Translations under genes and position numbers: made by a program
Part shown: in pieces, positions 1 to 32,624 of the stretch
How positions within the stretch are numbered: the stretch's first letter is position 1
How the letters are laid out: each line of letters starts with the position of its first letter
Assembly: GCA_903920145.1 (NCBI GenBank)
Contig: CAIXKV010000128.1
Location: forward strand, 1-32,624
Reading direction: 5' to 3'
Source: an uncultured Rhodospirillales bacterium
Lineage (GTDB): Bacteria > Pseudomonadota > Alphaproteobacteria > Azospirillales > Azospirillaceae
DNA: 32,624 bases
The notes under the pieces: generated by a model
What the model was told of the DNA's origin: nothing
The model's database searches: none
The model's input: only the letters and a program-made list of their open reading frames with translations

Positions 1-60
1 CTGCTCCCGGCGCGCCCTGCTCCGGCCCCCTCGCCGGTCCTCGGGCCGCCCCGGCGGCCC

Positions 61-279
61 CGCGTCCTCGAGGACGCGACGCCCCAGTGTGTGGACTCTA
101 GGGGGCGCGGATGCGCCCGCCCGGCGTCTGAGGGCCGCCTTGATGAGTCACCATCAAGGCCCGATGGTATCGGTGGCGACCGCCGCCGCGCGCCCCATGG
201 CGCGAAGCCAAGGGCGCGGATGCGCCCGCCCGGCGTCTGAGGGCACCCTTGATGAGTCAACGTCCAAGGCCATTGGTAT
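61..279 (+). repeat. Multi-hairpin dispersed repeat, two tandem copies
   Basis: Two copies of the window's main repeat. The first has hairpin H1 at 61-78 (CGCGTCC, loop, GGACGCG), a diverged core at 103-129, and an H3 module at 130-170 whose stem GCCTTGATG/CATCAAGGC (137-145, 152-160) is perfect. The second has a complete 38-nt core at 201-238 and an H3-like module at 239-279 with a decayed stem. The core holds hairpin H2, GGGCGC-GGAT-GCGCCC. The stretch 1-316, downstream of proS, contains no gene I can support. The reading frames that cross it also occur in other repeat copies and reflect the repeat, not coding. Confidence 0.85.
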
Positions 280-316
280 CAGACCGGCACTGTGTGGTTG
301 CCACGAACTCCCGGCT

Positions 317-1630
317 TTACGAGGTCAGGCGCTCCAGGGCGCTATCCTGGGACAGTTCCAGGCGCTCTCCGGTGGCGCGGTTCTTGAGTTCGACGGTTCC
401 GGCTTTCAGGCCGCGCGGGCCGACCACAAGCTGCCAAGGCAGGCCGATCAGGTCCATGTCGGCGAATTTGACGCCGGGCCGTTCCTCGCGGTCATCGTAA
501 AGCACCTCGACCTGAGCGGTGCGGAGGACGTCGTAAAGGTCGGCGCACACCTTGTCGCAGGCGGCATCTCCCGACTTCAGGTTGATCAGGCCGACCTTAA
601 ACGGAGCCACGCTTTCGGGCCAGATGATGCCGGCGTCGTCGTGGCTGGCCTCGATCACCGCCGCAACCAAGCGGGACACGCCGATGCCGTAAGACCCCAT
701 CTCCAGCGTCACCGGATTACCGTCAGGACCGGCGACCACTGCGCCCAGCGGCTTGGAGTATTTGGTTCCGAAGTAGAAAATATGTCCAACTTCGATGCCG
801 CGTGCGGTAACCAACTGTTCGGCAGGCAGCGGGCAGGTGTCGGGATTGTGCTTTTCTTCGGTGGCGGCGTAGATGCCGGTGGCGTCGGCGAAAAAGGGCT
901 CCAAATCCTGGTCATAGGCCGGAGCCGAAGCCAGCACGTCCCATTCCACCCAACGGCGGTCACAAAACACCGCGCTTTCGCCGGTATCGGCCAGAATGAT
1001 GAATTCATGGCTCATGTCGCCGCCGATGGGGCCGCTGTCGGCCTTCATCGGGATGGCACGAATTCCCATCCGGGCAAAGGTCCGCAGGTAGGCCAGGAAC
1101 ATCTTTTGATACGCTCGCTTGGCTCCGGCAAAATCCAGATCAAAGGAATAGGCATCCTTCATCAGGAATTCACGCCCGCGCATAACCCCGAAACGAGGCC
1201 GAATTTCGTCCCGGAATTTCCACTGGATGTTGTAAAGCGTGCGGGGCAGGTCGCGATAGCTCTTGAGCGTTCCTTTGACGATGTCGGTGATGACCTCTTC
1301 GGCGGTCGGCCCGTAAAGCATTTCGCGGTCGTGACGGTCACGGATGCGCAGCATCTCCTTGCCGTAATCCTCGTAACGGCCAGATGCCCGCCACAACTCG
1401 GCGGATTGGACGGTCGGCATCAACAGCTCCACCGCTCCGGCAGCGTCCTGTTCCGAACGCACGATCTGCTCGATCTTGCGCAAGACCCGGTGCCCCAGTG
1501 GTAGCCAGGCGTAAATGCCGGCGCTGGTCTGGCGAATCATACCGGCCCGCAGCATTAACCGATGGGACAGAATCTGCGCCTCGGTCGGGGTGTCCTTGAG
1601 CGTTGGCAGGAAATAGGCGGAGAGGCGCAT
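317..1630 (-). CDS. proS: Proline--tRNA ligase, short alphaproteobacterial type
   Basis: Class II aminoacyl-tRNA synthetase that attaches proline to tRNA(Pro) in the cytoplasm. The protein has 437 residues from the ATG at 1630, where it begins [15 protein letters not shown]. Motif 2 is at about 138-160 ([17 protein letters not shown]), motif 3 is GSYGIGVSR at about 312-320, and a C-terminal anticodon-binding domain runs from about 345 to 437. It is much shorter than the roughly 570-residue E. coli enzyme because the full editing insertion between motifs 2 and 3 is missing, as is usual in alphaproteobacteria. The frame stays open upstream to about 2218, but that part overlaps the opposite-strand gene and has no ProS similarity, so I reject the longer start. 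No good Shine-Dalgarno precedes 1630. Confidence 0.96.
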
Positions 1631-1808
1631 AGGAGGAATCTCGACTGAACAAGGGGGGTACGGACGCAGCGACTTTAGGGAAAGGCGGTGTGAGTGTCCA
1701 GGATACCGCGCGCTTTTCCCGAGCCTCCGCGTCCTATGGCTTCGCGCGCATGCCCGAATGGGCGTGCGGCGGTTGCGAGGGGGCGCCGGTTGGCCTAGTT
1801 TCGCGTTG

Positions 1809-1834
1809 GCAGGGGTTTTTCTCCAAACCCCTGC
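1809..1834 (+). promoter_or_regulatory. Perfect 10-bp leader hairpin
   Basis: GCAGGGGTTT (1809-1818), loop TTCTCC, AAACCCCTGC (1825-1834). It lies 45 nt before the ATG of the DUF4159 gene in the divergent proS intergenic region. No T-run follows, so it does not look like a simple terminator. It could be a leader structure or an mRNA-stability element; function is unproven. Confidence 0.4.
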
Positions 1835-1879
1835 TGTGTCTGCCCAACTTTCCCTCTTTCTCCGACCGGACGCGGTGAC

Positions 1880-4717
1880 ATGCTGGCTTTGGGTCCGATC
1901 GCTTTTGCCGTGCCCTGGGTGCTGGGCGCCGTGCTGTTGTTGCCGGTGGTGTGGTGGCTGTTGCGCCTGACGCCGCCAGCTCCTCGGCGGGTGCGGTTTC
2001 CGGCGGTGCGTCTGTTGCACGGGTTGATCGCGCGGGAGGAAACGCCGGCGCACACGCCGCCTTGGTTGCTGTTGCTGCGGCTGATCATCGGGGCCTTGGT
2101 GATCGTGGCGCTGGCCGAGCCGGTGCTCCATTCCGATGCGCCCTTGCCGGGTACCGGGCCGATCTTGCTGGTGATCGACAATGGGTGGAGCGCCGCTCGC
2201 GATTGGCCGGCCCGTCAACAGATGATGGCCGATGTGCTGACCAGGGCCGAGCGTCAGAGCCGTTTGGTGGTGGTCGCCGCCACCGCGCCGATGGCGGCGC
2301 CCGGAAACGGCAGTGACCAGGGACGTGACCAGGGAGGGGCAAAGCCGCAGGTGATCGGGCCGATGGCGGTTGCCGAGGCCCGGCGGCTGGTGCAGGGATT
2401 GGAGCCGCAGCCTTGGCCCGAGGATCGGGCGGCGACACTGGCCGCCCTGAAGACGATGCGGCTGAGGGGTACGATTTCTTCCGTGTGGTTGAGCAATGGT
2501 CTGGAGGATAACGGAGCGGCCCCGCTGGTCGATTTTTTGAACCGATTGGGCGGTTTACGCGTGGCGGTGCCAGAGCCATTGCCGGATCTGCTGCGGCCTC
2601 CGGTGATCGAAGGAGAGGCTCTGACGGCGCGTCTGATTCGGGCGGCCCCAGGGCCGGAACGGGCGGTGGCGGTGCAGCTCTCGGCGGGAGATGGCCGCCC
2701 CCTAGCCGAAGAGACCGCCACTTTTGCCGCCAACGTCACAACGGCCTCGGTACGTTTCACCCTGCCGTTGGAGTTGCGCAATCAAGCCGCAAGGATCAGT
2801 CTTCAAGGGCAGGCGACGGTTGCGGCAACGGTGCTGCTGGATGAGCGGTGGCGGCGGAAGCCGGTGGGTTTGGTGACGGGCCGTCAGGGCGACGAGTCCC
2901 AGCCCTTGTTGAGTGATTTTTACTACCTAGACCGGGCCTTGGCGCCCACCAGCGAAATTCGGCGCGGCAGTCTTTCGGAGCTGTTGGCCGAATCCGTTTC
3001 GGTGCTGATCCTGCCTGATATCAAGGTGCTGGACGGTGACGAGGCCCGGATGCTAGGCGCATGGGTGGCTCATGGCGGCCTATTGCTGCGCTTTGCCGGG
3101 CCGCATCTGGCCCATGATCCTGATTCTCTTCTGCCGGTGCGGCTTCGGGCCGGAGACCGAGCCTTAGGCGGGGCGCTGTCTTGGTCCAAGCCGCTGCCGT
3201 TGGCGCCTTTCGATCCGGGCTCGCCCTTTGCCGGTTTGACTCTGCCGGCGGATGTCACCGTCGAGCGTCAGGTGTTGGCCGAGCCCACCGTCGATCTGGG
3301 CGATCATACCTGGGCACGCTTAAGCGACGGCACGCCCCTGGTGACGGCGGCCCGGCGCGGCCAGGGCTCCATCGTGCTGGTCCACACCACCGCCGGTCCC
3401 GATTGGTCCAATTTGGCGCTGTCGGGGCTGTTTGTGGACATGCTGCGGCGGGTGGTGGCGCTGGGAACCGGGCTTGACGGTGGCGGGCAGAGTCAGGCGT
3501 TGGCGCCACTGGCTCCCTTGACCCTGTTAGATGGGTTGGGGCGGTTGGGTGAACCGCCAGCGACCGCACTGCCGATCTTGGCGAATGCCTTTGCCGGGAC
3601 GCGGGTTGGGCCAGACCACCCGCCGGGCTTTTACGGTGTAACCGAAACCCGCCGCGCTTTGAATCTAACCGCCAGCCTTGAGTCCCTGGCACCGCTGGCG
3701 TTGCCGTCGTTCGGTGTGACCGTCACCGGCTATGCTCTAACCGGCGAGCAGGCCTTGAAGCCGGTGTTGTTGATGGCGGCTTTCGTTTTGGGGCTGTTGG
3801 ATCTGGGGGTGGCTTTGGCGCTACGCGGTCTTCTGATCCCGGCGGCCTATGGCAACGACCCATCGCCAACCTCTGACCACGACGGCGGCCGCGTGTTCTC
3901 GTGGACGCGAAGCCAAGGGCGCGGACGCGCCGGGAGACTCCGGGGGCTGTGGTTGCTGGCGGGGTTGTCATTATCGTTGCTGTTGCCGTTGTCGTTCGTT
4001 CCGGCGTGGGCAGCGGCGGATGACGAGGCCGCCGGGCGGGCCACCGCCAAAACTTGGCTGGCATATGTGGTGACCGGCGATGCAGGCCTGGATCAGACCA
4101 GCCGGGCCGGTCTCGAGGGGTTGTCGCGGGTGCTGATCCGGCGGACTTCGGTGGATGTTGGCGGCGTAGCGGCGGTCTCCCCGGAAACCGACGAGCTGGC
4201 GTTTTTTCCGCTGCTTTATTGGCCGGTGCCGGCGGCTCCGGTCGGGTTGTCAGAGGCGGCTCGCCGCCGGATCAATGACTATCTGCATCATGGCGGCACC
4301 ATTCTGTTCGACAGTCGGGATGACCAGGGCATGGGGGCTCCGGCGCTACGGGCGGTGACGGCGGGGTTGGATTTACCCCCCCTGACGCCGCTACCCTCAA
4401 ATCACGTCCTGACCCGCTCGTTCTATCTGCTCCAGGACTTTCCCGGACGCACCGACGGCGGCGACGTCTGGGTTGAGGCACGGGAGGATCGGCGGTTGGA
4501 TGGCGTATCGTCGGTGATCGTTGGCGAGAATGACTGGGCTGCGGCCTGGGCGGTGGATGCACAGGGGCAACCTTTGTATGCCACGGTTCCCGGCGGCGAG
4601 ACTCAACGCGAAATGGCCTATCGTTTTGGTGTCAATTTGGTGATGTACGCCCTGACTGGCAATTACAAAGCCGATCAGGTTCATGTGCCAGCGATTTTGC
4701 GAAGGATCGGGCAATGA
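1880..4717 (+). CDS. DUF4159 membrane protein with N-terminal BatA-like region
   Basis: A 945-residue inner-membrane protein. Hydrophobic segments lie near residues 8-28 and 60-80 (BatA-like N-terminus). They are followed by a degenerate von Willebrand A-like region with DNGWS where a DxSxS metal site would be, and then a long periplasmic-type region. Further hydrophobic segments are at about 632-661 and 689-712. The DUF4159 domain (about 718-935, with LLYWPVP and [10 protein letters not shown]) forms the C-terminus. Proteins of this type usually sit with a MoxR ATPase and a DUF58 protein; the molecular role is unknown and is guessed to be envelope-related. The stop overlaps the next ATG (ATGA at 4714-4717), so translation is probably coupled. 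Oddity: residues about 667-684 come from a copy of the dispersed repeat. GTG at 1875 is out of frame, so ATG 1880 is preferred. Confidence 0.88.
3880..3931 (+). repeat. In-frame intragenic copy of the dispersed repeat
   Basis: This part of the DUF4159 coding sequence aligns with the spacer, H1 and start of the core of the repeat family, including GGACGCGAAGCCAAGGGCGC. H1 here is CGTGTTC/GGACGCG, which pairs with two G-U wobbles in RNA. H2 is GGGCGC-GGAC-GCGCC, nearly complete. It encodes roughly [18 protein letters not shown], in the loop between two hydrophobic segments. The H3 and H4 modules of the full element are absent. Confidence 0.8.
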
Positions 4718-6804
4718 CCACGCTGGCTTTGACTCCGTTGTTGCCCTGGCCGATGTTGGCGCCGGTCCTGGTTCTGGCTTTGGTGCTGGTGGGATATGCC
4801 TTTTTTCGTCGGTCGCGGGGGGCTTGGTGGCGACTGGCCGGATTTTCTATGCTGGCCCTGGCGTTGGCCAACCCGTCGATGGTTTCGGAAAAGCGCGCAC
4901 CGATTCGGGATGTCGCGACCGTGGTGGTGGACCAGTCCCCCAGTCAGGCGCTGGGGGACCGTACCGCCCGCACCGAGCGGGCTTTGGCGGAGTTGCGGAC
5001 CAAGCTGGGGGCGCTGCCTGATCTCGATCTGCGGGTGGTGCGGGTCGGCGGGCTGGGAGATGGTTCTGGGGCGGGAGCCGTCACCGAAACCCGGTTGTTC
5101 GAGGCGTTGGATCGGGCGGTGGCCGATGTGCCGCCGGGCCGTCGGGCCGGAGCGATTCTGATCACTGACGGTCAGGTTCATGACATTCCCACCGATCCCA
5201 AGGCGGCTTTGGCCTATGGCCCGGTTCACACTCTGTTGAGCGGCGATCATGACGAGGCCGATCGGCGGTTGGAGATCGTCGAGGCGCCGTCCTTCGGTTT
5301 GGTTGGCAAGTCGGTGACGCTAACCTATCGGGTTGACGACCAACCCAAACCGCAATCGGCCATGGCGCTCGTGACGGTGCGTCAGGACGGTGGGCCGCCA
5401 CGCCGGTTGGCGGTTCCGGTTGGGCGCGACGTGACTTTGGACGTGGCGTTGTCCCATGCGGGCCAAAATGTGCTCGAGCTGTCGGTGGAGCCGGCCCAAC
5501 GGGAACTGACTTTGGCGAACAACCGGGCCGGGGTGGTGATCAATGCGGTGCGGGACCGCTTGAGGGTGCTGCTGGTTTCGGGCGAGCCCTACACCGGGGA
5601 GCGGACTTGGCGCAACATCCTGAAAGCCGATCCGGCGGTGGATCTGGTGCATTTCACCATTCTGCGTCCTCCAGAAAAGCAGGATGCCACACCGATTCGT
5701 GAATTGGCGTTGATTGCCTTTCCGATCCGGGAGCTGTTTGAGATCAAGCTGGCCGAGTTCGATTTGGTGATTTTTGACCGCTATCGCCAACGTGGCGTGC
5801 TGCCGCCTGCCTATCTCGACAACATCGCCCACTATGTCGATAACGGCGGCGCATTGCTCGAGGCCGGCGGTTTCGGCTTGGGCACGTCGTTGGGACTGCC
5901 GGGGACTGCGCTTGGCGATGTGCTGCCGGGTGAGCCGTCGGGGAGGGTGATTGACCAACCCTTCAAACCCACCGTCACACCTTTGGGTCGGCGTCATCCG
6001 GTGACCGCCGGTCTTCCCGGCGATGATCAGGCTGGTGGGCCGCCGGCTTGGGGCCGGTGGTTGCACCAGACCGAATTGACGGCGGTGCGTGGGACCGTGG
6101 TGATGACCGGCGCCCAGGAGAGGCCTTTGCTGATTTTGGACCGCGTTGGCAAGGGGCGGGTGGCGCAATTGGCTTCGGATCAGATTTGGCTGTGGTCTCG
6201 TGGCTTTGAAGGTGGCGGTCCCCAGGCCGAATTGCTGCGCCGACTGGCCCACTGGCTGATGAAAGAGCCTGAGTTGGAGGAAAATGATCTGCGGGCCTCG
6301 GTCGAAGGCAATCGGATCACCATTGAGCGCCGGAGTTTGCAGGAGGAGACCCGGCCCGTGCAGTGGGTTTCGCCTTCGGACGAAACGCAGACGGTGACGT
6401 TAAAGAGCGACGGAGCGGGCGCCGCGCGGGCCGTGGTGGCGGCCCCTGAACCCGGTCTGTATCGTCTTTCGGATGGCGAGCATCAAGCGGTGGCGTTGGT
6501 TGGGGGCGTCGATGTGCCGGAATTGGATGACATGCGCACCACGCCGGATCGGCTGGCTGGCATTGCGCGGGCAACCGGAGGCGGCATTTTGTGGCTGGCT
6601 GACCTGGATCATCAAGCGGGCGGTTTGGTGGTTCGCCGCTCGCGCCCGGATCGGAACGCGTCTGGGCCGGGGTGGATCGGGTTGCGGGCCAACGGAGCCT
6701 CGGTGCTGGTCGGCGTCACCGACACGCCGCTATTGCCGTCGGTCCTGGTGCTGATCTTGGCGCTGGGGGCCTTCCTGGCGGCTTGGCGGCGCGAGGGGAC
6801 TTGA
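4714..6804 (+). CDS. GATase/VWA-like membrane protein paired with DUF4159
   Basis: A 696-residue protein with two N-terminal membrane segments (about 10-27 and 37-54) and a C-terminal one (about 672-690). A VWA-like region starts near residue 66 with VVVDQSPSQ, which fits the DxSxS metal-site pattern, and reaches AGAILITDGQVHD near 150. A glutamine-amidotransferase-like fold follows (about 280-500: RVLLVSGEPYTGERTW, FDLVIFDRY, NGGALLEAGG). I see no clear catalytic Cys-His-Glu triad, so it is probably a non-enzymatic domain. Its ATG overlaps the upstream stop by four bases, so the two genes form an operon. The biochemical role is unknown. A terminator-like hairpin lies downstream at 6974-6992. 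Confidence 0.85.
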   Translation: MTTLALTPLLPWPMLAPVLVLALVLVGYAFFRRSRGAWWRLAGFSMLALALANPSMVSEKRAPIRDVATVVVDQSPSQALGDRTARTERALAELRTKLGALPDLDLRVVRVGGLGDGSGAGAVTETRLFEALDRAVADVPPGRRAGAILITDGQVHDIPTDPKAALAYGPVHTLLSGDHDEADRRLEIVEAPSFGLVGKSVTLTYRVDDQPKPQSAMALVTVRQDGGPPRRLAVPVGRDVTLDVALSHAGQNVLELSVEPAQRELTLANNRAGVVINAVRDRLRVLLVSGEPYTGERTWRNILKADPAVDLVHFTILRPPEKQDATPIRELALIAFPIRELFEIKLAEFDLVIFDRYRQRGVLPPAYLDNIAHYVDNGGALLEAGGFGLGTSLGLPGTALGDVLPGEPSGRVIDQPFKPTVTPLGRRHPVTAGLPGDDQAGGPPAWGRWLHQTELTAVRGTVVMTGAQERPLLILDRVGKGRVAQLASDQIWLWSRGFEGGGPQAELLRRLAHWLMKEPELEENDLRASVEGNRITIERRSLQEETRPVQWVSPSDETQTVTLKSDGAGAARAVVAAPEPGLYRLSDGEHQAVALVGGVDVPELDDMRTTPDRLAGIARATGGGILWLADLDHQAGGLVVRRSRPDRNASGPGWIGLRANGASVLVGVTDTPLLPSVLVLILALGAFLAAWRREGT

Positions 6805-6863
6805 GACCGGCGAAGCCGTGACAACGGACTTGCCGCCGGCCCTTGGGCTGCGCCCTGCACCCG

Positions 6864-6912
6864 CAAGGAAGCATAGCCTCCTTGACCTCAAGACGTTACG
6901 GAAGAAACGTCA
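6864..6912 (+). repeat. Two-hairpin repeat B, copy 1
   Basis: Stem CAAGGA (6864-6869) and TCCTTG (6879-6884) around a 9-nt loop, then stem GACGTT/AACGTC around an 8-nt loop. A second 49-nt copy at 10906-10954 matches 37 of the last 42 positions and keeps both stems. It lies between convergent genes. It is followed at 6919-6940 by a perfect 9-bp hairpin (CAAAGGGCC/GGCCCTTTG) and at 6946-6960 by GTGGGC-AGA-GCCCAC. Confidence 0.7.
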
Positions 6913-6973
6913 CGGGTTCAAAGGGCCGACCGGCCCTTTGCGGGTGTGGGCAGAGCCCACGAAAGGCGCCTAT

Positions 6974-6992
6974 GGGGCCAATGCCCCTTTTT
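6974..6992 (+). terminator. Rho-independent terminator
   Basis: GGGGC-CAAT-GCCCC followed directly by five T residues. It is 170 nt after the stop of the GATase/VWA-like gene and before the convergent CBS-protein gene, so it can end the + strand operon. The stem is only 5 bp. Confidence 0.6.
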
Positions 6993-7018
6993 CATGCGTT
7001 GCTTTTAGCGTGTCGGCT

Positions 7019-7453
7019 TTATTTCCTGGCGATGTTGATGTTTTTCATGAGTTGGGCTTGGTCATCCAGGGCCGCGAGTTGCTGCTTGATCAGGTCGGTC
7101 TGACTGACCAAGCCGATCAGCTTACCATCATCCACCACCGGCACATGACGGATGCGGAACTTGGCCATCATCTCCATCATGTCTTCGACGCTGTCGGACG
7201 ACTTACAGGTGCGGATGCTCCGGGTCATAATGTCTTGGACCTGGAGGGACAGGCCCTTGCCGCCCAAATCGCCGACGATGCGGATGATGTCGCGTTCCGA
7301 CATGATTCCGACCATAGTGCCTTTGGCGTCCACCACGAGTAACGCGCCAAACTTGCGATCCCGCAGGACCTTGGCCGCCGCTTCGATACCGGCGGTTTGG
7401 AGGATGGTGACGACCTCGCTACCTTTGCTCGCGAGAATGTCAGAAAGGCGCAT
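7019..7453 (-). CDS. Two-CBS-domain protein
   Basis: A 144-residue soluble protein made almost entirely of a CBS pair (Bateman module). The first CBS is at about 5-65 (FGALLVVDAKGTMVGIMSERDI) and the second at about 72-130 (IRHVPVVDDGKLIGLVSQTDL). Such modules bind adenosyl ligands such as AMP, ATP or SAM and usually sense energy state. The partner is not evident. The ATG at 7453 is preceded by AAGGAG about 10 nt upstream. The gene is transcribed alone: a 437-bp gap separates it from the TerC-family gene on the same strand. Confidence 0.9.
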   Translation of the reverse strand: MRLSDILASKGSEVVTILQTAGIEAAAKVLRDRKFGALLVVDAKGTMVGIMSERDIIRIVGDLGGKGLSLQVQDIMTRSIRTCKSSDSVEDMMEMMAKFRIRHVPVVDDGKLIGLVSQTDLIKQQLAALDDQAQLMKNINIARK

Positions 7454-7890
7454 GGGACTGGTTCTCCTTGGCTATACTCTGGGTGATCATCGAGAGTGTG
7501 TGCGCCGCATGGGGCTTGAGACTTGAAGCGTAGAGCCCGGAGCGGTCGGCTTGGGCGACTGTCACCGTGGTTCAGGCTAAAGCGAGGCCATTGTAACACA
7601 AATGCAGCCATGTCGGGTGTCGGCGGTGGGGTGGGCGGGACGCGTGCCGGACGCAGATGACGCTGTAGGCATTCCTGCCATAATCCGAGGCCCAGCGGGA
7701 AGCCTTTGGTTATGTGTTTATTTCTTGCCGTGCGAATCCTCTGCATTTAGGGCCGGGCGGTCGGTGCGGCGTGGCCTCGCGGCACGCCGATACCATTCTG
7801 ATCCCGTTTTGCCGCGCGGCTTTGGGGCCCGGCACCGGGGCCCGGACTGTCGACTCGGAGACATCAGGGCGTTCGGTGTTGCGCATGGGG
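7454..7890. other. Gene-free interval between the CBS and TerC genes
   Basis: 437 bp with no reading frame that has protein-like composition or a credible ribosome binding site. A GC-rich palindromic stretch near 7825-7845 (GGGGCCC repeated) may form a hairpin beyond the end of the TerC-family gene. The leader of the CBS gene occupies the left part. I see no RNA gene or repeat copy here. Confidence 0.5.
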
Positions 7891-8538
7891 CTAGAGAACC
7901 GTCATCAGCACTTCGCCGCTGCCTCGCCAAATCATCTCCAAAGCGACATAGAGGATGATGGCGACGCCGACATAAGCCAACCGAGGCCAACGCTGGAACA
8001 AGGGGGCAATGACTGATGAGGCCACCCCCATCAGCGCCACCGACAGTAACAGCCCAAAGATCAGCGCGATCGGATGGTCACGAGCGGCACCCGCTACCGC
8101 TAACACGTTATCAAGGGACATGGAAACGTCAGCGACGGCGATCTGCCCAATAGCCGCGTGCATGGATTTGGGAAGCGACGCATGAGTATCGTCATCGTCG
8201 TCACCGGCAGCCAAGTGCGCGCCATGAACCTGTTTTTGGGTTTGCCACGTTTCGCGGAACAATTTCCAGCAGACCCAGAGCAACAGAATGCCGCCAGCCA
8301 GGGTTAAGCCGACCACCCCCAGCATTTTCATGGTAATCATGGAAAAGACGATCCGCAGCGCGACCGCTGCAACCATTCCCCAGAAGATCACCTTGATTCG
8401 TTGTTCGCGCGCAACACCCGCCGCCGCCATCCCGACGACAATGGCGTTATCACCGGCTAGGACGATATCAATCAAGATGACTTGGGCTGCAGCCGTCAGT
8501 TCTGGGAGAAGGTCAAGGGTCAAGATGGCGCTCACCAT
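7891..8538 (-). CDS. TerC/YjbE-family integral membrane protein, probable metal exporter
   Basis: A 215-residue multi-pass inner-membrane protein of the TerC superfamily (YjbE branch). It has the two diagnostic acidic membrane motifs, DIVLAGDNAIVVGMA at about 24-38 and ADVSMSLDNVLAVAG near 135-149. Relatives export manganese or help metallate exported enzymes. An acidic loop, GDDDDDTH at about 112-119, lies between the two halves and could bind cations. The start is ATG 8538. No strong Shine-Dalgarno is visible, and I do not recognise the yybP-ykoY Mn riboswitch upstream although this family often has one. The gene stands alone. Confidence 0.88.
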   Translation of the reverse strand: MVSAILTLDLLPELTAAAQVILIDIVLAGDNAIVVGMAAAGVAREQRIKVIFWGMVAAVALRIVFSMITMKMLGVVGLTLAGGILLLWVCWKLFRETWQTQKQVHGAHLAAGDDDDDTHASLPKSMHAAIGQIAVADVSMSLDNVLAVAGAARDHPIALIFGLLLSVALMGVASSVIAPLFQRWPRLAYVGVAIILYVALEMIWRGSGEVLMTVL

Positions 8539-8654
8539 ATCGCAAAGGTCGCCCTGAAGGCGATCACAGCCCGGCCATCATAACCAACCCCTGATCATGA
8601 CGCCACCTTGACGCTGGCCGGACGACCGGCGACAAGACGGGCTCGCGATGGCGG

Positions 8655-8750
8655 CTCCGCGCGCCCATGCGCGCGAAGCCAAGGGCGCGGATGCGCCCGC
8701 CCGGCGTCTGAGGGCCGCTTTAATGTGTCAACATTAAAGCTTAATGATGT
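8655..8750 (+). repeat. Multi-hairpin dispersed repeat, one copy
   Basis: Core at 8672-8709, preceded by an H1 variant (CGCGC...GCGCG) and followed by an H3 module at 8710-8750. The H3 stem here is GCTTTAATG (8717-8725)/CATTAAAGC (8732-8740), where other copies have GCCTTGATG/CATCAAGGC. Two positions changed on both arms, so pairing is preserved. It fills the space between the TerC-family and yqhA-like genes and ends about 10 nt before the latter. Confidence 0.85.
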
Positions 8751-8766
8751 GAGGGGATGAGTGGTG

Positions 8767-9291
8767 ATGAAAAAGGTAGAACTTTTGATCGAGCGGATTT
8801 TGCTCGGATGCCGTTGGCTGTTGGTGGTGTTTTACGGCGGGCTCGCGGTTGGGCTTGGTGCCTATGCCATTAATTTCATAGATAAGGTTTGTAGCCTATG
8901 GACTCATGTTTTGGTGGTCAGCGAAAAAGAACTGTTACTCAACATGCTCGCCCTAATCGATGCGACTCTGGTGGCCGGTCTGACCGTTATGGTGATGATT
9001 TCTGGCTATGAAAATTTCGTCAGTCGGTTTGATGATGTGGAGAATGGCGGAGAAAAAGACTTGGCTTGGTTAGGCAAGCTCGATACCGGCGGGCTCAAGC
9101 TTAAATTGGCGGCTTCAATCGTGGCGATTTCGTCGATTGGCCTACTGGAAGTCTTTCTGAATATCGATAAACATTCTGAGGCCGAGGTTCGTTGGTCGGC
9201 GATTATCTACCTGATCTTTGTGGTCAGCGCCGTGCTATTGGGTTTGGCCGAACGTTTGCCAGTGATTTGGAAAGGCAATTCTCACGAATAA
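8767..9291 (+). CDS. YqhA/UPF0114-family membrane protein
   Basis: A 174-residue inner-membrane protein of unknown function. It begins MKKVELLIERILLGCRWLLV, the typical opening of the UPF0114 (YqhA) family, and is close to the usual family length. Hydrophobic segments lie at about 16-38, 62-82, 113-133 and 145-165. The motif SGYENFVSRF after the second segment is a family hallmark. GTG at 8761 is a possible in-frame start that would add two residues. GAGGGG at 8751-8756 favours either 8761 or 8767; I prefer the ATG by family alignment. Repeat copies lie on both sides, so it is probably transcribed alone. Confidence 0.87.
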   Translation: MKKVELLIERILLGCRWLLVVFYGGLAVGLGAYAINFIDKVCSLWTHVLVVSEKELLLNMLALIDATLVAGLTVMVMISGYENFVSRFDDVENGGEKDLAWLGKLDTGGLKLKLAASIVAISSIGLLEVFLNIDKHSEAEVRWSAIIYLIFVVSAVLLGLAERLPVIWKGNSHE

Positions 9292-9312
9292 GACCGGCCA
9301 GCCCTAACAATG

Positions 9313-9502
9313 ATACCATCGGGCCTTGATGGTGACTCATCAAGGCCGCCCTCATACCATCGAGCCTTGATGTTGACTTATCAAGGCTGCCCTCAGACGC
9401 CGGGCGGGCGCATCCGCGCCCTTGGCTTCGCGTCCACGAGGACGCGGGGCCGCCGTCGCGGCCCGATACCGGCAGTGTGTCATCGTTATAGCTCGCCGGG
9501 AT
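9313..9502 (-). repeat. Multi-hairpin dispersed repeat, inverted copy with two H3 units
   Basis: On the + strand: two tandem 41-bp H3 units (9313-9353 and 9354-9394, each with a 9-bp stem from GCCTTGATG-type arms), the inverted core (9395-9432), H1 (CGCGTCC/GGACGCG), a GC spacer, and an H4-like stem starting ATACCGGC at 9466. The right arm of H4 reads GCCGGGAT instead of GCCGGTAT. The element ends about 10 nt before the start codon of the SLC13-type gene, so it supplies that gene's leader. Confidence 0.85.
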
Positions 9503-9511
9503 GAGATCTCC

Positions 9512-10885
9512 ATGAGACTTCCTTTTTCGATCCCCCAGACTCTCGCAGGATTGGCCATCGTCGCCGCGCTGCTGGTGCTAGTGTTTCCACCGCTGCCGCC
9601 CGCCGAAACGCGGGCCATGGCGCTGATCATCGCCGCTCTTGGCCTGTGGGCGACCGGAGCCGTCCCGGAGCATATCACCGCCGTTGCCTTCTTTACCGTC
9701 GCCATGCTGTTTGCAATCGCACCGCCCGCCGTGGTGTTCGGCGGCTTTGATTCTGCGGCCCTATGGTTAATTTTTGGCGGATTGGTGATGGGCGTTGCGG
9801 TTCGCAGCACTGGCCTTGGCGAACGGATCGCCGCGCGGGTCGCACGCATGTTCGGTACGAACTACTGGGGTGTCATCACAGGGGTAACGGTGGTAGGTGT
9901 GGCATTGGGGTTTGTCATGCCGTCGTCCATGGGTCGAGCCATCCTATTGATGCCCATCGCCCTTGGCTTGGCCGCGCGCTTTGGTTTCGAGCGCGGCAGC
10001 CGTGGTCATACCGGCGTAATCCTGGCGGCGGCTTTCGGCTGCCACGTCCCGACCTTTTCAATCTTGCCCGCGAATCTACCCAATCTAGTCTTCGTGGGCG
10101 CCTCTGAGAAGCTCTACCATATTGTCCCCACCTATGGCGCCTACTTGGCACTGCATTTTCCGATCCTGGGCTTTCTTAAGACCGCGATCATGATTCCGCT
10201 GATCGTCTGGCTGTGGCCGGATACGCCCCGCCCAAAGCCAACCGAATCCCACTCTTCGGCCATGAGCACCGACGAACGGTGGCTGGCGTTCCTGCTGACG
10301 GTGGCACTGGCGCTATGGGCCACGGACTTTCTGCATCATATCAGTCCGGCCTGGGTCAGCATGGCTGTGGCCTTGCTGTTGCTGTGGCCTGGCATCGCCC
10401 TGGTTAAAGGCAAGGCGTTCAACGACCAAATCAATTACGGCTCGCTGTTCTACGTGGCCGGCATCATGGGCTTGGGCGCCATGGTTGACCAGTCGGGCCT
10501 AGGGAACCGCTTGGCTTCGGCCATTCTTCAGGTTCTTCCACTGGCTCCTGATCATCCGGCAATGAATTTCGCCAGTCTGGCCGCCGTCAGTACCGTCGTC
10601 TCGATGATCACCACCCTCCCCGGCGCTCCAACGGTCCTGACCCCACTGGCCGAACAGATGGCCCATGCCTCGGGCCTCCCCCTTGAAACGGTACTGATGA
10701 GTCAAGTGCTTGGCTTCTCCAACCCAATTCTTCCTTACGAATCGGCGCCTCTGGTGGTGGCCATGCAGCTTGGTGGCGAGCGTCTGGCGACGGCACAAAA
10801 GCTGTGCCTATTGCTGGCGGTGGCAACCCTTCTGGTCTTGTTGCCGCTGGATTACTTCTGGTGGCAATTGCTGGGATGGTTGTGA
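9512..10885 (+). CDS. SLC13/DASS-family anion permease
   Basis: A 457-residue inner-membrane transporter with about 11-12 hydrophobic segments, organised as two inverted halves as in the divalent anion:sodium symporter family. It probably takes up dicarboxylates or sulfate-like anions with sodium; the substrate cannot be read from the sequence. Supporting stretches are GAVPEHITAVAFF (about 46-58), FDSAALWLIFGGLVMG (about 80-95), FVMPSSMGRAILLMP (about 135-149) and FSNPILPYESAPLVVAM near 404-420. I chose ATG 9512 because the frame upstream (to 9422) is encoded entirely by the dispersed repeat, and the same peptide appears in another repeat copy near 26972. Confidence 0.85.
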   Translation: MRLPFSIPQTLAGLAIVAALLVLVFPPLPPAETRAMALIIAALGLWATGAVPEHITAVAFFTVAMLFAIAPPAVVFGGFDSAALWLIFGGLVMGVAVRSTGLGERIAARVARMFGTNYWGVITGVTVVGVALGFVMPSSMGRAILLMPIALGLAARFGFERGSRGHTGVILAAAFGCHVPTFSILPANLPNLVFVGASEKLYHIVPTYGAYLALHFPILGFLKTAIMIPLIVWLWPDTPRPKPTESHSSAMSTDERWLAFLLTVALALWATDFLHHISPAWVSMAVALLLLWPGIALVKGKAFNDQINYGSLFYVAGIMGLGAMVDQSGLGNRLASAILQVLPLAPDHPAMNFASLAAVSTVVSMITTLPGAPTVLTPLAEQMAHASGLPLETVLMSQVLGFSNPILPYESAPLVVAMQLGGERLATAQKLCLLLAVATLLVLLPLDYFWWQLLGWL

Positions 10886-10905
10886 GGGCAAGAAAGGCAA
10901 GAGGG

Positions 10906-10954
10906 CAAGGACGCATAGCCTCCTTGCCCTCAAGACGTTATGGGGAAAACGTCA
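10906..10954 (+). repeat. Two-hairpin repeat B, copy 2
   Basis: Second copy of the element at 6864-6912. The first stem is extended here to a perfect 11 bp (GAGGGCAAGGA 10901-10911 with TCCTTGCCCTC 10921-10931) around the same CGCATAGCC-like loop. The GACGTT/AACGTC stem is also kept. It lies between convergent genes, 20 nt after the SLC13-type stop and 12 nt before the guaB stop, so it may serve as a transcript end for both. Confidence 0.7.
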
Positions 10955-10965
10955 GACCAGCGGCC

Positions 10966-12513
<1,548 letters not shown>

Positions 12514-12705
12514 GGTGGTCAACGGCGCTGCGGTAGGGATGGCGGGTCTGGTCTGCGAGCAAAGACGAACCCAAATCCGCATACCCGGCAGACGCCATCC
12601 CATCAAGGATGCGGTAAAGCTATGGCATTCTCCATACAATAGTATGACGCGATATTCAATGAATAATATTTTGTGTCTTTAAGTATTTTTCCCTAAAAAA
12701 TTATG

Positions 12706-12735
12706 TTGACAACGATATTAATAATTATCTACATA
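12706..12735 (+). promoter_or_regulatory. Candidate promoter of the AT-rich orphan gene
   Basis: Perfect -35 hexamer TTGACA (12706-12711), an 18-bp spacer, and a weak -10, TACATA (12730-12735). It is 43 nt before the GTG start. Because the region is AT-rich, the -10 assignment is uncertain. Confidence 0.4.
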
Positions 12736-12778
12736 TAAATCATCAATATATGATTTTTATTTAACAAGGAGAACGATC

Positions 12779-13681
12779 GTGAGGGCGCTTTTACAAGTTT
12801 CAATGCTTACTAGCCACGATTCTGATTGTAAAAGCTGTGGCCTCGATGCTTGGCTTGGAGAAAATGGATATAATCCAATAAATATTACTTTTTTCCGCGA
12901 CTCACTAAAAGAATTGGCGATAAAATATAAAGATTGCCTGTCATCAATAAAAGAAATAAGAGATGATCCATCATCGGATTTATGCAAATTAACCAGAGAA
13001 GAGTACATCGCATTTGAAATAATATTATCAATTCCAAATGAAGAACATGAACGCGATAAGGCCATATCAAACATAAAACACTATATACATTTCTCAGATA
13101 GGAAACAGGGACAAGGTATTGATGGGATCATTTGTACAAAAGGAGACTTATTATGGATAAGATGGAGACACAAGTCATCGCATAACTTAGAACGAGCAAT
13201 GGAGGATTTTGTTGAGAATATAAATAAGTCTATAGCAAAAAATATTATGTTCAAGCCATTCGATGCTGATTGCATTATTCAAGTGCGAGAAACATCAAGC
13301 TTAAGCGATTCCTATACAGGACGAATTAAGTTAGGGAATAAAGAAATTATTGATAAAGCAAGAAAGGACAAAAAAGTTGAATTTTGGGCATCGAGGGTTG
13401 CTCTTTTTCTAACATTTGCATTTGTTGCGGCAAGCTACTGCCTAGATGTTATGCTTACAAAGGGAATTACGTCATGTACAGACGCCTCATTCTTAAAATG
13501 GATTGGCACTCCGCCTTCTTGCATATTCATTCCTGCTGAACACGGAGATTTTTATAAATGGTTAGGCGGAATTTTCGATAGACTCGGGACAGTTTCCCTT
13601 TCTACGTCCGTACTATCCTATGCAAACTATTACTACTATCTCACAGACCTCAGGCGTAAACCCAATATCGATTGGAAATAG
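12779..13681 (+). CDS. AT-rich orphan membrane protein of unknown function
   Basis: A 300-residue protein I do not recognise. Start at GTG 12779, chosen because AAGGAG (12766-12771) lies 7 nt upstream. The first ~200 residues look soluble, with a CxxC near the N-terminus (CKSC, 17-20) and charged helical stretches. A strong hydrophobic segment follows at about 204-226 and a weaker one at about 268-288, separated by a short loop containing Cys233 and Cys248. Codon use (ATA, AAT, AGA) and base composition differ sharply from every neighbour, which suggests recent horizontal transfer. There is no transposase, integrase or partner gene, so it is a single-gene insert between guaB and the pentapeptide protein. 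It could be a stand-alone stress or defence effector, but nothing in the sequence proves that. Confidence 0.8.
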   Translation: MRALLQVSMLTSHDSDCKSCGLDAWLGENGYNPINITFFRDSLKELAIKYKDCLSSIKEIRDDPSSDLCKLTREEYIAFEIILSIPNEEHERDKAISNIKHYIHFSDRKQGQGIDGIICTKGDLLWIRWRHKSSHNLERAMEDFVENINKSIAKNIMFKPFDADCIIQVRETSSLSDSYTGRIKLGNKEIIDKARKDKKVEFWASRVALFLTFAFVAASYCLDVMLTKGITSCTDASFLKWIGTPPSCIFIPAEHGDFYKWLGGIFDRLGTVSLSTSVLSYANYYYYLTDLRRKPNIDWK

Positions 13682-13683
13682 GG

Positions 13684-13705
13684 GCCTCCTTCCAATGCGG
13701 GAGGC
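13684..13705. terminator. Weak hairpin between convergent genes
   Basis: GCCTCC (13684-13689) pairs with GGAGGC (13700-13705) around a 10-nt loop, just after the orphan gene and before the pentapeptide gene's stop. There is no strong T-run on either strand. It may act as a weak bidirectional terminator. Confidence 0.3.
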
Positions 13706-13711
13706 GCCGGA

Positions 13712-14926
13712 CTACTCGCCCGCCTCTCCGCTTGCCCGAACATACTTGGCGCCGGTCAGATTACCACCTTTAAGCAGGGCCAAGTTAAGCTGTGCTCCGG
13801 TCAGGTCGGCATAGCTCAACAGCACGCCTTCCGCCTCCAAGCACCGAACATCGGCATTCACCAAACAGGCCGACTGAAGATTGGTGGGCCAGGGCCGATC
13901 GGGATCGCCGACAATCGGGACCGACTTGAGCACAGCCTCCTTCAGGCAGGCACCAGTCAGATTGGTCCGGCGCAAGGTGCAACCCGACAGATCGGCTCCC
14001 GACAGATCAGCCCCAATCATGGAACAATAGGCCAGATCAGCCATCACCAGCACGGCACCGCGCAGCGTTATCCCATTCAGATTCGAGCGCCGAATGCTGG
14101 CCCCCGACAGGTCATAACCAGATAGATCGGCACCCTCCAGATCGGCGAGTTCCAGCTCCAATCGCTGGCCTTCGCTGCCGCCCGATTCGATCCAGAGCCG
14201 ATGCAAATCGGCCAGAGCGGGCAGTCGATCAACCACCGAAAGCAGTTTGGCCCGACGCTCCACACCCAATTCCACCAATTGCGCCAACACCGACTCGTCG
14301 ATTCGCGCCCCCGACAACACCGCCCCTTTCAGCTCGGCGCTGGTCAAGGTCGCGCCGGTGAGGTCGGTGGCCACCAGAATCGCCCCGCGCAAATCGGCGC
14401 CGGTCAAGTCTGCATCGACCAATTCGGCGCCGGTTAAATCGCAGTCAGCCAGTTTGGCGCCCCGCATCAACGCTCGAGACAAATCGGCATCCCGCAACTC
14501 GGTGCGGCGAGTCGGCGCGGATTTGCCGGTGAAGCGAACCATCGGATCGGCGGTGGCTATAGAGCCAACGCCAAAATCCGTCCCGGCCAGATTGGCATCG
14601 GCCAGATTGGCGCCATTCAGGCACGCCCCACGGAGGTCAGCCCCCATCAAATCGGCGCCATGCAAATCACTGGCGCTTAAATCGGCCATAATCAGAACAG
14701 CCGCCCCCAAATCCGCATTGGACAAATCGGCTTTGATCAAGCAAGCCCCGGTCAGACGGGCTTTGCGCAACACAGCTTTAGATAATGAGAGGCCCGAGAG
14801 GTCGGCCTGGGCCAGATCGGCGGGCCGACCGCCCCGCTGTCCCTGCACCCACTTCCGATGCCCTTCCAATTGCTTCATCAGATCTTCGAGATACTCGGCC
14901 TTGTGCTCGGACGCTTCATCGACCAT
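13712..14926 (-). CDS. Pentapeptide-repeat protein
   Basis: A 404-residue protein with a short charged N-terminal helix (about 1-40) followed by many A(D/N)LXX-type repeats, for example ADLSGLSLSKAVL and GADLMGADLRGACLNGANL. These predict a right-handed quadrilateral beta-helix. A non-repeat interruption at about 218-260 (LVELGVERRAKLL...LHRLWIESG) divides two repeat blocks, and the second resumes at ELADLEGADLSGYDLS. No signal peptide or membrane segment is visible, so it is probably cytoplasmic. Some pentapeptide proteins mimic DNA and protect gyrase, but most have no known role and nothing here decides between these. Start at ATG 14926. Confidence 0.9.
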   Translation of the reverse strand: MVDEASEHKAEYLEDLMKQLEGHRKWVQGQRGGRPADLAQADLSGLSLSKAVLRKARLTGACLIKADLSNADLGAAVLIMADLSASDLHGADLMGADLRGACLNGANLADANLAGTDFGVGSIATADPMVRFTGKSAPTRRTELRDADLSRALMRGAKLADCDLTGAELVDADLTGADLRGAILVATDLTGATLTSAELKGAVLSGARIDESVLAQLVELGVERRAKLLSVVDRLPALADLHRLWIESGGSEGQRLELELADLEGADLSGYDLSGASIRRSNLNGITLRGAVLVMADLAYCSMIGADLSGADLSGCTLRRTNLTGACLKEAVLKSVPIVGDPDRPWPTNLQSACLVNADVRCLEAEGVLLSYADLTGAQLNLALLKGGNLTGAKYVRASGEAGE

Positions 14927-15089
14927 GCTCGCTCCTCAACTGCCGCTGCGGGCGACCGCCACAAGTTCGGGCACCGCAGCACACGAGCCCTTTGCGCGCG
15001 AACTCTATCCGCCGACCGCGACGCCGGATCAATCGCAATCGATCACAACCTCTCGGCCTTCGACCAGGGACAATGAACAGGGCCGGGCG

Positions 15090-16550
15090 TCAATTGGAGC
15101 CGGTGATGGCTCCCTCTGGGGATAACGAAAGAATTTGCTGTTGCTCTAAACTTTGCAACACACTCAGCGGAATATCGCGCTTGTCAGCAACCACGCGATT
15201 ACGACCGGATCGCTTGGCCTCATACAACGCCTCGTCAGAGCGTTTGATCAAGGTTTCGACGGTATCGCCAACCCGCCCCCCAACGGCGACCCCAACGCTC
15301 ACCGTCACTTCGATCTCTCCAACCGGGGCGCTGATCGTAAAGATGGTATCGCCGATCCGCCGCCGTAGCCGTTCGGCCACCATCAGCGCCGCTTCACCGT
15401 CGGTATCGGGCATGATCACCACGAACTCTTCACCGCCCAGTCGAGCCACCAGATCAAAGTTACGCAGATTGCGGGCGGCCCGCACCGCAACCTCTTTCAA
15501 AACCTCATCGCCGATGTCATGACCAAAGGTATCGTTAACCCGCTTGAAATGGTCGATATCGAACATCAGGATCGACACCGGCTTATTGCTGTCGGCAGCC
15601 CGATCCAACAGGCGCGGCAAATGGGCACTGACGTAACGGCGATTAAAGACGCCGGTGAGTGAGTCCGTGAGCGCCAGCGACAGGCTTTGTTCATAATTGG
15701 CCCGCAGCCGGTCCTGATATCGCTTGCGTCGAATTTGGGTGCGAACCCGAGCCTGCAATTCGTTGCGATCAATTGGCTTGATCACATAATCGTTGGCACC
15801 AAGCTCCAGCCCCTTGGCCACCCGATTCATGTCACCTTCGTCAATCATTAGCAGAATCGGCACTTGGCGGGTGCGCTCGTGCGAGCGCAATTGCGAACAC
15901 AAACGCAGGCCGTCTTCGTTCAACAGCGTCAGACTGACAATCACCAGCTCGAAATCCTTGGTCAACGCCCGTTCCAGGGCGTCCATGCCGGTGGCAGCGG
16001 AGTAAACCACGCTGCCATCCCGTTTCAAGGTCTCGGTGATTTTGTCTAAATCCAACGGGCTGTCTTCCAGCACCAAAACCCGCGCCTCTTCAGTCGACTC
16101 GGACAACAGGTTGACCCCATTGTTGAGCATCCCGAAATGGCCAGAGGTGCTTTCACGCAGACGCCATTCGTCCATCATCATCTTGAGCCGAACCAGAGAT
16201 CGAACGCGGGCAAACAGCGCGATATCGTTCACGGGTTTGGTCAGGAAATCATCGGCCCCAGCCTCCAGGCCCCGGACTCGATCGGAAATATCCGAAAGCG
16301 CGGTGACCATCACGACCGGAATATGCATGGTTGCGGGGTCAGAGCGAATGCGCTGACAGACCTCAAAACCATCCATCCCAGGCATCATCACGTCCAAAAG
16401 GACGATGTCCGGGCTTTCTTTTTTGACGAGCTCCAAGGCCTGCTGCCCATTAGAGGCAGTGAGCACATCAAAATACTCGCGAGTCAACTTAGCTGCGAGC
16501 AGTTTGACATTGGGCATTACGTCATCGACAACGAGCACTCGTGCGGACAT
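15090..16550 (-). CDS. pleD: PleD-type response regulator/diguanylate cyclase
   Basis: A 486-residue cytoplasmic protein with the PleD architecture. A first receiver domain (about 3-120) carries phospho-acceptor D53 (IVLLDVMMPGMDG) and K105. A second receiver (about 156-270) has S206 at the acceptor position, so it is a non-phosphorylated adaptor. A GGDEF domain (about 290-455) has the active site GGEEF at 372-376 and an RxxD inhibitory site (R363-D366) just before it. It makes c-di-GMP from two GTP when phosphorylated, and is probably product-inhibited. It lies 37 bp downstream of divK on the same strand, the same order as in Caulobacter, which implies coupling to cell-cycle phosphorelays. 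The pleC/divJ kinases are not in the window. Confidence 0.95.
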   Translation of the reverse strand: MSARVLVVDDVMPNVKLLAAKLTREYFDVLTASNGQQALELVKKESPDIVLLDVMMPGMDGFEVCQRIRSDPATMHIPVVMVTALSDISDRVRGLEAGADDFLTKPVNDIALFARVRSLVRLKMMMDEWRLRESTSGHFGMLNNGVNLLSESTEEARVLVLEDSPLDLDKITETLKRDGSVVYSAATGMDALERALTKDFELVIVSLTLLNEDGLRLCSQLRSHERTRQVPILLMIDEGDMNRVAKGLELGANDYVIKPIDRNELQARVRTQIRRKRYQDRLRANYEQSLSLALTDSLTGVFNRRYVSAHLPRLLDRAADSNKPVSILMFDIDHFKRVNDTFGHDIGDEVLKEVAVRAARNLRNFDLVARLGGEEFVVIMPDTDGEAALMVAERLRRRIGDTIFTISAPVGEIEVTVSVGVAVGGRVGDTVETLIKRSDEALYEAKRSGRNRVVADKRDIPLSVLQSLEQQQILSLSPEGAITGSN

Positions 16551-16587
16551 CGGGGGTCAGTTTCCCACCGTCTGGATTTCGGCCCAA

Positions 16588-17001
16588 TCAGCTCAGATAC
16601 CGCTGCACGGCCTGGAGGAATTTCGTCACCGAGATCGGTTTAGCAAGGTAATCCTCGCAACCACCCTCGCGAATCTTCTCCTCGTCACCCTTCATTGCAA
16701 ACGCGGTCACGGCGATAATGGGGATGGATTTCAATTCTTCGTCCTCTTTGATCCACTTGGTCACCTCCAACCCCGAAACTTCGGGAAGCTGAATATCCAT
16801 CAAGATCAAGTCCGGGCGATGCTCTCGGGCCAGTTTCAAAGCTTCCATACCGTCCTTGGTCTGAAGCGTCGCATAGCCGTGCGCCTCGAGCAGATCATGG
16901 AACAACTTCATATTAAGCTCGTTGTCCTCCACGATCAGGACACACTTACCGGTTGAATTTCCTCCAGAGCCCAGCACGGAGTCATTCACATCGGCAGACA
17001 T
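16588..17001 (-). CDS. divK: Single-domain response regulator DivK
   Basis: A 137-residue receiver domain without an output domain. Acceptor D69 lies in [13 protein letters not shown], the acidic pocket is E25-D26 (VLIVEDN), and K121 and T99 are conserved. DivK shuttles phosphoryl signals between histidine kinases and controls cell-cycle progression through CtrA. The frame is open to 17106, but ATG 17001 has a strong Shine-Dalgarno (GGGGAGG, 5 nt away), and DivK homologues match from about residue 18 onward. It is first in a probable operon with pleD. An N-terminal tail of about 18 residues precedes the receiver fold. Confidence 0.93.
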
Positions 17002-17176
17002 CTCGACCTCCCCCTGACCTGCAAACGGCATTAGTGCCTCGCAACGCCCTGGGCAAGATAACGCGGGAAAGGCGGACATGCACTCATAATCCGACACTCG
17101 CAGCATTGAGGTTAACGGTTCGTGACACCCGTATCCTCAAATCCTCATGCCAGCCGTGACCAAAGAGGTCCATCAA

Positions 17177-17194
17177 GGGCTGCAATCGCAGCCC
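17177..17194 (-). terminator. Hairpin downstream of the histidine kinase gene
   Basis: GGGCTGC/GCAGCCC, a perfect 7-bp stem with a 4-nt loop, 18 nt past the stop of the minus-strand kinase gene and followed on that strand by TTGATGG. The T-run is poor, so this is a possible rather than certain terminator. Confidence 0.4.
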
Positions 17195-17212
17195 CGCGCG
17201 CTCGTGGGCGCG

Positions 17213-18652
17213 TCAACCCGAACTCCCAACCGGGGCTTTCTTCTGGACGGTTGGCAGTTCAACGCGAAAGACAGCGCCGCCGCCCGGTCGAGTCCAGGCC
17301 GAAACCGTGCCGCCATGAATCGCGATGGTTTCGGCGACAATGGCCAGCCCCAGACCGCTGCCTTTACCGTGCTGATCCCGGCCTCGCCAAAAGGGCTCAA
17401 ACAGTTGAGCGCGGTCGGCCTCAGCCACACCGGGCCCCCGGTCACACACCTCCAACACCACCCGATGAGGCGCCTCCTCACCCCCGGACTCACCCCCCGT
17501 CACCGGCGAGTCGATCACCACCTCAACCGTTCCGCCTTCAGGGGTGTAGCGCAACGCATTGTCGATCAGATTGACCAGGGCGTCCCCCAGCGCCAAGGCG
17601 TTCCCTGGCACCATCACCGTTTGGTCGGGCGCGACCAGCTCCACCGCCCGTCCTCGGGCCATGGCCAGCGGAGCCGCATCTGCCAGCACCTCGCGCGCCA
17701 CCCGAACCAGATCAATGACGCCATCCACCACCACCTGCCCGGCCTCTAACCGCGACACCGCCATCAATTGCTCGACCAACCGGGTCAAGCGAATCACATC
17801 ACGATCCAATCCAGCCTGGCTCGGACACTCCGGCAATCCATCCAATCGTGCCCGCAAGATCGCCAAAGGCGTTCGCAATTCATGGGCGGCATTGGCGGTC
17901 ATGCGGCGTTGCTGCTGCAACGCCAATTCGATCCGCCCGATCGCCCGATTCACCGCCTGCACCAGTGGCAAAACCTCCCATGGAACCCCATCTTCCCCCA
18001 GCCGCCCCCCGGCATGGCGGGGATCGATCGCCCCCGCCACAGCCGACAGGCGCTTCAGCGGCGCCATGGCCCGACGCACCGTTACCGCGCCAATCAGGAC
18101 AGTCAACAGCATGACCGGCAGAACCACCGGCAATACTTCGAACGTCACTTCCTGGCAAACCCAGATCACGATATCCGACAGGGTGGGCCGTCCGCGAATC
18201 ATCGCCACCCGCATCTCCCCGACGGGCGTCGCCACCAAACGAACGATGCCCTGCACCGGCCTCCCGGCCACCTGTTGGGAGAACTGCACCGCCGTCCATG
18301 ACGCCACCGGCCCTGAAACCAGCGGCGCTAACCGCTCGGATCCGCCGGCAACCGGCGGCCCGCCAGCGGCATCAGCCACGGCCATTTGGAAATCGGGGAT
18401 GGCTGCGATCTGCCGTTGAAAAGCCGGGGGAAGGAGCATTCCCAACGCGCCCTTCGCATCCCGAGTTGCAAAATCCCGCAGCCCGTCCGCCAAATCGTTC
18501 AACTGATACGACGATTCGATCTCGCGGTTAACCAGGGCGACGACGAGATCAATGGTGGCCACGCCTAGAATCGCGACGACATACAGCAGCGACAGCCGGC
18601 GAATCAGCTTCCATTCCAACGATGGGTGACGATGAGAGGCCGTTTGGAGCAT
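17213..18652 (-). CDS. Membrane sensor histidine kinase (OmpR-partner type)
   Basis: A 479-residue inner-membrane kinase. Membrane segments at about 20-42 and 170-192 enclose a ~125-residue periplasmic sensor region with no recognised fold. A HAMP-like linker follows (about 193-245). The HisKA domain has H257 in NAAHELRTPLA. The HATPase domain has an N-box at 361-365 (NLIDN), G1 DRGPGV and G2 GSGLGLAI at about 431-438. It follows the response regulator gene after 3 bp, so the pair is an operon. The arrangement resembles QseBC/TctDE-type systems, but the periplasmic ligand cannot be inferred. Confidence 0.93.
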   Translation of the reverse strand: MLQTASHRHPSLEWKLIRRLSLLYVVAILGVATIDLVVALVNREIESSYQLNDLADGLRDFATRDAKGALGMLLPPAFQRQIAAIPDFQMAVADAAGGPPVAGGSERLAPLVSGPVASWTAVQFSQQVAGRPVQGIVRLVATPVGEMRVAMIRGRPTLSDIVIWVCQEVTFEVLPVVLPVMLLTVLIGAVTVRRAMAPLKRLSAVAGAIDPRHAGGRLGEDGVPWEVLPLVQAVNRAIGRIELALQQQRRMTANAAHELRTPLAILRARLDGLPECPSQAGLDRDVIRLTRLVEQLMAVSRLEAGQVVVDGVIDLVRVAREVLADAAPLAMARGRAVELVAPDQTVMVPGNALALGDALVNLIDNALRYTPEGGTVEVVIDSPVTGGESGGEEAPHRVVLEVCDRGPGVAEADRAQLFEPFWRGRDQHGKGSGLGLAIVAETIAIHGGTVSAWTRPGGGAVFRVELPTVQKKAPVGSSG

Positions 18653-18655
18653 GGC

Positions 18656-19336
18656 CTACGCCTCCACCGCCGCCCGGAACATGTAGCCGACACCCCGAAC
18701 CCCCAAAATCGCCACTCCGGCGCCGGCTTCCCGCAGCCGCTTGCGCAGACGTGACAGGTGGGACTCGATGGCGTTGGATTCGGTCTCCTCGCCGTTGGAG
18801 TACACCGCATTCTCCAGGGCGTCCTTGGTCACCACCCGACCGGCCCGCCGCATCAGCAACTCAAGCGCCGCCAACTCACGCCTTGGCACCACCAAAGGCT
18901 GCCCAGAGACCACAACTTCACGAGTCGTCGTGTCAAAGGCCAAATTGGCAACTTCCAGGCGCATCCCTAGCGCAGCACCGGGTCGACGTAGCACGGCGGC
19001 AATCCGCGCCACCAACTCTTCAAGGGCAAACGGCTTGACCAGATAATCATCGGCACCGGCATTCAGGCCGCGCACCCGATCATGCACGGAATCCCGCGCC
19101 GTAACCACAATCACCGGAGTCTGATTCCGGCGGTCCCGCACCTCGCGCAATACCTCCAAGCCATCGCCATCGGGCAAACGCAGATCCAGGATCACCGCGT
19201 CATAGCCGGTGCTGTCCATGGCCGCTTGGGCTTCTTCGGCTGAACCGGCGATGTCCACAGCGAAGCCCTCGCCGGTCAACTTAGTCCTGACCAGATCGGC
19301 CAGTTCGCCCTCGTCTTCAACCAAGAGCAAACGCAT
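18656..19336 (-). CDS. OmpR-family response regulator
   Basis: A 226-residue DNA-binding regulator. The receiver domain (about 1-115) has acidic residues E7-D8, acceptor D51 (VILDLRLPDGDG), T79 and K101. The C-terminal winged helix (about 128-222) has the usual ending RLRKRLREAG...VRGVGYMF. The partner kinase gene starts 3 bp downstream. ATG 19336 is preceded by GGAGGGGG. A three-repeat GTAAC array 55-80 bp upstream is a likely binding site, which suggests autoregulation. The target process is not evident from the neighbours. Confidence 0.94.
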   Translation of the reverse strand: MRLLLVEDEGELADLVRTKLTGEGFAVDIAGSAEEAQAAMDSTGYDAVILDLRLPDGDGLEVLREVRDRRNQTPVIVVTARDSVHDRVRGLNAGADDYLVKPFALEELVARIAAVLRRPGAALGMRLEVANLAFDTTTREVVVSGQPLVVPRRELAALELLMRRAGRVVTKDALENAVYSNGEETESNAIESHLSRLRKRLREAGAGVAILGVRGVGYMFRAAVEA

Positions 19337-19390
19337 GGATGCCCCCTCCCCCTATTCAAATGATGCTCCGGGAATAAGTCCGCCAAAAAG

Positions 19391-19416
19391 GTTACGGGGA
19401 CGTTACTAAATGTTAC
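19391..19416 (-). promoter_or_regulatory. GTAAC direct-repeat operator upstream of the response regulator
   Basis: On the minus strand: GTAAC-N5-GTAAC-N6-GTAAC (+ strand GTTAC at 19391, 19402 and 19412). A period of 10-11 bp in direct orientation is what OmpR/PhoB-family dimers recognise. The nearest site is 55 nt from the regulator's start codon, in its promoter region. Inferred to be autoregulatory. Confidence 0.55.
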
Positions 19417-19435
19417 AAAAGTCCCAGGTCGATCC

Positions 19436-20770
19436 TCAGATATCTCGAGGCTCCACCGCTCTGCGAGTCGACAAAGCGGGCTCTGTCGACGCCGCGCGCC
19501 GCCGTAATCTGGCCCAATATTCAAGACGCCGACGAATATCCCGCTCAAACCCCCGCTCGACTGGCTGGTAAAATTCATGTCTCTCAAGGTTATCGGGAAA
19601 ACAGTTCTGCCCTGAAAAGCCGTCCGGCAGATCATGATCATAACGATAACCGGCACCATAGCCCAGTGTCTTCATAAGATTGGTGGGTGCATTGAGAATA
19701 TGCTTTGGCGGCATCAACGAACCGCTAGCCCGCGCGGCTGCCATGGCGGCATTGAAGGCACGATAGACGGCGTTGGACTTGGGCGCGGTCCCCAAATAAA
19801 TAACGCATTGAGCCAGGGCTAGCTCCCCTTCGGGGCTCCCCAACCGCTCATAGGTTTCCCAGGCCGCCACAGCCTGAAGCAAAGCACTTGGATCCGCCAA
19901 CCCGACATCTTCGCTGGCAAACCGAACCAACCGACGCGCGACAAAACGCGGGTCTTCTCCCGCCGTCAGCATCCGGGCCAACCAATACAGGGCGGCGTCG
20001 GTATCGGATGAGCGCAGCGCCTTATGAAGGGCACTGATAAGATTATAATGCCCATCTTGGGCTTTATCATAGAGCGGTGCCCGACGCTGAACCGTGGCCA
20101 TCAGTCGGTGGGTATCAAGGAGCGGTGACGCTGGCAGCGCCAACAAATCCTCAACCAGATTCAGCAGAAAGCGGCCATCCCCATCGGCCATAGCTTTCAG
20201 CGCCCGCCGGGCATCGGGCTCTAACGGTAAAGGTTGCCCCGCAGTGGCTTCGGCCCGAAGCAACAGCCGCTCCAACGCCGCCTCGTCGAGACGGTTGAGC
20301 ACAAACACCTGGGCCCGCGACAACAAGGCGGCGTTCAACTCGAACGAAGGGTTCTCGGTGGTGGCGCCCACCAACGTCACGGTCCCGTCCTCAACATGAG
20401 GCAAAAAGCCGTCCTGCTGACTCCGGTTAAAGCGGTGAATCTCGTCGATAAACAACAAGGTTCCGCGTCCGGCGACCCGACGCTGCCGGGCTCCATCAAA
20501 GACCTTGCGAAGATCGGCCACCCCTGAAAACACCGCCGAAAGCGGCACAAACTCCAAATCGACCTGTTCGGCCAACAACCGAGCAACAGTGGTCTTGCCG
20601 CAACCCGGCGGCCCCCACAACACCATCGACACCAACCGCCCCGCAGCCACCATCCGGCCTAGGGGCGCATCAGGCGCCAATAGGTGATCCTGCCCGACCA
20701 CCTCGGACAGGGTTTGCGGTCTCAACCGATCAGCCAAAGGGCGCGGGGCCTGGGACTCGAACAGGGTCAT
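19436..20770 (-). CDS. rarA: Replication-associated recombination ATPase RarA/MgsA
   Basis: A 444-residue AAA+ clamp-loader-like ATPase acting at stalled replication forks. Walker A is GPPGCGKT at 53-60, Walker B LLFIDEIHRF at 105-114 and sensor 1 GATTENPSF. The family C-terminal domain includes LASEDVGLA-like and YLGTAPKSNA motifs (VRFASEDVGLADPSAL here) and ends with the KYRYDHD-type segment GYGAGYRYDHDLPDGFSGQ. ATG 20782 is an alternative start adding four residues. I prefer 20770 because homologues begin at TLFESxAPRPLADRLRP and GGGGAG lies just upstream. It is downstream of the Do protease gene on the same strand. Confidence 0.95.
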   Translation of the reverse strand: MTLFESQAPRPLADRLRPQTLSEVVGQDHLLAPDAPLGRMVAAGRLVSMVLWGPPGCGKTTVARLLAEQVDLEFVPLSAVFSGVADLRKVFDGARQRRVAGRGTLLFIDEIHRFNRSQQDGFLPHVEDGTVTLVGATTENPSFELNAALLSRAQVFVLNRLDEAALERLLLRAEATAGQPLPLEPDARRALKAMADGDGRFLLNLVEDLLALPASPLLDTHRLMATVQRRAPLYDKAQDGHYNLISALHKALRSSDTDAALYWLARMLTAGEDPRFVARRLVRFASEDVGLADPSALLQAVAAWETYERLGSPEGELALAQCVIYLGTAPKSNAVYRAFNAAMAAARASGSLMPPKHILNAPTNLMKTLGYGAGYRYDHDLPDGFSGQNCFPDNLERHEFYQPVERGFERDIRRRLEYWARLRRRAASTEPALSTRRAVEPRDI

Positions 20771-20853
20771 GCCGCTCCCCATAGGCGCAAAGATGAAGAC
20801 CGTTTCGGACGCTCTGCCCGCCCCCCCCTTGAGGTCAAGAAGGCGGCACCACC

Positions 20854-22326
20854 CTACCAGCGCAGTGTCGTATCAATCACCTGATCGTCGCGCCTCAAGC
20901 GAATCCGCCACTGACCATTGCCTGCGGCCAACGCCGTTCTCAGGTCGCGCACCTCGCCGATATCGCGATCATCCACCCGCAGCAACACATCGCCCGGCTG
21001 GAATCCGACCCGCCCCGCCGGACTGCCCTGAGCGACATCGGCGATCACCACCCCTTGAGGTGGGCCGGTGAAATCGATCTCTTCGGCATAGGCCGGCGAC
21101 AGATTGGCAACAGTGGCTCCGGCCAACGGATTGTGTCCAGACAGCGTGGTCACCTGACGGGGCGGGTCTTCAGGCGGAGCGATCAAGACGAACTCAACGG
21201 TGCGTTCAACCCCACGTCGCGTCACGTTTAAGGTAACATGACTTCCCACTGGCTCCGTGGCGGCCCGAAAGGACAGCGCCTCGGGATCGTCAACGGCATG
21301 GCCATTGACGCTGATCACCACATCGCCAATCTTCAAACCACTCCGGGCCGCCGGGCTTCGCGGATCCACGCTCTTGATCAACACGCCCGCTGGCCGCACC
21401 AACCCAAGCGACGCCGCCAATTCTGCCGTCACAGCCTGACCGGATAGCCCCAACCAAGGCCGAACCGGCTTGCCACCGCTGGTTACAGCCGCCAGCACCG
21501 CCCGAACCATATTGGCGGGAATGGCAAAGCCAATACCGATGGACCCACCGCTTTGAGAATAAATCGCCGCGTTGATTCCGACAACCCGGCCATCCAGCGT
21601 GACCAGCGGCCCGCCGGAATTGCCGGGATTGATGGCGGCATCGGTCTGAATGAAAAAGCTGTAGTCGGACACCCCGACCGCCGTTCGCGCCACCGCCGAA
21701 ACGATGCCGCTGGTCACGGTCTGCCCCACGCCAAAGGGATTGCCGATGGCCAGCACCAGATCGCCGACTTCCACCTCGTCACTGTCGCGTAATTGCAGGA
21801 AGGGCAGTCGCTCAACGCCGACCGCGATGCGTAACATCGCCAAATCCACTCTGGGATCATCCGTGACCACCTTGGCTTCGAATTCGCGTCGGTCGCTCAA
21901 AACCACCGTGATCTGATCGGCGCCCTTAATCACATGGTGATTGGTCACGATCAAACCGTCGGCGCTCACGATCACTCCCGAGCCCAACGAGTTCTGAACC
22001 CGCTCCCGAGGCACGCCGAGGGACTGGCCGTCGCCGAAAAAGCGCCGGAACACCGGATCATCCAGGAAAGGCGCCAAAGGCCGCTCTTGCACCACCGTCT
22101 TGGTGAAGATGTTAACCACCGCTGGCGCCGTGCGTTTGACCACAGGCGCAAACGACATCATGATTTGCGTCCGCCCGGTCGGCACCTCGCCCGAGAGCCC
22201 GGCCACACCTCCGTTCCCGCCCCCATCGGGCGCCAGAGACTCCGCCCCAGCAGGCCTCGCCCCCCCCACCGCAATCAGCGACAGGATGACCAGCGCACCC
22301 CATCCAACCGTCCAGCCTCGCATCAT
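20854..22326 (-). CDS. degP: Do/HtrA-family periplasmic serine protease
   Basis: A 490-residue protein with an N-terminal signal peptide (hydrophobic 10-22, cleavage after AGA or AES near 28-30). The trypsin-like domain has the triad H131 (IVTNHHVI), D161 (DPRVDLAML) and S237 (NPGNSGGPL). Two PDZ domains follow at about 265-355 and 390-480. It degrades or refolds damaged periplasmic proteins. The symbol degP is by family; DegQ or MucD would fit equally. ATG 22326 overlaps the stop of the upstream lipoprotein gene (ATGATG/TGA), so translation is probably coupled. rarA follows 83 bp downstream. Confidence 0.94.
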   Translation of the reverse strand: MMRGWTVGWGALVILSLIAVGGARPAGAESLAPDGGGNGGVAGLSGEVPTGRTQIMMSFAPVVKRTAPAVVNIFTKTVVQERPLAPFLDDPVFRRFFGDGQSLGVPRERVQNSLGSGVIVSADGLIVTNHHVIKGADQITVVLSDRREFEAKVVTDDPRVDLAMLRIAVGVERLPFLQLRDSDEVEVGDLVLAIGNPFGVGQTVTSGIVSAVARTAVGVSDYSFFIQTDAAINPGNSGGPLVTLDGRVVGINAAIYSQSGGSIGIGFAIPANMVRAVLAAVTSGGKPVRPWLGLSGQAVTAELAASLGLVRPAGVLIKSVDPRSPAARSGLKIGDVVISVNGHAVDDPEALSFRAATEPVGSHVTLNVTRRGVERTVEFVLIAPPEDPPRQVTTLSGHNPLAGATVANLSPAYAEEIDFTGPPQGVVIADVAQGSPAGRVGFQPGDVLLRVDDRDIGEVRDLRTALAAGNGQWRIRLRRDDQVIDTTLRW

Positions 22327-22685
22327 GGCGCCTTCGGCTCCCGCTCCGGGTGTGTCTCTCCGGGTTTGGACCCGGCTTGAGAGTCGGAATTAGAATCGGA
22401 ATCGGAATTCGACTCGGCAGCAAGCATCCGACAATGATCCTGACAGGATCGAACCTCCCGATCACAGGTCGCCCCGATCCCGACGCCGAACGCTCCGCCG
22501 CTGCTCCCCCCCGTCCGCGCTCCGAAACTGTCGGTGCATGACTCGTAATCGTGATCGCACATCCGATCACAGGTCATCCGCTTGGCCGACATCGGAGATC
22601 CATCGCCCGAGCCCGCACAACCGGCCAACAGCCAAACCAGGACAACGCAAACGCCCAGGGTCCGTTTCTGATTGCGCCCTGCCAT
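22323..22685 (-). CDS. Small cysteine-patterned lipoprotein
   Basis: A 120-residue predicted lipoprotein: signal peptide and lipobox LLAGC with lipidated C23. The mature part has six cysteines in mirror-image spacing, C39-x3-C43-x6-C50 and C74-x6-C81-x3-C85, split by a Gly/Ser-rich segment. This suggests disulfides in the periplasm. The tail is an Asn/Ser/Asp low-complexity run (about 92-103) with a Pro/Glu end. I do not recognise the family. Start at ATG 22685, with GGAGAAGG 5 nt upstream; the longer frame to 22754 would bury the signal peptide. The stop overlaps the Do protease start, so the two are probably co-translated. Confidence 0.75.
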   Translation of the reverse strand: MAGRNQKRTLGVCVVLVWLLAGCAGSGDGSPMSAKRMTCDRMCDHDYESCTDSFGARTGGSSGGAFGVGIGATCDREVRSCQDHCRMLAAESNSDSDSNSDSQAGSKPGETHPEREPKAP

Positions 22686-22849
22686 CGCACCTTCTCCGCC
22701 AAGACTCCTGCGCAGCCCCTCCCGTCCGCCCCCAAGAGCCACGGAACCGGCCACGGATACCGACGAGCCTCTTGCCCTTGCCCGACGGCGTGGGTTAAGA
22801 GGTTACCCCCGACGGCCGTCGTTGCCAAGAAGGGACGCACCCCCCACCG

Positions 22850-23767
22850 ATGGATTATTTCCTTCAACAATTGATCAATGGGGTAACGCTCGGCGCGATC
22901 TACGGCCTGGTGGCCATCGGCTACACGATGGTTTACGGCATTATCGGCATGATCAACTTCGCCCATGGCGAAATTTATATGATCGGCGCCTTTATCGCGG
23001 TGATCAGTTTTTTGGCTGTGGGATTGCTCGGGATCACCTGGGTGCCGTTGGCGGTGGTGCTCGTCCTGATTCTGACCATGCTGTTTACCGCCGTTTATGG
23101 CTGGACTGTTGAGCGGTTGGCCTATCGACCCCTCCGGGGCTCGGTTCGGCTGGCGCCGTTGATTTCGGCCATCGGCATGTCGATCTTCCTGCAAAATTAC
23201 GTGCAATTGGTCCAAGGCGCCCGAGTCAAACCGCTTCCGCCGGTGATGTCCGATGTGATCGTGCTGGCAGACCAAGCCGGCGGGTTCCGAGTCAGTGTCA
23301 GCGCCCTCCAACTGCTGATTCTGGCGCTAACCGTGGCGCTGATGATCGGTTTTACCCAGGTCATCGCCCGAACCTCGCTGGGCCGCGCCCAACGCGCCTG
23401 CGAGCAGGACATGAAGATGGCCAGCCTGTTGGGGATCGACGTCGACCGAACGATCTCCCTGACCTTCGTCATGGGCGCGGCCTTGGCCGGGGTCGCCGGG
23501 GTGATGGTGACCATGTATTACGGGGTGGTCGACTTTTACATTGGTTTTTTGGCCGGTATCAAAGCCTTCACGGCGGCGGTCCTGGGTGGGATCGGCTCTT
23601 TGCCTGGCGCCATGCTGGGCGGCTTGTTGATCGGACTGATCGAAGCCTTCTGGTCGGCTTATTTTTCGGTCGAGTACAAGGACGTCGCAACCTTTGTCAT
23701 CCTGGTGCTGGTGTTGATTTTCCGCCCCACCGGCCTGCTGGGCCGCCCCGACCTGGAAAAGGTGTAG
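22850..23767 (+). CDS. livH: Branched-chain amino-acid ABC permease LivH
   Basis: A 305-residue inner-membrane permease of the LivH family, typical length, with about 8 hydrophobic segments. It begins MDYFLQQLINGVTLGAIYGLVA and has the motifs YTMVYGIIGMINFAHGE (24-40) and FTAAVLGGIGSLPGAMLGG (about 240-258). With LivM it forms the membrane channel for leucine/isoleucine/valine or related substrates such as amides. First gene of livHMGF. The leader contains AAGAAGGG before the start. No periplasmic binding-protein gene is next to it. Confidence 0.95.
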   Translation: MDYFLQQLINGVTLGAIYGLVAIGYTMVYGIIGMINFAHGEIYMIGAFIAVISFLAVGLLGITWVPLAVVLVLILTMLFTAVYGWTVERLAYRPLRGSVRLAPLISAIGMSIFLQNYVQLVQGARVKPLPPVMSDVIVLADQAGGFRVSVSALQLLILALTVALMIGFTQVIARTSLGRAQRACEQDMKMASLLGIDVDRTISLTFVMGAALAGVAGVMVTMYYGVVDFYIGFLAGIKAFTAAVLGGIGSLPGAMLGGLLIGLIEAFWSAYFSVEYKDVATFVILVLVLIFRPTGLLGRPDLEKV

Positions 23768-23768
23768 C

Positions 23769-25265
23769 GTGGTGAGCGGATCTGAAACGACAGCACACTC
23801 CGAGACAGCCGCCTTGGTGGCGTGGCCGTCGGTGCTCAAGGACGCCGCAATGGCGGGCCTCGTCGCCCTGCTGCTGACCTTGCCGTTGGTGGGGCTGCGG
23901 ACCGTCGAAGTCCAAAGCCGCCTGACCATCGAGCCTCATCTGGCCGAAGTGGCCATGACCGCATTTTTGGTGTTCCTTGGGCGATTGGGCCTGACGGTGG
24001 CGGCCAGCGGCTTACCCGGCCCTGTGTTGCTGGCGGCTTTGGCGACACTCGGAGCCGGTTGGTTTCTACCATTCCCCACCGAAGCCCTGCGGGTGTTGGC
24101 CTTGGCCGGAGCCGCAGTGGTCGCGATCCGAACTCTATGGGCGCTCTACCGACGCCAGGATCCCCGCAGCCAGCAAGAGCGTGACCGAAGCCTGGACCTT
24201 TGGGGCGCCCGACTCCAAGATGCCACCCGCCTGATCGGCCCGGTGGCGGTGGCGCTGGCGTTGGCGTTACCGTTCCTGCCCTTTACCGACCGGGCCGTAC
24301 TGGATCTCGGCATTCTGCTGCTGACCTACATCATGCTGGGCTGGGGCTTAAACATCGTCGTCGGGTTGGCCGGATTGCTCGACCTGGGCTATGTCGCCTT
24401 TTACGCCGTCGGCGCCTATTCCTACGCCCTACTGGCCCAAACCTTCGGCTTCAGCTTTTGGCTTTGCCTGCCGCTGGCTGGCTTGCTGGCATCCTTGGCC
24501 GGTTTGACCCTGGGATTTCCAGTGCTTCGGCTGCGGGGTGACTATTTCGCCATTGTCACCCTCGGTTTTGGCGAAATCGTCCGCATTATTCTACTGAATT
24601 GGGGAGATCTGACCGGCGGCCCGAACGGCATCGCTGGGATTCCCCGCCCAAGCTTCTTCGGCATCGCCGACTTCACCGCGACTCCGGCCTCTGGTCAAGT
24701 GGCTTTCCACCAGATGTTCGGGCTCCAATACTCCCCGCTGCACCGAATCATTTTCCTCTATTACCTGATTCTGGCGCTGGCGTTGCTGGTTAACCTGTTC
24801 ACGATGCGCATTCGTCGCCTGCCGCTGGGCCGAGCCTGGGAAGCTCTGCGCGAAGATGATATCGCCTGCACCGCCCTCGGCATCAACCGCACCACCATCA
24901 AGCTCGCAGCCTTTGCCATTGCCGCCATGTTCGGAGGAATCGCTGGCTCGTTCTTTGCCACCCGGCAAGGCTTCATCAGTCCGGAAAGTTTCTCCTTCAT
25001 CGAATCGGCGATCATCCTGGCCATCGTGGTTTTGGGCGGCATGGGCAGCCAAATCGGTGTGGTGATCGCAACCCTGTTGGTGATCGGGTTGCCCGAAGTG
25101 TTCCGCGACTTGGCCCAATACCGGATGTTGAGCTTCGGTGCAGGAATGGTGCTGATTATGCTGTGGCGCCCTCGGGGCCTGCTGTCCCACCGGGAGCCAA
25201 CGATTTTGCTTCACCCCCGCAAGAGCGCAACCCAACAGCATGCCGAAGCCGTGGGGGCTCCATGA
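23769..25265 (+). CDS. livM: Branched-chain amino-acid ABC permease LivM, long form
   Basis: A 498-residue permease. The C-terminal ~320 residues are the LivM core (YIMLGWGLNIVVGLAGLLDLGYVAFYAVGAY; RLRGDYFAIVTLGFGEI; ALREDDIACTALGIN; VVLGGMGSQIGVV). The N-terminal ~130 residues hold extra hydrophobic segments and a charged linker (YRRQDPRSQQERDRSLD), as in long alphaproteobacterial LivM. Two adjacent GTG codons (23769, 23772) can start it, 1 or 4 nt after the livH stop. The end overlaps the livG ATG by four bases. Confidence 0.94.
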   Translation: MVSGSETTAHSETAALVAWPSVLKDAAMAGLVALLLTLPLVGLRTVEVQSRLTIEPHLAEVAMTAFLVFLGRLGLTVAASGLPGPVLLAALATLGAGWFLPFPTEALRVLALAGAAVVAIRTLWALYRRQDPRSQQERDRSLDLWGARLQDATRLIGPVAVALALALPFLPFTDRAVLDLGILLLTYIMLGWGLNIVVGLAGLLDLGYVAFYAVGAYSYALLAQTFGFSFWLCLPLAGLLASLAGLTLGFPVLRLRGDYFAIVTLGFGEIVRIILLNWGDLTGGPNGIAGIPRPSFFGIADFTATPASGQVAFHQMFGLQYSPLHRIIFLYYLILALALLVNLFTMRIRRLPLGRAWEALREDDIACTALGINRTTIKLAAFAIAAMFGGIAGSFFATRQGFISPESFSFIESAIILAIVVLGGMGSQIGVVIATLLVIGLPEVFRDLAQYRMLSFGAGMVLIMLWRPRGLLSHREPTILLHPRKSATQQHAEAVGAP

Positions 25266-26137
25266 CCAGCCCCCAGGATTTCGCCGAGCCCTTGCTTCGA
25301 GTCGAGCATCTCAGCATGCGCTTCGGCGGGCTGGTTGCGATCAATGACGTCTCGTTCAGCGCCCAGGACTGCGCCATTACCGCCATCATCGGCCCCAACG
25401 GTGCCGGGAAAACCACCTTGTTTAATTGCCTGACCGGCTTTTACACGCCTTCGGTGGGACGCCTGACGGTCAGCCATAGCGGCCACCGTTGGTTACTGGA
25501 GCGCATGGAGGCTCACCGCATTGCCGGCACGGCACGGGTGGCGCGGACGTTCCAAAATATCCGGCTGTTCGGCGGCATGAGCGTGTTGGAAAATCTGATT
25601 GTCGCCCAACACACCAAATTGATGCGGGCCTCGGGCTTTACGCTGGCCGGGTTGCTGGGCTTGCCGGTTTACCGGCAGGCCGAGCGAGCGGCGGTGGAAC
25701 GAGCCCGGTACTGGCTGGATCGGGTGGGATTGGTGGAGATGGCTGACCGGCAAGCCGGCACCCTGCCCTATGGAGCCCAACGACGGCTTGAAATCGCTCG
25801 GGCCATGTGCTCGGAGCCCCGGTTGCTGTGCCTGGACGAGCCGGCAGCGGGTCTTAATCCTCGGGAATCGGCAGACCTGAGCGTATTGCTGACCTTCATC
25901 CGTGATCATCACCGCATCGGCGTACTGCTGATTGAGCATGATATGAGCGTGGTGATGGCCATTTCCGACCATCTGGTGGTGCTCGACTATGGCCGCAAAA
26001 TCAGCGACGGGCCGCCGGCTGTGGTCCGCCACGACCCGGCAGTGATCCGCGCCTATCTGGGAGAAGATGAAAGCGAAAGCGAAGACGACGCGAACGGCGA
26101 GGATCGGAACCGGCGGGAGGGTCAGGGTTCATGTTGA
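25262..26137 (+). CDS. livG: Branched-chain amino-acid ABC ATPase LivG
   Basis: A 291-residue ATPase. Walker A is GPNGAGKT at 44-51. The LivG-type signature is LPYGAQRRLEIARAM, Walker B LLCLDEPAAGLNP, and the H-loop LLIEHDMSVV. Start at ATG 25262, overlapping the livM stop; upstream in-frame codons lie within livM and lack family similarity. The C-terminus carries an acidic tail (EDESESEDDANGED) of about 25 residues beyond the usual end. It powers the LivHM channel together with LivF. Confidence 0.95.
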   Translation: MTSPQDFAEPLLRVEHLSMRFGGLVAINDVSFSAQDCAITAIIGPNGAGKTTLFNCLTGFYTPSVGRLTVSHSGHRWLLERMEAHRIAGTARVARTFQNIRLFGGMSVLENLIVAQHTKLMRASGFTLAGLLGLPVYRQAERAAVERARYWLDRVGLVEMADRQAGTLPYGAQRRLEIARAMCSEPRLLCLDEPAAGLNPRESADLSVLLTFIRDHHRIGVLLIEHDMSVVMAISDHLVVLDYGRKISDGPPAVVRHDPAVIRAYLGEDESESEDDANGEDRNRREGQGSC

Positions 26138-26838
26138 CGATGACCGGCATCCGCACTTTTTACGGCGCCATCGAAGCCTTAAAGGGGGTTGACCTGACGA
26201 TCTCGGCGGGAGAGATCGTGACCCTGATCGGCGCCAATGGGGCTGGCAAATCGACGCTCCTGATGACTCTGTGCGGCGCCCCCCAGGCTCGTTATGGCCG
26301 GATTGTCTTTGAAGGCGAAGACATCACCCGGCTGCCCACCTGCCAAATCGTCCGGCGCGGCATCGCCCAATCCCCCGAAGGCCGACGTATTTTCCCGCGC
26401 ATGACTGTTCTGGAAAACCTGCAACTGGGCGCCATCACGGCCCCTGCCAGCTATCAAAATGAGCTGGACCGGGTTTTCACGCTCTTCCCCCGACTGAAAG
26501 AGCGCAGCACCCAACGCGGCGGCACCCTGTCGGGTGGCGAACAGCAGATGCTGGCCATCGGTCGGGCCCTGATGAGCCGCCCTCGCCTGCTGTTGCTCGA
26601 CGAGCCCTCTCTAGGCCTAGCGCCGCTGGTGGTGAAGCATATCTTCCAGGTGGTCCGCGACATCAACCGCGACCACGGCATGACCATTTTCATGGTCGAA
26701 CAAAACGCCCACCGAGCCTTACGCTTGGCGCACCGGGCCTATGTCATGGTCAACGGCCTCATCACCCTGACGGGCTCCGGCACCGACCTGCTCGCCAACC
26801 CAGAGGTCCGGGCGGCCTATCTGGAAGGTGGGCATTAG
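26131..26838 (+). CDS. livF: Branched-chain amino-acid ABC ATPase LivF
   Basis: A 235-residue ATPase of standard LivF length. Walker A is GANGAGKS at 34-41, the signature LSGGEQQMLAIGRALM, Walker B LLLLDEPSLGLAP, and the H-loop is replaced by the LivF-typical FMVEQN. The start overlaps the last 7 nt of livG, so it is in the same operon. A copy of the dispersed repeat begins 9 nt after its stop and may form the 3' end of the transcript. Confidence 0.96.
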   Translation: MLTMTGIRTFYGAIEALKGVDLTISAGEIVTLIGANGAGKSTLLMTLCGAPQARYGRIVFEGEDITRLPTCQIVRRGIAQSPEGRRIFPRMTVLENLQLGAITAPASYQNELDRVFTLFPRLKERSTQRGGTLSGGEQQMLAIGRALMSRPRLLLLDEPSLGLAPLVVKHIFQVVRDINRDHGMTIFMVEQNAHRALRLAHRAYVMVNGLITLTGSGTDLLANPEVRAAYLEGGH

Positions 26839-26846
26839 GGCGGGTG

Positions 26847-27053
26847 ATATACCACCATCGCGCCTTGATGGGCCTCGAGCCTTGATGAGACGCCCCCTCC
26901 CTCATACCACCGAGCCTTGATGGTGACACATCAAGGCTGCCCTCAGACGCCGGGCGGGCGCATCCGCGCCCTTGGCTTCGCGTCCACGAGGACGCGGGGC
27001 CGTCGTCGCGGCCCGATACCGGCAGTGTGTCATCGTTATAGCTCGCCGGTATC
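26847..27053 (-). repeat. Multi-hairpin dispersed repeat, inverted copy
   Basis: Decayed H3-like pieces at 26847-26903, then an intact H3 unit (26904-26944, 10-bp stem AGCCTTGATG/CATCAAGGCT), the core (26945-26982), H1 (CGCGTCC/GGACGCG), a GC spacer, and H4 (ATACCGGC 27016-27023 with GCCGGTAT 27045-27052). It is nearly identical over about 100 bp to the copy at 9354-9502. It lies between livF and the convergent EamA gene and abuts the latter's stop codon. Confidence 0.88.
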
Positions 27054-27936
27054 ACCGACTCCCCCGCCGGGCTACGACGATTCCCGCCGCAACGACGCTT
27101 GCGCCGAGGGCCTGCCACGGCCCCAGAGCTTCCCCCAAGGTCACCCAGGCCAACAGCGCGGCAGTGGCAGGTTGCATCAATAAACTCACCGAACCAAAGG
27201 CCGCCGGCAGATGGGCCAGAGCATAAGTGATCAGGCTTTGGCCAATGGCTTGGCTGAACACCCCGAGCCCGATCAGCATCCACCACCCCCAGCCTGTGGT
27301 GGCCAGCAGCCGCTCGCCTGTGCCCACCGCGATGACCAAGAGTGCTAGAGTGGCGGCAACGCCGCTCCACGTCATGATGGTCGCGGTGGAGAAGCGTTGA
27401 CGCAAACGCCCTACAGCCAGAATATAACCGGCATAGAACTGGGCACTGGCCAGGGCCAAACCATCCCCCGCCGAGTGTCCGGGCTCAAATGAAAAGGATG
27501 CGCCGATCAACACCACAGCCCCGGCCAGCGCCAACACCAAGCCTGTTAAAAATGTGAGGGTAAAGCGGTCGCGAAACAGTAACCAGCCGTAAAGAGTCAC
27601 AAAAATCGGCGCAAAATTACATAATAAGGTGCTATTAGCCACCGAAGTCCAGTTCAACGACCAGTGCCACAATGATAAATCCACGGCGAAACAGAGGCCA
27701 GGCACGGAAAGATCAAGGAAATCCCGCAAAGACGACGGGCGACGCTGATCGGGACAGCACCGCCGCTCGACCAGCAACCACGCCACCAGCACCGGCAACG
27801 CCAAGGCCAACCGCCAAAAAGCCGAGGCCACCGGCCCCAGCTCTCCCAACCGGAAGAAGATCGGCGCAAAGCCGATGGCAGCGCCTCCGGTCAATAATGC
27901 GATTAGGGCAAAGCGTGCCCGGCGAACAGTGGCCAT
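27052..27936 (-). CDS. EamA/DMT-superfamily transporter
   Basis: A 294-residue inner-membrane protein with about 10 hydrophobic segments in two EamA halves (about 10-140 and 152-290). Typical features are FAPIFFRLGELGPVASAFWRL in the first half and a VSLLMQPATAALLAWVTLGE segment near the end of the second. Members export amino acids, nucleosides or other metabolites; the substrate cannot be assigned. Start ATG 27936; the upstream region contains no clear Shine-Dalgarno. The final codons touch the H4 arm of the adjacent repeat, so the repeat has probably inserted right at or into the original 3' end. Confidence 0.9.
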   Translation of the reverse strand: MATVRRARFALIALLTGGAAIGFAPIFFRLGELGPVASAFWRLALALPVLVAWLLVERRCCPDQRRPSSLRDFLDLSVPGLCFAVDLSLWHWSLNWTSVANSTLLCNFAPIFVTLYGWLLFRDRFTLTFLTGLVLALAGAVVLIGASFSFEPGHSAGDGLALASAQFYAGYILAVGRLRQRFSTATIMTWSGVAATLALLVIAVGTGERLLATTGWGWWMLIGLGVFSQAIGQSLITYALAHLPAAFGSVSLLMQPATAALLAWVTLGEALGPWQALGASVVAAGIVVARRGSR

Positions 27937-28069
27937 GGGGCCGGGTTATACCCAACACGCCCTCCCAACGACCAGAGCTTTCGCGCGCCACCATCACGCC
28001 GAGGCCCCGTTTTTGTCCGGGATGGGGGGCGCCTCCTGATTTCCAAAGCACGCCATTCTGTGATGAGCG

Positions 28070-28531
28070 TTACCAAGCCCTTGGCGGCACATGCCCCATC
28101 ATCCCACCACCGCCCGAACCGGACGACCAACCGGGCGGCCGTCCCGGCGCTCCATCCGAGTGGCCGGAGGCCATCCGTCCGCCGTCCATCATCCCTCCCT
28201 CCATCATCATCGGACCATGATCCCTCAGCACGACCCCCTGCTCGGCGGCTCGTTTTTCCAACTCGGCGTGCTTGGCGGCCCATAGCTCGAACCGTTCATC
28301 CGGCGACTTGGCGGCCCGCATTTGACGCCACATCTCGAACCGCTCCCGGAATGTCATCAACTCGTGGGGATAAACGACTCGTACCGGCGTCGGTGAAGCG
28401 ACCACCGCCTGGCGCACCATCGACGGCGAGGACGCACCTTGAGCGGCCGCGGGATCAACCAACAGCGGAGACAACAGCACCCCCACAATCACCCCCAGCC
28501 TTTTCCATCCGGCTTTCTTGACGACCCCCAT
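28070..28531 (-). CDS. Small periplasmic protein with Met/His/Gly-rich tail
   Basis: A 153-residue predicted secreted protein. The signal peptide ends near 30-31 (DPAAAQG). A charged helical motif follows at about 58-100 (FRERFEMWRQMRAAKSPDER, then HAELEKRAAEQGVVL), of a type I recall in small periplasmic proteins of alphaproteobacteria, loosely Spy/CpxP-like. The tail (about 104-150) is rich in Met, His and Gly (DHGPMMMEGGMMDGG; GGGGMMGH), a composition often linked to copper or other metal binding. Start at ATG 28531 with GGAGGGGG upstream; the longer frame to 28684 lies inside mlaA. It starts 16 bp after mlaA, in the same operon. Function unproven. Confidence 0.72.
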   Translation of the reverse strand: MGVVKKAGWKRLGVIVGVLLSPLLVDPAAAQGASSPSMVRQAVVASPTPVRVVYPHELMTFRERFEMWRQMRAAKSPDERFELWAAKHAELEKRAAEQGVVLRDHGPMMMEGGMMDGGRMASGHSDGAPGRPPGWSSGSGGGGMMGHVPPRAW

Positions 28532-28547
28532 AGCCCCCTCCCTCTCT

Positions 28548-29270
28548 TCAGGACGCACAACCCGACTTGACGTAATCCCAGAAGTCTTTCTGTTGAGCCG
28601 TGTAAGGATCATGGGACTGGTCCTCGGGCAGGTCTCGGACGTGACGCAAACTGGCCACCGATACGCTGACATCGAAAACGGCATCTCCCGCCGCCAATGC
28701 CGCCGAAACCAGACTCAGGGCGTACCATTCGGCAGCCAGCGCGGCGCCCAACAGACCACCGCTGAACACATTGGTCGGGCCGATCAACGGCAAAACCAGA
28801 TAGGGACCGGGCGGAATGCCAACCTTGCACATGGCCTCGCTGACCTCGGTCACCCGCCGTTTCAGCCCCAACGGCGTGGCTGCGTCAAATAGGCCGCCAA
28901 GCCCAAGAGTACTATTGACCGCGAATCGCCCCACCGATACCGCCGCATCCCACGGATGACCGGCCAGCAAATTGGTGAAAACGAATTCCGGCTCGCTGAT
29001 ATTTTCGTAAAGGTTGGAGCCCAAACGCTGAACCAATGGCGGTGTCACAGCCCCCAGACCCGATGCCAACGGGTCCACGATATAGTCAACCACCGTGCTG
29101 TTAAAGCCGAACAAAGCCCGATTCAGAGGTTCCAGAACATCCTTTGGCGTTTCGATCACCGTGGTTCCGGTCCCTCCCGCCCCTTGGGTTTGCGCTTCGG
29201 CGATGGCCGGGCTGACCAGAATCGTAACGGCGGCAATGGCCGTGACAGCGGCAATGTTTTTGATCCCCAT
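28548..29270 (-). CDS. mlaA: MlaA/VacJ-family outer-membrane lipid-asymmetry protein
   Basis: A 240-residue MlaA-family protein, which with the Mla system removes phospholipids from the outer leaflet of the outer membrane. Diagnostic stretches are PLNRALFGFN (about 48-57), FAVNSTLGLGGLFDAA and GPYLVLPLIGPTNV. The N-terminus is a signal peptide (about 1-26, cleavage after AEA). I see no lipobox cysteine, unlike the E. coli lipoprotein. The other mla genes are not in the window. It is first in a two-gene operon with the Met/His-rich protein and diverges from a merR gene. GGGAGGG precedes ATG 29270. Confidence 0.92.
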   Translation of the reverse strand: MGIKNIAAVTAIAAVTILVSPAIAEAQTQGAGGTGTTVIETPKDVLEPLNRALFGFNSTVVDYIVDPLASGLGAVTPPLVQRLGSNLYENISEPEFVFTNLLAGHPWDAAVSVGRFAVNSTLGLGGLFDAATPLGLKRRVTEVSEAMCKVGIPPGPYLVLPLIGPTNVFSGGLLGAALAAEWYALSLVSAALAAGDAVFDVSVSVASLRHVRDLPEDQSHDPYTAQQKDFWDYVKSGCAS

Positions 29271-29350
29271 GACGATCCCGATCCCTCCCTATTTCACCTG
29301 GATCCAGTGTACGATCTCTAGTCGCTGGAGGAGCAAGGGGGGATTACGAC
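29271..29350. promoter_or_regulatory. mlaA/merR divergent promoter region
   Basis: 80 bp between the two start codons. It contains a perfect 10-bp palindrome, CTGGATCCAG, near 29300-29309, and a wider inverted pair CCAG...CTGG, which could be the MerR operator. I cannot assign -35/-10 elements with confidence. Confidence 0.35.
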
Positions 29351-29761
29351 ATGACTGTGGATTCTTTTGCCATCGGCCAGCTCTCCGTCCTGACCGGAAT
29401 CAAGATCACGACGATCCGCTATTACGAGACCATCGGCCTTCTCCCCGAGCCCCCGCGCAGCGGCGGCAACCGACGGCTCTACAGCCCACTTCATCGGGAC
29501 CGCCTGACCTTTATTCGTCGGGCACGAAACTTCGGCCTCGGCCTGGAAGCCATCCGCGAACTGCTGCTTCTCGACCGCAGCCGCGATCAGCCTTGCACCA
29601 CAGCCTCGCACATCGCCCAAGCCCACCTGGAAGCCATCGAACAGCGCATCCAGGACTTGACCGCCCTCAAGGCCCAATTCCAAACCCTCATCGCCGCCTG
29701 TTCAGGCCAGCGAGTGGCAGACTGCACCATCCTCAGGGCCCTGCACGACGAGGAGCGGTGA
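29351..29761 (+). CDS. MerR-family metal-type transcriptional regulator
   Basis: A 136-residue regulator. The N-terminal winged helix-turn-helix (about 6-75) contains the family marks IGQLSVLTGI, TIRYYETIGLLPEP and NRRLYS. A dimerisation helix (about 85-115) and a C-terminal metal-type loop follow. Cysteines are C82, C117 and C125. The pair C117-x7-C125 and the extra C82 at the dimer helix match the layout of sensors of divalent ions (MerR, ZntR, PbrR types) better than CueR, which has Ser at the equivalent position. The effector ion is inference. It diverges from mlaA, and no metal-efflux gene is next to it. Confidence 0.88.
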   Translation: MTVDSFAIGQLSVLTGIKITTIRYYETIGLLPEPPRSGGNRRLYSPLHRDRLTFIRRARNFGLGLEAIRELLLLDRSRDQPCTTASHIAQAHLEAIEQRIQDLTALKAQFQTLIAACSGQRVADCTILRALHDEER

Positions 29762-29787
29762 GTTTGTCTATAGGGAAAACGCCAGGG

Positions 29788-30009
29788 GCTCATACCGGCG
29801 AGCCCTGATACTGACACATCGCCGGTATCATATGAACAGTAGTCCCCCCATTTCATCGGCATTTTGGGGCATACTTTTTTTGCATTCCCCCTCTCGGCAG
29901 ACTCATATCTGTCATGGACGTCGCAAGCCACCCCCCATTGGGTAAACAAGACACTGACCACCGCAACGATCGCAAGAGTCAACATCACAATTAGCTTGAA
30001 TTTTATCAA
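29788..30009 (-). pseudogene. Possible small secreted-protein gene interrupted by a repeat
   Basis: A reading frame from TTG 30009 (or ATG 29985) encodes a hydrophobic N-terminus (IVMLTLAIVAVVSVLFTQ) followed by a short Cys-containing, secreted-looking stretch of about 35 residues. From about 29829 the frame is the H4 repeat, and beyond it runs antisense to merR (to 29587) with no protein character. I read this as a small gene whose 3' end was replaced by the repeat, or a chance frame. There is no Shine-Dalgarno. The end given here is where protein-like sequence and repeat stop, not a stop codon. Confidence 0.3.
29792..29829 (+). repeat. Isolated H4 module of the dispersed repeat
   Basis: Stem ATACCGGCG (29792-29800)/CGCCGGTAT (29820-29828) around a 19-nt loop. 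The 38 bases are identical to the H4 module at 32497-32534. It shows that H4 occurs without the core. It lies 30 nt after merR and inside the 3' part of a small opposite-strand reading frame. Confidence 0.8.
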
Positions 30010-30103
30010 TTATCGTCATGACGCAACACCACCGACGGGCGCTCATACAGGCACCCGTCGGCCTCAAGAGAGAATAAAGACGAATTCCGCGAGAACGGTG
30101 CTA

Positions 30104-30337
30104 TCAGCGACCGAACAGCAGGTCACCGACGTTACGAACCATAGTCCGCAGCTCCTCGTCGGTCATGTCCCTGTGCGCTTCATACTCGTTTGGCATGCAC
30201 AAGCTCAAGGCCTCTTGCATCCCTGGATAGCGCAACATATCATGCGCCGTGGTTTCTGGTGCGCTGGGGTCGGGAATCCCCTGTGGAATAGGCGGTTGCG
30301 CACCCACGTCATGAGAGGGCAAATGATGGCTATCCAT
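30104..30337 (-). CDS. Small orphan protein, 77 residues
   Basis: A 77-residue protein I do not recognise. ATG 30337 has an excellent Shine-Dalgarno, AGGAGGAG with 7-nt spacing, which is the main reason to call it. The N-terminal third is His/Pro-rich (MDSHHLPSHDVGAQPPIPQG). The rest is helical and charged (HDMLRYPGMQEALSLC, DMTDEELRTMVRNVGDLLF). There is no signal peptide or membrane segment, so it is probably cytoplasmic. It is not part of an operon; the frame extending to 30442 upstream is unlikely to be translated. Confidence 0.6.
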   Translation of the reverse strand: MDSHHLPSHDVGAQPPIPQGIPDPSAPETTAHDMLRYPGMQEALSLCMPNEYEAHRDMTDEELRTMVRNVGDLLFGR

Positions 30338-30956
30338 GTTACATCTCCTCCTGCGAGCAGACTCCGGACTTGCGCTCTCATGCGCCCAGCAGAACGAGAC
30401 GACCGCCGACCCCCACTCGCTATCGGTTGTGGTTGAAATCAAGGAAAGCGCGCCTATAAGCCTGAGCCTAATATGACGCGTAGCGAATCGTTAGGCGTTA
30501 TGCAAAATCAACCGAATCAACTACGGCCCCGCGACGACGCCAAGAGCCCAGCCCCCCGCTTGGCCCACCGATCAGTGACTTTAGCAGAACCCCTTATCCT
30601 TAGCACCAAGGCCCACTCCCAGACGGAAGCGACGCCCTCCGGCGCATCTCGTGAATCACCGAGACTCAATAAACCTTCCTATTACATCGGGCCGGATTAT
30701 AACACCCCGTAATTGGCAATGTAAAGGCAATCATAGCCTGCGACAGAACTCCTTCATAACATACAATAGGATACCAGAACAATACATACAGAGATAAACA
30801 CAATCAAAACGACGCTAATTTTTAATACTGTCGTTGCATCACAAACTCATCAGCTTACGCAAATCCCTGCGAGGGGAAGCCTCCTGGCACCAACCTGTAG
30901 TTGACACCTTTCATGGGCGTTGAAGACGTTCCCGGTTGAAGACGTTCCCGATCGGA
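30338..30956. other. Gene-poor interval
   Basis: 619 bp with no convincing gene. A 79-residue + strand frame (30473-30712) has low-complexity composition and no ribosome binding site. The part from about 30710 to 30850 is more AT-rich than its surroundings. Near the right end there is a 16-bp exact tandem duplication. No RNA gene or repeat-family copy was recognised. Confidence 0.5.
30919..30950. repeat. 16-bp exact tandem duplication
   Basis: GTTGAAGACGTTCCCG occurs twice in a row (30919-30934 and 30935-30950), 6 nt beyond the end of pth. It is probably a slippage duplication; I see no hairpin. Confidence 0.8.
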
Positions 30957-31583
30957 TCACTCGCCACCAGGGCTAGCCGTTCCAGAACCATTCGGTCGTT
31001 GTGGCTGAGTCAGAACCGTAACGCGGTTCATGAATTTGTCCGCCGTGCCTGCGGCCAGCAATGGGAACGCCTCGGAACAGGCTTCCAGCAGCGGCTCCAG
31101 CCAGCTCCGGTCGGCCTTGGCAAAGTCATGAAGAACGTAGCCGTGAACCCGGTCTTTGGCGCCGGGATGGCCGATACCCAAGCGCACCCGCCAATAGTCC
31201 TGGCCAAGATGCGCGTCGATGGAGCGCAAACCATTATGGCCGCCAGCCCCGCCACCGCGCTTGACCCGCAGACGGCCCGGCGGCAGGTCTAATTCGTCGT
31301 GAAACACCACCACGCGATCCGAGGGAAGTTTGAAATAAGACGCGGCCTCGCCCACCGCTTGACCCGACAGGTTCATATAGCCCTGGGGCTCCACGGCCAG
31401 CACCTTTTCGGTGCCACCGCCGGACAAGGCAACCGTACCTTCGGCGACCATAGCCTGAAAGCGCCGCCGCCACGGGCCGAACCCATGGCGGCGGACGATC
31501 TCGTCCACCGCCATGAAGCCGATATTGTGACGATTGCCGGCATACTCTGCCCCAGGGTTGCCGAGGCCGACCAGCAGTAACAT
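30957..31583 (-). CDS. pth: Peptidyl-tRNA hydrolase
   Basis: A 208-residue enzyme that releases peptides from dropped-off peptidyl-tRNA. It begins [20 protein letters not shown] with catalytic H19. It also has [11 protein letters not shown], the conserved Asp in [22 protein letters not shown] and [10 protein letters not shown]. The C-terminal ~15 residues ([11 protein letters not shown] end) are a variable extension. ATG 31583 is chosen because family members start at [11 protein letters not shown]; a TTG two codons upstream is less likely. It lies 15 bp after rplY, the usual bacterial pairing, so the two are co-transcribed. Confidence 0.97.
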
Positions 31584-31598
31584 GAACAATCCCCGGCT

Positions 31599-32204
31599 TT
31601 ACGCCTTGGCTTCGCCTTCTCCGGCCTCGGAGCGCAGACCCGACGGCGTGGCGATGGTCGCCACTGTAAAGTCATGCTCGGCGATGGTGGTCTCCACCCC
31701 TTCGGGCAGCTTGATCGAGTGGAAATGGATCGACGCCCCCAAATCGGCGCCCTCCAGATCGACCACCACATGCTCGGGAATGGCGTTGGCGTCGCACAGC
31801 AGCTCGATCTCGTGACGAACGATGTTCAACGCCCCGCCCCGCTTCAAGCCCGGCGACTTGTCTTGGTTGACGAACAGCACCGGCACGGACACGGTGATCT
31901 TGGTATCTGCGGAAACCCGCAGGAAATCCGCGTGGATCGGAACATCGGTCACGGGATCAAACGCCACATCCCGAGGCAACACCCGGTGAATCGCACCATC
32001 CACCGTGATATCAAACAGATGGGTAAAGAAGCCGGGCTTCCGGATCAGCTTGAAAAAGGTGTTGAGATCCAACGAGATCATCACCGGCGTTTCTTTGTTG
32101 CCATAGATAACGGCAGGAATGCGGCCTGCCCGGCGGGTCTGGCGGGCGGTCCCCTTGCCGGCCCGCTGACGCGGCTCGGCGGCCAGCGATACGATTACAG
32201 TCAT
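31599..32204 (-). CDS. rplY: 50S ribosomal protein L25/general stress protein Ctc
   Basis: A 201-residue 5S rRNA-binding ribosomal protein of the long (CTC/TL5) type: an N-terminal L25 domain (about 1-95; AEPRQRAGKGTARQTRRAG, PAVIYGNKETPVMISLD) plus a C-terminal beta domain (about 96-185). The tail is Ala/Glu-rich. ATG 32204 is preceded by AAGGAG at 8 nt. The pth gene follows directly. A repeat copy lies about 210 bp upstream. Confidence 0.96.
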   Translation of the reverse strand: MTVIVSLAAEPRQRAGKGTARQTRRAGRIPAVIYGNKETPVMISLDLNTFFKLIRKPGFFTHLFDITVDGAIHRVLPRDVAFDPVTDVPIHADFLRVSADTKITVSVPVLFVNQDKSPGLKRGGALNIVRHEIELLCDANAIPEHVVVDLEGADLGASIHFHSIKLPEGVETTIAEHDFTVATIATPSGLRSEAGEGEAKA

Positions 32205-32424
32205 ACGATACGCTCCTTACGGTCAAGGCGAACCCTGCGGGTCCGCCAGGGTGGGACGTCGGCCTCCAGGGGTGCCGCCGTCACAACCGCCGCGCCGCAC
32301 ATGCGGGCGACGATCATTCCAAAAATCCTCCTGCCACCTGACTGCCACCGCATCGCGACGGACAGGCCGGAGAACCCAATTCGAGGTAAGACCAACGGCC
32401 CTAGACAATGATCCGTGCCGTTGG
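32205..32424. other. rplY upstream region
   Basis: 220 bp between rplY and the edge repeat. It holds the rplY ribosome binding site and presumably its promoter, but I cannot assign -35/-10 boxes. No gene is supported: the minus-strand frames here run out of the repeat and lack protein character. Confidence 0.4.
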
Positions 32425-32624
32425 TATCGGCGGCGACCGCCGCCGCGCGCCCATGCGCGCGAAGCCAAGGGCGCGGATGCGCCCGCCCGGCGTCTGATAC
32501 CGGCGAGCCCTGATACTGACACATCGCCGGTATCGGGCCGCGACGGCGGCCCCGCGCGCCCATGCGCGCGAAGCCAAGGGCGCGGATGCGCCCGCCCGGC
32601 GTCTGAGGGCAGCCTTGATGAGTC
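32425..32624 (+). repeat. Multi-hairpin dispersed repeat, two copies cut by the window edge
   Basis: First copy: a GC spacer and H1 variant (CGCGC...GCGCG), then the core at 32458-32495, followed directly by an H4 module (32497-32534) instead of H3. Second copy: GGGCCGC...GCGGCCC spacer hairpin, H1 variant, core at 32567-32604, and the beginning of an H3 module that runs off the end. It shows the module order H4-spacer-H1-core-H3 most clearly. Confidence 0.88.

Follow-up and report, generated by a model that had tools for sequence, protein, structure and literature searches.

A MITE copy read in frame within a DUF4159 membrane protein gene of an uncultured Azospirillaceae bacterium

Results

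The window analyzed here, 32,624 nucleotides long, is the entire contig C128 of a draft genome (G000; 4.26 Mb, 269 contigs, completeness 99%), which we compared with four congeneric genomes (G001 to G004). Genes were called from hexamer scores and open frames, without annotation. Positions 1880 to 4717 of the forward strand encode a BatA/DUF4159 membrane protein of 945 amino acids, recognized by its open reading frame, by Pfam matches (BatA N-terminal, residues 7 to 81; DUF4159 C-terminal, residues 727 to 925) and by homologues in the four congeners. Within this gene, positions 3828 to 3931 match a profile built from the genome's own copies of a dispersed repeat (68.9 bits, E 2e-19 over 1.56 Mb), and the ORF continues uninterrupted across the repeat copy. 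The core of the repeat, GCGAAGCCAAGGGCGCGGAYGCGCC (allowing ≤2 mismatches), is present at 474 places in the draft genome, and its reversed control at none. The original prediction of an in-frame repeat copy in an unbroken DUF4159 gene was thus confirmed.

The copy proper is a degenerate element at 3837 to 3931 (forward strand), corresponding to element positions 1 to 95 of 147, read in frame +0 and spanning residues 652 to 684, as delimited by the nhmmer match and alignment. It is preceded at 3834 to 3836 (forward strand) by the left target-site copy TGA, a TNA target with its T at codon position 2 (CTG|A), assigned from the TNA flanks of complete copies and the aligned copy start. Counting the A contributed by the target, the copy codes for 32 residues. 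Element positions 96 to 147 (the 3′ 52 nt) and the right target copy are missing. The segment had originally been placed at 3880 to 3931 (residues 667 to 684); its end was correct, and its start lay too far downstream, so that only the second half had been noted. Apart from the full extent of the copy, the earlier description had also overlooked the TNA target duplication and the frame-keeping length of 147 + 3 = 150 nt.

The identity of the copy to others of its family is about 78 to 81%, reaching ∼81% with the best copy in the genome and 80% with a copy in G003, and one 55-nt stretch is 93% identical to other copies. Since it is only ∼80 to 81% identical to its best relatives, it must be older than the many near-identical copies. 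Its substitutions by codon position amount to 5/10/6 (first/second/third), and with no third-position excess the encoded peptide shows no trace of purifying selection.

Alignment of homologues bore out the prediction that the insertion is lineage specific and lies between membrane segments. The loop at the insertion site has 37 residues in the host and 8 to 18 in the G001, G003, and G004 proteins, and none of the four congeneric homologues (0/4) carries the element residues. The G002 homologue has its own unrelated LRGLLGR expansion at that loop, which therefore tolerates changes in length. An AlphaFold model of the host protein (8 sequences), which places a coil (649 to 682) between two helices (623 to 648 and 683 to 700), was poor (mean pLDDT of 42) and was set aside as evidence. 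The homologue in G003 shows a frame change at a run of ∼10 C (L014, about 2439 to 2471), which is either a sequencing error or a real frameshift.

At the RNA level, the H1 stem of the element can still form in the DUF4159 copy, with 3892 to 3898 pairing with 3903 to 3909 (forward strand; RNA fold) in 7 pairs that include two G-U wobbles, as had been predicted. The accompanying suggestion that RNA structure might also be kept did not hold. While the consensus of the intact element contains several hairpins and folds far better than its shuffles (z of −5.2), the upstream hairpins of the DUF4159 copy are decayed and its fold is no better than that of shuffled sequences (z of +1.6 for 98 nt and −0.2 for the 52 nt initially considered). 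Preservation of RNA structure in this copy was therefore rejected.

A profile search with the genome's own copies located further members of the family in the window. Two adjoining copies lie near the contig start (21 to 293, forward strand; intergenic, upstream of the next ORF) and two at the contig end (32381 to 32624, forward strand). Between them are the 3′ two thirds of a copy (8643 to 8758, forward strand; intergenic), a complete copy with an adjoining 3′ fragment (9307 to 9511, reverse strand), another complete copy (26899 to 27058, reverse strand) and a 5′ fragment (29784 to 29829, forward strand). Many other contigs of the draft likewise start or end inside the repeat (e.g., C1, C2, C45, C59, and C164), which is probably a main cause of the fragmented assembly. 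The window also holds a second, unrelated repeat of 50 nt with small inverted repeats, present at 6863 to 6912 and 10905 to 10954 (88% identical, both intergenic). An Rfam search of the window matched no family.

Genome-wide, the modal complete unit is 147 bp long. Its termini, read from the copies, are imperfect inverted repeats of ∼28 bp, TACCGGCGAGCCCTGATACTGACACATC and TACCATCGAGCCTTGATGGTGACTCATC, and one profile made from the two ends retrieves each of them. TNA is present on both flanks in 103 of 121 complete copies, with the same N on either side in 79 of these 103 (2000 shuffles gave a mean of 33 and a maximum of 47). This 3-bp TNA target duplication identifies the element as a MITE, i.e., as non-autonomous. 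It also has terminal inverted repeats and is a short unit without a transposase gene, whose peptides have no Pfam match. Judged from its sequence, the element represents a new MITE family among the protein-coding ones, independent of those known and unrelated to RPE1 in peptide sequence. We found no previous account of it in the literature searched, which took in few subscription journals.

At the level of the bacterial family, the element was detected in 45 of 82 genomes and 8 of 13 genera. Outside its own genus, the matches listed mostly hit the central module (positions about 39 to 112), and among the matches listed those reaching the outermost ends came almost only from its own genus, chiefly G000 and G003. 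These match ranges suggest that the MITE probably carries an older, family-wide repeat as cargo. Plasmid matches to the repeat core indicate that the wider family is that of Azospirillum and Niveispirillum; a plasmid search with the 50-amino-acid peptide gave no match. The core also occurs near the end of the viral contig IMGVR_UViG_3300030041_000875 (L186, 9214 to 9240), which may be host DNA.

As to the mobilizing enzyme, the IS1031 group of the IS5 family uses a TNA target with a 3-bp duplication (PMC12016507). The MITE follows the same rule, which suggests a transposase of the IS5/IS1031-like type. Any partner IS would be expected to carry the end sequence of the element, TACCNNCGAGCCNTGATNNTGACNCATC, and no IS with matching ends was found in G000. 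The five DDE_Tnp_1 loci of the genome are devoid of MITE ends, DUF4096 is absent from it, and its one DDE_Tnp_1_2 match is degraded and belongs to no element with MITE ends. In the 1.56-Mb sample, no inverted pair of terminal repeats 0.5 to 3.5 kb apart was recognized around a transposase. The best such pair, C216:13110 to 14406, was rejected as an IS, being two MITEs that flank a gene. A degraded fragment of an IS5-family transposase lies at about 7930 to 8130 of C161, without MITE-like ends.

A complete insertion adds 147 + 3 = 150 nt, or 50 codons, and because this is a multiple of 3 the reading frame survives. Four frames of the consensus (+0, +1, −0, and −1) are free of stops, each of them being open in 58 to 62 of 79 complete copies, while frames +2 and −2 are almost never open among them. 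Which frame is read depends on the phase of the target: xTN|A leads to frame +0, xxT|NA to stops, and a TNA codon to frame +1. The ORFs of G000 contain 28,400, 26,763, and 6,147 sites of these three kinds, respectively. Because xTN|A sites outnumber TNA codons, frame +0, which encodes a hydrophilic, Pro/Ser/Gly/Arg-rich peptide of 50 amino acids, is expected to dominate among usable insertions, and it does. The same numbers (28,400 versus 6,147) led us to reject frame preference as proof of selection on the peptide. The CTG|A phase of the DUF4159 copy is the commonest among its siblings, from which its 150-nt geometry has to be deduced because its own right end and right target copy are gone.

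We counted a copy as in-gene if an ORF ran through it in frame and showed coding signal to its left and right. In the 1.56-Mb sample, 13 of the 239 element clusters with enough flank (5%) satisfied this definition, compared to 1625 of 3340 random positions (49%); copies are thus depleted in genes. A further 0.6 Mb yielded 8 more in-frame copies, giving 21 in about 2.2 Mb, and this batch was left out of the rate since it had been chosen partly for matches in long frames. Along the lines of the peptide scan proposed earlier, the same peptide family thus turned up in frame at about 20 further sites within ORFs in these about 2.2 Mb.

Six in-gene copies could be reduced to their empty sites, in genes for an FeS protein, a DUF4175 protein, NRPS (two copies), and two TPR/glycosyltransferase proteins. 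All six have identical duplications, inserts of 150, 150, 150, 132, 150, and 150 nt, and flanks that join into a continuous protein. Since in-frame reading had guided the choice of these copies, insert lengths divisible by 3 carry no independent weight, unlike the duplications and the recurrence of 150. The DUF4175 protein contains a 50-residue insert, and its closest congeneric homologues (G001 and G003) align to residues 1 to 360 and then from residue 410 onwards. The homologues in G002 and G004 are likewise without the element peptide, so that 4/4 relatives lack the insert. Both NRPS empty sites retain the remnant of an older copy, indicating that newer elements inserted at the TNA terminus of earlier copies. 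Mis-joining is possible for some copies, since draft contigs often end in the repeat, but the presence of the same protein on both sides argues against it for the six reconstructed ones.

In-gene copies reside in unrelated host genes, in loops, at domain junctions, or, in one case, beside the phosphoacceptor of a receiver domain. In this last gene (L217, 11365 to 11537, on C243), a complete MITE is in frame in the receiver domain of a response regulator, directly after the apparent phosphoacceptor motif (VIADIHL|...|DGIEF), and may well disable the domain. In L174 (12579 to 12645, on C215), a 5′ element fragment lies exactly at the junction of TsaE and phosphotransferase (APH) domains within one ORF, possibly reflecting a gene fusion through the repeat. 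An antisense copy in L100 (13090 to 13240, on C216) is read in frame and forms the beginning of an ORF; the part downstream of it starts with IHVRCGDDC and looks DUF1835-like by eye; removal of the copy would join AKTPEL to IHVRC. In L112, on C59, in-frame pieces lie at 5854 to 5970 and 7799 to 7850, in a type VI secretion IcmF/TssM-like gene and a DotU/OmpA gene, and the piece in the former represents the form without the central module.

In-gene and remaining copies did not differ in codon-position pattern (chi-square p 0.29) or in mean divergence, so in-gene copies, once inserted, seem to drift. With no third-position excess in the DUF4159 copy or in the other in-gene copies, selection on the peptide was rejected. 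A difference was apparent in orientation: the sense-to-antisense ratio was 16:1 in genes for matches above 30 bits (17:4 for all matches) and about 58:41 outside genes, where in-gene copies had been subtracted by hand (Fisher p 0.005). Plain tolerance of open frames does not predict this bias, since open frames are about as frequent on the antisense strand. Two explanations offer themselves: proteins may tolerate the sense peptide better, or antisense copies may do harm of another sort. We regard as rather unlikely the further idea that the MITE has been shaped for life in genes by a whole-codon length with duplication, open frames, and a tolerated sense peptide. If true, it would be a gene-adapted MITE whose sense +0 insertions outlive antisense ones, seeding 50-residue linkers across the proteome.

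Discussion

Taken together, we consider it very probable that the segment in the DUF4159 gene is an old, 3′-deleted copy of a lineage-specific MITE, carried as a passenger in a tolerant loop. A transposase acting in trans would have inserted the complete 147-bp unit at a TNA in the loop that separates two membrane segments, duplicating the 3-bp target, such that the complete insertion would amount to 150 nt, or 50 codons. Given the open frames and the mostly xTN|A usable sites, it would be read through as a hydrophilic peptide, and the insert is predicted to be translated as part of the host protein. Selection would remove most insertions into genes, and those in tolerant loops would persist as passengers, decaying by point mutation and in-frame deletion as the DUF4159 copy would have done. 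The host protein probably tolerates the insert, and the insert probably has no function of its own.

It is improbable, in our judgment, that the insert is instead a functional, selected peptide, exapted as a linker in DUF4159 and the other hosts. Such a role would fit the retention of the frame despite about 20% divergence from other copies and the strong sense bias of in-gene copies (16:1 versus about 58:41), but neither this copy (5/10/6) nor the other in-gene copies show a clustering of substitutions at third positions. Moreover, four relatives do without the segment, and the hosts are unrelated, with insertions in loops, at domain junctions, and even beside the receiver-domain phosphoacceptor. 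We give still less credence to its being kept as an RNA or DNA structure (a terminator, or processing or protein-binding hairpins) rather than as coding sequence. The intact element is indeed highly structured (z of −5.2), and H1 still pairs through two G-U wobbles. These wobbles nevertheless reflect C-to-T changes, a very common kind of mutation, the decayed upstream hairpins leave the copy no better folded than its shuffles (z of +1.6 and −0.2), and a terminator within an ORF would be harmful. The least likely explanation is chance similarity or a low-complexity, GC-rich loop without any insertion; all congeners vary in this loop, and G002 has expanded a repeat of its own there, but such an explanation is contradicted by the profile E value of 2e-19, by the 55-nt stretch with 93% identity to other copies, and by a start that coincides with a TNA site and shares its phase with most siblings.

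A MITE-derived passenger of this kind has partial counterparts in other bacteria. The enterobacterial RU-1/ERIC, RU-2, and RU-3 repeats (Delihas 2007, PMC2759123) are also MITE-like, with open frames fused in frame to genes; by their description they differ in length and ends from the present MITE with its 3-bp TNA duplication and ∼28-bp terminal inverted repeats. QMITE1 and QMITE2 of Coxiella burnetii (PMC5896051) are structured MITEs that are sometimes in frame in ORFs, and QMITE2 has terminal inverted repeats of 23 to 29 bp, but their direct repeats measure 7 to 9 bp rather than 3 bp and their host is unrelated. The IS1031 group (IS5) shares the 3-bp TNA duplication, and the MITE may derive from it; neither a transposase nor matching IS ends were found in G000.

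The best-known palindromic elements of the protein-coding type are those of Rickettsia. These Rickettsia palindromic elements (RPE) are repeats of ∼150 bp that lie within various unrelated genes without breaking the reading frame (Ogata et al. 2000, 2002; reviewed in PMC10969869), with lengths of 105 to 146 bp and a target duplication listed as unknown (PMC2229807). The resemblance to them that was originally proposed is a good analogy in kind. In both cases, a palindromic repeat of alphaproteobacterial hosts occupies intergenic positions as well as in-frame positions within unrelated genes (here 21 copies, six resolved to empty sites), and the peptides of the copies are conserved. It does not extend to sequence, as hmmscan of three peptide frames against NCBIfam (including RPE1, TIGR01045) and of two against Pfam gave no match, and a TIGR01045 search of the genome, run without a positive control, was empty. 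The MITE further differs from RPE in its demonstrated target duplication, in its hundreds of copies, only 5% of which are in genes compared to nearly half of RPE, and in its host, a member of an Azospirillum-type family and not an intracellular bacterium. It thus appears to work like an RPE, as an analogue rather than a demonstrated member. For annotation, this means that a 50-residue peptide common to unrelated proteins can stem from a transposon. Since one genome holds hundreds of copies, about 20 of them in frame and of differing age, new, nested, and decaying fates can be traced. Finally, in this MITE the ends, the duplication, and the empty sites are all visible and offer a simple account of how the reading frame is kept, through the 147 + 3 length, the mostly xTN|A usable sites, and the open frames.

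What the first reader, a model, noticed from the sequence alone, without database searches (positions are those of the whole stretch)
8710..8750. Compensatory changes in the H3 hairpin
In this copy both arms of the 9-bp stem differ from the others at two positions (GCTTTAATG/CATTAAAGC versus GCCTTGATG/CATCAAGGC), so pairing is intact. H1 likewise alternates between CGCGTCC/GGACGCG and a CGCGC/GCGCG form. Covariation points to selection for structure, or to copying of hairpins as units.
Basis: seen in the sequence. Interest (0 to 1): 0.5.

Follow-up and report, generated by a model that had tools for sequence, protein, structure and literature searches.

The report
Mobile five-hairpin repeat in alphaproteobacteria
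The hairpin with matching changes in both arms is one end of a 150-160 base mobile DNA repeat, made of five hairpins around a nearly unchanging core, that occurs in many alphaproteobacterial genomes and keeps its fold while its stem letters change.

Summary
At 8717-8740 both arms of the H3 stem differ at two positions and still pair, and H1 occurs in two intact forms. The hairpin is the right end of a composite repeat: H0, M, H1, an almost invariant core with H2, then H3. The repeat has inverted ends (TACC...GGTA) and a 3-bp TNA target duplication, identical in 26 of 28 listed end pairs of Azospirillum sp. RU38E (permutation mean 8.3) and in 26 of 39 full copies of the window's genome (mean 16.2). 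The window's genome gives at least 153 matches; 25 of 289 sampled class genomes, in 16 families, match. No Rfam match was found. The H3 change itself is weak evidence: in this genome it is a rare subfamily (4 of 122 units). Across the class the structural reading holds: under a tree-based null every significant column pair (12 of 12; 3 of 3 with a letters-only alignment) is a stem pair, and several unpaired core columns hardly change. Best reading: a non-autonomous, MITE-like transposable element with a conserved fold, moved in trans by an unidentified transposase. Whether the fold acts as RNA, as single-stranded DNA, or is kept by palindrome repair is undecided. Overlap with rhizobial RIME elements could not be tested.

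The parts
8640..8752 (+). Variant copy holding the finding: M 8640-8657, H1 8658-8675, core 8676-8711, H3 8717-8740, degenerate right end to 8752; no H0 of the usual kind
8717..8740 (+). H3 hairpin with paired changes GCTTTAATG/CATTAAAGC
8676..8711 (+). Near-invariant core AAGCCAAG-H2-GCCCGGCGTCTGA
9311..9504 (-). Full-length copy with two tandem H3 units; TCA/TCA target triplets (read on the - strand, included in the range); core 9393-9428, H1 9429-9446, M 9447-9464
26902..27054 (-). Full-length copy, 153 bp with its TGA/TGA target triplets (read on the - strand); core 26943-26978, H1 26979-26996, M 26997-27014
32390..32497 (+). Copy with a different H0 (ACCAACGGC...GCCGTTGGT); its core (32462-32497) runs directly into the left end of the next copy
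32496..32624 (+). Copy cut by the contig end inside H3; core 32571-32606
169..280 (+). Copy with core 205-240 and a mixed-arm H3
36..171 (+). Degenerate copy with altered core (GCCCCAGTGTGTGGACTCTAGGGG) followed by an H3 unit
3867..3946 (+). Weak-scoring remnant lying inside predicted ORF 1880-4717
29790..29830 (+). Solo H0 palindrome TACCGGCGAGC...TCGCCGGTA flanked by TCA/TCA (triplets included)

Best explanation
The hairpin belongs to a short, MITE-like transposable element. Its ends are imperfect inverted repeats beginning TACC. It inserts at TNA and duplicates those three bases; it lies mostly outside genes, is rare between divergent genes in the class sample, and also inserts into TNA sites in its own hairpin loops, which builds mosaic arrays. 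A transposase supplied in trans, not identified here, is inferred to move it. Between the ends lie five hairpins around a nearly invariant core. Stem letters change between lineages while pairing is kept, and unpaired core letters hardly change, so the folded single strand (DNA during transposition or replication, or RNA) is inferred to be what is recognised or selected. Within one genome each hairpin exists as a few alleles, mostly inherited whole, and the 8717 hairpin is one rare allele. Shown: repeat structure, ends, target duplication, presence/absence at one syntenic locus, class-wide covariation, near-invariant core. Inferred: trans mobilisation, and the role of the fold.
For: Ends and duplication: 26 of 28 convergent end pairs among the 100 listed of 172 RU38E sites share the same TNA (permutation mean 8.3, max 18); 26 of 39 full copies with both flanks, of 147 core places, in the window's genome (mean 16.2, max 25, p 0.00005); 7 of 9 in other genomes. 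RU38E sequences of 20 fetched stretches, including three 88-bp deletion forms. Synteny: in G001 the TerC-UPF0114 interval lacks H1-core-H3 of the 8640 copy, and the 9311-9504 copy is absent. Fold: 95.8% of 2355 cells paired and 21 of 23 pairs with two-sided changes (alignment fitted to the model); tree-based null 12 of 12, 3 of 3 with MAFFT. Several unpaired core columns have 0-4 inferred changes against 23-35 in the seven columns upstream of M. Spread: 27 of 59 relatives and 25 of 289 class genomes, own genome counted. Nested insertions such as L062 and L148.
Against: No autonomous partner was found: two Y1 transposases, one DDE_Tnp_1_2 hit with a single weak end match and six DDE_Tnp_1 loci in RU38E show no pair of TACC ends framing the gene. 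Exact end motifs on both sides were seen in only 9 of 97 distinct non-own elements, so mobility is shown for a few lineages only. The CM-fitted alignment leans towards the structure; a neutral alignment gives 3 rather than 12 significant pairs. Copying of whole hairpins can mimic covariation and breaks the tree model behind the null. Core columns 76 and 77 are highly variable (33 and 21 changes).
Confidence: 0.78

Rival explanations
1. The palindromes are kept perfect by template-switch correction of quasi-palindromes and by gene conversion between copies, not by selection on the fold; the element is a plain MITE. (The repair mechanism is recalled, from no call.)
For: Within genomes the hairpins come as intact alleles with few mixed copies and recombine between modules in 22 RU38E copies (all four combinations in 1 of 18, 2 of 18 and 1 of 9 allele quartets). 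In the class alignment 165 inferred pair changes are two-base jumps between Watson-Crick pairs, against 25 to G-T, 11 to A-C and about 28 to other mismatches (the script prefers Watson-Crick ancestors in ties, which favours jumps).
Against: It does not explain why several unpaired core columns are nearly frozen across families, nor why the outer stem, whose arms lie some 20 bases apart with H2 between them, also shows a paired flip (6 of 109 rows).
Confidence: 0.3
2. A structured small RNA or mRNA-processing element (REP/BIME-like), selected for its RNA fold in transcripts of neighbouring genes.
For: Stable predicted folds. Class sample: left neighbour on the same strand 62 of 92; divergent gene pairs 4 of 87 and convergent 27 of 87, against 31 and 37 of 201 gaps in the same loci.
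Against: No strand preference in codirectional gene pairs: 31 against 25 in other genomes, 7 against 6 in the window's genome. The G-T over A-C excess (25:11 and 25:8 events) is no clearer than the general C>T over G>A bias in unpaired columns (64:43 and 22:14).
Confidence: 0.25
3. Chance or alignment artefact: the two H3 changes are ordinary drift in one decaying copy.
For: The 8640 copy is degenerate (no usual H0, altered right end) and its H3 form is rare (4 of 122).
Against: The same paired form occurs in four separate places, and pairing is conserved class-wide beyond the tree-based null.
Confidence: 0.04

Closest known systems
[quoted passage not shown]
   Same: Short, terminal inverted repeats, short target duplication, mostly intergenic, stable folded transcript predicted.
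   Different: Conserved interior: five hairpins and a near-invariant core kept across families of a class; no parent insertion sequence found. The review describes MITEs as typically AT-rich; these stems are GC-rich.
REP elements, GTAG and CGTC superfamilies, PMC3733652 (abstract and passages read)
   Same: High-copy, mostly extragenic palindromes; CGTC repeats are mainly alphaproteobacterial.
   Different: 150-160 bp with TIRs and a TNA duplication instead of a 20-40 bp palindrome with an unpaired GTAG or CGTC tag; not flanking the two Y1 transposase genes found.
Rhizobium-specific intergenic mosaic elements (RIME; Osteras 1995, PMC177356, not held; seen only as a reference in PMC2873474, passages read; details recalled)
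   Same: Intergenic mosaic repeats in alphaproteobacteria, palindromic as recalled.
   Different: Not comparable here: no RIME sequence could be read.
Pneumococcal BOX/RUP/SPRITE elements (passage in PMC10969869; module details recalled)
   Same: Clustering and insertion of elements into one another; modular stem-loops (recalled).
   Different: Different host group; sequences were not compared in any call.

Membership tests
MITE | Short non-coding element with terminal inverted repeats | tested here: met
   88-166 bp including target triplets in RU38E, 153 bp in the window; TACC...GGTA ends. Absence of a coding sequence is judged from the hairpin make-up; no coding test was run.
MITE | Target-site duplication | tested here: met
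   TNA, 26 of 28, 26 of 39, 7 of 9
MITE | Derivation from, or trans-mobilisation by, an autonomous insertion sequence | tested here: inconclusive
   Three Pfam transposase families tried, two in the window's genome and one in RU38E; no transposase gene framed by these ends
REP (GTAG/CGTC) | 20-40 bp palindrome with unpaired GTAG or CGTC tag | tested here: not met
   Element is 150-160 bp; the CGTC of the core in this genus is not conserved (columns 76 and 77 have 33 and 21 changes); no GTAG seen by eye in the core consensus
REP (GTAG) | Flanks a RAYT transposase gene | tested here: not met
   Two Y1_Tnp genes found in the genome; no element part within the fetched loci around them
RIME | RIME1/RIME2 sequence | not testable with these tools
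   Paper not held; paper searches without result
Rfam RNA families (4227 models, release 15) | Match to any covariance model | tested here: not met
   0 matches at gathering threshold in the window; 0 at E up to 1 in six loci from other genomes

The most novel reading that the evidence does not exclude
A class-wide family of mobile elements, not found described in the papers searched here, whose single-stranded fold is itself the functional part: a conserved core (GCCAAG, CGGA loop, GCCCGGCG, TGAGGG) inside covarying stems that a transposase or host factor reads as structured DNA or RNA, so that the element moves or persists because of its fold and not only its ends.
Probability: 0.35. Interest if true: 0.8.

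Novelty: new variant of a known kind. Interest (0 to 1): 0.58.

Why it matters
A transposon-like repeat normally conserves its ends and lets its middle drift (established knowledge of MITEs). Here the middle is conserved as a fold over family-level distances in Alphaproteobacteria, with well over a hundred matches in at least two genomes. That gives a natural experiment on selection for nucleic-acid structure against palindrome repair, a structured family that Rfam did not match, and a practical cause of broken assemblies: about 60 of the roughly 150 matches listed begin within 150 bases of a contig start.

Tried and rejected
RNA strand test: the G-T over A-C excess looked like evidence for a folded + strand (cells 44:12 in the window's genome, 34:18 in the class) but is about what the C>T bias in unpaired columns predicts; dropped. 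Orientation test: no strand bias in codirectional pairs. RAYT origin: rejected for the two genes found. IS5-type partner suggested by the TNA duplication (recalled: the IS1031 group of IS5 uses TNA): not found. Autonomous version by pairing ends: no pair of 300-6000 bp among the 100 listed RU38E sites looks like one element; the five listed spans join ends of different copies or lack a match. In N. cyanobacteriorum the end motif is near background (19 against 11 control). Plasmid BLAST with the window copy and with L187: none.

Corrections to my own steps: one search found nothing because of a wrong gap length (replaced); the four-gamete count misread H2 arms (replaced); merged copies with identical interiors, giving 113 instead of 147 core places; one search recounts by genome place (23 of 36 became 26 of 39; conclusions unchanged). 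Rows dropped before counts: rows under 75 bases or with under 70% Watson-Crick pairs (98 class rows kept of 109 distinct); H3-like sites failing the flank filter (115 of 237).

Literature searches on the core sequence and its themes gave no description of this element in the open-licence library, judged from listings; only PMC3733652, PMC2873474 and PMC10969869 were opened, in passages. Subscription papers were not searchable.

Full report
What was claimed and what is there. The H3 hairpin at 8717-8740 has arms GCTTTAATG/CATTAAAGC and other window copies have GCCTTGATG/CATCAAGGC, so two pairs changed on both sides. H1 occurs as CGCGCGC/GCGCGCG (85 of 146 places) and CGCGTCC/GGACGCG (44 of 146), with one clear mixed-arm copy.

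What it is part of. Reading the copies in register (the output was cut) gives one composite repeat: H0 (TACCGGCGAGC...GCCGGTA), M (GGGCCGCGACGGCGGCCC), H1, the core AAGCCAAG-H2-GCCCGGCGTCTGA, and H3 ending GCTCGATGGTA. H3 can be tandem, and elements insert into loops of other elements. The window's genome (4.26 Mb, 269 contigs) gives 53 BLAST matches (40 of 753 first candidates scored) and 153 covariance-model matches at E up to 0.1 (150 of 5617 candidates scored, so a lower bound). About 60 of the roughly 150 listed matches begin within 150 bases of a contig start, and both ends of this window lie in the repeat.

It is mobile. Among 147 core places in the fetched stretches of the window's genome, 39 had both ends and flanks; 26 of 39 carry the same triplet on both sides, against a permutation mean of 16.2 (p 0.00005); 38 left and 37 right triplets fit TNA (an earlier count that merged identical copies gave 23 of 36, p 0.0009). 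Of the 100 listed sites 28 convergent pairs form, 26 with identical TNA (permutation mean 8.3, maximum 18); 20 of the 28 are 162-166 bp long including both triplets. Sequences show five hairpins in full copies and three 88-bp internally deleted forms. In other genomes exact motifs at both ends are found in 9 of 97 distinct elements, 7 with identical TNA. At the window locus the same-genus genome G001 keeps TerC and UPF0114 in order, but the 127 bases between the aligned blocks (155 in the window) have no H1-core-H3, and the copy at 9311-9504 is missing; a short hairpin resembling M is present there. The other three same-genus genomes were not informative at this point.

Spread. Plasmid records of Niveispirillum cyanobacteriorum, Azospirillum oryzae and, over 25% of the query, Nitratireductor thuwali match related queries; one weak Tsukamurella hit was not followed. 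With covariance models, 27 of 59 relatives, 25 of 289 sampled class genomes in 16 families and 9 of 200 phylum genomes match, all 9 in the same class; these counts include the window's own genome, and only 15-77 candidates per genome were scored. How many of the 200 lay outside the class was not shown.

Does the pairing covary? In a 24-row MAFFT alignment 13 of 23 pairs have two-sided changes, with 0 of 500 shuffles as high. In the class alignment (117 matches, 109 distinct), fitted to the model and so leaning towards it, 95.8% of 2355 cells pair and 21 of 23 pairs have two-sided changes. A home-made R-scape-like test (FastTree tree, Fitch reconstruction, substitutions re-placed at random along branches, G statistic with APC, 300 null alignments) finds 12 significant pairs of 3321, all 12 in the structure; 11 of the 23 structure pairs are not significant. 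Realigning the same sequences by letters alone leaves 3 significant pairs, all in H2. No significant pair lies outside the structure in either run. Exchange of whole hairpins between copies violates the tree model, so these values are not proof of independent compensation.

What the H3 case shows. Among 122 H3 units the double change occurs four times; left arms with both changes also occur with half-changed or mismatched right arms (L007, L030, L112). H1 alleles combine with either H3 form, and in 22 RU38E copies all four combinations occur for some allele pairs.

RNA or DNA? G-T outnumbers A-C in stems (25:11 and 25:8 events), but unpaired columns show the same C>T excess (64:43 and 22:14), so this is not evidence. 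In codirectional gene pairs the element lies 31 against 25 ways in other genomes and 7 against 6 in the window's genome. In 99 non-own elements the left neighbour is on the same strand in 62 of 92 cases (p 0.001), because convergent gene pairs (27 of 87; 37 of 201 gaps in the same loci) are common and divergent ones (4 of 87; 31 of 201) rare. In the window's genome, of 43 copies with both neighbours 21 are convergent, 9 divergent and 13 codirectional, and 5 of 147 lie inside predicted genes; the scarcity at divergent pairs is not seen there. Gene calls are from a simple codon-usage script trained on this window. These facts fit an element tolerated at gene ends and give no support to a strand-specific mRNA role.

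What the core implies. In the class alignment unpaired core columns 51, 58-60, 68 and 70 show no inferred change and 46, 50, 69, 71, 75 and 78-82 show 1-4, while the seven columns upstream of M have 23-35; columns 76 and 77 inside the core are as free as flanks. A MITE need not keep its interior, so something probably reads this core; what it is remains inference. No Rfam family matched.

Comparison with known kinds. It meets the MITE tests for size, ends and target duplication, but no parent insertion sequence was found in three transposase families. It fails the REP definition of PMC3733652 (abstract and passages read). RIME elements are the most likely published overlap and could not be compared. 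I file it as a new variant of MITE-like or mosaic repeat with an unusually conserved fold.

Noticed in passing
window 6863-6912 and 10905-10954: A second, unrelated 50-bp imperfect direct repeat (88% alike) with the hairpin-like stretch ACGTTA...AACGT; its seed string was not found elsewhere in the fetched G000 loci.
   Followed up: partly
window 82-105; also L009, L029, L148 (L046 and L117 by eye): A variant core in which GCCAAG is replaced by GCCCCAGTGTGTGGACTCTAGGGG, seen in several copies; possibly a separate lineage of the element.
   Followed up: no
L044 (G000:C169), around the Y1 transposase at locus 1501-1821: A RAYT-like transposase gene followed by tandem TGTCACCGTAACC-type units, which looks like its own REP family, unrelated to this element.
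   Followed up: no
L034 and L035 (Magnetospirillum MAGs): Copies at matching places beside a gene beginning MRVLGLDPGLR (ruvC by recall, not searched) in both MAGs; W65 has two tandem copies before it where 64-120 has one.
   Followed up: partly
L190 and L198 (family f160): Tandem arrays of the element about 136 bp apart.
   Followed up: no
window 1-32624 and many G000 contigs: Assembly contigs begin or end inside the repeat, so copy numbers are underestimated and neighbour links across copies are unreliable.
   Followed up: partly
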